A stretch of 64,000 nucleotides of DNA from contig JAJTGD010000015.1 in NCBI GenBank assembly GCA_021299035.1, forward strand, positions 1 through 64,000. The letters are read 5' to 3'. The position numbers and the translations under genes were made by a program. The notes under the pieces were generated by a model. The model did not search any database and was not told the DNA's origin. It saw nothing but the letters and a program-made list of their open reading frames with translations. Of this stretch, positions 1 through 64,000 are shown piece by piece (within the stretch, counting starts at the first letter, position 1; each line of letters opens with the position of its first letter). This stretch comes from Oxalobacteraceae bacterium (GTDB lineage: Bacteria; Pseudomonadota; Gammaproteobacteria; Burkholderiales; Burkholderiaceae_D).

Positions 1-60
1 CTCAAGCAGGAGTACGCTGCTGCGCGTCAGCGAATCATGGCAAGCAATTTTCCTCGCTAA
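1..60 (+). CDS. C-terminal end of an unidentified protein (partial)
   Basis: The first 60 bases are open in frame 1 and end in TAA, giving a 19-residue tail LKQEYAAARQRIMASNFPR. The gene starts outside the window, so its family cannot be named. It lies 34 bases before the next plus-strand gene, in the same direction. That the frame is coding at all is inferred only from its being open and ending just before a real gene. Confidence 0.35.
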   Translation, partial: LKQEYAAARQRIMASNFPR

Positions 61-94
61 ACTAAGTGTGAACTTGTCATCATTTGCTTAACCC

Positions 95-460
95 ATGAAG
101 AAACCACTCACTATTTTGCTCACCTTGATACTGGTCGCCTTGCTTGGCTTTACCGGGTATGTATGGCTGGCACTGAATTGGTCTTACTCGTCTGGTGAGC
201 GTGCTGGCCTGCTGCAAAAGTTTTCGCGCAAAGGCTGGGTTTGCAAAACTTGGGAAGGCGAGTTGCTACTCACCAGCATGCCGGGGGCAATTCCGGAAAA
301 ATTCGAGTTCTCGGTGCGTGATGAACGCATCGTCGATGAGTTACAGCGCAATGCTGGCCGCAAAGTAGTGCTGGGCTACGATCAACACAAAGGTTTGCCG
401 AGCAGCTGTTTCGGCGATACCGAATATTTTGTGAATCGCGTGTCGGTGTATACAGAGTAG
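95..460 (+). CDS. Small membrane-anchored protein of unknown function
   Basis: A 121-residue protein with one hydrophobic N-terminal segment (about residues 5-27), which may be an uncleaved signal anchor, followed by a soluble domain with a YSSGERAGLLQKFSRKGW stretch and a KTWEGEL motif. I recognise this pattern from a conserved family found in Burkholderiales and Bacteroidetes that is often mislabelled as 6-phosphogluconate dehydrogenase; nothing in it supports that enzyme. Two cysteines (near residues 50 and 105) could form a disulfide if the domain is periplasmic. Function is unknown. Confidence 0.75.
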   Translation: MKKPLTILLTLILVALLGFTGYVWLALNWSYSSGERAGLLQKFSRKGWVCKTWEGELLLTSMPGAIPEKFEFSVRDERIVDELQRNAGRKVVLGYDQHKGLPSSCFGDTEYFVNRVSVYTE

Positions 461-598
461 TTATGCCAGGCTCAGCAGCAAGGCTTTACGTCTTGTCGAT
501 GACTCCTGAATAACTGAGCGCTTTTTCTGGTCGATTTACTTGGCGATTGTGGCCAGCGACTGAATCATCGATTGGGTTCGCTATCGACCAAAAATTCA

Positions 599-1483
599 TT
601 ATCGATCGCTGCAGCGCCGGAACGCCGCAGTTGCGTGATGACCCAATGCGCGAGATGAATCATGCCGTAGTTCAGGTAGTTGCGATTGGCTGCGGTAACT
701 AGCGGCACCTTGGAGAGCAACTCTGGCACCTCCCAATTTGATGCGTTGGCGCTCCATCAGCAAAAACTTCAATAGCACCTTGATGCCGTGCTGCGCATTG
801 CGCTTGGGATCCTCTTCCAAGTAGGCGATGCGAGAATAAGCCTCCCCTAGCGCTGCTTTCACATCAGTGAATGGCCGCCCATGGCCAGGAATCACCATAG
901 CGGGCGATAAATCATCAATCAGGTCCAGCGTCGCTCGGACCTCCTTGAATCCCCCATAACCGTCGAGTGCAGGAAACACCACACCAAAACCTTTTTCCCA
1001 CAAGGCATCGGCCGAGATCAAAATACCGTGCGTTTGATTAAACAGGATATAAGAGTACGGATGATGGCCGGGCGCATAGAGCGCCTTCCATTCCATATCA
1101 CCCAACTCGATCACATCGTCGGGATGTACGACCGCATCGGCACGAAACTCATCACAACGCTGACCCGTAGCACTGAACGTCGGCTTCATACGCGACCAGT
1201 TGTTGACTCGGGCAAACTCGGCTGCAGGTACGTAGGTCTTCAGTGATAGATAGTGCTGCTGCAAAATACGATTGCCGCCGCAATGATCGGAGTGCAGATG
1301 GGTGTTGTAGATCGCATCTAAAGGTCGATCTTTCAATACATGCTGTACCAGCGCCAAGGTTTGCTGCTGGTGGGCGCAGTAACCCGTGTCAACGATCACG
1401 GTACGCTGTTTGCCCGTAAACAGCACGTTGTTCGATGAGAGCCAGCCACGCTCCAGGATATGCATTGACGGTGGCAGCTTCAT
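599..1483 (-). CDS. MBL-fold metallo-hydrolase with a C-terminal frameshift
   Basis: A zinc hydrolase of the metallo-beta-lactamase superfamily. The metal motif HLHSDHCGG lies near residue 62, with further ligand histidines in APGHHP and IPGHGRPF. The substrate is unknown. The ORF as read ends in a low-quality C-terminus, but the next frame continues the family: from about position 738 down to a TGA at 565-567 it reads WEVPELLSKVPLV... and NYLNYGMIHLAHWVI. Removing one base of the AA at 735-736 gives a continuous 305-residue protein spanning 565-1483 (919 bases, one too many for a whole number of codons). The N-terminal catalytic part is intact, so activity may survive. Its ATG overlaps the stop of the upstream membrane-protein gene by 4 bases, so the two are translationally coupled. 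Confidence 0.8.
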   Translation of the reverse strand: MKLPPSMHILERGWLSSNNVLFTGKQRTVIVDTGYCAHQQQTLALVQHVLKDRPLDAIYNTHLHSDHCGGNRILQQHYLSLKTYVPAAEFARVNNWSRMKPTFSATGQRCDEFRADAVVHPDDVIELGDMEWKALYAPGHHPYSYILFNQTHGILISADALWEKGFGVVFPALDGYGGFKEVRATLDLIDDLSPAMVIPGHGRPFTDVKAALGEAYSRIAYLEEDPKRNAQHGIKVLLKFLLMERQRIKLGGARVALQGAASYRSQSQLPELRHDSSRALGHHATAAFRRCSDR

Positions 1484-1926
1484 GTTTTTAATTGGTATGC
1501 AAGCGAGATTCGCTGTAACTCACTGAATAAGTCGGGCGAGCCACAGTTAAAGGTATGAAATCCGGTACCCGTACGTACCGCCAATCGGGGCGGCAACAGC
1601 CAGCCTAAACGCGAGAGACCGATCAGCTTGGCACCGCGCACATCATCCCAACTGACTTGCTGCACGAGCCATCCAGTCTGCCGAATCCCGGCAGCATTAA
1701 TGGTGAGCGTCGCACGCAAAAAATCTCGCCAATAGAGCAACATCACCGCAATCGCCGCCCATAAAAATAATGTGGCGCCGTCAGGCAAGCTTGGGTGGCG
1801 CAGCATGAAACTGATCACGTAGCCGATCAACGCCAAGTTGAACAATGTCGCCAATAGCTTGAACCACGCGCTAAAAGCGGGGCCAGTGATGTCGCGCTGC
1901 GGCCGATACACCGCTTGAGCGTGCAT
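1480..1926 (-). CDS. Membrane protein with PH-like domain
   Basis: 148 residues. Two hydrophobic segments (about 19-41 and 50-66) are followed by a soluble C-terminal domain of about 75 residues with the pattern LTINAAGIRQTGWLVQQVSWDDV, resembling bacterial PH-like domains of small membrane proteins. No catalytic motif is seen and the function is unknown. It lies 6 bases after the DUF1289 gene and overlaps the metallo-hydrolase start by 4 bases, so it belongs to the tail of the liu-cluster transcript. Confidence 0.7.
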   Translation of the reverse strand: MHAQAVYRPQRDITGPAFSAWFKLLATLFNLALIGYVISFMLRHPSLPDGATLFLWAAIAVMLLYWRDFLRATLTINAAGIRQTGWLVQQVSWDDVRGAKLIGLSRLGWLLPPRLAVRTGTGFHTFNCGSPDLFSELQRISLAYQLKT

Positions 1927-1932
1927 GAAAAG

Positions 1933-2142
1933 CTAGCCTTGGGTCCGTCGCGCTTCCAGCGCGATCCAGATTTGTCGTTTGCGCTCTTCAGGGGCGACGC
2001 CCCAGTCGATAATCTCATCAATCGTGCGCAGGCACCCGGTACATAGCCCGGTTTGCGCATGCATCACGCAAACACCGATACATGGCGTCGGCAATGGGCC
2101 GCTATGTGTCCGTGGATCGAACGGTGGGCGAATCTCTGTCAC
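1933..2142 (-). CDS. DUF1289 protein (small cysteine-rich)
   Basis: 69 residues from a GTG start at 2142, 4 bases after the stop of the thioesterase gene. The frame is open further upstream, but that extension overlaps the thioesterase and looks non-coding. The protein carries the DUF1289 signature: PCIGVC, then TGLCTGCLRT, then EIIDWG and ERKRQIW, with four cysteines in a CX3C...CX2C arrangement suited to binding zinc or an Fe-S cluster. The molecular function of the family is not established. Confidence 0.8.
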   Translation of the reverse strand: MTEIRPPFDPRTHSGPLPTPCIGVCVMHAQTGLCTGCLRTIDEIIDWGVAPEERKRQIWIALEARRTQG

Positions 2143-2146
2143 TGGC

Positions 2147-2578
2147 TTATTTCTTCGCGCGCTGCTTTTTCTCGTCGAGCTTGGCGTTGAATCTTTCTGC
2201 GATGACAATCGCGCGCTCATGCTCGCCCTCGCTGATCTTGTCGTGACCATCCCACGCTTCGACCTGAAAGCGTACCCGGCGTCCTTCGACTGCAATAAGT
2301 TCGCCACGAATCGTAAGCGTCATGCCCGGTGGTGTTGCTGCAAGATGCGAGAAACTCACATGCGTTCCAAGACTCTGTTCGGCGGGCCAATCCAAGTGCG
2401 GAATAATCGCGCGCGTGCAAGCAAGCTCCATCAGCCCCACCATGTAGCCGGTCGCCAGCACCTCCGGCATGTCGCGTGCGAACTCGATATGCTCGCCGTA
2501 CAACGCAGGCACGACGGAGCGCGGCGGGACCGATGTCTGCCATTCGAAGCGGATACCGGGCTTGAGTGTGTCTTTCAT
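2147..2578 (-). CDS. Hotdog-fold thioesterase, FlK-like
   Basis: 143 residues. The residues that line the active site of fluoroacetyl-CoA thioesterase FlK (Thr42, Glu50, His76) have counterparts here: T43 in ATGYMVG, E51 in LMELAC and H78 in SFSHLAATPPG. Single-domain hotdog thioesterases of this group hydrolyse small acyl-CoAs. The true substrate is not known; its position directly after the HMG-CoA lyase gene (ATG overlaps the liuE stop by 4 bases) suggests a role in clearing acyl-CoA intermediates of leucine or branched-chain breakdown (inference). Confidence 0.8.
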   Translation of the reverse strand: MKDTLKPGIRFEWQTSVPPRSVVPALYGEHIEFARDMPEVLATGYMVGLMELACTRAIIPHLDWPAEQSLGTHVSFSHLAATPPGMTLTIRGELIAVEGRRVRFQVEAWDGHDKISEGEHERAIVIAERFNAKLDEKKQRAKK

Positions 2579-3495
2579 GCGGCGTGCTCCGTTGAGCGGC
2601 GCACAGCAATCGCATTACCTGCTCGACTGGCCGATGGCCGCCCCAGTTGTTGTGAAATAAATTGTCCTGCATCGACAACCGCATTGAGATCGACTCCGGT
2701 AGAAATGCCTAAACCATCGAGAAGATACAACACGTCTTCGGTTGCCACATTGCCTGTTGCGCCTTTTGCATACGGACATCCGCCAAGCCCCGCAACCGAG
2801 GCATGAAAAATTTCAACGCCGCTACTCAATGCGGCATAGATATTTGCCAGGGCTTGCCCGTACGTGTCATGAAAATGACCCGCCAGCCGCTCGAGTGGAA
2901 ATGCCGTTGCCACATGTTCAAACACCTGTTGCACCTTGAAAGCGGTACCGACACCAATGGTGTCGGCGATATCAATCTCATCGCAACCGAGATCGCGCAT
3001 TCGACGCACCACATCGGCAACCGCTTCCGGCTGTACCTCGCCCTGATAAGGACACCCAAGCGCACAGCTGACACTACCGCGCAGCCTTAAGCCGTTGGCT
3101 TTGGCAGCAATCGCAACCTCGCGAAACCGCTCAATCGACTCAGCAATCGAACAATTGATATTTTTTTGTGAGAACGCCTCCGACGCCGCGCCGAAAATCA
3201 CGACCTCATCAGCGCGCGCTGCGAGTGCCGCTTCAAACCCTTTCATGTTCGGTACTAGCGCCGAGTAGATTGTCCCGGGGCGACGCTGGATACCCGCCAT
3301 CAACTCGGTCGATGTGGCCATTTGCGGCACCCACTTGGGCGAAACGAACGACGCCGCTTCGATATTCGGAAAACCTGCTTCGGACAAACGATTCACCAGC
3401 GCTAGCTTGACCTCCACCGGGATCGTTTGTTTTTCATTTTGTAGTCCGTCACGCGGGCCGACCTCGACCAGCTTGACCTTCTCGGGAAAGCGCAT
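2575..3495 (-). CDS. liuE: Hydroxymethylglutaryl-CoA lyase
   Basis: Last step of leucine degradation: (S)-3-hydroxy-3-methylglutaryl-CoA is cleaved to acetoacetate and acetyl-CoA in the cytosol. The 306-residue protein has the TIM-barrel motif VEVGPRDGLQNE at the N-terminus and the HMGL signature SVAGLGGCPYAKGATGN, with the catalytic cysteine in GGCPYA, near residue 250. The start was taken at the ATG at 3495, one base after the liuD stop, because the sequence upstream of it lies inside liuD and does not resemble the family. The usual length of bacterial HMG-CoA lyases is about 300 residues. Synonyms: mvaB, hmgL. Confidence 0.93.
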   Translation of the reverse strand: MRFPEKVKLVEVGPRDGLQNEKQTIPVEVKLALVNRLSEAGFPNIEAASFVSPKWVPQMATSTELMAGIQRRPGTIYSALVPNMKGFEAALAARADEVVIFGAASEAFSQKNINCSIAESIERFREVAIAAKANGLRLRGSVSCALGCPYQGEVQPEAVADVVRRMRDLGCDEIDIADTIGVGTAFKVQQVFEHVATAFPLERLAGHFHDTYGQALANIYAALSSGVEIFHASVAGLGGCPYAKGATGNVATEDVLYLLDGLGISTGVDLNAVVDAGQFISQQLGRPSASRAGNAIAVRRSTEHAA

Positions 3496-3496
3496 C

Positions 3497-5479
3497 TCAG
3501 TTCGACTCCGGTGCAAATGACAATAACTGCGCACCTTCGGCGACTTGATCGCCGACGGCGTAGTTCAAGGCTTCAACTTTGCCCTTCGCCGGCGCGCTGA
3601 TGGTGTGTTCCATTTTCATTGCTTCCATGATCAATAGCGGCGCACCTTTTTCCACGCTAGCACCTTCTGCGACCATGAGTTGAACGATCTTGCCCGGCAT
3701 CGGCGCCGTCAGTCGGCCGCCTTCTGATTCAGTCTCGCCGGCATGCGCAATCGGGTCACTCCATGACAAGACGCGATGCTGACCTTGCCAGAACACATGG
3801 AAACGGTCATCAACCCGTACTACCCGACCCGATATGCGCCGGCCTTCTATCGACAACGATACCGAGGTCTGGTCAATCGCGATGTGGGTCAAGATTGTTT
3901 CTTGAGACTGGTAGGCCATACGCCAGCCATCACGTCGATAGTCGAGCACCACCTCGAATGCTTGATCATCGCAATCGAAGCGAAGCTGACGATGGTAGTT
4001 GCCATTCAAACGCCAACCCTGAGGTGAATCCCATGGGTCGTAGCTCGTGGTGTCCGGCATCGCTAACTTAGCCAGCCATAACGCGACCATCTCTACGGGC
4101 ACTGGCTCAGTGGGTGGGAACAGTAAAGCATGGTGACGTTCAATCAGCCCGGTGTCGAGTTCGGCATCAGTGAACGCAGGGGTCGTAATGAGCCGCTCAA
4201 GAAATGCGACATTGGTCGCTGGACCGACGATCTCCATCGCTTGCAGCGCCTGCCGCATCCGCGCCAGCGCCTGCGCACGATCATCACCATGCACAATCAG
4301 TTTCGCAATCATCGGGTCGTAATGCGGCGTAATCGCATCGCCCTCACGAACGGCGGCGTCAATCCGTACATCGCCGTGCGCGAACGCCACTGCATCAGGT
4401 AAACGAAGATGAAGCAAAGAACCGGTCGAGGGCAAAAAACCTTTTTCCGGGTTCTCGGCATAAATTCGCGCCTCGATCGCATGCCCATGAATACGCAGAT
4501 CCTGTTGCTGCATGGGCAGTGGTTCGCCTGCCGCAACGCGCAACTGCCATTCCACCAGATCGGTGCCGGTGATCAGCTCGGTGACCGGATGCTCGACCTG
4601 CAGCCGGGTGTTCATCTCCATGAAATAGAAGCTGCCATCCTGGTTGACGATGAACTCGACCGTCCCCGCACCGACATAGCCCACGGCACGCGCAGCATTT
4701 ACCGCTGCCGTCCCCATAGCCTGCCGTCGCTCCTCTGTCATTCCCGGCGCAGGTGCTTCTTCCAGTACTTTTTGGTGCCGGCGCTGTACAGAGCAGTCGC
4801 GTTCGAACAGATAAACACACTCGCCGTGTGTGTCCGCGAATACTTGAATCTCGATATGTCGTGGCCGCTGCAAATATTTTTCGACCAAAACCCGGTCATC
4901 GCCAAAGCTGTTGATTGCTTCGCGCTGGCAAGAGGCCAATGCAGACGCAAAGTCTTCGCTGCGCTCGACGATACGCATGCCTTTGCCACCACCACCGGCA
5001 CTCGCTTTCAGCAGCACCGGGTATCCAATAGCGTCCGCTTGCTCCCTCAAGAAGTCCGGCGCTTGCTGCTCACCGTGATAACCCGGCACCAACGGTACGC
5101 TCGCCTTCTCCATCAGCGCCTTGGCTGCTGCCTTCGAACCCATGGCACGAATTGCAGAGGCTGGCGGGCCAATGAAGACAATGCCAGCGGCCTCACAAGC
5201 ATTAGCGAATTCTTCGTTTTCCGACAAAAAACCATAGCCGGGATGAATCGCTTCAGCACCGGTGTCTCGCGCAGCGGCAATGATGCGATCAATTCTTAGA
5301 TAACTTTCTTTAGCAGGCGCAGGTCCAATCAGGACGCTTTCATCGCACATCGCTACATGCTGAGACTGCGCATCTGCCTCGGAACACACCGCGACGGTAT
5401 GAATGCCGAGACGACGCGCAGTGGCTGTGACACGGCAGGCAATCTCACCGCGGTTGGCAATCAGAATTTTTTTAAACAT
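3497..5479 (-). CDS. liuD: 3-methylcrotonyl-CoA carboxylase, biotin-carboxylase/biotin-carrier subunit
   Basis: 660-residue alpha subunit. It carboxylates its own biotin with ATP and bicarbonate, then passes the carboxyl group to the LiuB subunit, which makes 3-methylglutaconyl-CoA. An N-terminal biotin carboxylase (ATP-grasp) domain spans about residues 1-445, with the glycine-rich loop KASAGGGGKGM and the motif MEMNTRLQVEHPVTE. A linker follows, then a biotinyl domain with EAMKMEH; K622 is the biotinylated lysine. Context (liuA, liuB, liuE) points to methylcrotonyl-CoA rather than acetyl- or propionyl-CoA. bioA lies immediately upstream, 25 bases away. Confidence 0.92.
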   Translation of the reverse strand: MFKKILIANRGEIACRVTATARRLGIHTVAVCSEADAQSQHVAMCDESVLIGPAPAKESYLRIDRIIAAARDTGAEAIHPGYGFLSENEEFANACEAAGIVFIGPPASAIRAMGSKAAAKALMEKASVPLVPGYHGEQQAPDFLREQADAIGYPVLLKASAGGGGKGMRIVERSEDFASALASCQREAINSFGDDRVLVEKYLQRPRHIEIQVFADTHGECVYLFERDCSVQRRHQKVLEEAPAPGMTEERRQAMGTAAVNAARAVGYVGAGTVEFIVNQDGSFYFMEMNTRLQVEHPVTELITGTDLVEWQLRVAAGEPLPMQQQDLRIHGHAIEARIYAENPEKGFLPSTGSLLHLRLPDAVAFAHGDVRIDAAVREGDAITPHYDPMIAKLIVHGDDRAQALARMRQALQAMEIVGPATNVAFLERLITTPAFTDAELDTGLIERHHALLFPPTEPVPVEMVALWLAKLAMPDTTSYDPWDSPQGWRLNGNYHRQLRFDCDDQAFEVVLDYRRDGWRMAYQSQETILTHIAIDQTSVSLSIEGRRISGRVVRVDDRFHVFWQGQHRVLSWSDPIAHAGETESEGGRLTAPMPGKIVQLMVAEGASVEKGAPLLIMEAMKMEHTISAPAKGKVEALNYAVGDQVAEGAQLLSFAPESN

Positions 5480-5504
5480 GCTTACCGCCTCGGTTATCTC
5501 TTTC

Positions 5505-6803
5505 TTATTCAGCGACCTTATCCAAAACCGCGAGCGTCACATCACCAAGCAACGCAATCTCCTCATCCGACAATACATACGGCGGCATCCAGTACACCGT
5601 GGTACCGATCGGCCTCAGCAGCAAGCCCTGCTGCAACGCTTCTGCAAAAAACCGGCGCGAGAAACCTTCGGTCACGGCGTGTGTGACGTCGAACGCGCAA
5701 ATCATGCCAGTTTGCCGCGTACTGCTTACGCTTGGGTGTGCAGCCACACGCGCCAGCGCTTTGCCCAAGCTTTCTGCGCGTGCACGGTTTTTTACCAACA
5801 CATCGTCTTGTTCGAAAATATCCAGCGTCGCCAACGCGGCACGGCAGGCCAATGGATTACCGGTATAAGAATGCGAGTGCAGGAAGGCGCGACGGATGTC
5901 CGGGTGATAGAAAGCCTGATAGATATCATCCGTGCTCATCACCAAGGACAGCGGCAGATAGCCCCCGCTAATGCCCTTTGACAAACACATGAAGTCAGGC
6001 CAGATCGCTGCCTGCTCGCAGGCGAAGAAACTACCGGTTCGTCCACACCCAACCGCAATTTCATCAGCAATCAGGTGCACAGAGAACTGATCGCATAACT
6101 CACGCAGCTGACTCAGATAGCTCGCCTCGTACATCGCCATACCACCCGCACATTGCACCAAGGGCTCGACGATGACGGCAGCAATCTGTCCTGCCCGACG
6201 CTCCAATAACGCGCGCATCTGTGACAGCGCGTTTAGCTCACCGCATGCGGCGGGTGACGCCACTACATGAGCGCGACGGTACATGCCACCGTATGCCTCA
6301 GTGAATAACGGCACATCAGTCACGCCCAGTGCGCCGACGGTTTCACCATGGTAGCTACCGCTGAGACAAACGAATTCTTGTTTTTGCGGATGCCCCGCAT
6401 TACGCCAGGCATGAAAGCTCATCTTCAACGCGATCTCGACCGCTGAAGCGCCATCCGAGGCGAAAAAGCAATGGCCGAGCGCGTGATTAGTTTTTGCAGC
6501 AAGCCGCTCTGACAATTCCACTACCGGCGCATGCGTGAACCCGGCCAACATCGCATGCTCAAGTTTTTCCAGCTGATCGCCAAGTGCGGCATTAATGCGA
6601 GGGTTCGCATGACCAAACAAGTTAACCCACCACGAGCTCACCGCATCCAGATAGCGGCGCCCTTCGTAGTCGTACAGCCAGGCACCCTTACCATGACTAA
6701 TCGCCATGAGCGGCAGCGTCTCGTGATGCTGCATCTGTGTACACGGGTGCCAAACGCTGGCGAGACTGCGGGCTACCCAATCGGTATGTGCTATCTGGTT
6801 CAT
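5505..6803 (-). CDS. bioA: Adenosylmethionine-8-amino-7-oxononanoate aminotransferase (biotin synthesis)
   Basis: 432-residue PLP enzyme of class III. It converts KAPA to DAPA with S-adenosylmethionine as amino donor in biotin synthesis. Seen: RYLDAVSSWWVNLFGHANPR near the N-terminus (BioA type), the PLP-phosphate region ASDGASAVEIALK, GSYHGETVGALGVTD, the aspartate in LIADEIAVGCGRTG (D247) and the Schiff-base lysine in CLSKGISGGYLPLS (K276). It lies between liuB and liuD, where liu clusters commonly carry the enoyl-CoA hydratase liuC, and it is the only biotin-synthesis gene in the window. Co-transcription with a biotin-dependent carboxylase may match cofactor supply to demand (inference). 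Confidence 0.92.
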   Translation of the reverse strand: MNQIAHTDWVARSLASVWHPCTQMQHHETLPLMAISHGKGAWLYDYEGRRYLDAVSSWWVNLFGHANPRINAALGDQLEKLEHAMLAGFTHAPVVELSERLAAKTNHALGHCFFASDGASAVEIALKMSFHAWRNAGHPQKQEFVCLSGSYHGETVGALGVTDVPLFTEAYGGMYRRAHVVASPAACGELNALSQMRALLERRAGQIAAVIVEPLVQCAGGMAMYEASYLSQLRELCDQFSVHLIADEIAVGCGRTGSFFACEQAAIWPDFMCLSKGISGGYLPLSLVMSTDDIYQAFYHPDIRRAFLHSHSYTGNPLACRAALATLDIFEQDDVLVKNRARAESLGKALARVAAHPSVSSTRQTGMICAFDVTHAVTEGFSRRFFAEALQQGLLLRPIGTTVYWMPPYVLSDEEIALLGDVTLAVLDKVAE

Positions 6804-6814
6804 TGCTTCGCGAT

Positions 6815-8422
6815 TTACATCCTGAACAAGCCAAACTTAGTTTCGGGAATCGGGGCATTGAGTGCGGCAGATAATCCGAGCGCAAGCACCGTGCGCGTGT
6901 CGGCAGGGTCGATCACGCCATCGTCCCATAAGCGCGCGCTGGCGTAGTAGGGATGGCCTTGATGTTCATACTGCGCGCGGATAGGCGACTTGAACTGTTC
7001 CTCTTCCTGAGCGCTCCAGCTGCCGCCCTTCGCTTCAATGCCATCGCGCTTGACGGTGGCCAGCACCGAAGCAGCCTGCTCGCCGCCCATCACCGAGATA
7101 CGTGCATTCGGCCACATCCAAAGCATGCGCGGACCAAACGCACGGCCGCACATGCCGTAATTACCGGCACCAAAGCTGCCGCCAATGATCACGGTGAATT
7201 TCGGCACCTGTGCGGTTGCAACGGCGGTCACCATCTTCGCGCCATGCCGTGCAATACCTTCGTTTTCGTACTTGCGACCCACCATGAAGCCGGTGATGTT
7301 CTGCAAGAACACCAGCGGGATTTTGCGCTGACAGCATAGCTCGACAAAGTGGGCACCTTTCAGTGCCGACTCTGAAAACAAGATGCCGTTGTTGGCAATG
7401 ATGCCTACCGGCATACCATGCAAGTGCGCGAAACCACATACCAGCGTGCTACCAAAGCGCGCCTTGAATTCATCGAACTCGCTGCCATCGACAATACGCG
7501 CAATCACCTCGCGAACATCAAATGGCTTGCGTGTATCGGTTGGAATGACACCATAGATTTCGCTCTCGCTATAGTTGGGCGCGATAGGCTCTCTGAGCAC
7601 TAGCGGCTGCGGTTTATGCCGATTCAAGTTGCCAACGATGCTGCGGGCAAGTGCCAGCGCGTGCGTATCGTCTTGTGCCAAGTGATCAACGACACCTGAT
7701 AGCCGCGTGTGTACATCACCACCGCCCAGATCCTCAGCACTCACCACCTCACCCGTCGCCGCTTTCACCAGCGGCGGACCACCAAGAAATATCGTGCCCT
7801 GATTCTTGACGATGATGGATTCATCACTCATCGCAGGTACATAAGCGCCTCCTGCGGTACACGACCCCATCACAACAGCGATCTGCGGTATGCCCTGCGC
7901 CGACATGTTGGCCTGATTGAAAAAAATTCGGCCGAAATGCTCGCGATCCGCAAATACATCATCCTGATTCGGCAAATTCGCACCGCCAGAATCCACCAGA
8001 TAAACACAGGGCAAATGGTTTTGCTCGGCGATCTCCTGGGCGCGCAGGTGCTTCTTCACTGACATCGGGTAATAGGTGCCGCCTTTAACCGTGGCGTCAT
8101 TGCACACAATCACACATTCCTGTCCCTTGATACGGCCGATACCCGTGATCACGCCTGCTGCAGGCGCGGCGTTGTCATACATCTCGAAGGCTGCCAGTTG
8201 CGAAAATTCGAGGAAAGGTGTGCCGGGGTCGAGAAGCTGATTTACTCGCTCTCGCGGAAGTAGCTTGCCGCGCGCCACATGCTTGGCGCGCGCCGCTTCA
8301 CCACCACCCAAGGCGATACGCTCACAATGTGCGCGCAAATCATCCACCAGTGCCTGCATGGCAGCGGCATTCGCCACGAACTCCGCCGAGCGCGTGTTCA
8401 GTTTGGATTCAATCACCGGCAT
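6815..8422 (-). CDS. liuB: 3-methylcrotonyl-CoA carboxylase, carboxyltransferase (beta) subunit
   Basis: 535 residues with the two crotonase-like halves of acyl-CoA carboxyltransferases. It moves the carboxyl group from biotin on LiuD to 3-methylcrotonyl-CoA. Seen: the N-terminal half with [19 protein letters not shown] and [26 protein letters not shown], and the C-terminal half with [11 protein letters not shown] and [20 protein letters not shown], the oxyanion and CoA-binding regions typical of methylcrotonyl-CoA carboxylase beta. Length matches that family (about 535). It lies 11 bases before bioA and 15 after ychJ in the same minus-strand run. Confidence 0.94.
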
Positions 8423-8437
8423 CTAGACTGTCTCCGT

Positions 8438-8836
8438 TTACGGTTTGTTTTCTGGTGGTTTTTCAAATTCGCCGTCGACATAAAACCAGAGTCCATCTTC
8501 TCGGACGAAGCGGCTGGTTTCTTGCAAGCGATGCCCTTTGCCGGCGACACGGCAACGCGCTATAAAACTCACTGTTCCCTGATCAGCATCTTGCGTCACC
8601 GATTTCACCTCCAGCCCAAGCCATTTCATGCTCGCGTCCGTGACCGTGTCTTGCGGGCGGGTCGATGGGTGCCAGGTGGCTTTCAGATAGTCTTCAGCGC
8701 CCGTCACATACGCGCTGTAGCGAGACCGCATTAATTTTTCAGGGTTATCAGCAACAGCGGTGCCAGCGAGAAAAGGCCCACAGCAGGTTTGAATGTGTTT
8801 GCCGCCGCAGGGGCAAGGCGTATCGTTGCTAGTCAT
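8438..8836 (-). CDS. ychJ: YchJ family protein (SEC-C motif)
   Basis: 132 residues. The N-terminus carries the SEC-C zinc motif (CPCGGKHIQTCCGPF, residues 8-22), followed by a conserved NTF2-like domain with KLMRSRYSAYV, YLKATWHPSTRP, WLGLEV, VSFIARCR and LWFYVDGE. These are the marks of the YchJ/UPF0225 family, whose cellular function is unknown. It sits between the broken acyl-CoA dehydrogenase and liuB; there is no evident functional link. Confidence 0.9.
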   Translation of the reverse strand: MTSNDTPCPCGGKHIQTCCGPFLAGTAVADNPEKLMRSRYSAYVTGAEDYLKATWHPSTRPQDTVTDASMKWLGLEVKSVTQDADQGTVSFIARCRVAGKGHRLQETSRFVREDGLWFYVDGEFEKPPENKP

Positions 8837-8974
8837 GGCGTCTCTATTGGGCGTCGAGCCGGTACTTTCGTGATTGCGTTGATCTGTTTAGTTTTCTTTG
8901 CTGGGCACATGCAGGGTGCGTTTAGTGAACGGGCGATTAGGGATGTTGAATTCAGCGATGTGATGCTCCGGTTC

Positions 8975-9890
8975 TCATGCAAGTGCTCGGCCGATCAATA
9001 TTTTTTGGATATCGCTAGTCGATCTGTGTCGCCATATCAGCCAACTTGAATTGCACCGCTTGGTGCTCAAATATCGGCTTGTCAAAGCTATCTCGATCTT
9101 TGGCATACACAAGTGCTGCGTCGAAAGCAGCGCGCGCCATGCCCAGCGCTTGGGCAGCAATACCGATGCGACCACCTTCAAGACCCGATAAGGCAATCTT
9201 GTAGCCCATGCCTTCATCGCCAATTCGGTTGCCTGCCGGGATACGACAATCCTCGAGCAGAATTTGCGCGGTATCGGACGAATGCTGACCGAGTTTGTCT
9301 TCAACACGCGCAACAATGTAGCCGGGTGTATTGGTAGGGACCCAGAACGCACTGATGCCGCGCTTGCCAGCAGCTTTGTCCGTCACCGCCATCACGATGC
9401 AAACATCAGCATTTTTCCCGCTGGTGATGAATTGCTTCACCCCATTCAATACGTAGTGCTCGCCGTCGCGGCGTGCGCTGGTGCGGAGTGCCGAGGCATC
9501 GCTGCCGGCGTGGGGTTCGGTGAGTGCGAATGCGCCCAACATCTCGCCACGCGCCAATGGCCGCAGCCATTGCGCCTTTTGCGCTTCATCCGCGTAAGCC
9601 ATACCGATACTGCAGACCGGGCAATTATTGACAGAGATAATGGTTGAGGTACCACCATCACCCGCCGCGATTTCTTCAATCACGATCGCCAGTGCCAGAT
9701 AGTCCAAGCCTGCGCCACCATACGCCTCAGACACGGCGACACCAAAAGCGCCGAGTTGCGCCAATTGCTGCAGCGCTTCGCGCGGAAAGCGGCGCTCTCG
9801 ATCCCATACCGCAGCGTGCGGCAGCAATTGCTGCTGCGAGAATTCGCGCAGTGCATCGCGGATCATTTGGTGTTGCTCGGAGAGGATCAT
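8975..9890 (-). pseudogene. Acyl-CoA dehydrogenase inactivated by internal deletion
   Basis: The gene reads well as a short-chain-type acyl-CoA dehydrogenase from an ATG at 9890 (MILSEQHQMIRDALREF; FAD/substrate region CSIGMAYADEAQK and FALTEPHAGSDASALRT; ITSGKNADVCIVMA) up to FKLADMATQID, then meets TAG at 9015-9017. In another frame, directly at that junction, the family's C-terminus appears: TSDIQKILIGRALA, ending at 8975. About 70 residues between these blocks are missing, with a frame change. The missing part includes the catalytic glutamate of the YEG motif that normally precedes TSDIQ, so an active product is not expected. Intact homologs are about 377 residues. It lies between the SDR gene and ychJ within the liu cluster. 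Confidence 0.85.
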
Positions 9891-9927
9891 TCAGCGAATT
9901 CGTTACGTATCAAGTCATATCAAGTCA

Positions 9928-9955
9928 CTGGATTCCGGCCTGTGCCGGGATCCAG
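9928..9955. repeat. REP-like inverted repeat
   Basis: An imperfect palindrome, CTGGATTCCGGC then CTGTG then CCGGGATCCAG, lies between the SDR gene and the broken dehydrogenase. It resembles the short GC-rich extragenic palindromes scattered in betaproteobacterial genomes. It could fold in RNA and protect or terminate the SDR transcript; there is no T-run. A short tandem CAAGTCATAT/CAAGTCA lies just before it (9911-9927). Confidence 0.5.
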
Positions 9956-9969
9956 CTAAATTCAGTCCA

Positions 9970-10641
9970 TCACCAAGCTATTTTTCTTCCGTCGTAAGCT
10001 AAAAACGCCCCTGAATCAGAAGGCTTCAAGTGATCGATCACCTGCCGCATACCCGATACGCTGTCCCGCACCGCCACTGTCGCACCCGGGCCACCCATAT
10101 CGGTTTGTACCCAGCCCGGATGAATCACCGCCAAAGTCAGATCGGGATAGTCACGACGCGCGGAATACACCGCCATATTCAGCGCTGCTTTCGATGCGCG
10201 ATAGATCCAAGCCGTACTGCTAGTGGCTTCCGCGATGCTGCCCATAACACTGGTGATGAAAACAAAGCGGCCCTTCGCATCAGCGACAAACGGCGCGAGC
10301 AACGGCAGCGCCTGCATTGCGCCCAATACGTTCGCATGCATGGCCGCATCGAAATCGGCTAGGGTCGGTGATTCGGCTGCACCCTCCCAGTTGGGCAGTA
10401 CACCTGCCACGTAGAGCGCGAGATCAATCCTTTCGCCATCGAGGCGCCAAGGTAATTCGGCTAACGATTCGGGCTTCGTGACGTCGATCTTGATTGCATG
10501 CGCACCCTCGTCGGTCAGCATCGCCAGCGACGTTTCATCGCGCGCGGTCGCGAATACCTTCCAGCCGTCGGCAATGAATTGACGAACAAACTCTCGGCCA
10601 ATGCCGCGCGATGCCCCGATCACGAGTGCGGTACGCGCCAT
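9970..10641 (-). CDS. SDR family oxidoreductase
   Basis: 223-residue classical short-chain dehydrogenase/reductase. Rossmann motif VIGASRGIGREF near residue 8, the structural motif YVAGV in place of NNAG, the catalytic serine in FITSVMGS and the YRASK catalytic pair. A basic-enough TARDE after the second strand may favour NADP. It resembles the C-factor-like SDR subgroup. Substrate unknown. Its ATG touches the thiolase stop (1-base overlap), so it is co-transcribed with the thiolase and could act on a hydroxyacyl intermediate (inference). Confidence 0.85.
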   Translation of the reverse strand: MARTALVIGASRGIGREFVRQFIADGWKVFATARDETSLAMLTDEGAHAIKIDVTKPESLAELPWRLDGERIDLALYVAGVLPNWEGAAESPTLADFDAAMHANVLGAMQALPLLAPFVADAKGRFVFITSVMGSIAEATSSTAWIYRASKAALNMAVYSARRDYPDLTLAVIHPGWVQTDMGGPGATVAVRDSVSGMRQVIDHLKPSDSGAFLAYDGRKIAW

Positions 10642-11822
10642 CAGAAAATCTCCAGCGCGATCGCGGTTGCTTCACCGCCACCAATACACAGTGACGCAAT
10701 ACCGCGCTTGCCGCCAGTCTTCTTCAAAGCCCCTAGCAAGGTGACAATGATGCGTGCGCCGGACGCACCAATCGGATGACCTAAGGCACAAGCACCACCG
10801 TGAATATTGATCTTCTCGTGTGCGATGCCGTGGTCGTGCATGGCTGCCATAGCAACTGCGGCGAAAGCCTCGTTCACTTCGAACAGGTCAACATTACTCG
10901 TCGACCAGCCAGTTTTGTCATAAATTTTTTGGATAGCGCCGACCGGCGCCGTGGTAAACCAACTCGGCTCCTGCGAGAAACGACTGTGCGCGAGGATGCG
11001 CGCAATCGGTGGCACACCCATTTGCTTAGCCGCGGATTCCCGCATCAGTACCAGTGCAGCAGCGCCATCGTTAATCGAGGAAGAAGATGCTGCCGTGATC
11101 GTTCCATCTTTTTTGAATGCGGGTTTCAGCGCAACGATTTTTTCTGGCTTGGCTTTCAGTGGCCCTTCATCTTTCGTGATGATGACCTCACCGCCCTTGC
11201 CAGAGACAGTGACTGGCGCGATCTCCCAGTCAAACGACCCCGCCGCTGCAGCGGCTTGCGCACGCTGTACCGAAGCGATGGCATAAGCATCTTGTTGCTC
11301 GCGCGTGAACTGATACTTGGCTGCGCAGTCCTCAGCATAGGTCCCCATGGATCGGCCACGCTCGTAAGCATCTTCCAAACCATCCAGCATCATGTGGTCG
11401 TAAATCATTCCGTGCCCGATGCGATAACCACCGCGCGCTTTCGGAATCAAATACGGTGCATTGGTCATCGACTCCATACCACCGGCGACCACTACGGCAT
11501 TGGTGCCTGCGATCAATGAATCAAACCCGTAGATCGTGGCCTGCATCGCCGACCCGCACATCTTCGACAACGTGACAGCGCCTGCCGACACTGGAACCCC
11601 GGCTTTGATCGCCGCCTGGCGCGCCGGCGCCTGCCCCTGCCCGGCCATCAGGCAGTTACCGAAAATAACTTCATCCACCGAATCTGCTTTGACGCCGCTG
11701 CGTTCAAGCGCGGCGCGAATCGCTACTGCGCCGAGATCAGCCGCCGCAAGTCCTGCAAAGTCACCTTGAAACGCACCCATCGGCGTACGTGCTGCACCGA
11801 CAATAACGATCGGATCCTGCAT
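10641..11822 (-). CDS. Acetyl-CoA C-acetyltransferase (thiolase)
   Basis: 393-residue biosynthetic-type thiolase. Acetoacetyl-CoA plus CoA gives two acetyl-CoA, reversibly. The nucleophile is C89 in LSKMCGSAMQA, the histidine is in GGACALGHPIGASG (about residue 349) and the second cysteine is C379 in LCIGGGEA; these match C89/H348/C378 of the Zoogloea-type enzyme. The ADP-pocket region and VNEAFAAVAMAA are present. In this cluster it would process acetoacetyl-CoA derived from leucine breakdown. Known names for such genes are atoB, phaA or bktB; the sequence alone does not choose among them. Confidence 0.92.
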   Translation of the reverse strand: MQDPIVIVGAARTPMGAFQGDFAGLAAADLGAVAIRAALERSGVKADSVDEVIFGNCLMAGQGQAPARQAAIKAGVPVSAGAVTLSKMCGSAMQATIYGFDSLIAGTNAVVVAGGMESMTNAPYLIPKARGGYRIGHGMIYDHMMLDGLEDAYERGRSMGTYAEDCAAKYQFTREQQDAYAIASVQRAQAAAAAGSFDWEIAPVTVSGKGGEVIITKDEGPLKAKPEKIVALKPAFKKDGTITAASSSSINDGAAALVLMRESAAKQMGVPPIARILAHSRFSQEPSWFTTAPVGAIQKIYDKTGWSTSNVDLFEVNEAFAAVAMAAMHDHGIAHEKINIHGGACALGHPIGASGARIIVTLLGALKKTGGKRGIASLCIGGGEATAIALEIF

Positions 11823-11837
11823 TGCTTTCTCCTGTGA

Positions 11838-13631
11838 TCAAGCCGCGTTGGCGGCTGGCGCACCCGCGCTCTGCTGATGAATGAAACGAATCTCTTGCGG
11901 GTAAGGGAATACATCCTCTACCTGCCCCTCGAGGATGCGCGCTTTCTTTTGCCGCCAGTAGTCAGCGCTCAACAAGTCGGCGTGATACTTCATGAAGTAA
12001 TGGCGGACTTTGGGATTGCCGAGCAGGAAGACACTAAACTGCTCGGGGAATACGTCATTCTTCGCTACCGAATACCAAGGTTCGCTCGCCATCTCATCTT
12101 CCTCGTTGCGCGGCGCCGGGATATCTCGGAAATTGCAATCCGTGATGTACTCGATCTCGTCATAGTCATAAAACACAACACGACCTTGACGAGTAACCCC
12201 AAAATTCTTGTACAGCATGTCGCCAGGGAAGATATTCGCAGCCACCAGATCTTTGATGGCGTTGCCGTACTCGCGCACACCATGCTCCATTTTTGCGTCA
12301 TCACCGGCGGCTTCGGCTTCGGTCAGCCAGATATTCAGCGGCGTCATGCGGCGCTCGATGTAAAGATGGCGAACGATCACCTGGTCATTTTCTTCTTCGA
12401 TCAGCGATGGCGCCACGTCCTTCAACTCGTCGAGCAACTCGTCCGGGAAGCGAGCGCGCGGAAAAGCTACGTTCGAATACTCCAGCGTATCTGCCATACG
12501 GCCAACACGGTCGTGGTATTTGACGAGCAGGTATTTCTCCTTGACTAGCTCGCGCGTGGTTTCTTTAGGCGCCGGGAAATGATCCTTGATCACTTTGAAT
12601 ACATATGGAAATGACGGCAGCGCGAACACCACCATCACCAGCCCGCGGATACCGGGTGCGATGGCAAAGTTGTCCGACGAGTGCGCGAGGTGATGCAAGA
12701 AGTCACGGTAGAACGCTGCCTTGCCCTGCTTCTGCAAACCGAGAATCGTATAAATCTCGCCGCGCGGCTTGCTGGGCATGATGTTGTGCAAGAAATTCAC
12801 ATAAGCCGACGGCACTTCCATGTCGACCATGAAGTAGGCGCGCGTAAAAGAAAACAGCAAGGTGATCTGACTCGGGTCGGTCAGCAAGGCATCAATGAAT
12901 AATGCGCCGCGCCGGTTGTGCAGCACCGGAATCACAAATCCGTAACTCTGACTGCCATTGACTAACTTTCCTACCAAGTAGGCGCCCTTATTACGCAAAA
13001 AGGGTGACGACAATACCTGCAACTGGTAATTCGCTTCCTGCTTTTCATTACCAGGCAGCGCATTCAATCGCGCCTCGACCATGGTGAGGTCATGCTCAAG
13101 ATCTGCAAACTCACCGGCAAACTGAAAATTTGTCACCATGCGGCGAAGTGCATTACGCATGCCGTCTTTGGCAGGGTAGTACACGCGATAGGCAGGGACG
13201 CTCTCGCGTGGCTCGATGTACTCCGTCGAAATGGTTGGCCAGACGAAGATGAAGTCGTTGTTGAAGTACGTGCGGTGCAGAATGCTGCAACATACCGAGT
13301 TGAAAAAAGTCTCCGCTAGCTCAGGTTGCCGATGCTCGGTCAGCATGCCGATGTAGTGCAGCTTCACCTCGCGCCAAACGGTATCGGTCAGATCCTCTTG
13401 CGCGTACTCATCCTCCAGCATTTGCACGCACTCTTGTACACGGCGATCATAAAACGCGATTCGCTCACGCGCCTCGGCCTGCGCTATCTTCCACGTCAAT
13501 TGTTCGAAGTGGCGACGCGCAGCCTGGCTCGTTTCGCGGAACAGGCGATAGTGCTTGTCAAAGCCATCAATAATGACGCGCGCAATATCAAATGCAATCT
13601 GCGATGACAACAGCTTGGGGAAGTGTTGCAT
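11838..13631 (-). CDS. aceK: Isocitrate dehydrogenase kinase/phosphatase
   Basis: Bifunctional enzyme that phosphorylates isocitrate dehydrogenase to switch it off and divert carbon to the glyoxylate shunt, and also removes the phosphate. 597 residues from the ATG at 13631, which has AAAGGA about 10 bases upstream; an upstream in-frame start would overlap liuA and is less likely. Family blocks are seen throughout: [20 protein letters not shown] at the start, the ATP-site region [20 protein letters not shown], and [23 protein letters not shown] in the kinase domain. It sits 16 bases after liuA within the leucine cluster, where acetyl-CoA production raises demand for the glyoxylate bypass. Confidence 0.95.
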
Positions 13632-13647
13632 GTGCGGCGCTATCCTT

Positions 13648-14832
13648 TCAGGCAGTCTCGGCGAATAATTCGCGGCCAATTAGCATGCGCCGGATCTCGC
13701 TGGTACCGGCACCAATTTCATACAACTTGGCGTCACGCCATAGGCGGCCGGTCGGGTATTCGTTGATGTAGCCGTTACCACCGAGCGCTTGAATCGCTTC
13801 GCCAGCCATCCATGTCGCCTTCTCGGCGGAATACAAAATCGCTCCCGCTGCATCTTTACGCAAGGCCCGCACTTGCTCCGGTGTGCTGGCACGGTCACAT
13901 GCCTGACCGACTGCATAGACATAGGCTTTGCACGCCATCATCGTTGAGTACATATCCGCCAGCTTGCCCTGCATAAGTTGAAATTCACCAATCGGCTGGC
14001 CGAACTGCTTGCGATCATGCACATAGGGCACTACCACGTCCATACACGCTTGCATGATGCCGAGTGGCCCACCGGACAGTACCGCACGCTCGTAGTCCAA
14101 GCCAGACATCAAGACATTCACGCCGCGGCCCAGACCGCCGAGCACGTTTTCGGCGGGCACTTCGCAATCTTGAAAGACCAGCTCTCCGGTGTGTGAGCCA
14201 CGCATGCCGAGCTTGTCCAGCTTTTGTGCGACCGAAAAGCCTTTGAAGTTTTTCTCGATCAGAAATGCGGTGATCCCTCGAGGGCCCGCCTCAAGATCAT
14301 TTTTTGCGTACACCACCATGACATCGGCATCCGGGCCATTAGTGATCCACATCTTGCTGCCGTTGAGTACCCAGTGGTCGCGTTTGAAGTCGGCACGCAG
14401 GCGCATGCCGACCACATCGGAGCCGGCGTTTGGTTCTGACATCGCCAGCGCACCGATATGCTCACCTGAAATTAGCTTCGGCAAATATTTTGCCTTTTGC
14501 TCGTCGCTACCGTTGCGACGGATCTGATTCACGCATAAATTCGAGTGGGCGCCGTAGGAGAGTCCGACCGATGCTGAAGCGCGAGAAATTTCCTCCATCG
14601 CGATAATGTGCGCAAGGTAGCCCATCGCGCTGCCCCCGTAGGCCTCGTCAGCGGTAATACCTAGCAGACCGAGATCGCCCATTTTGTGCCACAGGTCCAT
14701 GGGGAACTGATCACTGCGATCGATCGCTTCCGCGCGCGGTGCTATTTCAGCTGATGCGAATTGTTGGATAGCGTCACGTAGTGCTGCGATATCGTCGCCA
14801 TGGTCAAAGCTCAGGCCGGGCAAATTAAGCAT
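13648..14832 (-). CDS. liuA: Isovaleryl-CoA dehydrogenase
   Basis: 394 residues. It oxidises isovaleryl-CoA to 3-methylcrotonyl-CoA with FAD, passing electrons to ETF. Acyl-CoA dehydrogenase blocks in order: [69 protein letters not shown], the C-terminal FAD region [35 protein letters not shown] and [10 protein letters not shown]. The [12 protein letters not shown] form and SYGAHSNLC are typical of isovaleryl-CoA dehydrogenase. First structural gene after liuR. Confidence 0.94.
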
Positions 14833-14861
14833 GCGAATTCCTTGGTGCAGAATAATCGGGT

Positions 14862-15281
14862 TCAGGCGACGCGCCGCACGCTAGCGCTCTTGCGCTTGGT
14901 TTGGCCCTCGTCGAGCAGACGGCGGCATTGCGCCTCATGCATCGCAATCTCGGACAGAGTTACTTCCAGATCTTCGCGCTGCTGCTCTAGCATCTCGCGG
15001 TGGCGCGACAGCACCAGCAGAAAATGTTTTAGCTGTGCCGAAGAATCTTTCGGCGAGTCATACATATCCACCAGATCCTTAATCTCCGACAGCGTCAGGC
15101 CTAGTCGCTTGCCACGCAGCGTGAGCTTCAAGCGCGTGCGATCGCGCGCGCCATAAACCCGTACCCGGCCACCACTGCCTTCGCGCTTTGGACTGATCAG
15201 TCCCTGATCCTCATAAAAGCGGATGGTGCGCGGCGTAATGTCGAATTCGCGCGCTAGCTCTGTGATGGTGTAAGTCGCCAT
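14862..15281 (-). CDS. liuR: MerR-family regulator of leucine/isovalerate degradation
   Basis: 139-residue MerR-family protein. N-terminal winged helix: [28 protein letters not shown], then GRVRVY; the C-terminal half is a long dimerisation helix ([26 protein letters not shown]). No metal-binding cysteine cluster is seen, as expected for LiuR rather than a metal sensor. The start MATYTITE at 15281 was chosen because the few residues before it are not conserved. It is the promoter-proximal gene of the liu cluster; a palindromic operator lies at 15335-15352 in its promoter. LiuR regulators of this type are known to respond to branched-chain acyl-CoA intermediates. Confidence 0.88.
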
Positions 15282-15334
15282 GGCCATGGGGGTGTAATGC
15301 ACGCGCCGGGCAAGGCGCGCTGGGGGGTAGAATG

Positions 15335-15352
15335 GACGTTTACGTAAACGTC
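15335..15352. promoter_or_regulatory. Probable LiuR operator (perfect 18-bp palindrome)
   Basis: GACGTTTACGTAAACGTC is a perfect palindrome 53 bases before the liuR ATG and 70 bases before the divergent metallo-hydrolase ATG. It matches the TTTACGTAAA-type core known for LiuR sites. On the minus strand a TTGACG (possible -35) overlaps its edge, so the operator would lie between -35 and -10, as is usual for MerR regulators. It can serve both divergent genes. Confidence 0.75.
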
Positions 15353-15422
15353 AATTGCCAGCTATTGTAGGCGCGCCAGCATCCATTGCAAGCCCTTGCG
15401 CGTCAACGGCGAAAGCACTGCC

Positions 15423-16466
15423 ATGAACCCACTGGAATCCGAGCTCTCTTACCCGTTTGGGGAAACCTTGCCATCCACTGGCGCGGCGCTGCCAGTCGTT
15501 CCCGGCGTGCGCTGGATACGGATGGGCCTGCCTTTCGCGCTCAACCATATCAACCTCTGGTTACTGGAGGATGGGGATGGTTGGGCAGTCGTTGATTGCG
15601 GAATTGCTAACGATGCCACGCGCACGGCTTGGGAGCAGGTATTTTCCGAGTCGCTTGATGGCCGTCCAATCACCCGGGTAATCGTCACCCATTGCCATCC
15701 TGACCATGTTGGCCTCGCGGCCTGGCTATGCGAACGCTGGCAGGTCCCGTTATGGATGACTGTCGGTGAGTACGGTTTTGCTCGCATGATGTCTGCCGGG
15801 CTTCCGGGCGCTGACGGCCCCGCGATGATCCCGCATTTTCGTCGCCATGGCCTGCTCGATACCGAAAAGCTGGCGCAACTGGAGGGCCGAAAGCAGTATT
15901 ACCCGACCCTGGTGCCGAAGGTACCGGAGCAGTTCATCCGACTGGATTCACGCACGCCGATTCGCATTGGCGCGCACACCTGGCGCGTAATTATCGGTAC
16001 CGGACACTCGCCCGAGCATGCCGCGCTGTATTGCGAGTCGCTGAACGTGCTGATCTCCGGTGACATGCTGCTGCCTAAAATCTCGACCAATACCTCGGTA
16101 TTCGCCATCGAGCCTGAATCCGACGCTGTGGGGCAGTTTCTTGATTCACTCCAGCAGTTCAGCCCCTTGCCGGAGCAAACACTAGTGTTGCCTTCGCATG
16201 GCAAACCCTTTCTCGGCATTCGGCAACGCGTGCGGCAATTGGAGGCACACCATGCCGAGAGGCTAGATGAGGTTCGGGAGGCGTGCAGTACCCCGCATTC
16301 CGCTGCGGATATCGTACCTTTGATGTTCAAGCGCGACCTCGACATGCACCAACTCACTTTCGCCATGGGCGAAGCACTCGCACATCTGCATCGATTATGG
16401 TTCGCCGGTGAATTGAGGCGCACGCACGATGACGATGGTGTAATTCGCTTCGTCACACAGCGCTAA
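15423..16466 (+). CDS. MBL-fold metallo-hydrolase
   Basis: 347 residues from the ATG at 15423. The zinc motif THCHPDHVGL, the downstream ligands in GTGHSPEH and SGDMLLP, and PSHGKPF show an intact metallo-beta-lactamase-fold site. The C-terminal part (LMFKRDLDMHQLTFAMGEALAHLHRLW) matches the winged-helix tail of LACTB2-like hydrolases. It is transcribed divergently from liuR across the shared palindrome, an arrangement also known next to other liu clusters. It might hydrolyse an acyl-CoA or thioester product of the pathway, but the substrate is unknown. Confidence 0.85.
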   Translation: MNPLESELSYPFGETLPSTGAALPVVPGVRWIRMGLPFALNHINLWLLEDGDGWAVVDCGIANDATRTAWEQVFSESLDGRPITRVIVTHCHPDHVGLAAWLCERWQVPLWMTVGEYGFARMMSAGLPGADGPAMIPHFRRHGLLDTEKLAQLEGRKQYYPTLVPKVPEQFIRLDSRTPIRIGAHTWRVIIGTGHSPEHAALYCESLNVLISGDMLLPKISTNTSVFAIEPESDAVGQFLDSLQQFSPLPEQTLVLPSHGKPFLGIRQRVRQLEAHHAERLDEVREACSTPHSAADIVPLMFKRDLDMHQLTFAMGEALAHLHRLWFAGELRRTHDDDGVIRFVTQR

Positions 16467-16493
16467 AGACGCCCACCAACAGTCGCCGCCACG

Positions 16494-16522
16494 AAAGCGC
16501 TCGGCCAGTAACCGAGTGCTTT
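16494..16522 (+). terminator. Hairpin after the metallo-hydrolase gene
   Basis: Stem AAAGCGCTCGG with CCGAGTGCTTT (11 pairs, one G-T), loop CCAGTAA, 27 bases after the hydrolase stop. There is no long T-run, so termination strength is uncertain. Confidence 0.5.
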
Positions 16523-16684
16523 AACAATGGAGGATTCTCCCCGCAGCCTCCATTTGCGATGTTTCACATCGACTCAACGCTTTCGGCGCATTTTGGGAGA
16601 GCCTTTTGATGTGCGCCGCAACAAAACCTCTCAAATACTCTTTGAGCCTAGATCAGCCATTAATTCTTATTCAACCAAATTTTG

Positions 16685-16696
16685 TTTGTTAACAAA
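16685..16696. promoter_or_regulatory. Palindrome TTTGTTAACAAA upstream of HTH gene
   Basis: The 304-base gap 16467-16770 holds the hairpin above and an AT-rich tract (16650-16712) ending in this perfect 12-bp palindrome, 74 bases before the start of the following HTH regulator. Repressor-like proteins often bind such sites in their own promoter, so autoregulation is a reasonable guess. No other gene is seen in this gap. Confidence 0.4.
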
Positions 16697-16770
16697 TAAT
16701 CGCCATCATTAGGACTGACTATTACACGGCCGCATGGAATAGTGTGAGCCATGAAAAATAGTTGTGCCCC

Positions 16771-17160
16771 ATGAACTCATCACAAGAACGCTTGGCATTC
16801 AGCGAAAGGCTGCAACAAGCGCTGCGTAACGCCGAGTACTCGCCGCATAGCCCAACCCAGCTAGCACGGGAATTCAATGAGCGTTTCAAAGGTCACCCTG
16901 TGACCGTACACGCTGCACGCAAGTGGCTGCAAGGTGAATCCATTCCGACGCAGGAGAAACTGCGCGCACTGGCGGGATGGCTGGACGTGCCAGCCGACTG
17001 GCTGCGCTTCGGCAATGGCGATACCCGCAAAGGTGGCGGCGCGGATACCAGCATGACGGATCAACGCGCTACCGCATTGCTAAGCCAACTTGATGAGCAC
17101 CATCGGCAGATCGGCCTCGATATGCTTCGGGCCTTGGTGCGTACCTACAAGAAAAAATAG
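16771..17160 (+). CDS. HTH DNA-binding protein, phage-repressor-like
   Basis: 129 residues from ATG 16771; a TTG 9 bases upstream is an alternative start. The N-terminal half has a helix-turn-helix of the XRE/lambda-repressor type: SPTQLAREFNERF followed by VTVHAARKWLQGESIPTQEKLRALAGWLDVPADWLRFG, a pattern common in small host regulators and prophage repressors. The rest (about 40 residues) is helical with no ligand domain. No phage genes are near. Targets unknown; the upstream palindrome at 16685-16696 is a candidate. Confidence 0.8.
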   Translation: MNSSQERLAFSERLQQALRNAEYSPHSPTQLAREFNERFKGHPVTVHAARKWLQGESIPTQEKLRALAGWLDVPADWLRFGNGDTRKGGGADTSMTDQRATALLSQLDEHHRQIGLDMLRALVRTYKKK

Positions 17161-17164
17161 GCGC

Positions 17165-17818
17165 TTACCTCTTCTTGGCGACTAGTGCATCCATCACGAG
17201 CAAAGTCGCACTATTCAGTACTTCCTCCGGAGCGCCCCGCATACTCTGACCAACAATCGATGGCGAGGTCACATACTGACCGTCGATCGCGACCGTCGGT
17301 ACACCATCAATACGGAATGCTTCCTGTAGCTGTCGCACTCGGGTAACTTTACTTTGCACACTGAAGGAATTAAACGTCTCACCAAATTTTTTCGAATCAA
17401 TGCTTTGCTTCTCAATGAAAGCCATGATCTCGGGCTCGGTGTTAAGTTTCATGCGCCGCTGGTGAATCGCATCGAACACCACGGCGTGCAGGTCAAGCCG
17501 ACTCATGGCTTCCAGCGCAAAGTAGAGCTTCTGCTGCGGTGCGAATGATTCGCGAAATCCAACCGGAATACGCTTGAGTACAATGCGGTCACCCTGCTTT
17601 TTCGCCCATTCCGCGAGATGCGGTTCGAAGGCATGACAGTGCGGGCAGTTGTACCAAAAGAATTCGAGCACCTCGACCTTTTTGCCGGTGTCCGTCGGCT
17701 GCGGCTGCGACAGCCGCTGATACTCGACACCCTCAACCGGTGCGTTCGGGGCAGCAGTAACGCCGGCCGAGACCAAGCCCAGGCTGGCGATCAACAACAA
17801 GCTTTGCAACAGTCGCAT
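17165..17818 (-). CDS. dsbA: Thiol:disulfide interchange protein DsbA
   Basis: Periplasmic disulfide oxidase that introduces disulfide bonds into exported proteins. 217 residues: signal peptide about 1-23 (hydrophobic LLLIASLGLVSAG, cleavage near VTAA), then a thioredoxin fold with the active site C58-P-H-C61 in FFWYNCPHCHAF, a helical insertion and the cis-proline loop in IDGVPTVAIDG. CPHC is the classic DsbA dipeptide. Downstream of and co-directional with a SPOR protein and argS, as in many betaproteobacteria. Confidence 0.93.
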   Translation of the reverse strand: MRLLQSLLLIASLGLVSAGVTAAPNAPVEGVEYQRLSQPQPTDTGKKVEVLEFFWYNCPHCHAFEPHLAEWAKKQGDRIVLKRIPVGFRESFAPQQKLYFALEAMSRLDLHAVVFDAIHQRRMKLNTEPEIMAFIEKQSIDSKKFGETFNSFSVQSKVTRVRQLQEAFRIDGVPTVAIDGQYVTSPSIVGQSMRGAPEEVLNSATLLVMDALVAKKR

Positions 17819-17839
17819 GAGGCTTTCCTATCGTATGAT

Positions 17840-18454
17840 TTATTTCGGGACGCGCACCACAGCAGCGTCGACACCATTATCTGACAAGCGAACTCGCGCC
17901 CGATTCATGCCCTCGACATCGTCGAACGGTCCGACACGAACCCGATACAGCGTGCCCATGTCCGATTTGCGCTCGGCAATGGTAGCAGCCACACCCATCA
18001 GCGCCAGTCGCGCCTTGGTAGCCTCTGCATCTTGACGTTCGCGGAACGCGCCCGCCTGCAGATAGTAAGTGAAGCCACCGCTGCCTGCTGAAGAAGGGGG
18101 CTCTGCCACTGGCGCAGGACTTGTCGCAGGCTTTTCATTCTGGCGAGCGCTTGCCGCCGGCGTTGCTGGCCGCTTGGGCTCGACCGCCGCATCCGGTGGC
18201 GGGGCAGGTGGAGCCGCGGTGGTGTTCGCTGCAGCATCGCGCGATTCACGCGCGCTACTCTGCAGTGACTTATTGGGGTCACCCAGATCGCCGGCCGACT
18301 GAGACGGTTTACCGATCTTGTCGATAAACGGCAGTGGCGTTTTCATGATGGTCATCGCTATACCCACGGCGATCAACAAACCAATGATCAGGCCAATGAT
18401 CAGACCGGCGGTTGTCCCACCCTGCTGCCGATAGATGCCGCGCTGAACGTTCAT
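17840..18454 (-). CDS. SPOR-domain inner-membrane protein (FtsN-like)
   Basis: 204 residues: short cytoplasmic N-terminus, one transmembrane helix (about 15-37, GLIIGLIIGLLIAVGIAM), a proline/alanine-rich periplasmic linker (about 50-125) and a C-terminal SPOR domain (about 127-203, with YYLQAGAFRERQDAEATKARLALMG-like strands and YRVRVGPF). SPOR domains bind denuded septal peptidoglycan, so a role in division or septal wall remodelling is likely. It starts 2 bases after the argS stop, so it is translationally linked to argS. Confidence 0.85.
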   Translation of the reverse strand: MNVQRGIYRQQGGTTAGLIIGLIIGLLIAVGIAMTIMKTPLPFIDKIGKPSQSAGDLGDPNKSLQSSARESRDAAANTTAAPPAPPPDAAVEPKRPATPAASARQNEKPATSPAPVAEPPSSAGSGGFTYYLQAGAFRERQDAEATKARLALMGVAATIAERKSDMGTLYRVRVGPFDDVEGMNRARVRLSDNGVDAAVVRVPK

Positions 18455-18456
18455 GC

Positions 18457-20193
18457 CTACATTCTCGCTGGCGCAGAGACGCCGATCAGCGCCAAGCCAT
18501 TGCGTAGTACCTGACGCGTAGCTAGTAGCAGCGCAAGCCGTGCATGCTTGAGTGAAGTGTCATCGACCAGGACCCTCTCTGCGTTGTAATAGCTGTGCAG
18601 ATCGCCGGCCAACTCACGCAAGTAGAAAGCTACCTGATGCGGACCAAGTTCGTCAGCGGCTTTTTTCAGGACCTCTGGGTAATCAGCCAGTTTGGCCAAC
18701 AAGCTTGCCTCGCGTGGCGAGTTCAGTGCGGACAAATCCGTCGTCTGCAATAGTGCTTCATCACCACCCCATTGCGCCAGTACCGAGCAGATACGTGCAT
18801 GGGCATACTGCACGTAATACACTGGGTTTTCGTCGGACTGCGCCAGTGCGAGGTCGACGTCGAAAACAAATTCGGTATCCGCCTTTCGCGAGATAAGGAA
18901 GAATCGTACCGCATCACGACCGCGCGTGAGATCCCGCTGCCCGTGAGCATCCACTGCGTCGCCGGCTGACCATTCGATCAGGTCGCGCAAGGTGACGTAA
19001 GAGCCCGCGCGCTTGGAGATTTTTACTTCTTCGCCATTGCGCATCACCGTGACCATCTTGTGCAGCACATAGTCTGGGTAACCCTGCGGGATGCCGATGC
19101 CGACCGCCTGCAAGCCCGCACGCACCCGCGCAATCGTGCCATGGTGGTCGCTACCTTGAATATTGATCACTTTATGAAAGCCTCGCTGCCACTTGGTGAC
19201 GTGATATGCCACATCCGGTACAAAGTAGGTGTATGCACCATCGGATTTCTTCATCACACGGTCTTTATCATCACCGTATTCTGTGCTCTTGAGCCACAAC
19301 GCGCCTTCTTGCTCGTAGGTCTTGCCAGCTGCTTTGATTGCACTGACCGCTGCTTCGACCTTGCCATCGCTGTAGAGCGATGATTCAAGGTAGTAGTTAT
19401 CGAAGCGGACACCGAATGCTTGCAGATCAAGATCCTGCTCATGCCGCAGGTAAGCAACGGCAAAGCGACGAATCGATTCAATATCGTTGATATCACCGTT
19501 CGCAGTGACCGGCTCGCCATCGGCTGCAGCAACCGTTTTTTTGGCGATGAAATCAGCAGCAATATCCGCGATGTAGTCACCGTTATAGGCAGACTCAGGC
19601 CAGTCGGCGTCACCCGGCTTGCCGCCCTTGGCGCGCGCTTGCACAGAGGTGGCGAGGGTCGCGATTTGCACACCGGCGTCGTTGTAATAGAACTCGCGCT
19701 GAACCGAATAACCCTGTGCCTCGAGCAAGGCGCAAATCGCGTCACCCAAAGCACCTTGTCGTCCATGGCCAACATGCAACGGCCCGGTTGGATTAGCCGA
19801 CACGAATTCGACCAATACCTTACTTGGCTCAGCCAGGCTGCTGCGGCCATAACACTGGATATCGGTAAAGATGCGGCCGATCACGGCCTGCTTCGCCGCC
19901 AAAGCGACACGCAGATTGATGAAGCCGGGGCCAGCGATGTCAATCGACTCGATCAGACCGACGCGCGATGGATGGGCAAGCACCGCGTCTGCGATCACCT
20001 GAGCCAACTCGCGCGGATTGCGCTTGAGTGGCTTAGCCAGCTGCATCGCTAAATTGCAGGCCAGATCACCGTGGGTAGGATCTCGCGGGCGCTCAAGGGT
20101 AATGACAGGCATGACGATATCCGTGCCAACGATCAATGGCGCAACCGATTGGGCGAATAGCGTGCTGACCTGTTCTTTGTGTTGCTGTTGCAT
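18457..20193 (-). CDS. argS: Arginine--tRNA ligase
   Basis: 578-residue class I aminoacyl-tRNA synthetase that charges tRNA-Arg. N-terminal additional domain (about 1-115), then the HIGH-type motif in [13 protein letters not shown] (residues 140-143), the catalytic Rossmann fold, [14 protein letters not shown] in place of KMSKS, and the C-terminal anticodon-binding DALR domain (ending [14 protein letters not shown]). Its length is typical of bacterial ArgRS. First gene of argS-SPOR-dsbA. Confidence 0.96.
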
Positions 20194-20444
20194 GGTGTGC
20201 GAGCTGCGCGGGCGCGATGTCTCAAAAGAAAGGCAAATTATAACGGGCGCTTAGTGGCCCTCGTGCAACGATCGCTTCTAAAGCCCGATTTGCTGCAGCG
20301 TAAGCATGCTCGCTATCACGCTGTAAACATTTTTAATCAGTTGTCAGTGCTCAAGAAGGCCATCAGGCCTTGCCCTAAGTTCGTCACTGCCGTGCGGTCG
20401 AGCACCGTTACGCGCCAATTTCCGATGACGAAAAGGGAGTAGTG

Positions 20445-21856
20445 ATGAGATATTTGATGGCGAGGCTTGGTGTAATTGCAGCACTGGTGGTCGGGCTTGC
20501 AGCATGTGGTGACGGTAGCGGCGTCAGCGGCGGCTCTTTGAGCGGTAGTGGGGTTGGTAGCAGCGGCGTCGCCACCTTGAGCGTTAGCGGGACTGGCACT
20601 GGCACCAGTACTGGTACTGGCACGGGTACTGGCACGGCGGCAATAGCAATGACCAAAGTCCCTGCCCAATAGGTGTATCCGCGTGCAGCGGTGCCGCACT
20701 CGGCGTGTCCGTAGGCGCCATACAGCTCAGCAAAAACGGCCTGCAAACCATCAGCTTGTCTACCACCGATCTGCTTCCGAATAATGCCAATACAGCTGAA
20801 GCTTTCGGCTTATTACCGACCAATGAAGGCTTTGCCGAGCTGCGTGTTTTGCATGACGCCGATGCCAACGTCCGCGCCGTTGATTTGTTGCTGTCACAGC
20901 TCAAGCTATTTTGGAATGGCAGATCAGAGCGGCCGCGTATTGTTGAAAACTTTGGCTTGAAACGTGGAAGAGTTCAATTAGGTGAACAAGGCATGTCAAC
21001 ACTGGTGGCGCTGCCGCCGCAAGGCGATACGTTTTGGGATAACAATGCGTCGACGTTTACCGGGACACAAAACAACTACGCAAACAACCATTATTTCGAA
21101 CGTCCCGCGCCAGCTTGCGACAGTACCGATAGCATTTGTGTGACTGCCGCCAATAATGGACTTCGCTTTCTCGCCGGCAACTGGCGAAATGGCGGTTTGA
21201 GGCCGAACCAGATCAATGCAACTCGCTTGCACGACGATGGCGCGACCCAGGCACCGGATCAAATACCTTTCGCCGGCTTCAAAGGCTACCGCGACCTCTG
21301 GAACTGGAATTACCAGTACGCTCATGTGGCGGGCTGGGTCACCAAAGACACCATCAACATTCAAGAGTGGGGCGGTGGTACAGAACACAATAAAGAACGG
21401 CGCGGCACTATCGCATTCGGCCTACTGACCGACCCTGCCTCTTTGCCGAGTAGTGGTACCGCCCTCTACAGGGGCTACGCGCGCGGTTGGTACAGCCCGG
21501 ATGGACAAACCGAGGTGTATCCCATTGCAGCCGATATGGAAGTGACCGTTGATTTCAGCGCGCGGCAAGCTACGCTGCGACTTTTTAATGTCCGTATCGA
21601 TGAAGTACTCCCGGCGAATATGGAGCCGAGCGTCAAGCTCGCCATCGGCAGCGCCAATGTGCTGCCCTTCGGCACGCCAAGCAACACGGCCATCGGTGGG
21701 ATCACCCATGGTGACGCAGCCGGGTACGCGGGCCTACGGTTTTTTGGTCCGCTCAATAGCGGTACGCCGCCTGAGCTGGCGGGAAGTTTTTCTATCAAGG
21801 GAGTGAGTGGCATCACCGCCATCGGTGGCTTCATCGCTCGACGCGTTGTGCAATAG
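20445..21856 (+). pseudogene. Surface lipoprotein (TbpB-like barrel) split by a frameshift
   Basis: ATG 20445 has AGGGAG 7 bases upstream. The first part encodes a lipoprotein signal ending GLAAC (C21 is the lipidated residue) and a Gly/Ser/Thr spacer of GT-type repeats, then runs out of frame and stops at 20672. In the next frame the protein continues without a stop: GGNSNDQSPCPIGVSACSG, then a domain to 21856. One extra G at 20636-20637 (ACGGCGG to ACGGGCGG) restores a 470-residue lipoprotein (1413 bases, a whole number of codons). The C-terminal region has GTALYRGYARGWY, a strand of the form EVTVDFSARQATLRLFN, RFFGP, and LAGSFSIKG...AIGGFIARR, the pattern of TbpB/HpuA-like 8-strand surface barrels. 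The 250 bases before it (20194-20444) hold only a short AAGGCC/GGCCTT hairpin. Confidence 0.65.
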
Positions 21857-21938
21857 GCAGATCGCCAGAGCAACCGCGTCTGGCTCAATCGCCGAGACAG
21901 TTCGCTAACCAACAGCGCAAGGAAGCATCTTCATCATC

Positions 21939-22367
21939 ATGACAGGCACCCTCAACAAGGCCATGCTAATCGGCCATCTTGGACACAATCCTGACGTTCG
22001 AACCACGCACAATGGTGAGTGCGTGGCACATCTTTCAGTTGCGACCAGTGAGAATTGGAAAAACAAATCCGCCGGCGCGCGCCGTGATGCAACCGAGTGG
22101 CATCGCGTAGTGCTGTACAAGCGTTTAGCGGAAATCGCCGGGCAGCATCTGAAAAAAGGTGCCCTCGTATATATCGAGGGGTATCTACAGACGCGCAAGT
22201 GGACCGGTAAAGATGGCTTAGAACGTCATACGACTGAAATTGTCGGCAACGAGCTGCGGATGCTTCAACGCGCAGGAGAGCAACATATCGGACTGTCTTC
22301 GCATGAAGACCCTATTCCCGATCGCGACCTGGTCCGTCGCGTAACGGCCAATGAAGTGGCTCCTTAG
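21939..22367 (+). CDS. ssb: Single-stranded DNA-binding protein paralog
   Basis: 142 residues. The OB fold is clear: NKAMLIGHLGHNPDVRTTHNGE, VAHLSVATSENWKNK, EWHRVVLYKRLAEIAGQHLKKGALVYIEGYLQTRKW and TTEIVGNELRML. After the OB fold the tail is only about 30 residues and ends VRRVTANEVAP, without the acidic DDDIPF-type tip that recruits SSB partner proteins, so it is more likely an accessory or mobile-element-type SSB than the main replicative one (E. coli SSB has 178 residues). It sits between the broken lipoprotein and the ankyrin gene. Confidence 0.85.
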   Translation: MTGTLNKAMLIGHLGHNPDVRTTHNGECVAHLSVATSENWKNKSAGARRDATEWHRVVLYKRLAEIAGQHLKKGALVYIEGYLQTRKWTGKDGLERHTTEIVGNELRMLQRAGEQHIGLSSHEDPIPDRDLVRRVTANEVAP

Positions 22368-22475
22368 GAGATTTGTCTGGCCATTGCGCTATAGACCGAA
22401 CCGCTGGCAGACCCCGGCTACCCACTCGGATGGAAAGGCAGATGCTTTTTAATTCGTAGAACATCCGGATGGGTC

Positions 22476-23780
22476 ATGATGAAAGCGAACGGTCGAGTAA
22501 ATTACCTCCCGCGGGAAACCCAGCCCCTTCACTTTCAGCCGACTCCCACCTTCGTCACCATCTTTGGCGATGGCGTCGATCCTTCGAGTGAGGACTGTAT
22601 TCGGCGGGCACTGAGCCGTACGCAAATGCAAAAGTCAGACGTGTTGCTCAGCGAACTTGATATGGGGACTGCTTTGCGGCGAGTAGCGAAGCAATGCGGC
22701 ACCGCAGATAATGTGATGATTCTGGCGCATAGTGAAAACGTGGGACATGAGCCCTCCGATCCGGAATCGCAGCTGCACACAATCGTGTTTTCAGAAAAGC
22801 GCAAGGAGGCAATCCACACAAAGCACTTGCTTTATTTACTCAGGGAAAGCGACACTCGCTCTGGGACCCAGCGATCGCCGAAGCGGATCGTGCACCTGAT
22901 TGGTTGCGGCGCGGGCGCGCTTCGCTCGCAAATCAAACCCAGCGATCCGCTGTGGAAGTCCGCCTATGTGTTGCTCTACTCCAGCAAGAAAACCACCAGC
23001 CTGGATGCCGTCGGAAATTCTGTGGCCGCAGCGATTCGCTATGTCGATCATTGTGACAGGGCCGAGAAGCCGGTCGACCCGCTCAGACTTTTTTACATTG
23101 CTGGGCTGCGGCGTTCGGATTGCATGACGCTGATGGGTGGGAATTTGCAAGCTCCGCTGGTCTGGCACGCGCCGAAGTCGATTCACTCCCTCAATGATCA
23201 CACTTCTCTCGCCACCTTGGACGGAACGGAAAGAGACTTGAAGCGGTTTAACCTCCACGTGAAAAAAACGGGGCCCGAAGAACGCGCATTGATTCCTGAT
23301 GCCTCTTTGCGCGAGTTTCTGTCGGCTCGTATCGCGCATGGCGACGAGGATGCTGTCATGAACGTGGTGGGATCCCACCCGGAGCTTCTGAACTCTCTCT
23401 CAAACACTGGGTTGTCACCGCTCATCGAAGCCCTTGAAGAAAGTGACACCTCTCTACTCACTGAGCTGCTGTCTGCAGGCGCGGACCCCAACTTGCCGAA
23501 TGCGGAAGGAAACACTCCGCTGATGGTGGCGGTCGACCTGCGAGAGAAAGCGGCTATTCCGATACTCCTTAACCACGGCGCGCAATCGGATGTAGGTAAT
23601 CCCTACTCCGCACTCGAGCTATCGGTGCTGGACAACGACGCCGAAATGCTGACGCTGCTGCTGCAGGATGGTTTGGGTTACTCGATCGCCGGACTGAAAA
23701 AGCCGGCGCTACTGGCAAGGACCAGTGGCAACCACGTCTTGCTCGGGTTGTTGCTGAAAGCCCAGTTCCGCACTACGTGA
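22476..23780 (+). CDS. Ankyrin-repeat protein with an unusual N-terminal domain
   Basis: 434 residues, no signal peptide or membrane segment. The C-terminal part (about 275-400) contains ankyrin-type repeats: TGLSPLIEALEESDTSLLTELLSAGADPN, EGNTPLMVAVDLREKAAIPILLNHGAQ and a degenerate unit after it. The N-terminal 230 residues belong to no family I can name. Two blocks recall clan CD cysteine peptidases (caspase, C80, CHAT): a hydrophobic strand leading to histidine, VMILAHSEN (H85), and a second leading to glycine-cysteine, RIVHLIGCGAG (C144), in the order and rough spacing seen there. This is inference from two motifs. No toxin/immunity or secretion signal is evident. ATG 22476 and 22479 are both possible starts. 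Confidence 0.7.
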   Translation: MMKANGRVNYLPRETQPLHFQPTPTFVTIFGDGVDPSSEDCIRRALSRTQMQKSDVLLSELDMGTALRRVAKQCGTADNVMILAHSENVGHEPSDPESQLHTIVFSEKRKEAIHTKHLLYLLRESDTRSGTQRSPKRIVHLIGCGAGALRSQIKPSDPLWKSAYVLLYSSKKTTSLDAVGNSVAAAIRYVDHCDRAEKPVDPLRLFYIAGLRRSDCMTLMGGNLQAPLVWHAPKSIHSLNDHTSLATLDGTERDLKRFNLHVKKTGPEERALIPDASLREFLSARIAHGDEDAVMNVVGSHPELLNSLSNTGLSPLIEALEESDTSLLTELLSAGADPNLPNAEGNTPLMVAVDLREKAAIPILLNHGAQSDVGNPYSALELSVLDNDAEMLTLLLQDGLGYSIAGLKKPALLARTSGNHVLLGLLLKAQFRTT

Positions 23781-23815
23781 GTCCCTGCCCCGCATGGGCC
23801 CCATTGCCTGAAAGC

Positions 23816-23836
23816 TGGCGCGGCTGGCGGGGTTCG
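23816..23836 (-). repeat. Duplicated 3' end of tRNA-Arg
   Basis: The 21 bases here match 23961-23981, the 3' part of tRNA-Arg (T-arm to CCA), with one mismatch; the first 17 are identical. The copy lies 145 bases downstream of the tRNA in its direction of transcription, at the far end of the repeat element 23836-23950. A copied tRNA 3' end is the usual footprint of site-specific integration. Confidence 0.75.
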
Positions 23837-23950
23837 CCCACATGCTGCGGGCCGCGGATTCGCTTGCAAGCGAATCCCTTCGATCCCCGTCGAGAGCCAA
23901 ACTATTGGCTCTCTCAAATCCTGAAATGAAAACGCCCACACACGGTGGGC
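23836..23950 (-). repeat. tRNA-associated repeat element, copy 1 (at tRNA-Arg)
   Basis: A 115-bp sequence about 93% identical to 26824-26939 (by eye 7 mismatches and 1 single-base gap), both read in the direction of their tRNA. In order: a GCCCAC/GTGGGC terminator hairpin with a T-rich tail, a hairpin with 9-bp arms GAGAGCCAA and TTGGCTCTC, a perfect 22-bp palindrome (23856-23877), and a closing GTGGGC. It is bounded by tRNA-Arg on one side and a copy of that tRNA's 3' end on the other. It encodes no protein of its own. Confidence 0.75.
23925..23950 (-). terminator. Terminator of tRNA-Arg
   Basis: On the minus strand, stem GCCCAC with GTGGGC, loop of 5 bases, followed by GTTTTCATTT. It begins 10 bases after the CCA end of tRNA-Arg and is shared with the terminator of tRNA-Asp (26824-26850). 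Confidence 0.75.
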
Positions 23951-23960
23951 TTTTGGGTAC

Positions 23961-24036
23961 TGGCGCGGCTGGCGGGGATCGAACCCACGACCCTTGGCTT
24001 CGGAGGCCAATACTCTATCCACTGAGCTACAGCCGC
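23961..24036 (-). tRNA. tRNA-Arg (anticodon CCG)
   Basis: The minus strand starts GCGGCTGTAGCTCAGTGGAT, with the anticodon loop CTCCGAA (anticodon CCG), the T-arm GTGGGTTCGATCCCC and the encoded CCA end. Acceptor arms GCGGCTG and CAGCCGC pair fully. 76 bases including CCA. Decodes CGG. Confidence 0.95.
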
Positions 24037-24182
24037 ATCTGAGAGGCGCCGCGAAGGATACCGGTTTTCAATCGGGCAGTCCATGAAACGCCGACTCGAG
24101 AGGAATCGATTTCCGCGATTCGTCTATAATTTCGGGCTTTGCATGTCTTGCTGGCTTTATGCCACCACCCAACGAGGAAATC

Positions 24183-24716
24183 ATGAGTGACGCCCACAGT
24201 GAATCGCCCATCAAAACGCCGAACCAGCTAATCGCTGTGATCGTCGCCTCTTTCGTCGTACCTATAGCGACAATTCTGCTGCTAGTGAATTTCGTTGGAA
24301 ACACCTCGAAACTAGGCGCCGACAGCGCTTCACAGTCTCCCGAGGCAGTTGCTGAACGTATTCGCCCGGTAGCCGACGTCAGCTTTACGATGCCGGATCA
24401 GCCAGAGGGCGCACCGGCTCACGCTGCGGCTGGAGGTGCGGTGGCGCTGAAATCCGGCGAGCAGGTCTACAACGCTGCATGCGCAGCCTGCCATGGCGCA
24501 GGGGTTGCCGGCGCTCCCAAGAAGGGTGACTCAGGCGCCTGGTCGGCACGTATCGGTCAAGGCTATGACACGCTGGTCTCACACGCGATCAAAGGCATTC
24601 GCGGTATGCCCGCCAAGGGCGGTAATGCCAGTTTGGATGACATTGAAGTCGCGCGCGCCGTAGTTCATTTGGCCAATGCCTCTGGCGCGAAGTTTAAAGA
24701 GCCTGCAGCAAAATAG
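24183..24716 (+). CDS. Cytochrome c5-type c-type cytochrome
   Basis: 177 residues from ATG 24183, which has GAGG 8 bases before it. One N-terminal membrane anchor (about 15-38), a spacer rich in Ala/Pro, then a class I cytochrome c domain with the haem motif C100-A-A-C103-H104 and the axial methionine in GIRGMPAKGG. The domain is of cytochrome c5 type, exposed to the periplasm, and moves electrons to terminal oxidases or other acceptors. A TATAAT at 24125-24130 may be its -10 box; no good -35 is seen. It stands alone, divergent from tRNA-Arg. Confidence 0.88.
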   Translation: MSDAHSESPIKTPNQLIAVIVASFVVPIATILLLVNFVGNTSKLGADSASQSPEAVAERIRPVADVSFTMPDQPEGAPAHAAAGGAVALKSGEQVYNAACAACHGAGVAGAPKKGDSGAWSARIGQGYDTLVSHAIKGIRGMPAKGGNASLDDIEVARAVVHLANASGAKFKEPAAK

Positions 24717-24753
24717 TTCGTCTGCTGACCATGGCGTCGTCGAGTGCCGACGC

Positions 24754-25053
24754 CTAGTGGTCTCTCTGCCGCAAAAATACCCAGGCTGCTGCGGCCGCCG
24801 CAAGCGCCAACAAAGCGGGCTTCAGCAAACGACTGCCACGAGCGCGCCCGAATAGCCATGGCACTGCGGTGGCGACTAGGGACATCCGCTTGTGCGCCAG
24901 CACAAACTTCAACAAACCAAACAGCTGCCCCCCGACTGCCTTGGGTTTGGCCGCCTCCTTCAGCGCCACTCTGGCCTGAATAATCTCTAACCGATAAAGC
25001 GCGCCTTGTAACATCAGCAGCTTGCAACGCGCCTCACGCTCTGCACGGCTCAT
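24754..25053 (-). CDS. YqjK-like protein
   Basis: 99 residues. The N-terminal half is basic and amphipathic (REARCKLLMLQGALYRLEIIQARVALKEAAKP); a hydrophobic stretch near the C-terminus (LLKPALLALAAAAAAWVFL) suggests a membrane tail. Its place as the last gene of a DUF883-YqjE-YqjK set, overlapping yqjE by 4 bases, is the main basis for the name. Function unknown. Confidence 0.7.
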   Translation of the reverse strand: MSRAEREARCKLLMLQGALYRLEIIQARVALKEAAKPKAVGGQLFGLLKFVLAHKRMSLVATAVPWLFGRARGSRLLKPALLALAAAAAAWVFLRQRDH

Positions 25054-25463
25054 ACTTTTTGCTCCGTATCGTCATGCTGATCCAGCAGCGCAGCGCGGTC
25101 TTTTTCTAGCTCGGCGAGCGTGGTCGGGAATCCGATTTGTCCACTGGCGATTATGCTGCGCGCTTTCCAGAGCATGCCTAAGGTCAGCAGCAAGTAAGCC
25201 AAAAACAGAATCAGCAGAATACGCCAGCCCATCGCATCCCACGCCAGCGCGATAATCATGGCGGATAGACTTAATAGCGCGAACGCTGCAGCTAGCACGG
25301 CCAGCGCCCCGAGCAGCAGCACGCGCAACACCGCGTCGCGCGCATCGGCCAACTCCATAACCGCCATCGACAAACGCACCCCAACCAGTTTGAGCACGCT
25401 CGTGATCATGGTGCCGACGCTTGAAGCAAGGCCGCTAGCGGGCGGCTCGGCCGATGCGTTCAT
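25050..25463 (-). CDS. YqjE/phage-holin-family membrane protein
   Basis: 137 residues with two long hydrophobic segments (about 47-70 and 79-100) between amphipathic ends, typical of the YqjE (holin superfamily III) family. It lies 3 bases after the DUF883 gene and overlaps the YqjK-like gene by 4 bases. In E. coli the yqjDEK set codes for inner-membrane proteins induced in stationary phase; a stress or envelope role here is inference. Confidence 0.82.
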   Translation of the reverse strand: MNASAEPPASGLASSVGTMITSVLKLVGVRLSMAVMELADARDAVLRVLLLGALAVLAAAFALLSLSAMIIALAWDAMGWRILLILFLAYLLLTLGMLWKARSIIASGQIGFPTTLAELEKDRAALLDQHDDTEQKV

Positions 25464-25466
25464 TGC

Positions 25467-25769
25467 TCAGCGCCGTGCGATCAGCATGCCCACCAACAGA
25501 CCGACGGCTCCCGCAATGCCGATGGCGCGCCAAGGATACTCATGCACATACTCATCGGTGTCATGGGCAATCTTGCGTCCTTTTTGAACTGCGGCGTCCT
25601 GCAAGTCATGCGCACGCGTGATCGCATGATCCAGCATCTTCATACCCTTCGAACGCAACTCTTCTGCTTTGGCGCCGCCGGCACTAGTCGCCTCATCAAA
25701 CAAAGCCTGAGCATCGCGCACCAGTGCTTTGAGATCATTGCGGGCAGTCGTGGTCGTGGAATCGGACAT
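25467..25769 (-). CDS. DUF883 family protein (YqjD/ElaB-like)
   Basis: 100 residues from ATG 25769, with AGGAG 8 bases upstream. A long amphipathic helical region (NDLKALVRDAQALFDEATSA and onwards) is followed by a C-terminal membrane helix (GIAGAVGLLVGMLIAR) after YVHEYPWRA, the conserved DUF883 block. E. coli YqjD and ElaB are C-tail anchored inner-membrane proteins that bind ribosomes in stationary phase. First gene of the three-gene operon 24754-25769. Confidence 0.88.
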   Translation of the reverse strand: MSDSTTTTARNDLKALVRDAQALFDEATSAGGAKAEELRSKGMKMLDHAITRAHDLQDAAVQKGRKIAHDTDEYVHEYPWRAIGIAGAVGLLVGMLIARR

Positions 25770-25848
25770 CGGGACTCTCCTTGGAAGAAACGAGCTGAAG
25801 ATCATACGCCTGCATGGTCGTCACCCAAACAAAGACCATGCCCATTAC

Positions 25849-26619
25849 TCAAGCAAGACCGTAACGAATTTTGTACCAGAGGATTCCTATCCACTCATGC
25901 AATGCATAGCTACTGGTCTCCAATTCACTGGCCTTCGGAATGAAACTCGCGATATCAATCGGTCGCCGTCCAAGAAACCGGGTGGGTGCAACAACAACCT
26001 CAAACCCCGCCGTCACAAACGCACGCTTAGCACGCGGCATATGCATAGCGTCAGTCACCAACAAGATACGGTGCACGCCGTCGACGGCTAATTGCTGCGC
26101 AGCATGCTTGGCATTTTCTGCCGTGTTGTCGGATGTTTGCTCTTGCCAACGGGCTGTCACACCAAAATCCTCACGGAGTGTGCGCGCCATCAATGCTGCT
26201 TCGCTTTCGCCGAGTGTGTCTGGGGCACCGCCACTGACCAGCACCGGAAGACCGGTCAGACGATGCAGCCGTGCGCCGTGCCGCAAGCGCATCAGCGTTG
26301 CGGTGGAGGGTTGGTCCCGTCCGGCATCTTCCGGCGCGCCGTACACCCGCCCGCCACCGAGAATGACGATGGCATGGGCGCCGCTTTGCGATGGGACGGC
26401 CAGTGGTAAGGCGGCACTCTCCAACGGCGCAACCAACAAGCGCGAACCTGCTTGCGTCGAGAGGCCGATCAAGAGCAGCGCTGCCAGCGCGACGATTACT
26501 CGCCCGACAACGCGCCAGCGATAAGCCAGCCAGCTGCCGAGTAGGGCAAGCAGTACTAGCGATAGGGGCGGCAACAACAGCGCGGCAACCGCATTGGTGA
26601 CTAACCAGGACAGACTCAC
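25849..26619 (-). CDS. YdcF/ElyC family protein (DUF218)
   Basis: 256 residues. Two N-terminal membrane helices (about 5-30 and 37-60) precede a DUF218 domain with AHAIVILGGGRVYG, RLHRLTGLPVLVSGG, GESEAALMARTL, SDNTAENAKHAA and VTDAMHMPRAKRAF. In E. coli the paralog ElyC affects envelope polysaccharide (ECA/peptidoglycan) synthesis. The reaction of this protein is not known. It stands alone, between the yqj-like operon and tRNA-Asp. Confidence 0.85.
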   Translation of the reverse strand: MSLSWLVTNAVAALLLPPLSLVLLALLGSWLAYRWRVVGRVIVALAALLLIGLSTQAGSRLLVAPLESAALPLAVPSQSGAHAIVILGGGRVYGAPEDAGRDQPSTATLMRLRHGARLHRLTGLPVLVSGGAPDTLGESEAALMARTLREDFGVTARWQEQTSDNTAENAKHAAQQLAVDGVHRILLVTDAMHMPRAKRAFVTAGFEVVVAPTRFLGRRPIDIASFIPKASELETSSYALHEWIGILWYKIRYGLA

Positions 26620-26674
26620 AGCGGCTCAGGCCTCCGAAAAAGATCGTCGTCAAATGGCTGCGGCGCCGGGCTGC

Positions 26675-26703
26675 TCGACACTGAACCGACGGTTGGGTAC
26701 AAT
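26675..26703 (+). promoter_or_regulatory. Sigma-70 promoter of tRNA-Asp
   Basis: TCGACA (26675-26680) and TACAAT (26698-26703) at 17-base spacing, 33 bases before the mature tRNA. Five of six bases match in each box. Confidence 0.6.
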
Positions 26704-26735
26704 TCGCCCCTTTCGCGCGCCGCAAGCGCTCGATT

Positions 26736-26812
26736 GGAGCGGTAGTTCAGTTGGTTAGAATACCGGCCTGTCACGCCGGGGGTCGCGGGTTCGAGCCCCG
26801 TCCGCTCCGCCA
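26736..26812 (+). tRNA. tRNA-Asp (anticodon GTC)
   Basis: Begins GGAGCGGTAGTTCAGTTGGT, anticodon loop CTGTCAC (GTC), T-arm GCGGGTTCGAGCCCCGT, acceptor CCGCTCC and encoded GCCA end. 77 bases. Followed 11 bases later by a terminator hairpin. Confidence 0.96.
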
Positions 26813-26850
26813 GTTTCTCAGATGCCCACCTTGTGTGGGCATTTTCATTT
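26792..26850 (+). repeat. 59-bp direct repeat, copy A (tRNA-Asp 3' end plus terminator)
   Basis: From the T-loop of tRNA-Asp through its terminator. It is identical over all 59 bases to 26939-26997, 147 bases downstream. The duplicated part starts at the T-loop, as at tRNA-Arg. Confidence 0.9.
26824..26850 (+). terminator. Terminator of tRNA-Asp
   Basis: GCCCAC, loop CTTGT, GTGGGC, then ATTTTCATTT. A second identical copy lies at 26971-26997 within the direct repeat. Confidence 0.8.
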
Positions 26851-26939
26851 CCAGGAGCGGAGAGAGCCAATAGTTTGGCTCTCGACGGGGATCGAAGGGA
26901 TTCGCTTACAAGCGAATCCGCGGCCCGCAGGATGTGGGC
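26824..26939 (+). repeat. tRNA-associated repeat element, copy 2 (at tRNA-Asp)
   Basis: 116 bp; same order of parts as copy 1 at 23836-23950: terminator hairpin, hairpin with GAGAGCCAA/TTGGCTCTC arms (26872-26883 loop region), a near-perfect GGATTCGCTT/AAGCGAATCC palindrome, and a closing GTGGGC that runs straight into the second tRNA 3' copy. Short open frames crossing it are the same in both loci and look non-genic. Confidence 0.78.
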
Positions 26940-26997
26940 GAGCCCCGTCCGCTCCGCCAGTTTCTCAGATGCCCACCTTGTGTGGGCATTTTCATTT
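26939..26997 (+). repeat. 59-bp direct repeat, copy B (displaced tRNA-Asp 3' end)
   Basis: Identical to 26792-26850. It contains the T-arm and acceptor 3' strand of tRNA-Asp with CCA, but no 5' part, so it is not a tRNA gene. It marks the distal end of the element. Confidence 0.9.
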
Positions 26998-27002
26998 GTT
27001 TT

Positions 27003-27332
27003 CTACTGCGGGGTCGGCAATGGCTGCTGCCGTTCATGCTGCACAAGTATCCAGGGCTTCACCACCGCCGCCCACAGCAGCGCGTCTTGTTCGTACCAGC
27101 TACTCGCCTGCTCATCAGTGACTTTTCTCACCAAGCCAGCGCTCATCCAACTGAGCACGCTATCCTTGTCATCGGCAGCGATGCGTGCGCCGACGTCAAT
27201 CAGGTCGAGCTCACCAGCGACCCAAATCACGCTACCGCCGGCAAAAAAACGCTCAAGCTCTGTCCAGTGCATCTGCGCAGTCTGCTCATTGAGCTCGTTG
27301 CGTAGTGATGCAAGAATTTTTTCATTGATCAT
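27003..27332 (-). CDS. DUF2288 family protein
   Basis: 109 residues, soluble. Conserved blocks of the family: WTELERFFAGGSVIWVAGELDLIDVG, AADDKDSVLSWMSAGLV and ALLWAAVVKPWILVQ. Function unknown. Its stop is 5 bases beyond the displaced tRNA-Asp terminator copy, and it lies 9 bases after slyX in the minus direction, so the two are likely co-transcribed. Confidence 0.85.
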   Translation of the reverse strand: MINEKILASLRNELNEQTAQMHWTELERFFAGGSVIWVAGELDLIDVGARIAADDKDSVLSWMSAGLVRKVTDEQASSWYEQDALLWAAVVKPWILVQHERQQPLPTPQ

Positions 27333-27341
27333 GATGCAGGT

Positions 27342-27545
27342 TCAATAGTGCGGCGGCTTCTCATTCGCGGACAGTGCGTCAGGCGTACGCGCATGGACGT
27401 CTGCCAATCGTTTCGCCAACGCCACGCAGAGTGCGTCGAGTTCGTCGAGCTTGACTTGCTGTTGGTAGACTGTCTGGTTCAACACGTCCAACAAGTATTC
27501 CTGATGCGCGAGCTTGCTCTCGATTTGGATTAATCGCTCTTCCAT
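27342..27545 (-). CDS. slyX: SlyX family protein
   Basis: 67 residues from ATG 27545. A coiled coil from MEERLIQIESKLAHQEYLLD through VYQQQVKLDELDALCVALAK, then a short polar tail ending PPHY, which is typical for SlyX. The function of SlyX is not established. It lies 10 bases after the DUF2256 gene. Confidence 0.88.
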   Translation of the reverse strand: MEERLIQIESKLAHQEYLLDVLNQTVYQQQVKLDELDALCVALAKRLADVHARTPDALSANEKPPHY

Positions 27546-27555
27546 ACGCTTCCTC

Positions 27556-27720
27556 TTATGGCGTTTTTGAATTGCCGCGGCACGCATCCGAACAGTATTT
27601 CACCTCGGCCCAGTTGGCCGCCCATTTTTTTCGCCAGGTGAAAGGGCGTCCGCAGGTAACGCAGGTCTTTACCGGCAAATCGTGCGGATTGCGGAAACCG
27701 GTTCGCGGCTTCTTTTCCAC
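27556..27720 (-). CDS. DUF2256 family small zinc-ribbon-like protein
   Basis: 54 residues from a GTG at 27720, 2 bases after the rep stop. Sequence blocks NPHDLPVKTCVTCGRPFTW and KYCSDACRG show four cysteines (20, 23, 43, 47) as CX2C...CX3C, a likely zinc site, and match DUF2256. Family members are short and often lie near DNA photolyase-like or helicase genes; function unknown. Confidence 0.82.
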   Translation of the reverse strand: MEKKPRTGFRNPHDLPVKTCVTCGRPFTWRKKWAANWAEVKYCSDACRGNSKTP

Positions 27721-27722
27721 GA

Positions 27723-29774
27723 TTACGCCGCTTTCGGTTTCTGCAACAGCGCTTTCAAGTTTGCCAGCCTGTCTTGTGGCGTCATCGGCGCCTCATCCGA
27801 TGACAGCGCATTTCCTTCTACCAGTTGCATCTCTTGAATGAACCGCGAAGGCTCGCACGGGGTACTGTCGCGTGCCCGCTTGCGCTGTTTGCACCAAGTA
27901 ATCGTCAAACTACGCTGCGCACGTGTGATGCCGACATACATCAAGCGGCGCTCTTCTTCGATCCGTTGAGCGAAAGATTCGGGGGGCGCATCGGGATCAC
28001 CCTTATGCGGCAAGATCCCCTCTTCTACACCCACCATGAACACATGGCCAAATTCGAGTCCTTTTGCCGCGTGTAGCGTGGACAGCCGCACCGCGTCGGG
28101 TTCTTCATCGCGACCCTCCAGCATACTCATCAACGCGACCATTTGGGTCAGCTCCAGCAACGATTTTTCTTCTGACAGTCCTTGCGCCCCACCACGGCCT
28201 TTTTCTTTCAGCCAACCGGTGAAGTCGAGTACGTTTTGCCATTTCTCTTGCGCTTGCTTGTCATCGAAGGTGTTGTACAGATACTGCTCGTAATCAATCG
28301 CCTTCATCATGTCATCGAGCACTGCTCCGGCATGGTCGCCGCCACCAACTTCATCTGCGCGCGAAGCGCGTGCCTCCAGCTGCTGGATGAATTCACAAAA
28401 CTCGCGTAACGGAGTCAGCTGGCGATCGCTTAAACGCGCTTCAATGCCGCCCTTGTAAGCCGCCTCGAACAACGAGCAATTCCACTGCCGAGAGAATTCG
28501 CCAAGAACTTCGAGTGTCGCTTGACCAATACCTCGCCGCGGCGTTGTCACTGCGCGGATGAACGCGGGATCATCATCACCATTCGCAATCAGACGCAAAT
28601 AGGCGACGACGTCCTTGATCTCTGCTCGGTCGAAAAAACTTTGCCCGCCCGACATCACATAGGGAATACGCTCACGCCGAAGGGCTTTCTCAAGCATGCG
28701 TGACTGGTGGTTGCCACGATAAAGAACGGCGTAGTCTGAGAATCGGGCACGCCGCTCGAATTTATGTACCGACAACAGAACGGCAACCTGATCAGCCTCG
28801 GCCTCATCATCGTCCATCGCATGCACTTGAATGGGATCACCGATGCCATGCTCCGACCAGAGCGATTTTTCGAATACCTTCGGGTTGTTTCCAATGACTG
28901 CATTAGCGGCATTGAGAATGCGGTTGCTTGAGCGGTAGTTCTGCTCCAGCTTGATTAGTTTTAACTCGGAAAAGTCCTGCTGCAAGTTGCGCAAATTATC
29001 AATCGTGGCGCCGCGCCAAGCATAGATCGCTTGATCGTCATCGCCGACAGCAGTGAACATCGGTTTTTTGCCAATGCCGGTTACCAGTAGCTTTAACAGT
29101 TCATATTGGCAGGTATTGGTATCTTGGTACTCATCAATCAGCAAATAACGTAAGCGACGTTGCCAGCGATCGCGCGCCGCCTCATCGGCACGAAACAGCT
29201 CAACCGGCAGACGGATCAGGTCATCAAAGTCAACCGACTGATAGCTGGCCAGTGTGGCGATGTAATTGCGATAAACACGCGCAGCTTGCGCCTGCGGTTC
29301 ATCTTGAACCTGACTTAAGACCTGATCCGGTGAAAGCAGCGCATTTTTCCATAACGAGATCTGCTGTTGCAGGCGACGGATTAGCGCTTTATCGGTCGTC
29401 ACCGCTAAGTCTTGGACGATAGCAAAACAATCGTCGCTGTCCATAATCGAAAAGCGCTCTTTTAGTCCCAGCGATGCTGCTTCACGACGCAGAATCTGAA
29501 CACCAAGCGAGTGAAAGGTCGATACGGTCAGTTGCTTGGCTTGACCCGGCGCTTGCAGCAACTTGGCGACGCGCTCGCGCATTTCCATCGCCGCCTTGTT
29601 GGTAAAGGTGAGCGCGGCGATATTTCGCGGTTCGTAGCCACACTGCTCGATCAGGTGCGCAATCTTGGCAGTAATGACGCGCGTTTTACCCGAACCGGCG
29701 CCTGCGAGCACCAGGCAAGGCCCATCGACATGCCGGACTGCGGCATGCTGTTGCGCGTTCAAACCAGAGGACAT
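27723..29774 (-). CDS. rep: ATP-dependent DNA helicase Rep (UvrD/Rep family)
   Basis: 683 residues from ATG 29774, close to Rep (673 in E. coli). SF1A 3'-5' helicase motifs in order: I AGAGSGKTRVI, Ia TFTNKAAMEM, II LIDEYQDTN, III GDDDQAIYAWRGA, IV EQNYRSSNRILNAANAVI, V VRLSTLHAAKGLEF, VI YVGITRAQRSL. It helps forks pass protein blocks and restart. Upstream in-frame starts (29810, 29897) exist, but the protein from 29774 begins SSGLNAQQHAAV, matching the family. No strong ribosome site is seen. Confidence 0.93.
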   Translation of the reverse strand: MSSGLNAQQHAAVRHVDGPCLVLAGAGSGKTRVITAKIAHLIEQCGYEPRNIAALTFTNKAAMEMRERVAKLLQAPGQAKQLTVSTFHSLGVQILRREAASLGLKERFSIMDSDDCFAIVQDLAVTTDKALIRRLQQQISLWKNALLSPDQVLSQVQDEPQAQAARVYRNYIATLASYQSVDFDDLIRLPVELFRADEAARDRWQRRLRYLLIDEYQDTNTCQYELLKLLVTGIGKKPMFTAVGDDDQAIYAWRGATIDNLRNLQQDFSELKLIKLEQNYRSSNRILNAANAVIGNNPKVFEKSLWSEHGIGDPIQVHAMDDDEAEADQVAVLLSVHKFERRARFSDYAVLYRGNHQSRMLEKALRRERIPYVMSGGQSFFDRAEIKDVVAYLRLIANGDDDPAFIRAVTTPRRGIGQATLEVLGEFSRQWNCSLFEAAYKGGIEARLSDRQLTPLREFCEFIQQLEARASRADEVGGGDHAGAVLDDMMKAIDYEQYLYNTFDDKQAQEKWQNVLDFTGWLKEKGRGGAQGLSEEKSLLELTQMVALMSMLEGRDEEPDAVRLSTLHAAKGLEFGHVFMVGVEEGILPHKGDPDAPPESFAQRIEEERRLMYVGITRAQRSLTITWCKQRKRARDSTPCEPSRFIQEMQLVEGNALSSDEAPMTPQDRLANLKALLQKPKAA

Positions 29775-29896
29775 GAAAAATGAGGCGGGGAATAAGCGAT
29801 GGCGCGCCATTGTATCGAATTCCGCTGGGCATAGTCGTTCTATCTGGCCGCGTAACGCGTGGTAAAGTGAAACGATCGGACCGCGTCGCAACGCCA

Positions 29897-30379
29897 ATGA
29901 AATTCACGCACCTTGTCGAAATCAATATGCCGGATAACCCGCTGGTGATGATCATCACGCGGGAGCAGTTATGGCGCGGCCTGGTATTACGCGCTGAACA
30001 ACCGACCTTATTTGTGATGGGCCTTGACGCGTGCGAGATTACTTCACGCACGGACGATGCCTTATCACGCACACTGCGTTTCGGCGCGCTGCTGGTGTGC
30101 GATGAAGTGACATTTACACCCCACCAACTGGTGCATTATCACGTGCCGCAACAGGCGTCGATTCCAGCATCTGATTTGACCATGACGATTGAAGAGCCGC
30201 AGCCAGGCGCTTTATTTGTCCGCTTCGAATATGACGATCACAATGACGCCTTGGAGACTGATGAAGAGTCGTTTTATAACGGCTTCCGTCGCGAAGCCTA
30301 CAAAGAAGCGGACATTGACACGGTTCGGGTGATTCGCGAGCTCGCACAGCAAGGCGGGCTGGATGCACCGATTCAATAA
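29897..30379 (+). CDS. SRPBCC/AtaL-like protein (DUF1857)
   Basis: 160 residues from ATG 29897. The family opening KFTHLVEINMPDNPLVMIITREQLWRGLVLRAEQP is followed by FVMGLDACEI, LRFGALLVCDEVTF and an acidic C-terminal helix. The START-like fold suggests a ligand-binding cavity, but no activity is known. It diverges from rep and stands alone. Confidence 0.82.
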   Translation: MKFTHLVEINMPDNPLVMIITREQLWRGLVLRAEQPTLFVMGLDACEITSRTDDALSRTLRFGALLVCDEVTFTPHQLVHYHVPQQASIPASDLTMTIEEPQPGALFVRFEYDDHNDALETDEESFYNGFRREAYKEADIDTVRVIRELAQQGGLDAPIQ

Positions 30380-30481
30380 GCTGATATCCGGCCAGTAGCG
30401 CTCGCGGCGAAGCGTGCCCCTCGTGCACCGGCTACGGGGTTGGCAGTACGGTTCATCAGCGGCTCGATCAAATTAATCAGC

Positions 30482-32533
30482 TTATATGTCGATCGGGTCG
30501 ACTTCCAACATCCAGTTCACCCGTGTTTTTATCGATCTTAGCGCTTGCATCCACGGCCGTAAAAATGCCTGCAGCTGCGGACGTGATGCTGATTCAAGCA
30601 GAAGCTGCGCGCGCTCTATACCAGCAACCCTTGTCATCGCCATAGGCACTGGGTCGTTGATGCTCACCCCCTGATGCGGTAATAGCGCCCGTGCCTGGGT
30701 CAGAAAATCCAGCGCGAGTTGCAGATCTTTGGCCTCGGCGCGTAGTAGTGCTTGAAATGAATAGGGCGGTAGATTGGCGCTGCGCCGTTCCGCTAGCATC
30801 GTATCGGCAAAACCTTGGTAGTCATGAGCGAGTAGCGCTTGGTAAAGAGGATGTTGCGGATACCGGGTTTGTATCAGCACCTCGGATTGTGAAGCACCGT
30901 CATCGTTAACCGTTGTCCTTCCTGCCCTCCCTGCGCGACCCGCAACCTGCATCAACTGTGCGAACAGGCGCTCACCTGCGCGATAGTCCTGCGAAAACAG
31001 AGCAGTATCCGGATTGATCACACCAACCAATGTCAGTCGCTGGAAATCATGTCCTTTGGCGACCATCTGCGTGCCCAACAAGATGTCGACGTCGCCGCGA
31101 TGAACCGCGTCGAACGCTGCCTGCGCACTGCCTTTGCGGCGGGTAGAGTCGGCATCGATCCGCATCACCCGCGCGTCGGGAAACACGTGCTGCAGATGCT
31201 CTTCAACACGCTGCGTACCTCGCCCCAGCGGCTGTAAATCGACATTCCCGCAAGTGGGGCAAGCCGGCGGGATGCGCAGCTCTAGACTGCAGTGATGGCA
31301 GCGTAAACGCCGCTCTGGCTTGTGCAACACCATGAACGCCGTGCAGCGTCGGCAATTGCTGATCCATCCGCAGGCGTCGCAATGCATCACGGGCGCATAG
31401 CCACGTCGATTCAGAAATAGTAAGGACTGCTCGCCCTTTTCCAGGCGTTGCTTCAACGCCGCCAGCAATGGCGGCGAAAAGCCATCGGCTGCTTTATTGA
31501 TCTCCGTATCGATCAGCCGCACTTTGGGTAATTGCGCGTTTTGGGCGGCGCGCTGAGTCAGTTGCAACCGTTGATATCTGCCGGTCGACACATGTAGCCA
31601 ACTCTCCGCCGAAGGTGTTGCCGAGCCCAGCACCACCGGGATCTGTAGCTGGTGGGCGCGCCACACTGCAAGATCCCTTGCCGAGTAGCGCAGACCCTCT
31701 TGCTGTTTATAAGAAGGGTCGTGCTCTTCATCGATGATGATCATGTTCAGATGTGGCATCGATGATAGAACCGCCAATCGCGTTCCCAGCACGATGTCGG
31801 CCCTGCCAATGTGTGCTGCGAGCCAGTGACGCAGGCGTTCACCTTCCGCCAGTTGGCTGTGCAAGCTAACCACCTGAAGCCCGGGGAAGCGCGCACGCAC
31901 GCTGGCTTCGAGCTGCGGGGTTAGATTAATTTCCGGCACCATGATCAACACCTGCGCGGGACGGCCGTCATCGCGTGCTCTTTGCAACACGCGCTCGGCA
32001 GCGTTCAGATAAACCTCGGTCTTGCCACTACCGGTGACACCGAACAGTAGATATGCCTGATAGCCTTCAGCACTCACGATGGCGTCGACCGCAATGTGCT
32101 GCTCGGTGTTCAGCTGTGGCCGCTGCACGCTGGTATCGGGCATCGGCTGCGGCGGTGTCTGGGCCAATTTTTTCAGGCCACGGTCCAGCGCTACTGTGCT
32201 TTCGGTACGCAGACCTTTGGGCAAACTGGGAAGCGCGACCTCCCCAAGGGGTCGCTGGTAATACTCCGCAGCAAAGCGACATAGTGAAATCCAATGGTCG
32301 CTCAGCGCCGGGAGCTGCCCGCGGACCTGAAGGAGCTGTCGCAACTTTGCTGGCTCAATCTCGCTGCTGTCCTTAACAGCGATCACCAGGCCGATGGTCT
32401 GTCGGCGCCCGAACGGGACCAGCACCAACTGGCCCTTGGTTGGCACTTGCTCCTCTTGGGTCGCTACCCACAGGTAATCGAAGGCGGTGTCCAGCGGCGC
32501 GTCCAGAACCACCGATAAGACCCGAGAACTCAC
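30482..32533 (-). CDS. priA: Primosomal replication protein N' (PriA helicase)
   Basis: 683 residues from a GTG at 32533 (MSSRVLSVVLDAPLDTAFDYLW). PriA restarts stalled forks by loading the replisome at D-loops. Seen: 3' DNA-binding domain (about 1-105), helicase motif I LFGVTGSGKTEVYL, DEEHD (motif II), SATPS, and zinc cysteines CDACGWISNCRRC and CHHC...CPTCG, then QMVAKGHDF and QVAGRAGR. An ATG further upstream adds residues not seen in the family. The next 837 bases upstream are non-coding. Confidence 0.94.
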   Translation of the reverse strand: MSSRVLSVVLDAPLDTAFDYLWVATQEEQVPTKGQLVLVPFGRRQTIGLVIAVKDSSEIEPAKLRQLLQVRGQLPALSDHWISLCRFAAEYYQRPLGEVALPSLPKGLRTESTVALDRGLKKLAQTPPQPMPDTSVQRPQLNTEQHIAVDAIVSAEGYQAYLLFGVTGSGKTEVYLNAAERVLQRARDDGRPAQVLIMVPEINLTPQLEASVRARFPGLQVVSLHSQLAEGERLRHWLAAHIGRADIVLGTRLAVLSSMPHLNMIIIDEEHDPSYKQQEGLRYSARDLAVWRAHQLQIPVVLGSATPSAESWLHVSTGRYQRLQLTQRAAQNAQLPKVRLIDTEINKAADGFSPPLLAALKQRLEKGEQSLLFLNRRGYAPVMHCDACGWISNCRRCTAFMVLHKPERRLRCHHCSLELRIPPACPTCGNVDLQPLGRGTQRVEEHLQHVFPDARVMRIDADSTRRKGSAQAAFDAVHRGDVDILLGTQMVAKGHDFQRLTLVGVINPDTALFSQDYRAGERLFAQLMQVAGRAGRAGRTTVNDDGASQSEVLIQTRYPQHPLYQALLAHDYQGFADTMLAERRSANLPPYSFQALLRAEAKDLQLALDFLTQARALLPHQGVSINDPVPMAMTRVAGIERAQLLLESASRPQLQAFLRPWMQALRSIKTRVNWMLEVDPIDI

Positions 32534-33370
32534 GCGCCAAGCCTTTGCGAACTGCCAAGCCTCGATTGGGCCCCGTCGCCCCGCAGCAATTGGCGACGTG
32601 GTGGTCGCGTTGGCTCGGCCGAAACGCACGAGTCCAGACCGGTTGCGGCGGGATCAACTTGAACGAGATTTTTAAGGTAATTCTTCAAAAGTTTTTTTTA
32701 ATGATCGCCGCAAAAAGCCTTTTTTTGGCTATCCACAATTTTTGTGGATAACTTTGTGCGCAACTGGGGCTTGACATGCCAAAAGCGAGATTTCATGCGG
32801 CTTGCAACAAATTGCTCAACTGAAACGCAATCCGGCACTCCCAATAAAATCAAAGGGTTAGCTTGGGCTCGGACAAGGCGAAAAAATTTTCTGATAAATT
32901 TTTTCAGAATCTTGACAGGAGCAGAATTTGTGAATAAGCGCAGCTCTCGGCCCAAAAAAACTTGCATAAATCGATTCAATCTGATCCATCCCGGCCAAAG
33001 CTTGGTGCCTTGGCCGGGGTGTCAACCTGGAATTGACAAAGGGGCTGTCAGCAGCACGCAAAAACCTGCTGCGGTGCCTAGCCTGAGGCCGGACACCTCC
33101 GGCCCAGAGTGTGGATAACTTTGTGAACAAGGCTTGTGCGAAGCAGAAACAATAAGCGGTGAGAAAACCATGCGCCTGACAAGAATTTCCGTATGCCACC
33201 AACCAAGCCCCTAATAATCAGGTACTTACGGCGACTAATTACTGTCCGCATTTAGACATTGCCGCAAGTGCTTGATTGGTGCTGCGGGTGGTTGGCCTGT
33301 GCATAAGTCGGCGGTCAACCAGCCGCCAAAACGTCGCAGCGCCTAACAGCGGCTGCCCAAGCTTAGGGAA
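32534..33370. other. Origin-like intergenic region with DnaA boxes
   Basis: 837 bases without a gene, between priA and hemE. Four exact DnaA boxes (TTATNCACA, all in the same orientation on the minus strand) lie at 32743-32751, 32929-32937, 33110-33118 and 33298-33306, 181-188 bases apart. Near matches: an inverted partner at 32729-32737 (TATCCACAA/TTGTGGATA arms) and TTGTTCACA at 33122-33130. There is an AT-rich 26-base inverted repeat at 32880-32905 (GAAAAAATTT/AAATTTTTTC), GC-rich hairpins at 32991-33017 and 33087-33104, and a TGTCAA/TTGACA inverted repeat at 33020-33038. Origins next to hemE are known from Caulobacter and Rickettsia. The minus-strand direction of the atp and hemE genes to the right argues against it being the main origin, as they would face the fork. 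Confidence 0.5.
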
Positions 33371-34453
33371 TCAGGCGCGCAGGGCTCGACTGATCTGGTG
33401 CACCGCATCCACCAACGCGTTGACTGACTCTGGTGGCGTAAATTGGGAAATACCATGACCGAGGTTGAACACGTGGCCGCTATCCGCTGTCGGCTTACCG
33501 AACGAGTTCAGCAATCGCTCCACCTCGGCACGAATTTGCTCAGGTTTCGCAAACAGCACATTCGGGTCAAGGTTGCCCTGTAGCGCGACCTTATGCCCAA
33601 CCCGCTTGCGCGCCGTGCCTAGATTAACTGTCCAGTCCAGGCCCACCGCGTCGGCGCCGCAATCGGCGATCTCTTCCAGCCAGAGCCCGCCGCCCTTGGT
33701 AAACACGATACTGGGGATGCGTACGCCCTCATGCTCGCGCTTTAGCTGGCGGATTACCTCCCGCATGTAATGCAGGGAGAAAGCTTGGTAGACACCGTCC
33801 GCCAGCGCGCCGCCCCAGGTATCAAACACCATGACCGCTTGGGCGCCGGCCTCGATCTGGGCATTCAGATAGGCGGCGACTGCCGTCGCATTCACCGACA
33901 AGATGTGATGCATGAGGTCCGGTCGGTCATACAGCATGGTCTTAACCAGCCGGAAATCGTCCGAGCCGCCGCCCTCGACCATGTAGCAGGCCAACGTCCA
34001 GGGGCTACCGGAAAACCCGATCAGGGGTACCCGCCCGTTCAACTCACGCCGAATTTGGGTGACTGCATCGAACACGTATTGCAACTTGCCGAGGTCCGGC
34101 GCATGCAGTGCGCGCACCGCTGCCTCATCACGCAGCGGGTGCGCGAAACGAGGACCCTCGCCCTCGGCGAACGACAGGCCCAAGCCCATCGCGTCAGGCA
34201 CGGTCAAGATGTCAGAGAACAAGATGGCCGCATCCAGCGCGTAGCGATCCAAGGGCTGCAGGGTAACCTCGGTGGCATAGTCTGGATTCGTTGCCAAGCC
34301 CATGAATGAACCCGCCTTGGCGCGCGTGGCCCGGTACTCGGGCAGATAACGGCCCGCCTGGCGCATGAGCCACATCGGCGTGTAGTCAGTCGGCTGGCGC
34401 ATCAGCGCGCGCAGGAAGGTGTCGTTTTTCAGGGGTGCGAAGGTCGTGGGCAT
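33371..34453 (-). CDS. hemE: Uroporphyrinogen decarboxylase
   Basis: 360 residues. It decarboxylates the four acetate groups of uroporphyrinogen III to give coproporphyrinogen III in haem synthesis. Signatures: [16 protein letters not shown] at the N-terminus (substrate-binding arginine), [16 protein letters not shown] with the catalytic aspartate, [16 protein letters not shown] and [16 protein letters not shown] at the end. Length fits the family (about 355). Single gene, ending 49 bases after the last DnaA box. Confidence 0.96.
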
Positions 34454-34561
34454 CTGCGTGCGCTCAGGCTTGGAGAAGAGACTGCATTATCGTCGAAACT
34501 AGTCCCAATACCGCTGATATCGCAGTAAATGCTTGGGTGTATTCCCGGCATCCCGGGTCTT

Positions 34562-35323
34562 TCAGGGGGCAACCACCACCTCGACCCGGGCCTCTTCCAG
34601 TAATGCGCTTAGTGCGGCCGGTGGCTCAGCGTCGCAAAACAGTCGATCCATCTGCGATAAATGCGCCAGCCGTACCAAGGCCTGTCGAACGAACTTGTCC
34701 TGATCCGCGACCAGCCAGATCTCGCGCGACTGCTCGATGATGGCTTGCGCAACCTTGACCTCGCGCGAGTCAAAGTCCCGCAGCGTGCCATCAGGCTCGA
34801 TGCTTGATACCCCAATAATCCCGATATCGACCCGAAACTGGCGAATGAACTCAACGGTAGCCTCGCCTACAATCCCGCGGTCGCGCCCGCGTACCACGCC
34901 ACCGGCCACGATCACCTCGCAGCTAGGCTGATCTGCCATGATGGTGGCGACATTCAGATTGTTGGTGACCACATGCAAGCCGGTATGGTGCCGCAACGCC
35001 CGCGCCACTTCCTCGGTGGTGGTGCCGATGTTGATCAGCAGTGAGCTCCCGGGCCTCACCCTCGCCGCCACAGCCGCCGCGATACGGCGCTTGGCCGCGA
35101 TATTCATCACCTGACGCTGGCTATAGTCGATGTTCTCGACCGAGGAGGGCAGCCCGACCCCACCGTGATAGCGCGCCAGCAGCCGCGCCTCTTCCATTTG
35201 CTTTACATCGCGCCGAACGGTCTGAGGGGTAACGGCCAGCTGATGCGCGAGCTCCTCGACCGAAATCGTGACCTGACTCCGTACGGCGTCAAGAATGCTG
35301 CGCTGGCGAGGGTTCAAATTCAT
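34562..35323 (-). CDS. glpR: DeoR-family repressor, probably GlpR
   Basis: 253 residues from ATG 35323; a TTG 9 bases upstream is possible. N-terminal DeoR helix-turn-helix (RQRSILDAVRSQVTISVEELAHQLAVTPQTVRRDVKQMEE...ARYHGG), then the DeoR effector domain with LINIGTTTEEVARAL, VVTNNLNVATIM, GGVVRGRDRGIVG, and DIGIIGVSSIEPDGTL. It diverges from glpD across a 253-base gap containing GlpR-like operators, so it should repress the glycerol genes and be released by glycerol-3-phosphate. Confidence 0.88.
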   Translation of the reverse strand: MNLNPRQRSILDAVRSQVTISVEELAHQLAVTPQTVRRDVKQMEEARLLARYHGGVGLPSSVENIDYSQRQVMNIAAKRRIAAAVAARVRPGSSLLINIGTTTEEVARALRHHTGLHVVTNNLNVATIMADQPSCEVIVAGGVVRGRDRGIVGEATVEFIRQFRVDIGIIGVSSIEPDGTLRDFDSREVKVAQAIIEQSREIWLVADQDKFVRQALVRLAHLSQMDRLFCDAEPPAALSALLEEARVEVVVAP

Positions 35324-35367
35324 GGAGCGCAACCGAGAAGCAGTGATATCGTGATTAAAAGAAAAGA

Positions 35368-35420
35368 AACGAACATTTATACGGTTCGTTTTGTTGCTTT
35401 TTGTTCGTTTAACGAATATC
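35368..35420. promoter_or_regulatory. GlpR-type operators in the glpR-glpD promoter
   Basis: Two sites: an inverted repeat AACGAAC-N9-GTTCGTT at 35368-35390, and TGTTCGTTTAACGAATATC at 35402-35420, which closely follows the E. coli GlpR operator pattern (TGTTCGATAACGAACA). The surrounding sequence is AT-rich. They lie 45-100 bases upstream of the glpR start and about 160-210 before glpD. Confidence 0.7.
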
Positions 35421-35576
35421 TTTGAGCAGAAACATCCTCAGGTCAACCCTGCCTTGAGGATTTTGCGGGATCGCGATCCACCTTCCCTAAATTCCGGTAG
35501 CGTCAGAGCCACCCGCTCGAGCGACTGCACGGCGCAGTTCTCTGCTTCGCACTCAACCCCCGAGGTGAATGGCACC

Positions 35577-37112
35577 ATGATTCTGACGACAGATGTGCTG
35601 ATCGTCGGTGGCGGTATCAACGGCGCTGGTATTGCGCGTGATGCTGCCGGCCGTGGGCTTTCCGTCATCCTGTGCGACAAGGACGACTTGGCGCAGCACA
35701 CCTCATCCGCATCCACCAAGTTGATCCATGGCGGACTGCGCTATCTGGAACATTATGAATTCAACCTGGTGCGCAAGGCGCTGATCGAGCGCGAGGTGCT
35801 GTTGCGCGCAGCGCCGCACATCATGTGGCCGATGCGTTTCGTGATGCCGCATGACCGCGGACAACGACCCGCCTGGATGATTCGCGCCGGACTTTTTCTT
35901 TACGATGCACTCGCCAAGCGTGAAATTCTGCCGGGCTCGGGTGCCATCGACTTGCACACCCACCCCGCTGGCGAGCCACTCCGGCCAGAGTTCAGTAAAG
36001 GTTTTATTTATTCCGATGGCTGGGTCGACGATGCCCGCCTCGTGGTGCTGAATGCGCTTGACGCTGCCGAACATGGTGCGCGGGTTTTGACGCACACCCG
36101 CTGTGAATCCGCGCGTCGTGTTGGCGACCGATGGCAGGCCCTGCTGCGCCAATCGGATGGCACCGCGCTTGAGGTCAGCGCGCGCTGTGTGGTGAATGCT
36201 GCAGGGCCATGGGCTGCGCAATTTTTGCAAGACACTATTGCCAATCGCGGTGATAAATCACTGCGACTCATCAAAGGCAGCCATATCGTCGTGCGCAAGA
36301 TGTTCGACCATCCCTATGCCTACATCTTCCAGAACCCCGATGGCCGTATTGTTTTCGTGATCAGCTACGAGCAAGATTTCACGCTGGTGGGTACCACGGA
36401 CCTTGAGTACAAGGGCGACACCGATCAGGTGGCGATCGAGCAAAGCGAGATCGATTATCTCTGCCGCCTGACTGAGCGGTATTTCCGGCAACCGATTAAG
36501 CCCACCGATGTGATCTGGTCGTATTCCGGCGTGCGACCACTGCTAGAAGATGACTCCGCCAACGCCTCCGAAATCACGCGGGATTACCAGCTGACCTTCG
36601 AGGACGAGCAGGCGCCGCTGCTCTCTGTATTCGGCGGCAAGATCACCACCTTCCGCAAGCTGGCCGAAGAAGCGGTCGACATGATCGCCGCCAAGCTTGG
36701 TAATTCGCATGGCACCTGGACCGAGCACGCTTGTTTACCCGGCGGCGACCTCTACGGACCACCGCAAAATCGTGCAGTCCTCGAGTTCGAGGCATTCGTC
36801 GGTGCGCTTCAGCAAAGCTACGGCTGGTTGCCGCCCAAGTTGGTCGCACGCTATGCGCGCGCCTATGGCACCCGCACTCACAGACTGCTTGAGAACAGGA
36901 CACGCCTGGCGGACATGGGCGAGGCCGTGGCCGATGGCCTGTACGAAGCCGAGTTGGAGTATTTGGTGAAAAACGAATGGGCATCATCCAGCGCCGATAT
37001 ACTGTGGCGTCGCTCAAAGCTGGGGCTGCACCTGCCGGCCGATACCGCGCAGCGGATTGACCAGTGGCTCGCCCACAAAAAAGAAGAGAGCAGACAATTG
37101 ACGACGGCTTAA
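35577..37112 (+). CDS. glpD: Glycerol-3-phosphate dehydrogenase (FAD)
   Basis: 511 residues from ATG 35577 with GAGG 12 bases upstream. It oxidises sn-glycerol-3-phosphate to dihydroxyacetone phosphate, feeding quinones at the inner membrane. FAD-binding GGGINGAGIARDAAGRG near residue 9, SSASTKLIHGGLRYLE (FAD-domain signature), the GlpD region VNAAGPWA, YSGVRPLLEDDSAN and GGKITTFRKLAEEAVD. First gene of the glycerol operon. Confidence 0.94.
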   Translation: MILTTDVLIVGGGINGAGIARDAAGRGLSVILCDKDDLAQHTSSASTKLIHGGLRYLEHYEFNLVRKALIEREVLLRAAPHIMWPMRFVMPHDRGQRPAWMIRAGLFLYDALAKREILPGSGAIDLHTHPAGEPLRPEFSKGFIYSDGWVDDARLVVLNALDAAEHGARVLTHTRCESARRVGDRWQALLRQSDGTALEVSARCVVNAAGPWAAQFLQDTIANRGDKSLRLIKGSHIVVRKMFDHPYAYIFQNPDGRIVFVISYEQDFTLVGTTDLEYKGDTDQVAIEQSEIDYLCRLTERYFRQPIKPTDVIWSYSGVRPLLEDDSANASEITRDYQLTFEDEQAPLLSVFGGKITTFRKLAEEAVDMIAAKLGNSHGTWTEHACLPGGDLYGPPQNRAVLEFEAFVGALQQSYGWLPPKLVARYARAYGTRTHRLLENRTRLADMGEAVADGLYEAELEYLVKNEWASSSADILWRRSKLGLHLPADTAQRIDQWLAHKKEESRQLTTA

Positions 37113-37134
37113 AGCTGTCGCAAGAGGAGACGAA

Positions 37135-38217
37135 TTGCACCTGGAACTACAGGGCGTGACCCGCAAGGTCGGCGCTGAAACCCACTTGTACGCAACTTCA
37201 GTGGACTTGGCGCCGGGCGAGATCAATGTGCTGCTCGGGCCGACTTTGTCCGGCAAGACCACCTTGATGCGTCTGATCGCCGGCTTGGATAAACCTAGCG
37301 AGGGGCGAGTAATCGCGGATGGGGTCGATGTGACCGGCATACCCGTGCGCGAGCGCCATTTAGCGATGGTGTACCAGCAATTCATTAATTACCCATCGAT
37401 GTCGGTGTTCGAGAATATTGCTTCGCCACTTCGCATCGCAGGCAAACTCAACGAGCAACAAATTCGCGAGCGTGTGCACTCGATGGCGGAGCGCTTGCAT
37501 ATCTCGGCCTATCTCGAACGTTCGCCGGCCGCGCTATCGGGTGGCCAACAGCAGCGTTGTGCGCTGGCGCGTGCCCTGATCAAAGAAGCCGGCTTGTTAC
37601 TGCTCGATGAGCCGCTGGTCAACCTTGACTACAAATTGCGCGAAGAATTACGCCGTGAGCTAAGCGACTTGTTTTCAACGGGTAGCACCACCGTGGTCTA
37701 TGCCACCACTGAGCCGCTCGAGGCATTGCAACTCGGCGGACAAACGCTGTTGATGCATGAAGGCCAGGTATTGCAACATGGACCAACGCTGTCTGTGTTC
37801 AGCCAGCCCTGCTCAGTCACCGCAGCACGCACCTTCAGTGATCCGCCCATCAATCTGTTTGAAGCGAGAATTGTAGACGGCGTGGCGCATCTGTTCGATG
37901 ACATCCATATTCCGCTGGTGGCGCAACAGCAGTCTCGTCTCGGCGGTCAGAGTCGTGTGCAACTCGGATTGCGCGCGCATAGTCTGCATGCCTCTTCTCG
38001 CGCGGGTGACTTTGCGCTGACCTGTAGCGTTGATCTGGCCGAGATCAGTGGTTCGGAAACCTTTATCCATTTGACGCGTGGCCCACTCTCCATGGTGGCG
38101 CAGCTGCCGGGTGTGCATGATCTCGCGCTAGGCAGTGCATCGACCATGCACTTTCAGCCGGCTGATCTGTTTATCTTCAGCGCGGACGGCGCGCTGCTTT
38201 ACGCGCCGGAGGTTTGA
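37135..38217 (+). CDS. glpS: Glycerol ABC transporter ATP-binding protein 1 (GlpS)
   Basis: 360 residues from a TTG at 37135 with GAGGAG 7 bases upstream. Walker A GPTLSGKT (35-42), Q-loop VYQQFINYPS, signature LSGGQQQR (134-141), Walker B LLLLDEP with the catalytic glutamate E159, and a C-terminal TOBE-like domain. The switch histidine is missing: VYATTEP has T192 where VTHD has histidine. With GlpT it should form a heterodimer for glycerol uptake; only one of the two ATP sites would be canonical. Confidence 0.9.
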   Translation: MHLELQGVTRKVGAETHLYATSVDLAPGEINVLLGPTLSGKTTLMRLIAGLDKPSEGRVIADGVDVTGIPVRERHLAMVYQQFINYPSMSVFENIASPLRIAGKLNEQQIRERVHSMAERLHISAYLERSPAALSGGQQQRCALARALIKEAGLLLLDEPLVNLDYKLREELRRELSDLFSTGSTTVVYATTEPLEALQLGGQTLLMHEGQVLQHGPTLSVFSQPCSVTAARTFSDPPINLFEARIVDGVAHLFDDIHIPLVAQQQSRLGGQSRVQLGLRAHSLHASSRAGDFALTCSVDLAEISGSETFIHLTRGPLSMVAQLPGVHDLALGSASTMHFQPADLFIFSADGALLYAPEV

Positions 38218-38218
38218 G

Positions 38219-39301
38219 ATGGCACGCATCGAACTCGCCGGTATCGCGCACAGCTACAAACCTAACCCGACGCAGCCCTCGGACTATGCGCTGCGCCCGA
38301 TGGAAATGACTTGGCAGGACGGTGGCGCGTACGCACTGCTCGGCCCGTCCGGCTGCGGCAAGACGACGCTGCTCAACATCATCTCCGGATTGATCACGCC
38401 TTCGCAGGGTAAGGTGCTGTTCGATGGCCATGATGTCACCCAGCTGCCGCCCGAGAAACGCAATATCGCGCAAGTGTTTCAGTTCCCGGTCATCTACGAC
38501 ACCATGACCGTCGGCGAAAACCTCGCCTTTCCGCTCAAGAACCGTGGCTGGAAAAATGCGGATATCGAGCGTCGTGTTGCTCAAATCGCCGAGATTCTTG
38601 AACTCAGCGGCGAATTAAAGCAACGCGCCTCCGGCCTCACTGCTGACGCCAAACAGAAAATCTCGCTCGGGCGCGGTTTGGTGCGACCCGATGTGGCCGC
38701 AGTGCTGTTTGATGAGCCGCTAACCGTCATCGATCCACACTTGAAGTGGCTATTGCGACGTAAGCTGAAAGAGATTCATCACGAGTTGAAGCTGTCGCTG
38801 ATTTATGTCACCCATGATCAGATAGAAGCACTGACGTTTGCTGACCAGGTCGTGGTAATGACTGAAGGTGAAGTAGTACAAATTGGCAGCGCGCAGGCTT
38901 TATTCGAAGCACCGGAGCACACCTTCGTCGGCTATTTCATCGGTAACCCGGGTATGAATCTGTTGCCTTGTAGCTTGCGCGACGGTCGTGTGCTACTCAG
39001 CGGCACCAACAATACGTTGCCCGCGCCTGCGGGTCTGGATGCCGGTGCAGGTCAGCTGACGCTTGGTATCCGTCCGGAATACGTTGAGTGCCTTGCAACC
39101 GAGACTGCCGGTGCCTTGCCAGCGCGGGTGCTGAGTGCGCGCAATATGGGCACCCATTGGTTAGTGGAAGGCGAACTTGGCGGCCATCGCATCGCATCCA
39201 AGCAAAGAACTATGCATCCGCTCAAAAGCGGCGATACGGTATGGATGAAGTTTCCTGCCGATCGCACCTTGTACTACCTGAACGACAAACGGGTGGCCTG
39301 A
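38219..39301 (+). CDS. glpT: Glycerol ABC transporter ATP-binding protein 2 (GlpT)
   Basis: 360 residues from ATG 38219, one base after the glpS stop. Walker A GPSGCGKT (42-49), Q-loop QVFQFPVIY, Walker B AVLFDEP with E166, and an intact switch histidine in VTHDQIEAL (H199). The signature is degenerate: LTADAKQK (140-147) instead of LSGGQQQR. It complements GlpS, which has the signature but no switch histidine. The symbol follows the rhizobial glpSTPQUV system, not the E. coli glycerol-3-phosphate antiporter. Confidence 0.9.
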   Translation: MARIELAGIAHSYKPNPTQPSDYALRPMEMTWQDGGAYALLGPSGCGKTTLLNIISGLITPSQGKVLFDGHDVTQLPPEKRNIAQVFQFPVIYDTMTVGENLAFPLKNRGWKNADIERRVAQIAEILELSGELKQRASGLTADAKQKISLGRGLVRPDVAAVLFDEPLTVIDPHLKWLLRRKLKEIHHELKLSLIYVTHDQIEALTFADQVVVMTEGEVVQIGSAQALFEAPEHTFVGYFIGNPGMNLLPCSLRDGRVLLSGTNNTLPAPAGLDAGAGQLTLGIRPEYVECLATETAGALPARVLSARNMGTHWLVEGELGGHRIASKQRTMHPLKSGDTVWMKFPADRTLYYLNDKRVA

Positions 39302-40174
39302 ATGAATAAGACCGTGAATAACAAGGCATGGTGGATGGTATTGCCGGTGATTTTATCGGTGGCTTTTTCCGCCATCATGCCGCTGATGACCGTCGTGAAT
39401 TACTCCGTGCAAGATATTCTCGGGCCTGATCAGGCGGTGTTCGTTGGTACCGAGTGGTTCAAAGAAGTGATGCGCGATGAAAGTCTGCACTCGGCATTTT
39501 TCCGCCAGATCTGGTTCTCGCTGGCAGTGCTTGCAATCGAGATCCCGCTCGGTATTGGCATTGCGCTGTCGATGCCCGCGCAAGGTTGGCGCGCGTCCTT
39601 ATCGCTCGTGATTGTTTCTTTGCCATTGCTGATTCCCTGGAATGTCGTCGGTACGATCTGGCAGATTTTTGGCCGCGGTGACATCGGCTTGATGGGCAAA
39701 CTGATCAATGATGCTGGTATTTCATACAATTACACGGGCGACTCTACCGACGCCTGGCTGACCGTGTTGCTGATGGATGTGTGGCACTGGACACCGCTAG
39801 TGGTACTGCTGTGCTACGCCGGTCTGCGTGCCATTCCCGATGCGTTTTATCAGGCAGCGAAAATTGATGGTGCGTCACGTTTCGCCGTGTTCCGCTTTAT
39901 CCAGCTACCCAAGATGCGCAATGTGCTGATGATTGCCGTGCTGCTGCGCTTCATGGATAGCTTCATGATCTACACCGAGCCCTTCGTGCTGACGGGCGGC
40001 GGACCGGGCAACGCCACGACTTTCCTGTCGCAATATCTGACGCAAAAAGCCGTGGGGCAATTTGATCTCGGGCCAGCCGCCGCATTTTCCTTGATCTATT
40101 TCCTGATCATTCTGCTGATGTCGTTTGTGCTGTACACCTGGATGCAACGGGTCGGTACCGGAGATAAATCATGA
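39302..40174 (+). CDS. glpP: Glycerol ABC transporter permease (GlpP)
   Basis: 290 residues, about six membrane helices. The EAA loop is IPDAFYQAAKIDGASRFAVFRFIQLP. ATG follows the glpT TGA directly and overlaps the glpQ start by 4 bases. Carbohydrate-uptake (CUT1) type permease; pairs with GlpQ. Confidence 0.92.
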   Translation: MNKTVNNKAWWMVLPVILSVAFSAIMPLMTVVNYSVQDILGPDQAVFVGTEWFKEVMRDESLHSAFFRQIWFSLAVLAIEIPLGIGIALSMPAQGWRASLSLVIVSLPLLIPWNVVGTIWQIFGRGDIGLMGKLINDAGISYNYTGDSTDAWLTVLLMDVWHWTPLVVLLCYAGLRAIPDAFYQAAKIDGASRFAVFRFIQLPKMRNVLMIAVLLRFMDSFMIYTEPFVLTGGGPGNATTFLSQYLTQKAVGQFDLGPAAAFSLIYFLIILLMSFVLYTWMQRVGTGDKS

Positions 40175-40977
40175 CGCGCTCCGGTTTATCTCGAGCATTC
40201 CTGATCCTGTTCCTGGTCGGCTCATTGCTGCCGATCTATTGGATGCTGAACATGTCGCTCAAGACCAATGAGGAGATTCTTGGTTCGATGACGATGTGGC
40301 CCGCCCATCTGACGTTCGACAACTACATCACGATCTTCACCGACGAGGCTTGGTATAGCGGCTATATCAACTCGATGATTTATGTCGCTATGAATATGGT
40401 GATGGCCGTGCTGCTAGCGCTACCGGCTGCCTATGCTTTCTCGCGTTTCAGCTTCATCGGTGACAAGCATCTGTTCTTCTGGCTGCTCACAAATCGCATG
40501 ACACCCCCAGCGGTGTTTCTGTTGCCGTTCTTTCAGCTGTACTCGACGTTCGGCATGATGGACACGCATATCGCAGTGGCGCTCGCGCATTTGCTATTCA
40601 ACGTACCGCTCGCGGTATGGATTCTGGAAGGCTTCATGTCGGGCATTCCAAAAGAAATTGATGAAACTGCCTATATCGACGGTTATAGCTTTCCAAAATT
40701 CTTCATCAAGATTTTCCTACCGCTGATTAAAGCCGGGATCGGCGTGACCGCATTTTTCTGCTTCATGTTCAGCTGGGTGGAGTTGCTGTTGGCACGCACG
40801 CTGACGTCGGTACAAGCCAAACCCATTGCCGCCACCATGACGCGCACGGTGTCCGCGGCCGGTATGGACTGGGGCGTTCTGGCTGCGGCCGGGATGTTGA
40901 CCATTGTCCCGGGGGCACTAGTCATCTGGTTCGTACGGCACTACATCGCGAAAGGTTTCGCGATGGGTCGAGTCTGA
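40171..40977 (+). CDS. glpQ: Glycerol ABC transporter permease (GlpQ)
   Basis: 268 residues, six predicted membrane helices; EAA loop IPKEIDETAYIDGYSFPKFFIKIFLPLI. The N-terminal short motif and W-M-LN-MSLK block are typical of the MalG-like CUT1 permease partner. Overlaps glpP by 4 bases. Confidence 0.92.
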   Translation: MTRSGLSRAFLILFLVGSLLPIYWMLNMSLKTNEEILGSMTMWPAHLTFDNYITIFTDEAWYSGYINSMIYVAMNMVMAVLLALPAAYAFSRFSFIGDKHLFFWLLTNRMTPPAVFLLPFFQLYSTFGMMDTHIAVALAHLLFNVPLAVWILEGFMSGIPKEIDETAYIDGYSFPKFFIKIFLPLIKAGIGVTAFFCFMFSWVELLLARTLTSVQAKPIAATMTRTVSAAGMDWGVLAAAGMLTIVPGALVIWFVRHYIAKGFAMGRV

Positions 40978-40992
40978 TTCAAGGAGCTACGG

Positions 40993-41277
40993 ATGGCACA
41001 TGCTTTTTCGTGGATGGCGTGGACACTGGAGATCGCGGTGTTTTTCACCAGCGTCATTCTGATGCTGATTGGCATGACCGTGTGGCAGCTGAAATCGCCG
41101 AGCATTGAGCGTAAAGGTTTTTTGCCGATACCGACGACGCGAGGCGATCGCTTATTCATCGGCTTACTGAGCGCCGCGTACGTCAATCTCGCGTGGGCCG
41201 GTCTGACCGATGCCTCTCAGTGGATTGCAGCGGGGCTTGGATTTATCGTGTTGTTGATCATGATGCGTTGGGGTTGA
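40993..41277 (+). CDS. DUF2160 small membrane protein of the glycerol transporter
   Basis: 94 residues with three hydrophobic segments (about 7-32, 52-68 and 73-92) and a conserved GFLPIPTTRGDRLFIGLL loop. The same gene lies between glpQ and glpV in glycerol ABC operons elsewhere. Its job is unknown; association with the permeases is inference. Confidence 0.85.
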   Translation: MAHAFSWMAWTLEIAVFFTSVILMLIGMTVWQLKSPSIERKGFLPIPTTRGDRLFIGLLSAAYVNLAWAGLTDASQWIAAGLGFIVLLIMMRWG

Positions 41278-41295
41278 TACCTCGATTCATCCCGT

Positions 41296-41318
41296 ACCCG
41301 GGTTACTTCCCACCGGGT
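41296..41318 (+). promoter_or_regulatory. Intercistronic hairpin before glpV
   Basis: ACCCGG and CCGGGT, separated by 11 bases, lie 18 bases after the DUF2160 stop and 41 bases before glpV. It has no T-run. Such hairpins often stabilise or tune expression of the abundant binding protein. Confidence 0.4.
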
Positions 41319-41359
41319 TCGGCAGGTTGTTGAGGGAAGCTGCGAAGAGGAGAAGACAC

Positions 41360-43084
41360 GTGAAACTCAAACTAAGCGCGATTGCAGTCGCCGCTATGCT
41401 GGCCTCAGGAAGCTCCTGGGCCGACATGAAGGCCGCTGAGAAGTGGGTGAATGAAGAGTTCCAGCCTTCGACATTGTCGAAGAAACAGCAGATGGACGAG
41501 ATGAAATGGTTCATTGACGCCGCTGCCAAGCTGAAGGCCAAGGGCGTTAAGGAAATTAATGTCGTGTCCGAGACTATCGATACCCATGTGTACGAGTCCA
41601 AAACCATGGCCAAGGCCTTCGAAGAGATCACCGGCATCAAGGTCAAGCATGACCTGATTCAAGAAGGTGACGTCGTTGAAAAGCTGCAAACCTCCATGCA
41701 ATCGGGCAAGAGCATCTATGACGGCTGGATTTCCGATTCCGACCTGATTGGTACCCACTTCCGCTACGGTGCAGTTGAGCCACTGTCTGACTTCATGGCA
41801 GGTGCGGGCAAAGAATTTACCAACCCGAACCTTGACCTGAAAGATTTCATCGGCATCAGCTTCGTCACGGGTCCGGACAAAAAACTGTACCAGCTGCCTG
41901 ACCAACAGTTCGCCAACTTGTACTGGTTCCGCGCGGACTTATTCGCACGTAAGGACCTGCAAGACAAGTTCAAGGCCAAGTATGGCTATGAACTCGGCGT
42001 ACCTCAGAACTGGTCAGCGTATGAAGACATCGCCAGCTTTTTCACGAATGATGTGAAAGAGATCGACGGCAAACGTATCTACGGCCACATGGATTACGGC
42101 AAGAAAGATCCATCGCTGGGCTGGCGCTTCACGGATGCTTGGCTGTCGATGGCAGGTACCGCCGACAAGGGTATTCCGAACGGTATGCCGATCGATGAAT
42201 GGGGTATTCGTGTCGCCGATGACAAGTGCACCCCGGTGGGCGCATCGGTTGCTCGTGGTGGCGCCACCAACTCGCCTGCTGCCGTTTACGCGCTCACCAA
42301 GTACATCGACTGGATGAAGCTGTACTCGCCGAAAGAAGCGATGGGCATGACCTTCTCGGAAGCCGGTCCGGTTCCTGGACAAGGCCAAATCGCGCAGCAG
42401 ATCTTCTGGTACACCGCGTTCACCGCATCGATGAGCAAGGCACCGGCCGTTAATAACGCCGATGGTTCACCGAAATGGCGTATGGCCCCTGGCCCGCACG
42501 GTCCGTACTGGAAAGACGGCATGCAGAATGGCTATCAGGACGTAGGCTCATGGACCTTCATGAAGTCGACACCGGATGAGCGTAAAGCAGCAGCATGGCT
42601 CTATGCGCAGTTCATTAATGCGAAAACCACCTCGCTGAAAAAGTCGATTACTGGCCTAACGTTTGTGCGTGACTCGGACATCCGTCATGAGTACTTCACC
42701 AAGAATGCCAGCAAGTACGGTGGTCTGATTGAGTTCTACCGCAGCCCTGCGCGTGTGGCTTGGACACCAACCGGTACCAACGTGCCTGACTATCCTAAGC
42801 TGGCACAGCTCTGGTGGAAGAACGTCGCGACTGCGGTCACTGGCGAGAAGACTCCTCAAGCAGCGATGGACAACCTGGCCGACGAAATGGACAACGTGCT
42901 GGGCCGTCTGCAGCGCGCTGGTATGAAAAACTGCCCGCCGAAGTTGAACGATAAGAGCGATCCTAACAAGTGGCTGTCTGACAAGAACGCCCCTTGGAAA
43001 AAGCTCGCGAATGAGAAGCCAAAAGGCGAGACCATCGCCTATGAGAAGCTGCTGCAAGCTTGGAAAGAAGGCCGCGTGAAGTAA
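41360..43084 (+). CDS. glpV: Glycerol-binding periplasmic protein (GlpV)
   Basis: 574 residues from a GTG at 41360 with GAGGAG upstream. Signal peptide about 1-21 (cleavage at SSWA, before DMKAAEKWV). A family 1-type solute-binding protein, larger than usual, with SSTLSKKQQMDEMKWFIDAA-like N-terminus and EVEKLQTS region; conserved with the rhizobial GlpV binding protein that delivers glycerol to the transporter. 82 bases after the DUF2160 gene; two hairpins follow it. Confidence 0.9.
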   Translation: MKLKLSAIAVAAMLASGSSWADMKAAEKWVNEEFQPSTLSKKQQMDEMKWFIDAAAKLKAKGVKEINVVSETIDTHVYESKTMAKAFEEITGIKVKHDLIQEGDVVEKLQTSMQSGKSIYDGWISDSDLIGTHFRYGAVEPLSDFMAGAGKEFTNPNLDLKDFIGISFVTGPDKKLYQLPDQQFANLYWFRADLFARKDLQDKFKAKYGYELGVPQNWSAYEDIASFFTNDVKEIDGKRIYGHMDYGKKDPSLGWRFTDAWLSMAGTADKGIPNGMPIDEWGIRVADDKCTPVGASVARGGATNSPAAVYALTKYIDWMKLYSPKEAMGMTFSEAGPVPGQGQIAQQIFWYTAFTASMSKAPAVNNADGSPKWRMAPGPHGPYWKDGMQNGYQDVGSWTFMKSTPDERKAAAWLYAQFINAKTTSLKKSITGLTFVRDSDIRHEYFTKNASKYGGLIEFYRSPARVAWTPTGTNVPDYPKLAQLWWKNVATAVTGEKTPQAAMDNLADEMDNVLGRLQRAGMKNCPPKLNDKSDPNKWLSDKNAPWKKLANEKPKGETIAYEKLLQAWKEGRVK

Positions 43085-43095
43085 TCGACGCGAGG

Positions 43096-43127
43096 CGCCG
43101 GGCGAAATACACTGATGTCGCCCGGCG
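43096..43127 (+). terminator. Hairpin 1 after glpV
   Basis: CGCCGGGCGA and TCGCCCGGCG pair perfectly (10 bp) with a 12-base loop, 11 bases after the glpV stop. No T-run, so more likely a stabiliser or attenuator than a terminator. Confidence 0.5.
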
Positions 43128-43149
43128 TGTTGGTTGGCTAAGTTTTTAA

Positions 43150-43175
43150 TGCGCGGCTAGTCCGCGCATTTTTTT
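43150..43175 (+). terminator. Intrinsic terminator between glpV and glpK
   Basis: TGCGCGG, loop of 5, CCGCGCA, then seven T. It would lower or decouple glpK transcription from the transporter genes. Confidence 0.7.
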
Positions 43176-43243
43176 CCAAACCGGTTTCCACCAGCCGCTG
43201 CCGAAGGCCTGTGCGGCGGCTGATGAAAACCACGGAGGGAAAC

Positions 43244-44746
43244 ATGGCAGATTCATTCATCCTGGCGATCGACCAGGGCACGACCAGCTCTCGCGCCATT
43301 TTGTTTAATCGTGCTGGCCGTATTCATGGCATCGCGCAAAAAGAATTCCGGCAAATTTTTCCGAACCCCGGCTGGGTCGAGCACGATGCCAACGAGATTT
43401 GGCAATCGCAGCTTGAGGTCACGCATCAAGTAATGCGCGAGCATTCACTGACCGCAGCAGATGTCGCTGCGATCGGCATTACCAACCAGCGTGAAACCAC
43501 CGTGCTGTGGGATCGCGCGACTGGTGAGCCTGTTGCGAACGCCATCGTGTGGCAAGACCGTCGCACTGCATCCTTTTGTGATGCGCTGCGTGCCGAGGGA
43601 AAAAGTGAACTGTTCCGCAGTAAGACTGGCTTGGTGATTGATGGCTACTTCTCTGGCACCAAGCTGCGCTGGTTGCTTGATCATGTCCCCGGCGCACGTG
43701 CGCGTGCAGAACGAGGCGAATTAGCGTTTGGCACCGTCGACGCTTGGTTGATTTTTAAGCTGTCAGGCGCGCACATTACCGACACTAGCAATGCCTCACG
43801 CACCATGCTGTTCAATATTCACACACTCGATTGGGACGACGAAATTCTGTCCTTGCTTCGGATACCCCGCGCAGTGCTTCCGACGATCGTGCCAAGCAGT
43901 GGCGTAGCGGCACATACCAACGCCTCGATCTTCGGCGCAGAGATTCCAATCGCCGGCATCGCTGGTGATCAGCAAGCAGCGACGTATGGCCAAGCCTGCT
44001 ATCAGCCCGGCATGGTGAAGAGCACGTATGGCACCGGTTGTTTTATTTTGATGAACACCGGGACCGCCATGGAATCACGCAACCAACTGCTGACAACGGT
44101 TGGCTGGACCACCGGCCACGAAACACCGCATCGCACCGATTACATGTTTGAAGGTGGTGTCTTCATGGGCGGGGCTACGGTGCAGTGGTTGCGCGACGGG
44201 CTGAAAATCGTGAAGAGTTCGGACGATGTGGAGGCATTGGCTGCGTCGGTGCCCGATAGCGATGGTGTCACGTTCGTGCCCGCATTTTCCGGACTCGGCG
44301 CACCGCACTGGGACGCTTATGCACGCGGCACCATGCTGGGCATTACGCGCGGCACGCAGGCTGGCCACATTGCGCGTGCAGCGCTTGAGGGCATCGCTTT
44401 TCAGACGGCTGATGTACTTACAGCAATGCAAAAAGATTCTGCGACGCCTTTACGAGAGCTTCGTGTTGACGGCGGTGCCTCGCGCAACAATCTGCTGATG
44501 CAGTTTCAGGCCGATATCTTGGGTGTTCCGGTAGTTCGGCCTGAAGTCACCGAAACGACAGCACTCGGCGCTGGCTATCTCGCCGGACTTGGTGTCGGCT
44601 ATTGGGCGTCTCAAGAGGAGATCGCCGCACAATGGAAAGAAGAGCATCGCTTTGAGCCGAAAATGTCACCGGCTGAGCGTCATGCACGACTCGATGTGTG
44701 GCAGCGTGCGATTGCGCGTTCATCGCAATGGGCGGACCAGCATTGA
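43244..44746 (+). CDS. glpK: Glycerol kinase
   Basis: 500 residues from ATG 43244 with GGAGGG upstream. It phosphorylates glycerol to sn-glycerol-3-phosphate, which GlpD then oxidises. FGGY family: N-terminal [15 protein letters not shown], the FGGY block, [29 protein letters not shown], and the C-terminal ATP part with [25 protein letters not shown]. Last gene of the glycerol cluster. Confidence 0.96.
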
Positions 44747-44748
44747 AA

Positions 44749-44768
44749 AAGGCAGCCTAAGCTGCCTT
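44749..44768. terminator. Hairpin after glpK
   Basis: AAGGCAGC, CTAA, GCTGCCTT, 2 bases after the glpK stop, followed by TCATC with A's on the other side (GAAAAAGG). It is a weak terminator in both directions and could also serve atpC, which converges on it. Confidence 0.55.
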
Positions 44769-44864
44769 CATCATCGACTGTTTCGTTAACCCGCTAGCGT
44801 CTTAACGACGTAATCGCTTGGTATTGAAAGACTAAACCATCGCTGCGTCGGTGAGCGGAAGTGG

Positions 44865-45293
44865 TTAGTGGCCGCGCTTTTCGCGCAAGCGATGGATCGC
44901 TGCGAGCTGCGCCACTGCGATCGCTAATTCTGCTTGTGCAACTGCGTAATCGATGTCGGATTTTTGGTTGGTCAGCGCTTCTTCGGCCATTTTCTTCACT
45001 TCATTGGCCTTAGCTTCATCCAAGTCTTTGCCACGTATCGCGGTATCTGCCAACACGGTCACGGCATTCGGCTGCACCTCCAGCACGCCGCCCGCAACAA
45101 ACACAAACTCTTCTTCTTCCTGACCAGGCACGCGAATACGTACAGCACCCGGTTTGATGCGGGTAATCAGCGGCGTGTGTTTTGGATAAATGCCGAGCTG
45201 TCCGGCCTCGCCAGGCAGTGCGACAAATTCCGCAGGGCCGGAATAAATCTGCTCTTCAGCGGAGACAACGTCAACGTGGATGGTGTTTGCCAT
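44865..45293 (-). CDS. atpC: ATP synthase F1 epsilon subunit
   Basis: 142 residues from ATG 45293; an upstream in-frame start lacks conservation. Inhibitory and coupling subunit of the central stalk. Beta-sandwich N-domain ([15 protein letters not shown]...[18 protein letters not shown]) and two C-terminal helices. Last gene of the atp operon. Confidence 0.94.
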
Positions 45294-45371
45294 GGAAAGT
45301 CTTTTAGGGTAGCGGTGCAGGTGGCCGCTCTGGACGGCGACCCCCGCCACGCTGTGGCGGGGGAATCGGCA

Positions 45372-46856
<1,485 letters not shown>

Positions 46857-47723
46857 TTAAACAGCGGCGGCGCCCGCAACGATCTCTGAAAGCTCTTTCG
46901 TGATCGCAGCCTGTCGTGTCTTGTTATAGATGAGTTTCAACTCACCGATCACGCTACCTGCGTTGTCAGTGGCTGCTTTCATCGCCACCATTCGCGCCGA
47001 CTGCTCTGAAGCCATGTTCTCAACGACCCCTTGATACACCAATGCTTCAGCGTAGCGCAGCAGAAGCTCATCAATCACTGATTTCGCATCAGGTTCGTAG
47101 AGGTAATCCCAGCTGTAGCCGTTCACCGGCTCCATCTTGTCCGCCGTCAGCGGCAGCAATTGCTCGAACACCGGCTCCTGCTTCATGGTGTTGATGAATC
47201 GCGTATAGCAGATGTACACCGCATCGAGCTGCTCATCGTCGTACGCATCGAGCATGATTTTCACTGGCCCGATCAGTTGTTCGAGGTGAGGTGTATCACC
47301 CATATTGACGGCCTGAGCCACTACCTTGGCGCCAATACGATTCATGAATCCCAAACCCTTGTTACCGATGCAGACCGTCTCGATCTGGTTGCCAGCGGCC
47401 TGAAACGCTTTCATCTGGTTGGTCACGATGCGTAGCGCATTGGTGTTCAAACCGCCGCACAGGCCTTTGTCGGTCGTGATAACGATGATGCCAATCTTTT
47501 TGCTTTTCTCGTGCTTGACGAGGAAAGGATGCGTGTATTCCGGATTTGCCTGTGCAAGGTGCGCAGACACGGTGCGGATTTTGTCGGTGTATGGCCTTGC
47601 GGCACGCATGCGTTCCTGCGCTTTACGCATTTTTGACGCGGCAACCATTTCCATGGCCTTAGTGATCTTCTTCGTGTTCTCCACGCTCTTGATCTTGCCG
47701 CGTATCTCTTTACCTGCAGCCAT
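46857..47723 (-). CDS. atpG: ATP synthase F1 gamma subunit
   Basis: 288 residues. N-terminal [31 protein letters not shown] and C-terminal [19 protein letters not shown]...[17 protein letters not shown] form the rotating coiled coil; the middle holds [10 protein letters not shown]. Between atpD and atpA. Confidence 0.97.
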
Positions 47724-47745
47724 TGCGCTTGCTCCTCGGTCGAGA

Positions 47746-49281
47746 TCAGAACGTCTTTTTGAAATCAGTAATCGCTGACATCAGCACAGCCTCGTCTTCC
47801 TTGGACAACTGCTTGGTGTCTTCGATACGTTTCAGCAGCTCGGCATGGCTGGTCTGCAAGAACTTGTGCAGGTCATGCTCGAAGCCGAGCACTTCCTTGA
47901 CGTCGATATCATCAAGAAAACCCTTGTTCACCGCAAACAGCGAAACCGCCATCAGTGACACCGACAGCGGTGTGTACTGAGCTTGCTTCAACAACTCTGT
48001 AACGCGCGCGCCGCGATCGAGCTGCTTACGGGTGGCGTCGTCGAGATCAGAGGCAAACTGCGCAAATGCCGCGAGTTCACGATACTGTGCCAAGTCGGTA
48101 CGGATACCGCCAGACAGGCCTTTAATGACTTTGGTCTGTGCAGCACCACCCACGCGCGAAACAGAAATACCGGCATTAATCGCAGGCCGAATACCTGAGT
48201 TGAACAACGATGTCTCGAGGAAGATCTGACCATCGGTAATCGAGATCACGTTGGTCGGCACGAACGCGGAAACGTCGCCGGCTTGAGTTTCAATGATAGG
48301 CAGTGCTGTCAATGAACCGGTTTTGCCCTTGACTTCGCCATGCGTGAACGCCTCGACATAATCCGGGTTGACGCGCGCAGCGCGCTCAAGCAGTCGTGAG
48401 TGGAGATAGAAAACATCGCCAGGGAACGCCTCACGGCCGGGTGGGCGACGCAGCAGCAACGATACCTGACGGTAGGCGACCGCCTGTTTTGACAAGTCGT
48501 CGTAAATGATCAATGCGTCTTGGCCGCGATCACGGAAATACTCGCCCATCGCGCAACCGGAGTATGCAGCGACGTATTGCATTGCGGCGGATTCAGAAGC
48601 CGAAGCGGCAACGACGATGGTGTAATCCAGCGCACCATGCTCATCGAGTGCCCGCACGACGTTCTTGATCGACGAAGCTTTTTGACCAATTGCGACGTAG
48701 ATACAGGTGCAGTCCTGGCCCTTTTGATTGATGATGGTGTCGATCGCGACAGCGGTCTTACCCGTCTGGCGGTCACCAATGATCAGTTCGCGCTGACCAC
48801 GGCCAATCGGCACCATGGAATCGATCGCCTTCAAGCCGGTCTGAAGCGGCTGGGATACCGACTGGCGGGCAATCACACCTGGTGCGATTTTTTCGATCGG
48901 AGCGCTGAGCTTGGTATCGATCTTGCCCTTGCCATCAATCGGCTGGCCGAGCGCGTTAACGACGCGGCCGCGCAGTTCAGGACCAATGGGCACTTCGAGA
49001 ATACGACCGGTGCACTTGACCGTGTCGCCTTCGGAGATGTGTTCGTAGTTTCCGAGAATAACCGCGCCGACGGAATCACGCTCGAGGTTGAGCGCCAAGC
49101 CGAAGGTGTTGCCCGGGAACTCCAGCATCTCGCCTTGCATCGCGTCGGAGAGACCGTGAATGCGGCAAATACCATCGGTCACCGAGATCACCGTACCTTG
49201 GTTGCGGATTTCCGCACCTGCGCCCAAGCCTTGGATCCGGCTCTTGATCAGCTCGCTGATTTCGGACGGGTTGACTTGCAT
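47746..49281 (-). CDS. atpA: ATP synthase F1 alpha subunit
   Basis: 511 residues. Non-catalytic nucleotide-binding subunit: P-loop [41 protein letters not shown], and the arginine-finger block [11 protein letters not shown]. Standard length. Confidence 0.98.
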
Positions 49282-49351
49282 GTTAACTCCTGATTGATGG
49301 AGACCGTTGTAGCATCAGTCTCGCCATTTCATGAAATAGAGATATCGATGT

Positions 49352-49885
49352 TCAGGCCAACAGCGCCTTGTGCATTCGTTCCAGACGCGCGCTCACCGAT
49401 TGGTCGAGTACCCGGTCGCCAACCGTGACGCGAACGCCGCCGATCAGTTGTGGATCAACGGACACGGTCGGGTTGAGTTTTCTGCCAAATTTTTTTTCCA
49501 GCACTGCGATTAGCGAGGACAACTGGGAATCGCTCATCGGGAATGCGCTCGTTACCTCGGCATCTGCTGTCTTCTCATGTGCATTCTTGAGCTCATGAAA
49601 ATGATGCTCAATCGACGGCAATAAAGAGAGTCGGCCGTTTTCCACCAGCATCTCTACCAATTTCTTGGCTTCGGCACTGACATCAACTTTCACAGCGTCC
49701 AGGAAGGTTTTAATAACCACGTCGCGCGGCACACGCGGGTCGTGCGACATCGCACCAACTTCCGGGACCGCTGCCACTTGCGCCATGACCGACAGCGCGT
49801 CTGCCCAGGCGTTCATGTTGGAAGACTGCGCAATGCGAAAAAGTGCTTCTGCGTAGGGACGAGCGACGGTAGCGAGTTCTGCCAT
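49352..49885 (-). CDS. atpH: ATP synthase F1 delta subunit
   Basis: 177 residues. Peripheral-stalk subunit linking F1 to b: N-terminal helical domain (ATVARPYAEALFRIAQ) and C-terminal domain with TVSVDPQLIGGVRVTVGDRVLDQSVSARLERM. 2 bases before atpF's stop. Confidence 0.95.
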   Translation of the reverse strand: MAELATVARPYAEALFRIAQSSNMNAWADALSVMAQVAAVPEVGAMSHDPRVPRDVVIKTFLDAVKVDVSAEAKKLVEMLVENGRLSLLPSIEHHFHELKNAHEKTADAEVTSAFPMSDSQLSSLIAVLEKKFGRKLNPTVSVDPQLIGGVRVTVGDRVLDQSVSARLERMHKALLA

Positions 49886-49887
49886 GG

Positions 49888-50358
49888 CTATAGCTCGGCT
49901 TTCAGTTGCTCGAGCAAATCGGCATGGGCTGTGGCATTCACCTCGCGACGCAGGATTTGCTCTGCGCCCTTGACGGCAAGCGCAGCAACATCGCTGCGTA
50001 GCGCGTCGCGCAGTCGCGTCGCTTCAGCCGCGGCATCGTGCCGCGCTGCCTCAATAATGCCGGCCGCTTCTTCGGAAGCATGTCGTTTGGCTTCTTCGAT
50101 AATTTCGGCCGCACGGCGTTCTGCATCAACGATGCGCCGATTGCCTTCTTCATGGACTTGCTGCAGCTCCACTTGGACGCGCTTTTCGGCGACTGCCAAT
50201 TCGTGCTTGCCACGTTCTGCCGCGGCCAAGCCTTCCGATATCTTGCTAGCGCGCTCGTCAAGCGCCTTCATCAGCGGCGGCCACACATATTTCATGGTGA
50301 ACAGCGCCAAAATGAAGAATACGACGAGCTGCGCAAACAGCGTTGCGTTCAGGTTCAC
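49888..50358 (-). CDS. atpF: ATP synthase Fo b subunit
   Basis: 156 residues. One N-terminal membrane helix ([26 protein letters not shown]) and a long charged coiled coil; peripheral stalk. Length matches proteobacterial b subunits. Confidence 0.95.
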
Positions 50359-50433
50359 GTGATCTTCTCTCTAACGATAGCGACCAGGAAAGCGCTCATG
50401 CGCCTTCCACGCGTCTTGATCCGATGGGCTGGG

Positions 50434-50694
<261 letters not shown>

Positions 50695-50729
50695 TCAATG
50701 TTGAAAAGTGAATGAAGCTACGAGACCGA

Positions 50730-51566
50730 TCAGTGTCCTTGATGCGCCTGCCCGACATAGACGAGCGTGAGCATCATGAAAATGAACGCCTGAAGAACAA
50801 CAATAAGAATATGGAAAATCGCCCAAATGGATCCAGCGACCACATGCAAACCGAAACCCCACCAGGTAGCGGTGGAGCCGAGCAGCGCGATCAGTAGGAA
50901 CACCAGCTCACCTGCGTACATGTTGCCGAACAGTCGCATGCCGAGTGACACTGTTTTGGCGACGAATTCGATCAGATTCAAGCCGAAGTTGGCGACCCAA
51001 AGTGCGGGGTGTGAGCCGAATGGCGCACAGAACAATTCATGAAGAAAACCGCCGAGACCCTTGATCTTCACGTTGTAGTAAAGCATGAGCAGCAGCACGG
51101 CAACCGCCATACCGAGCGTACCGTTTAGGTCGGCCGTCGGTACAACACGGAAATGGGGTTCGATATCAAATAGCCGGAAAGTTGCCGCAAACAAGTCTAC
51201 CGGTAGGAAATCTAGCGAGTTCATCAGCAGCACCCATACAAATACTGTCAGCGCGAGGGGTGCGATGAATGTACGGTCGCCGTGGACAATGTTCTTTGCC
51301 TGGTTATTCACTAGCTCAAAGATCATTTCAACGAGTGCTTGGAATCTCGTTGGAACACCGGCCGTAGCGCGACGTGCTGCGGTAATCATTAGTGCTAGTC
51401 CTACCACGCCCATTAACACTGACCAAAAAACAGTGTCAATGTTCAGAACCGTGAAATCAATAATTGATTCCTGATGGCTGGTCGACAGGTGGCCGAGGTG
51501 ATGCAGAATGTACTCGGTGGATGTCGGTGCGTGATTGACGCCCTCTGTGATCATGTCCTTGCTCAT
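50730..51566 (-). CDS. atpB: ATP synthase Fo a subunit
   Basis: 278 residues, about six membrane helices. The essential arginine lies in [16 protein letters not shown] (helix 4 region), with [11 protein letters not shown] before it. Starts 1 base after the atpI stop. Confidence 0.96.
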
Positions 51567-51567
51567 T

Positions 51568-51936
51568 TCAGTGTCTGAACAACATAACCGCGTAGCTCTT
51601 TAACGCGACGATAAACGCCAAGAGCATCGCCAGCCAATTTAAATCCTGGTACCAGAACGCAACCGCCGCGAGAAACGCCACAGTCAGCGTAATTTTTGCA
51701 AACTCGCCGAAGAAAAAAACGGGCGGCGCCATTGAGTCGAGTTTCTTTACCCGGTGATGCAAGTATGTTGCGAATAGGCCGTTAGGCACCACGCAGCACA
51801 GCCCGCCAAGCAATGCTGAACCAAATGCGTTCATTCCACCCCAGAGGCCCGCCAGTAGCGCGACCGCGGTTGTGGCGGTGATCTGTATCGCGATCAAGCG
51901 CAGCATAATGGGAGGCTTCGAGAGGTAGTCGCGCAA
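51568..51936 (-). CDS. atpI: ATP synthase accessory protein AtpI
   Basis: 122 residues, about four hydrophobic segments, with [16 protein letters not shown], a typical AtpI block. First gene of the atp operon; AtpI assists assembly of the c-ring. Confidence 0.9.
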
Positions 51937-51988
51937 GCGCCGAGTGTATCCAGCCGCCGCCGCATTGATCCCTCAACCAAAGCCCACG

Positions 51989-52018
51989 ATTATATGGGGT
52001 ATCGAAGATGCGCGTCAA
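51989..52018 (-). promoter_or_regulatory. Sigma-70 promoter of the atp operon
   Basis: On the minus strand TTGACG (52018-52013), an 18-base spacer, and a perfect TATAAT (51994-51989). The predicted start leaves a leader of about 45 bases before atpI. Best promoter in the window. Confidence 0.75.
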
Positions 52019-52105
52019 ACCCGCCGCCTGTCAGGTTCTTTGAAAACTTGGGGGGTTGGCCTCGGGGGAACAGCACCAATGACGGGCCGATTTCTATATT
52101 GATAA

Positions 52106-52127
52106 TGCCGGGCACGTCCACCCGGCA
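52106..52127 (-). terminator. Hairpin after parB
   Basis: TGCCGGG and CCCGGCA with an 8-base loop, 3 bases after the parB stop. On the minus strand it is followed by TTATCAATAT, so a T-run is lacking; a weak terminator. Confidence 0.5.
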
Positions 52128-52130
52128 AAT

Positions 52131-53030
52131 TTAGCCCGGTTCGGCCCCCAAACGCTTGGTGATGCCGTCCAATTGATCCAGGCTACCGAAGGCAATCAGC
52201 ACCTCGCCCGTATTCCGAGCGTTGATCTTGATGCTTACCGAAGTGGCAAGTGCATCGGATAGTGCCTCCTCCAGTCTGACCAAATCGCGCGGCTTCTCCG
52301 CTTTTGAGCCCGTCTTGCTGTTTTTTTGACCAAGACTAGCGCGGGTGGCAAGTTTCTCTGCATCCCTGACCGATAGCTTCTTCGCTACCACCTCGTTTGC
52401 TAGCGCTATCTGGGTCGCCGAATCGACCGCCAGCAAGGCGCGCGCATGACCCATGTCCAGATCACCCGCCATCAACATGCTTTGCACGGGCTTGGCCAGA
52501 TTGAGCAGCCTTAACAAATTGGACACCGCACTGCGCGAGCGCCCCACTGCTTCAGCCGCTTGCTCATGGGTGAATTTGAATTCTTCGATCAGCCGCTGCA
52601 CACCCCTGGCCTCTTCCATCGGGTTGAGGTCCTCGCGCTGCATGTTTTCGATAAGCGCCATGGCCGCGGCAGCTTGATCATCCACCTCGCGCACCAAAAC
52701 CGGGACTTCGGTTAGCCCGGCCAGCTTGGCTGCCCGAAAGCGGCGCTCTCCAGCGATGATCTCGTGCGTGACGCTGCCGTTGGCGTTATCGATCGGGCGC
52801 ACGAGAATCGCCTGCAAAACGCCTTGAGCGCGAATCGAATCAGCCAGCTCGCGAAGGGCGGCTTCGTCCATTTTTGTTCGCGGCTGATATTTTCCTGCTT
52901 GCAGCGCGCCGATAGGAAGGGCCGCTGTGCCATTGCCCGTGTTGCTTACGTCTTCCGTGAAGCTGGCCGAACCGCCGAGTAATGCGTCGAGGCCGCGGCC
53001 CAGACCTTTTGGTTTTTTCGTGATCATCAT
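52131..53030 (-). CDS. parB: Chromosome partitioning protein ParB
   Basis: 299 residues. CTP-dependent DNA clamp that loads at parS. N-terminal GLGRGLDALLG, ParB/Srx CTPase region with GERRFRAAKLAGLTEVPVLV, HTH MEEARGVQRLIEEFKFTHEQAAEAVGRSRSAVSNLLRLL, and a C-terminal dimerisation domain. ATG 53030 and 53027 are both possible. Follows parA by 66 bases. Confidence 0.95.
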   Translation of the reverse strand: MMITKKPKGLGRGLDALLGGSASFTEDVSNTGNGTAALPIGALQAGKYQPRTKMDEAALRELADSIRAQGVLQAILVRPIDNANGSVTHEIIAGERRFRAAKLAGLTEVPVLVREVDDQAAAAMALIENMQREDLNPMEEARGVQRLIEEFKFTHEQAAEAVGRSRSAVSNLLRLLNLAKPVQSMLMAGDLDMGHARALLAVDSATQIALANEVVAKKLSVRDAEKLATRASLGQKNSKTGSKAEKPRDLVRLEEALSDALATSVSIKINARNTGEVLIAFGSLDQLDGITKRLGAEPG

Positions 53031-53096
53031 GAATGCTGTATCTGGTGTGCGAGGTCTAACAAATCGGGCTTGGTTCTGAACTCGTTCTGAGTGTCG

Positions 53097-53867
53097 TTAC
53101 AACGCTGCGATTCGATCAACTAACTCCTCGCCAAAACTGGTGTACGCCTGAGCGCCTTTGGAAGCGGGATCAAAAATCACACCCGGTATGCCATATGACG
53201 GCGCCTCGGCCAGTCGCACGTTGCGCGGAATAATGGTCTTGAAAACTTTTTCACCGAAATGTTTTTCCAGTTGGATTGAAACCTGCTGCGACAACATCAT
53301 GCGTGGGTCGAACATCACCCGCAGCAAGCCAATCACCTTCAGGTCGGGGTTCATTTTCGCGTGAACGATTTTGATGGTATTGACCAAATCAGACAGGCCC
53401 TCGAGCGCGTAGTACTCGCACTGCATCGGAATGATCACACCGTGCGCAGCACACAGGCCATTCAGCGTGAGCATGGAGAGCGCGGGCGGGCAATCAATCA
53501 GAACAAAATCGTAGTCGCCCTGCACTTCCGCCAACGCATGTCGTAGACGTAGTTCGCGTTGCTCAAGGTCGATCATTTCGACTTCTGCGCCCGCTAGATC
53601 ACGGTTCGCTGGCAACACCTCGAAGTTGCCACTCTCCGAGGTTTGCAACGCGCTCCTCACGTCGGTCATGCCGAGCAATACTTGATAAACGGAACTCTCG
53701 AGTTTCGCTTTATCAACGCCCGAACCCATTGTGGCGTTGCCTTGTGGATCGAGGTCGACCAACAGCACGCGCTTTTTCAGCACGGCGAGGCCAGCGGCAA
53801 GGTTGACGGCAGTGGTCGTTTTACCCACGCCACCCTTTTGGTTGGCAATGCAGAAAATTTTTGCCAT
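53097..53867 (-). CDS. parA: Chromosome partitioning ATPase ParA
   Basis: 256 residues from ATG 53867. Deviant Walker A KGGVGKTTTAVNLAAGLA, Walker A' LLVDLDPQGNATMG and LIDCPPALSMLTLNGL. It forms the gradient that moves ParB-parS complexes. The upstream in-frame extension runs into rsmG. Confidence 0.95.
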   Translation of the reverse strand: MAKIFCIANQKGGVGKTTTAVNLAAGLAVLKKRVLLVDLDPQGNATMGSGVDKAKLESSVYQVLLGMTDVRSALQTSESGNFEVLPANRDLAGAEVEMIDLEQRELRLRHALAEVQGDYDFVLIDCPPALSMLTLNGLCAAHGVIIPMQCEYYALEGLSDLVNTIKIVHAKMNPDLKVIGLLRVMFDPRMMLSQQVSIQLEKHFGEKVFKTIIPRNVRLAEAPSYGIPGVIFDPASKGAQAYTSFGEELVDRIAAL

Positions 53868-53883
53868 GGCAGTCGCTTTGGAA

Positions 53884-54552
53884 TTAGTTGCTGGTTTCAT
53901 GCGTGCGCATCAGAGTGATTAAGTAGCGCTCGCCTGACATCGCGGGCACGATGAGTCTTTCTATTGATTCCACCCGCCACGCTGTTGGCAGCGTCGCCAG
54001 CTCGGTCTCGAAAGCCGGACCTTTCATGGCGATCATCTTGCCGCCGACGCATAGTAAGTGGCCTGACAAGTTGACGAAGTCGTTTAGCGCTGCAAACGCT
54101 CTTGAAGTGATCACGTCGAATAAATGCTCTGTCGCTAGTTGCTCTACTCGTCCGGTGTGCACCGTCAGATTGCTGAGTTGTAGCTCCGCTTTTGCTTGCG
54201 CCAGAAACGCGGTTTTCTTGTGCACAGTGTCGATCAAGTCGACGCGCATCTCGGGCGCTGACCATGCGGCCCAGATCGCAATGATCACGCCGGGTAAACC
54301 ACCACCTGATCCGACATCCAGCACGCGTTTGGCACCCACAAATGCGTGCAGTGCCGCTAAGCAGTCGAACAAATGATGCGTCAACATTTGCTGCGCGTCC
54401 CGCACTGCCGTCAGGTTGTAGACACTGTTCCACTTCTGCAGCAGCACTAGGTAATCGAGCAATTGTTCCTGGCACGCGTCGGGTAAATCCAAGCCGAGCT
54501 GTTGCACACCCGCGCTGAGTTGCTCTCGCAGAGTCTGTCGATCGATGGTCAT
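53884..54552 (-). CDS. rsmG: 16S rRNA (guanine527-N7)-methyltransferase
   Basis: 222 residues. SAM-binding motif VLDVGSGGGLPGVIIAI, LIDTVHKKTAFL and VITSRAFAAL; methylates G527 of 16S rRNA. ATG directly follows the mnmG TGA. Confidence 0.95.
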   Translation of the reverse strand: MTIDRQTLREQLSAGVQQLGLDLPDACQEQLLDYLVLLQKWNSVYNLTAVRDAQQMLTHHLFDCLAALHAFVGAKRVLDVGSGGGLPGVIIAIWAAWSAPEMRVDLIDTVHKKTAFLAQAKAELQLSNLTVHTGRVEQLATEHLFDVITSRAFAALNDFVNLSGHLLCVGGKMIAMKGPAFETELATLPTAWRVESIERLIVPAMSGERYLITLMRTHETSN

Positions 54553-56484
54553 TCACGCCGCACTCTTGCCGTGCTCGGCGATTTCGGCAGTTTTGAAACC
54601 GCGCTTTTTCAGATGGATCAAGAGTAGCGAGATCGCGGCGGGTGTTACGCCTGCAATGCGCGATGCTTGGCCCAAGGTTTCTGGCCTGAACTGGTTAAGT
54701 TTTTGTCTCACTTCGAATGACAAGGCTTGCACCGTCTGATAATCGATTTCAGCGGGCAACTTGAGATGCTCGTAGTGCTCATGCCGCTCGACTTCTTTGG
54801 CTTGTCGATCAATATAGCCGGCATATTTCACCTGAATCTCAACCTGTGCCGCAATATCGATTGCCACGCTTACGTCTTCAAAACGGCTGCCGTCGATCGT
54901 CGTCATGGACATCAGCTGCGCATAGCCGACATTGGGTCGGCGCAACAAGTCAGTTAGCGCATACTCACGCTCTAAGGCCTTACCCACCACACGTTCGGCC
55001 TCTTCCGCTGCGATAATACGGGGGCTCACCCAAGTCGATTTCAGCCGCTCCAACTCGCGCGCGATAGCCTCTTGGCGTTGTTCAAAAGCGGCCCACTGAG
55101 CATCGCCGACACAACCAAGCTCGCGCCCAATCTGGGTCAAACGCAGGTCGGCATTATCTTCCCGTAGGCTGAGTCGATACTCCGCACGGCTGGTGAACAT
55201 TCGGTAAGGCTCCTGCACGCCTTGGGTCACCAAATCATCGACCAGCACACCCAAATAAGCCTGGTCACGGCCCGGCGTCCAAGCAGCCTCGCCTCGCGCG
55301 GACAACGCCGCATTGATGCCTGCCAATAAACCCTGCGCCGCGGCCTCTTCATAGCCCGTAGTGCCGTTGATCTGTCCGGCGAAAAACAATCCGCCAATTG
55401 CCTTGGTTTCAAGCGAGGCACGCAAAGCGCGCGGATCGAAGAAATCGTATTCGATAGCGTAGCCTGGCCGGAGGATATGCGCCTGCTCCATGCCGGCGAT
55501 GGACCGAACTAGCTCGAGCTGCGTGTCAAATGGCAAGCTGGTGGAGATGCCGTTGGGATAAAACTCGTTGGTCGTCAGCCCTTCCGGCTCTAGAAAAATC
55601 TGGTGCGACGACTTATCGGCAAAACGGTGGATTTTATCTTCGATCGAGGGGCAATAGCGCGGTCCGACGCCCTCGATGACACCGGTAAACATCGGGCTCC
55701 GGTCGAGTGAGCCCCGAATAATGTCGTGCGTCCGCGCATTGGTATGCGTGATCCAGCAAGGCATTTGGGCTGGATGCATGGCGACCGACCCCATCGATGA
55801 AAACACAGGGATCGGATCTGTGTCGCCGCCTTGCTCCACCATCACGGAAAAATCGATTGTGCGGCCATCAATGCGTGGCGGCGTTCCTGTTTTTAAGCGC
55901 CCCTGTGGCAGTTTTAACTCTCTCAGGCGTGCCGCCAAGGACGTAGCTGGGGCATCCCCTGCCCGACCACCGGCATGATGGCTCAGTCCCACATGTATTT
56001 TCCCATCCAAGAAGGTTCCCGCCGTCAGCACCACCGAGTGGCCATAAAACCGGATGCCGACTTGGGTTTGCACGCCAGTAACCCGGTCACCCTGGAGAAG
56101 AAGATCGTCGACCGATTGCTGGAAAAGCCAGAGGTTCTCTTGGTTTTCAAGCCGGCGGCGTATCGCCGCGCGATACAAAACACGATCGGCCTGGGCGCGG
56201 GTCGCCCGCACCGCGGGGCCCTTGGAAGAATTCAAGATTCGAAACTGAATGCCGGCCTCATCGGTGGCTATGGCCATGGCGCCGCCCAGCGCATCGACCT
56301 CCTTGACCAGATGCCCTTTACCGATACCGCCAATTGAGGGATTGCACGACATTTGCCCCAGCGTCTCGATGTTCTGGGTCAGCAGCAGGGTTTTCCGGCC
56401 CATGCGCGCAGCGACCAAGGCCGCCTCGGTGCCCGCATGGCCACCGCCCACGACGATAACGTCAAATTCTGCTGGAAAGTCCAT
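54553..56484 (-). CDS. mnmG: tRNA uridine-5-carboxymethylaminomethyl modification enzyme MnmG
   Basis: 643 residues from ATG 56484. With MnmE it makes (c)mnm5U34 in tRNAs. FAD motif [58 protein letters not shown] and the C-terminal GidA-type helical region [16 protein letters not shown]. Synonym gidA. First of mnmG-rsmG-parA-parB. Confidence 0.97.
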
Positions 56485-56581
56485 GTAAGGCGGCACTACC
56501 CTCGTCAAACAGAGGCTGGATTATACGGGGATTTAGCGTCAAAACTAGCCAACCAGCGCCGCAGCAAAGCTAGGTCAGCGC

Positions 56582-56597
56582 TGTTTCACGTGAAACA
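56582..56597. promoter_or_regulatory. parS: parS site 1
   Basis: TGTTTCACGTGAAACA, an exact match to the parS consensus, 98 bases before the mnmG start and close to parBA. ParB loading site for chromosome segregation. Confidence 0.93.
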
Positions 56598-56639
56598 ATG
56601 CTTTGTTTTCCGAGCTGAGCCCGTTGATTCGATGGGGTT

Positions 56640-56655
56640 TGTTTCACGTGAAACA
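56640..56655. promoter_or_regulatory. parS: parS site 2
   Basis: A second exact TGTTTCACGTGAAACA, 58 bases from site 1, ending 9 bases before the TSUP stop codon. The pair marks the centromere-like region, usually within tens of kilobases of the origin. Confidence 0.93.
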
Positions 56656-56664
56656 GATGCTAGG

Positions 56665-57444
56665 TCACCGCAGAAACGCATCCCACGCTGTTTTGGCGAT
56701 CAATGCAAGCACCGCCAGCAAAAACACTTTCCTGACAAAGGCCGCCCCCTCCTTGATGGCCAACCGCGCGCCCAGCCATGCGCCGGCCATGTTTGACAGT
56801 GCCATCACCACGGCAATCGTCCAAAGTGGTTCCGAGTTAGGGACAAACCAGACGAGCGCCGCCAGGTTGCAGGCAACATTGATGATCTTTGCCGAGGCGG
56901 AAGCCCGCAGGAAATCGTGGCCGAAAAATCTCACCAGCAGGAAAACAAGAAAGCTTCCGGTGCCCGGGCCAAAAAACCCGTCATAGAAGCCCATCGACGC
57001 GCCTAGCACCAAGGCGGCCGCCGTTCGTTTCGGTCCGCTTACGCCCTCGCCAGCCTCAGCACCGAAATCCTTGTGTCGGAACACATGAATTGCCACGAGC
57101 GCCAAGATGAGCGGCAAGACTTTTCTGAATATCTCTGGCGGAACGACAGACATAGCCCAGGCGCCCGCAAAACTGAACAGGAGCGCGCTGCCTGTCGCCG
57201 GCATTAAAAGCGCTAAGTCGAGCGGGACGGTTTTCCAGAAGGTTCTGGCCGCAATGCCAGTGCCGCAAATGCTAGCAAGTTTGTTGGTACCAAACAGGGT
57301 CGCGGGTGTAGCCTGCGGATAAACGCCGAACAGCGCAGGAATCTGTATCAGGCCGCCGCCGCCCGCCACCGCGTCCAGAAGTCCGGCGAGCAGCGCAGCG
57401 AGCGCGAGCATCAGATACGGCTCAATCCCTGTACCAACACTCAT
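56665..57444 (-). CDS. TSUP (TauE/SafE) family membrane transporter
   Basis: 259 residues with about seven or eight hydrophobic segments. N-terminal AALLAGLLDAVAGGGGLIQIPALF and the second repeat GASMGFYDGFFGPGTGSFLVFLLVR are TSUP hallmarks. These transporters move sulfite, sulfonates or other small anions; the substrate here is unknown. Stop lies 9 bases beyond parS site 2. Confidence 0.85.
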   Translation of the reverse strand: MSVGTGIEPYLMLALAALLAGLLDAVAGGGGLIQIPALFGVYPQATPATLFGTNKLASICGTGIAARTFWKTVPLDLALLMPATGSALLFSFAGAWAMSVVPPEIFRKVLPLILALVAIHVFRHKDFGAEAGEGVSGPKRTAAALVLGASMGFYDGFFGPGTGSFLVFLLVRFFGHDFLRASASAKIINVACNLAALVWFVPNSEPLWTIAVVMALSNMAGAWLGARLAIKEGAAFVRKVFLLAVLALIAKTAWDAFLR

Positions 57445-57592
57445 TTATGCGCGGTAAGCTACGAGGGTGCGCTGCCGACAAAACGTCGGCGCGTTAGTGA
57501 TCACTACTATGTTATCCGTAGTCAATACAGGGCGCGCTGGTCGCGTGCTTATCTCGTACGCCCGTCCGGCGCGAAAGACTCCAAGCCCAATG

Positions 57593-59233
57593 TTAAGCCG
57601 AATTGGTCGACGAGCGGATCAGTTCGGCTGCTCTCTCGGCGATCATGATGATTGGCGAGTTGCAATTACCTGAGCTGATGGTCGGCATAACGGCTGCATC
57701 CACCACGCGCAATCCCTTGACGCCAAGCACGCGCAGCTCACTATCCACCACAGCGCTTGCATCTGTAGATGCCCCCATTTTGCAGGTGCCGACTGGATGG
57801 AAAATTGTCGTGCCAATGTCGCCCGCCGCTTTCACAAGATCATCGTTGGTGTGAAGCTCTGGGCCCGGCTTGAACTCTTGTGGGGAGAAGCGCTGCAAAG
57901 CTGATGCTCCCACAATTCGACGGGTTATACGTATTGCGTCTGCCGCAACTTTTTGATCTTCAGTCGTCGACAAATAATTCAGACTGATTTTTGGTGGTTG
58001 GTGCGGGTCTGCACTCGTAATTTCAACCGACCCACGTGAACTCGGTCTTAAATTACAAACACTCGCCGTGAACGCTGGGAAAGGATGAAGCGGCTGGCCA
58101 AATCGGTCCAGTGACAACGGTTGCACGTGGTATTGAAGGTTCGCTCGTGCTTGGGAAGAATCTGATCGAGTGAACAAACCCAATTGCGACGGCGCCATCG
58201 ACATCGGGCCGCTACGCCTTAACGCGTATTCTGCAGCAATCGCTGCCTTACCCAGCCAAGTACTGGCCATGGTGTTCAGTGTCTTTGTACCGCTGACTTT
58301 AAACACCATTCTTAGCTGCAAATGGTCTTGGAGATTTTGTCCTACGCCAGGCAAGTCAATCACGGGTGCAATTTGATGCTGCTGCAACAGCTGCGATGCA
58401 CCGATGCCAGAGCTCTGAAGAATTTGTGGTGACCCTATCGCACCAGCCGACAACAAAGTTTCTCTGACCGCTGTCGCGGTCCAAAGCTTGCCACCGCCGG
58501 TAAACTCGACGCCTGTGCAACGAATACCCTGCTCGCCTTTTTCTAAAATCAGTCTCTGAACATGGCAACCCGTCATGATGCTTAAGTTGCCTTGTCTGCT
58601 CGCGCTTTTCAAAAATGCTTTTGCGGTGTTCCAGCGAAATCCGTTTTTTTGATTCACTTCAAAGTAAGCACACCCTTCATTGTCACCCCGGTTAAAGTCG
58701 GGGATGGTGGGTATACCGGTCTGAGCTGCTGCATCACGAAAAGCATCAAGAATCTCCCAACGCAAGCGCTGTTTCTCAACTCGCCATTCACCACCCGCGC
58801 CATGAAATTCATTCGCACCGCCATGATGATCTTCCGATTTCAAGAAAACTGGTAAAACTTTCTGCCAAGACCAGCGGTCGTCACCCGTCAACGACGCCCA
58901 CTCGTCATAATCTTGGCTTTGGCCTCGCATGTAAATCATGCCGTTAATTGAAGAACAACCACCAAGTACCTTACCTCTGGGATAAATCAAACTTCTTCCA
59001 TTTAAACCATGTTCGGTCGATGTTCGAAACCGCCAGTCGGTGCGTGGGTTATCAATGCAATAAAGATAGCCAACAGGAATGTGAATCCAAACATAGTCAT
59101 CTTTGCCGCCCGCTTCGATCAGCAAAACATTGCTACCCTTATCTTGGCTGAGTCGATTTGCGAGTACACATCCCGCTGTCCCAGCACCAATGATGATGTA
59201 ATCAAAGTTGCCAACACTTTCCTTCAATTGCAC
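57593..59233 (-). CDS. GMC-family oxidoreductase (choline dehydrogenase-like)
   Basis: 546 residues. FAD motif FDYIIIGAGTAGCVLANRLS near residue 10, GMC signature 1 GKVLGGCSSINGMIYMRGQ, signature 2 LSAGAIGSPQILQSSGIG, and the catalytic histidine in HPVGTCKMG near the end. Oxidises an alcohol to an aldehyde with FAD. No betaine aldehyde dehydrogenase or betI gene lies nearby, so choline is not certain to be the substrate. Confidence 0.88.
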   Translation of the reverse strand: MQLKESVGNFDYIIIGAGTAGCVLANRLSQDKGSNVLLIEAGGKDDYVWIHIPVGYLYCIDNPRTDWRFRTSTEHGLNGRSLIYPRGKVLGGCSSINGMIYMRGQSQDYDEWASLTGDDRWSWQKVLPVFLKSEDHHGGANEFHGAGGEWRVEKQRLRWEILDAFRDAAAQTGIPTIPDFNRGDNEGCAYFEVNQKNGFRWNTAKAFLKSASRQGNLSIMTGCHVQRLILEKGEQGIRCTGVEFTGGGKLWTATAVRETLLSAGAIGSPQILQSSGIGASQLLQQHQIAPVIDLPGVGQNLQDHLQLRMVFKVSGTKTLNTMASTWLGKAAIAAEYALRRSGPMSMAPSQLGLFTRSDSSQARANLQYHVQPLSLDRFGQPLHPFPAFTASVCNLRPSSRGSVEITSADPHQPPKISLNYLSTTEDQKVAADAIRITRRIVGASALQRFSPQEFKPGPELHTNDDLVKAAGDIGTTIFHPVGTCKMGASTDASAVVDSELRVLGVKGLRVVDAAVMPTISSGNCNSPIIMIAERAAELIRSSTNSA

Positions 59234-59651
59234 GAGTCACTCCGTTTTGCCATGATGTCGACAAAGTTCAACCATCACTACGTGAGTGCTCGAACTCAAG
59301 CCTGACCTTCATTATAAAAATTCTTGCTGCTAGCTGTGGACAAAGCTTTGGATAAGCATTGGTTGAAAAGTGAACAACCTGAGTCAACAAACAAGCGCGT
59401 GTTTTTATTCAATAACTGTCCGCCAGTTTAAACGATGGAATACACGCTTTGTCCCGCGCTTAAACCATTGAAACACAAAGGTAAAACATAGATATCCACT
59501 AAAACAAGCACTCTTTATTAACTACTACTATTCTTATATAAAACCTTTTTTATAAAATCTACCGCAGCAAATCGGCCCAACAAGGAAAGATTTTTACGGC
59601 TTGAAACCGTGTTACCCTGATCAACATCATTCAAGCAAACAACGCCCGCGT
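59234..59651. other. AT-rich intergenic region between lysR-type gene and GMC oxidoreductase
   Basis: 418 bases without a gene. It is clearly more AT-rich than its surroundings, with TATAAAA/TTTTATA arms at 59536-59554 and TGTGGACAA, TTTGGATAA (imperfect DnaA-like 9-mers) near 59334-59354. It would carry the GMC promoter and possible binding sites of the adjacent LysR regulator. Confidence 0.5.
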
Positions 59652-60593
59652 TTAGACTGAGTTTGCCATTGTTTGCTGACTCGACCGACGAACTTGATCG
59701 CGCAACCATTGGTGGCCAGGATTTCTACCATCTCGTTCGTGCCACAACATATCGATGTGTACCTCTGGTAGATCAAAAGGTAAATCTTGATGGATCAATG
59801 CTTCCGACATGCCCGTGGCATTAATCAAGTGTTTTGGAATTACCATCACCAAGTCAGAGGCAGCGACAACCTGTCCCGCTGTGAAAAATTGATTCACCGT
59901 TAACAAGATTCGGCGTTCACGTCCAAGCGACGCCAAGGCATCATCGACCAAACCACGAGCACGACCGGAAAAGCTAACAAGCAAATGATTAGCCTCACAG
60001 TAACGATCAAGTGTCAGTGCTTGTTTTGCCAGCGGATGGTGCTTGCGCATGACGGCAACATATCTTCCGGAGTAGAGTCGTTCGTGTCGAATCGGCGTTT
60101 CGGTAGCGCCTTGAAGTTGCGCAACTACTCCTGGGAAGAAGCCAATCGCCAGTTCAACATCGCCACGCAAGAGTAAAGGCCGTGGCTCGCGTGTCGTTAA
60201 TGGCACCATACGGGCATCAATGCCCGGTGCCTCCTCTTCAATCACCCTGACCAAGGGAGGTAGGATCAAGGCAGCTGTTGCGTCAGCCATCGCCATTCTG
60301 AATGTGGCATGTGCTTTATCTAGCTCGAAGCTACGGGGCGCTACAGCCTCCTCAAGCTCAGCCAATGCGCGTCGAACCGCTGGCCACAAAGATTCGGCGC
60401 GCGCTGTAGGTTTTACCCCGTGCGCTGTCCTTATCAATAAATCGTCACCGAGAGAATCTCGCAGACGCTTAACGGCGTTCGATACCGCCGGTTGAGTCAT
60501 CGCTAAGCGCTGTGCTGCGCGCGTCAGGTTTTGCTCTGTCATGACAGCGTCAAACACCCGCAGCAGATTCAAATCCAAAGTGAGGAAGCTCAT
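59652..60593 (-). CDS. LysR-family transcriptional regulator
   Basis: 313 residues. HTH LNLLRVFDAVMTEQNLTRAAQRLAMTQPAVSNAVKRLRDSLGDDLLIRTAHGVKPT, then a LysR substrate domain of the NodD/PnbR-like type. Same strand as the GMC gene and the MFS gene; either could be its target. Effector unknown. Confidence 0.9.
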   Translation of the reverse strand: MSFLTLDLNLLRVFDAVMTEQNLTRAAQRLAMTQPAVSNAVKRLRDSLGDDLLIRTAHGVKPTARAESLWPAVRRALAELEEAVAPRSFELDKAHATFRMAMADATAALILPPLVRVIEEEAPGIDARMVPLTTREPRPLLLRGDVELAIGFFPGVVAQLQGATETPIRHERLYSGRYVAVMRKHHPLAKQALTLDRYCEANHLLVSFSGRARGLVDDALASLGRERRILLTVNQFFTAGQVVAASDLVMVIPKHLINATGMSEALIHQDLPFDLPEVHIDMLWHERDGRNPGHQWLRDQVRRSSQQTMANSV

Positions 60594-60700
60594 TAAATTG
60601 AGTGAAACAGAATTGAAAGCAAGAGATATAGCATGAATTAATTTGCTGACAAGTAGGTGCGCAAGCTTTTATCCGGCAAAACGTCAAGCCAAGATAACGC

Positions 60701-61912
60701 TCACCGCCGCGCGCAGGCCTTGGCAAGGTACAAGCCTACCGCTAGCACTGCAACGGAAAAGAAAATACTCAAATGGGCGCTATCGGTTTTGTCCAGTAGA
60801 TATCCGGTTGCTCCAACACCTACTGCCTGTCCGAAAAAAAAGCACGAAGCAAAGGCGGCGACTGCGGCGCCGCGACGGGCAGGAACCATCTGGGTGGCAT
60901 TGATCTGCAAAGTGTTGTGCATCATATAAAAGCCTAAACCAAACAGAAAGCAAGCCGGTAAGGTTAACCACCAGCTAGGGCTGTACCCAATCGTTAGCAT
61001 GCTGATTGCCATTAGACAGCCGCCTGCGCGAATCAGTTTGACTTCGCCGAGAGAGCGCACCAAGGTGGGTGAGAAAATCGCGAAGCAAAGCCCGCCAAGA
61101 CCAAACAGCATGACGACTGACCCGGCAGCAGTTAGCGACATCCCTAATCGGAGGTGCAAGATTGTCGGGATGAACGCTAAGGTTCCGAACACCAGCGCGC
61201 CTTCGATGAAAACACTCGTCAGAATTACACGTGCCCACGGTACGGCAACGACTTTGGAAAAAGATTTCAATAAGGGTTGCGATACTTCACCGCGTAGATC
61301 ACCCTTGGCAAGTGCATGGTGTGGCAGCCGAGCTCGTAGATGTGAAAGATAAGCGCCAGTAAACAAAAATGCGGCGGCGATCAAGAAGAAGGGAATGCGC
61401 CAATCTAGGTAATCCGCACAGAAACCACCCAGCAAGACGCCGACACCATTACCAAGAATCAAACCAATCATGAATCTGGCGAGCACTGCTTGGCGCCGTT
61501 CGTACGGCACCACGTCCCCAATCCAGGCCATTGATAATGGGATTAATGCGGCGCAACTCGCTCCCGCGAGCAAACGTGCAGCCAGCAGCGTAGAAAAATT
61601 GGTAGCGGCTGCGCACAGTAACGTGGTTACCGAGCAAAACAAACAACCAGCCGCAATAACAAAGTATTTCCCGTAGCGGTCGCCGAGCGGACCAAATAAC
61701 AGCTGAGCGATCCCATAAGCCACGCTAAACGCCGTGATGACAGCAGAGACGGTACCCACAGTCACCGAAAACTCGGATGACAAGCGAACCAGCATCGGGT
61801 CCGCCACCCGCATCGACATACCACTGCCAAAAGCGGCTAGACCAAGTGCGATAAATGCACTTCGCGGTACCTGATTATCAGCGTCGGGCGGAGAAACATT
61901 AGCACCCGTCAC
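60701..61912 (-). CDS. MFS transporter
   Basis: 403 residues, about 12 membrane helices. The MFS signature between helices 2 and 3 reads LFGPLGDRYGKYFVIAAG, and a second-half motif is seen near residue 150. DHA1/arabinose-efflux-like shape. The stop overlaps the pseudouridine synthase stop region by 4 bases at its N-terminal side, so it is coupled to that gene. Substrate unknown. Confidence 0.85.
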   Translation of the reverse strand: MTGANVSPPDADNQVPRSAFIALGLAAFGSGMSMRVADPMLVRLSSEFSVTVGTVSAVITAFSVAYGIAQLLFGPLGDRYGKYFVIAAGCLFCSVTTLLCAAATNFSTLLAARLLAGASCAALIPLSMAWIGDVVPYERRQAVLARFMIGLILGNGVGVLLGGFCADYLDWRIPFFLIAAAFLFTGAYLSHLRARLPHHALAKGDLRGEVSQPLLKSFSKVVAVPWARVILTSVFIEGALVFGTLAFIPTILHLRLGMSLTAAGSVVMLFGLGGLCFAIFSPTLVRSLGEVKLIRAGGCLMAISMLTIGYSPSWWLTLPACFLFGLGFYMMHNTLQINATQMVPARRGAAVAAFASCFFFGQAVGVGATGYLLDKTDSAHLSIFFSVAVLAVGLYLAKACARR

Positions 61913-62706
61913 AGTGATCGTACGCTCTGAAATGAACGCTCAATGCCGCGTATCGGGTCGATGAATTCAATTGAACGAGCGAGCAGCTTGAGCGGCGAGG
62001 AAAAATCCTCGTTGCTGGATTCGGTGGCGATCGGATAAAACGAGTCATTCAAAATCGGTACGCCGAGTGAGCTCATGTGGATACGCAACTGGTGCATTTT
62101 TCCGGTATCGGGCAGCAAGCGGTAATGCCCAACATCACCCGCGTGGGAAATCAACTCAACACGCGTAAACGCGTTAGGTTCACCCTCGACTTCTTTTACG
62201 CGGAAAAACTGCTCGTCTCGCACAATACGACTGGAGACCAGACGTGGTGAAGACAGGTCGGCGCGCATCGGGGCAAGTGCTTCATACACTTTATGAACAC
62301 GTCGAAAGCGAAACAGCGCTTGCCATACAGGCCGGGTAGCTGGATTCACCGAAAACAGCATCACACCCGCCGTCTCTCTGTCTAGGCGATGAATCGGGGA
62401 GATGCTTTGCAAGCCTGTCTTGCGGCGCAAGCGTACCAGCAGAGACTCATGCAGAAAACGTCCACCCGGAGTCACTGGCACGAAGTGCGGCTTATCGACG
62501 ACCATCAACTCATCGTCTTGGTAAAGCACCGCTTCTTCGAATGGGATCGGCGTCTCGTCGATGCGCTCGCGGTAATAAAAAATCCTCTGACCCCCAACGA
62601 AGCTTTCGTCATAAGCAAGCGTCCTGCCGTGATCATCTCGAACATCGCCGCGCGCCATGCGAGCGCGCCAGGCCTGCTCGGGCACCATCGGGAAACGAAC
62701 CGCCAA
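61909..62706 (-). CDS. RluA-family pseudouridine synthase with an unclear start
   Basis: 265 residues from TTG 62706. The RluA-family catalytic aspartate is D109 in ISPIHRLDRETAGVMLF, with VVDKPHFVPVTPGG and GKMHQLRIHMSSLGVPI around it. Family-like sequence GDWATLGSYLAVRFP extends about ten residues upstream of the TTG, but the frame offers only CTG codons before a TAG at 62782-62784. The real start is thus either TTG 62706, a CTG, or lost. Isomerises uridine in rRNA. Confidence 0.82.
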   Translation of the reverse strand: MAVRFPMVPEQAWRARMARGDVRDDHGRTLAYDESFVGGQRIFYYRERIDETPIPFEEAVLYQDDELMVVDKPHFVPVTPGGRFLHESLLVRLRRKTGLQSISPIHRLDRETAGVMLFSVNPATRPVWQALFRFRRVHKVYEALAPMRADLSSPRLVSSRIVRDEQFFRVKEVEGEPNAFTRVELISHAGDVGHYRLLPDTGKMHQLRIHMSSLGVPILNDSFYPIATESSNEDFSSPLKLLARSIEFIDPIRGIERSFQSVRSL

Positions 62707-62728
62707 GTAGGAACCTAAGGTCGCCCAA

Positions 62729-63415
62729 TCACCATGCAGCCCAGCCGGGCGGCCAAGGCAGTGCTGGGCCAGTGTAGGCAGCTACATTGGAGCGCAGCGG
62801 GATAATCGGAAGAGAATCGGGTATTGCGCCGTTGGAGCGATCCATACTCAGCGAATACGCATAGTTGGGAAGTAAGGCATCGCACACGTCAGCGAACCAA
62901 CGCGCGTGATCTTCATCGCGCCCGAGCGCTTGGGCCAAACCTTGTGGGTCGAAGCGTGCCAATGCTGAACAAAGCTCAGTCACGGAATCGCCCGGGCTGT
63001 CGCCCCAACCGAGCACGGGATTCAGGTTGTACTCTGCGCCAGAGCCATACCAGCCTTCACGCAGGCTACGTCGGTACCAATCTCGCTTGCCTGTGAATAG
63101 ATGCCAGCGCCAGTGAAGCCCAGAAGGTTTCGGCCAGCTATAGAGATATAGGCGCTGGTAGCCCGCCTGATGCAGGGACCGCATCATCGCCATTAAACGG
63201 CCATGCGGCATGCGGTCCGGCGGCGCTACACGAAAATGAATCGGTTCACCATCGGCATGTTGAACCTGATCGCAGGATAAATTCAAATCCAGCGTACGCC
63301 CTTCACTGCCAAAGCGTGCCGATACCCAACCAGTCATCAGATTAACAGCGGTGATCACTCCATAGCCTCTGTAGCGGTGGAAGATCACGGTGCCGGGCGC
63401 AAGTGGCTTCATCAA
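62729..63415 (-). CDS. Hypothetical protein, unrecognised family
   Basis: 228 residues, soluble. The N-terminus looks like a small SH3-like or CarD-like beta domain (PGTVIFHRYRGYGVITAVNLMTGWVSARFG); the middle has YLYSWPKPSGLHWRWHLFTGKRDWY, rich in aromatic residues; the C-terminus ends PWPPGWAAW. No family can be assigned. It lies just upstream of the pseudouridine synthase gene on the same strand; their ends overlap in different frames if the latter starts upstream. Confidence 0.65.
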   Translation of the reverse strand: MMKPLAPGTVIFHRYRGYGVITAVNLMTGWVSARFGSEGRTLDLNLSCDQVQHADGEPIHFRVAPPDRMPHGRLMAMMRSLHQAGYQRLYLYSWPKPSGLHWRWHLFTGKRDWYRRSLREGWYGSGAEYNLNPVLGWGDSPGDSVTELCSALARFDPQGLAQALGRDEDHARWFADVCDALLPNYAYSLSMDRSNGAIPDSLPIIPLRSNVAAYTGPALPWPPGWAAW

Positions 63416-63727
63416 GCGAAGATCTTAAATAATTTCAGGAAGTAGTTTACTGGCATCACTGCATGTTCGTAAGGCGAATAACAAGGGCAATGATCGAACC
63501 AATTACCCGAAGTCGTAAACCATTTGCAAGACCGAACATAAACTAATGCCAACTTAGCATTGGATTCCATTCGGGGACCGCTTTTACCATGGCGGTCCAT
63601 CTTGTCTCGGATGGCGGGTAGCGTAAACGGTTAACGTGAATGCTGCTCAGCATTTCAGGGGTGGTTCCTTTGGAGCCACCCTTTTTTTTATCGCGCTATC
63701 ATGGCAGGGTATCGTTGAGATAAAACC
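63416..63727. other. Intergenic region with possible small RNA
   Basis: 312 bases between the unrecognised minus-strand gene and the plus-strand asparaginase gene. It holds a GGACCGC/GCGGTCC inverted repeat (63575-63598), a short TGCTGCTCAGCA hairpin near 63641 and a strong intrinsic terminator on the plus strand (63659-63689). There is no plus-strand gene upstream for it to serve, so a short transcript is possible. Confidence 0.4.
63659..63689 (+). terminator. Orphan intrinsic terminator
   Basis: GGGTGGTTCC pairs with GGAGCCACCC (10 bp, loop TTT), followed by eight T, 39 bases before the asparaginase start. The T-run is only on the plus strand. Confidence 0.8.
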
Positions 63728-64000
63728 ATGAGCCTACGCATCATTGCCACCGGCGGCACCTTTGACAAGCACTATGACCCGATCACGGGCCAGCTTGTTT
63801 TCGTTGACAGTGTGTTACCCGAAGCATTAGCCCGAGCACGAATCACGGACCCGACCAGTGTTGAGCCACTGATGGCGATCGATTCGCTCGACATGAATGA
63901 CACCCATCGCGCTCAAATACTTTCAGCATGTGAGCGCAGCGCCGAGCATAAAATCGTGATCATCCACGGTACGGACACCCTGCGCGAGACTGCGCAAGTA
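63728..64000 (+). CDS. Asparaginase-family protein (N-terminal part)
   Basis: 91 codons from ATG 63728 to the window edge. The N-terminal active-site block IIATGGTFDKHYDP and, later, the second block IIHGTDTLRETA (catalytic threonine pair) are those of L-asparaginase-family enzymes, which hydrolyse asparagine or similar amides. No signal peptide is present, so a cytoplasmic form. The C-terminal part is outside the window. Confidence 0.85.
   Translation, partial: MSLRIIATGGTFDKHYDPITGQLVFVDSVLPEALARARITDPTSVEPLMAIDSLDMNDTHRAQILSACERSAEHKIVIIHGTDTLRETAQV

Follow-up and report, generated by a model that had tools for sequence, protein, structure and literature searches.

Short folded repeats behind tRNA genes in Burkholderiales, candidate minimal integrative elements with their own tRNA 3′ end

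The two repeats that follow tRNA-Arg and tRNA-Asp in the window (the whole 64,000-nucleotide stretch analyzed here, contig JAJTGD010000015.1 of an Oxalobacteraceae bacterium) belong, as judged from sequence comparison, to a large Burkholderiales family. We directly observed a junction in the tRNA T-loop, a covarying fold, arms matched to the tRNA, tandem units, truncated and empty sites, and one tRNA-Gln gene split by a copy. On balance, we lean towards reading the unit as an integrative element, minimal and non-coding, that brings its own tRNA 3′ end and relies on a site-specific recombinase acting in trans.

Results

The first-pass annotation had described two similar repeats, with their coordinates and a shared order of parts, and all of this was recovered: the Asp repeat, used as a query against the whole genome, found the Arg core at 23836-23950 with 93% identity (E 2.2e-43). 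On the minus strand, tRNA-Arg(CCG) (23961..24036) ends with the left duplicate, its last 21 bases (C56 to A76, 23961-23981). A terminator-like hairpin with a T-run, read from the sequence, occupies the interval between tRNA and core (23924..23952). Then come hairpin 1 (GAGAGCCAA TAGT TTGGCTCTC, 23892..23913), an inverted copy of the T-arm, GACGGGGATCGAA, that forms the 5′ strand of a closing helix, P0 (23879..23891), hairpin 2, a perfect 22-base palindrome (GGATTCGCTTGCAAGCGAATCC, 23856..23877), and hairpin 3 (GCCCGCAGCATGTGGGC, 23836..23852), which keeps a G.T wobble and a GNA loop and whose final C is C56 at the junction. The tail copy of C56-A76 follows at 23816..23836 with one mismatch, giving a period of 145.

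The Asp unit is on the plus strand, behind tRNA-Asp(GTC) (26736..26812), the last 21 bases of which (26792-26812) are the left duplicate. Its terminator-like hairpin and T-run (26821..26850) lie within the duplication, which covers 59 identical bases (26792-26850 and 26939-26997, period 147) and thus takes in the tRNA-Asp terminator. The motif GGAGCGG (26854..26860) is the 5′ strand of a helix, P1, and complements the 3′ half of the acceptor in the Asp tail copy. It is followed by hairpin 1 (26862..26883), the inverted T-arm copy GACGGGGATCGAA as 5′ strand of P0 (26884..26896), the palindrome of hairpin 2 (GGATTCGCTTACAAGCGAATCC, 26898..26919), hairpin 3 (GCCCGCAGGATGTGGGC, 26923..26939), an identical tail copy of C56-A76 (26939..26959), and a second copy of the terminator region (26960..26997). 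Both cores hold an inverted T-arm able to pair with the tail copy; the first-pass annotation had overlooked this, and also the terminator within the Asp duplication. As it had noted, the duplicated segment starts at the T-loop in both. Due to the period of 145-147 bases, the window units have no room for an integrase gene.

Family members were searched with a covariance model (R1) built from eleven seed copies and with a tail-free pattern, for which 89 stretches were reported and 80 became loci. The model found seven copies in the window's own genome, in place of the two noted earlier. Of 294 genomes sampled from the window's family, 149 have members, and the covarying fold is present in 27/44 genera of that family and in four other families. 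In the class sample, the own genome was the sole R1 match among 369 genomes. A pattern search matched 8/378 genomes of the phylum sample, with a true element, on reading the letters, only in the own genome and in G037; this pattern is insensitive, since G047, G447 and G598 have R1 matches and yet no pattern match. Searches of more than 40 genomes used stricter filters, so that weak matches were lost. G052 has a scattered hairpin repeat that is loosely related, and none of the three loci read there contains a tRNA.

Phages and plasmids were considered as carriers and dropped, as no copy of the unit was found in viral contigs with a pattern scan, and blastn of phages and plasmids with the 100-base window core gave nothing beyond chance pieces. 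A known RNA family was likewise set aside: cmscan of nine loci gave tRNA alone above the cut-off. A literature search found no description of the family, with older subscription papers largely outside its reach.

The family comprises at least 180 distinct copies, this being the number among the matches listed (up to 30 for each genome search). Among these, 160/180 are located 3′ of a tRNA at a distance of up to 400 nt, every one of the 160 on the strand of its tRNA; for the other 20, no tRNA of either orientation lies that close. The core is thus not found mostly elsewhere. This count could be inflated, since the R1 seeds were nearly all tRNA-linked and the model includes nine paired tail bases. 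In the loci of the tail-free scan, 89/98 copies were linked. The expected duplicate of the tRNA 3′ end was found behind most copies and is missing in 56/159 among the matches listed (the 160 linked copies minus a Gly-linked one, which is the split tRNA-Gln copy discussed below). In these tail-less copies, the arms fit their own tRNA as well as they do in tailed ones. The left edge of the tail copy is fixed at 21 nt from A76 (C56) in 79 of 90 tailed first units and falls 12-20 nt from A76 in the other 11, while the right edge varies over 0-79 nt. A terminator-like structure separates tRNA and core in 106/132 first units.

This linkage bears on a reading as a palindromic family of the REP/MITE type, moved by a hairpin-specific transposase with a preference for tRNA ends. 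REP/REPIN repeats are short intergenic palindromes, and the near-perfect palindromes of the unit, with their changing sequence, resemble them, as does the scattered repeat of G052. The core is nonetheless tied to tRNAs in 160/180 copies (among the matches listed), its junction is fixed, its arms are matched to the isotype, and dispersal free of tRNA ends was not what we found; the tRNA-Gln insertion, moreover, has no target duplication beyond a shared CGA. We regard this origin as highly improbable.

The core folds into a hairpin followed by a three-way junction that is closed by pairing of the inverted T-arm with the tail copy. In the fold alignment, 96.2% of cells are paired and both sides have changed in 19/34 pairs. 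In the wider set, two-sided changes outnumber one-sided ones by 160 to 5 cells in hairpin 1 and by 52 to 1 in hairpin 2. The ratio of G.T to A.C in hairpin 2 is 7 to 11, with no G.T bias; it is 141 to 51 in P0, and a single column of hairpin 3 is G.T in 200/208 rows. The arms fit their own tRNA (P0, 9.67; P1, 6.25) better than other isotypes (7.43 and 4.29) or shuffled sequences (4.35 and 3.86), and P1, P0 and the CCA end together fold into a likeness of an acceptor/T-stem minihelix. The core tree (67 columns, with 66/144 inner branches open) follows the amino-acid isotype, requiring 20 changes against 68.2 when shuffled; much of the distribution of the units may therefore be inherited within isotype lineages.

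The closest architecture is that of the E. coli tyrT repeats and the RtT RNA (RF00391). These also form tandem units 3′ of a tRNA, with an inverted T-arm that pairs with the tail, hairpins in between, and a copy of the tRNA 3′ end in each unit (19 identical bases in tyrT). They differ in being confined to tRNA-Tyr in the K-12 region read and in having inner hairpins unlike those of the window family. In 8 Burkholderiales genomes, the best RF00391 score was 21.3 bits, below the cut-off of 45, and R1 scored at most 10 bits on tyrT. By these comparisons, the two share an architecture and are not detectably the same family.

The likeness and the covarying fold, both absent from the first-pass annotation, leave room for an RNA role: the tRNA transcript could run on 3′ into the unit, which tRNA-processing enzymes would cut out and which would be kept for the function of a folded, CCA-ended RNA, with copy number shifting by slippage and moves between tRNAs being rare accidents. 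The plan shared with the tyrT/tyrV repeats (inverted T-arm, hairpins, CCA-ended tail), an Rfam RtT outer helix that is the same inverted T-arm:tail pairing closing our units, the common strand of all 160 linked copies (among the matches listed), the G.T excess in P0 with the near-constant G.T column of hairpin 3, and the minihelix-like P1, P0 and CCA all favor such an RNA. It is harder to reconcile with the terminator-like structure ahead of the core in 106/132 first units and the missing tail in 56/159 copies (among the matches listed); the two-sided changes in hairpins 1 and 2 and the unbiased hairpin 2 are, we think, also unusual for an RNA stem. We consider this explanation a serious one, if rather unlikely.

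A redundant tRNA-Gln(TTG) gene is interrupted by one copy, in the T-loop at C56-A58. With its intron search off, aragorn found nothing in the occupied sequence; after removal of 87 bases, it found a canonical 76-nt tRNA-Gln. When 48 copies were subjected to the same kind of joining (5832 joined sequences), a tRNA came from this copy only (1/48), through three neighboring joins that give 76-78 nt. The joint cannot be placed more finely within C56-A58, as the letters CGA are common to both sides. An intron was considered and dropped, since the same genome has an intact tRNA-Gln(TTG) elsewhere. No empty allele of the split gene cluster was found in 148 genomes.

At the Asp locus, the search for strains lacking the element found truncated and empty sites, along with two-unit sites; the empty site in G012 could reflect loss by slippage. 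Tandem arrays reach six near-identical units (L201). In the Arg copy of G016 (L029), the tail is that of Arg and the arm an Asp-like GGAGCGG. The arm may stem from gene conversion with the Asp copy 2.7 kb away; such a mixture is not expected from a simple crossover and counts against an integrative element. A target-site duplication was also considered for this copy and dropped, given that, apart from the shared CGA, no such duplication accompanies the tRNA-Gln insertion.

Within the genus, there are island-like segments whose ends fall on the same letters as those of the units (for example, GATAG|GAATCCC). At tRNA-Ser they lie between copies, with cargo that includes an AbiEii gene and a caspase-MORN gene. 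An integron-like cassette array was considered at this locus and dropped, as the larger segments resemble ordinary islands that have gone into the tails. These cargo-bearing segments and their identical joint letters would suit an att region left behind after a tRNA island was lost, a reading that we judge improbable: a leftover att is not expected to hold one covarying fold over 27/44 genera and four further families, or to build up as many as six near-identical units in a row.

Discussion

The earlier suggestion of an insertion footprint at tRNA ends is borne out by the linkage, the truncated and empty Asp sites, and the split tRNA-Gln restored on removal of the copy. In PMC4383910, the Islander paper, tRNA islands are described as splitting the gene, restoring it with a carried 3′ fragment and leaving a displaced fragment to mark their end, and the T loop is given as a known crossover subsite. 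The units share these traits: their insertion point lies within the tRNA gene, and a cognate 3′ fragment is found displaced. They differ from islands in their 145-147-base period, the lack of an integrase gene, and one conserved fold.

For the integrative element that we favor, the circular form would hold the last part of a tRNA (from about G57 to A76), a short and often terminator-bearing spacer, and the folded core in the order hairpin 1, inverted T-arm, hairpin 2 and hairpin 3, closed where the final C of hairpin 3 joins G57. It would insert within C56-A58 of the T-loop. The carried 3′ end would take over from that of the tRNA, so that the gene stays functional, and the original end, displaced behind the core, would become the "second copy". 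As survival of the tRNA would then require a cognate tail, elements would be sorted into isotype lineages. Recombination would be conservative and site-specific, possibly on a folded single strand, and tandem growth and loss would proceed by slippage. The enzyme acting in trans would most likely be a tyrosine integrase from the island-like segments sharing this end point; ordinary tyrosine integrases are not known to require such a fold, which speaks against this reading.

The further proposal of a small non-autonomous mobile family thus stands as regards the footprint. No recombinase for the unit, circular form or recent transfer was found; we count this against an integrative element, together with the negative phage and plasmid searches, the isotype-following tree, which would suit long inheritance, the single copy in 48 that splits a tRNA, the lack of an empty allele of that cluster in 148 genomes, the copies lacking a tail, and the empty G012 site that slippage could explain.

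Integron attC sites and the folded attP of CTX-type phages are recombination sites conserved in structure rather than sequence, with one strand folded. The unit resembles them by analogy only, its target being the tRNA T-loop. More tentatively still, and doubtful in our own estimate, the units might be the smallest known site-specific integrative elements, T-arm/acceptor mimics folded from one strand and inserted in trans at C56|G57, like attC cassettes with the tRNA gene as "attI", with the tyrT repeats as an old member.

The unit appears comparable to a genomic island stripped of almost everything except the spare tRNA end that keeps the gene working. According to PMC4383910, Islander discards candidates below 2 kb or lacking an integrase, which leaves no way for units of this kind to show up in its results; the family would add a gene-free size class of about 150 bases, excluded by that design, to tRNA-targeting mobile DNA. 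If the favored reading is true, the E. coli tyrT repeats would no longer be a lone curiosity but part of a class of elements that are tied to tRNAs and follow an insertion rule, and T-loop recombination on a folded substrate would become testable. Many of the partial tRNA ends in Burkholderiales genomes may be explained by these units.

A folded repeat behind tRNA genes

The first-pass annotation had described a repeat behind two tRNA genes, followed each time by a copy of that tRNA's own 3′ end, and this observation was borne out. The window has two tRNA genes, tRNA-Arg(CCG) (23961-24036, minus strand) and tRNA-Asp(GTC) (26736-26812, plus strand); in the own-genome search, the cores found 3′ of them were 93% identical (E 2.2e-43). 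The tRNA 3′ end then recurs beyond the core, as 59 identical bases on the Asp side and as C56-A76 (21 bases, one mismatch) on the Arg side; an inverted T-arm copy (GACGGGGATCGAA) is present within the core. Seven copies occur in this genome. The Arg-side element is separated from ssb by an ankyrin-repeat gene (22476-23780), whereas in the sampled genomes G009 and G001 a different sequence, resembling the end of ssb, directly follows the tail copy, the second copy of the tRNA 3′ end.

The 88-base Asp core, used as a BLAST query, had matches in 12/96 genomes, our own included. These shared a single architecture with varying sequence, so a covariance model (R1) was built on 11 copies. It consists of hairpin 1 and a closing helix, P0, in which the inverted T-arm pairs with the T-part of the tail copy around hairpins 2 and 3. 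The modelled form was the minimum-energy structure in 7/8 singly folded copies, the exception being the Asp copy of genome G037. Pairing on the 11 copies reached 96.2% of cells, against 79.3% when shuffled and at most 47.2% when slid, and 19/34 pairs had changed on both sides. For a wider set of 50 distinct rows, in an alignment pre-fitted to the model, the values were 96.9%, 78.1% and 47.2%, with 24/34 pairs changed on both sides.

R1 detected the element in 149/294 genomes and 27/44 genera of the window's family. The order sample gave 15/399 positive genomes, seven of them outside the family and spread over four others, and our own genome was the single positive in the class sample (1/369). 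Scanning named genomes with a pattern yielded 89 stretches. Of these, 80 were listed, all under Burkholderiales or Betaproteobacteria titles (e.g., Massilia, Herbaspirillum, Cupriavidus, Burkholderia).

Linkage to tRNA genes and fit to the host tRNA

The 266 matches in fetched loci collapsed to 180 distinct copies, of which 160 have a same-strand tRNA at most 400 nt upstream, placing the element on the tRNA 3′ side (Asp 84, Ser 40, Glu 20, Leu 10, Arg 4, Thr 1, Gly 1). As a rough yardstick, about 0.2% of strand positions fall in the 400 nt that follow a tRNA 3′ end (51 tRNAs in 5.4 Mb, genome G035). For the remaining 20 copies, no tRNA of either orientation lies within 400 nt. Seven of them have a more distant upstream tRNA; in six cases the copy is a later member of a tandem array, and the seventh (L188) lies 8 kb from its tRNA, past an island-like segment. 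The other 13 have no same-strand tRNA upstream within the locus, the contig end being reached in some. In the pattern-scan loci, 89/98 copies were linked to a tRNA, with a pattern that excluded the tail.

The arms fit the adjacent tRNA. For 159 linked copies (the Gly-linked one, a split tRNA-Gln copy, set aside), the inverted arm of P0 matched the T-arm of the adjacent tRNA with a mean of 9.67, against 7.43 for other isotypes and 4.35 when shuffled; the own tRNA exceeded the mean of the others in 144/159 and equalled or exceeded the best other in 129/159. Glu and Ser(GGA), whose T-arms agree, are indistinguishable by P0. P1, the arm before hairpin 1, matched the acceptor 3′ half at 6.25 (others 4.29, shuffled 3.86), with corresponding counts of 120/159 and 106/159. 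It does not favour the own tRNA in the four Arg copies and the single Thr copy, and fits a different isotype better by at least 2 in 21/159 copies, 13 of them Asp. The tail copy is missing from 56/159 copies, in which arm fit is equally good, a result that integration alone does not predict.

On a tree built from the hairpins alone, with 160 rows, 67 columns and mostly weak resolution, amino-acid labels changed 20 times, against 68.2 with shuffled labels, and genus 61 times, against 106.8. Elements thus stay within lineages of one isotype, apart from some moves. Both copies of the window group in a starred set made up of four rows each of Arg and Asp. For the Asp locus in the window's genus, 15 of 25 matches were read, two being interrupted by contig ends. 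We found two units in G016, one in our own genome, G007 and G020, one plus a remnant in G009, truncated units in G005 and G001, and no unit in G012, where the empty site has one terminator. At the second tRNA-Asp gene the element was absent from the five loci read. Among 18 tRNA-Arg loci it was present in 5 and absent from 13, whose upstream context differs. The longest arrays elsewhere hold five (L199) and six units (L201).

Junction and a split tRNA-Gln gene

A tail copy is present in 90/132 first units, those nearest the tRNA. Its left edge is at C56 (21 nt from A76) in 79/90 and at 12 to 20 nt in the other 11; the right edge varies from 0 to 79 nt past CCA. Since hairpin 3 usually ends in C (GGC|GA in 150/173 readable copies), the true joint lies within C56-A58.

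At one place in G035 (L075 and L017, contig C84), the element is located within a tRNA-Gln(TTG) gene. With intron search off, aragorn detected no tRNA as long as the element was present, whereas removing 87 bases in the T-loop gave a canonical tRNA-Gln of 76 nt. CGA is common to both joints, so the insertion point is C56-A58 and no finer. Of 5832 joins over 48 copies (this one and 47 whose upstream 110 nt contain no tRNA), only the L075 copy gave a tRNA, in three neighbouring joins. The split gene is redundant, because G035 carries an intact tRNA-Gln(TTG) elsewhere, as well as an intact tRNA-Trp. No empty version of the cluster was seen among 148 relatives; matches outside G035 cover parts of the tRNA only, mostly at 76-82% identity. 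The adjoining tRNA-Trp(CCA)-like gene (G035:C84:49927-50081) bears another hairpin repeat, with TGCGTAACG, which seems to occupy its variable loop. Copies of a similar repeat are dispersed through G052 (L195-L197), and no tRNA was detected there by aragorn.

Neighbouring islands and genes

In our own genome (C61) and in G016 (C142), tRNA-Ser tails that follow foreign sequence start at the same T-loop point, with G57 as first base (e.g., GATAG|GAATCCC), near repeats of the form GGGTAAAA, which presumably resemble integrase arm sites. An AbiEii-type toxin gene lies between or beside copies behind tRNA-Ser in L184 (our own genome, G000:C61:93000-99500; assigned by Pfam) and L074/L187 (G006:C93; assigned by sequence letters). 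Three large proteins that resemble one another are encoded in the 8-kb segment of L188 (G016:C142), which two copies flank behind tRNA-Ser(CGA); the one scanned had MORN repeats and a caspase domain. No integrase was identified among the proteins scanned, which were some of those in the island-like segments. A tyrosine-integrase gene adjoins a copy in L082. Near a contig end of our own genome (L186/L004, C63), a copy with a tRNA-Ser-like tail and no tRNA directly adjoins a serine resolvase gene.

Folded strand and known relatives

Over rows of three partly overlapping alignments, P0 holds 141 G.T pairs against 51 A.C, and hairpin 3 keeps its single G.T wobble in 200/208; both suggest that it is the tRNA-sense strand that folds. 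In the same overlapping alignments, the G.T bias is weak in hairpin 1 (31 to 15) and absent from hairpin 2 (7 to 11). Changes in hairpins 1 and 2 are nearly all both-sided (160 cells against 5 one-sided in hairpin 1, 52 against 1 in hairpin 2), a pattern that may fit DNA palindromes, or correction templated by the hairpin, better than a stem kept in RNA. A terminator-like structure separates tRNA and core in 106/132 first units.

The E. coli tyrT/tyrV repeats follow the same plan: they hold GGGGAAGGAT, which is ATCCTTCCCC of the tail inverted, hairpins separate the two, and 19 terminal bases are shared with the tRNA. The two units folded adopted the GGGGAAGGAT/ATCCTTCCCC pairing in unconstrained folding, and the outer helix of Rfam RtT (RF00391) is the same inverted-arm/tail pairing. 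RF00391 gave nothing above cut-off in eight Burkholderiales genomes and R1 scored at most 10 bits in E. coli tyrT, so the likeness is one of plan rather than of detectable kinship. GNA-type loops, including GCGAAGC, form very stable DNA mini-hairpins; they recur in hairpin 3 (L211) and in the E. coli repeats (tyrT spacer, L280).

The Islander paper (PMC4383910) defines a tRNA island by the restored tRNA together with the fragment that was displaced, gives the T loop as one crossover subsite, and rejects candidates below 2 kb or without an integrase. Such an element is not named in the portions consulted of papers on archaeal tRNA fragments (PMC9897764) and Burkholderia transcription starts (PMC4603805).

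With its anatomy, tRNA linkage, fixed junction, fold and one exactly split gene, the unit is best read as a minimal integrative element, equipped with a tRNA 3′ end of its own and conserved in its fold, that is moved in trans. Mobilisation would proceed via a circle, through a recombinase supplied in trans, and the fold may play a part in it.
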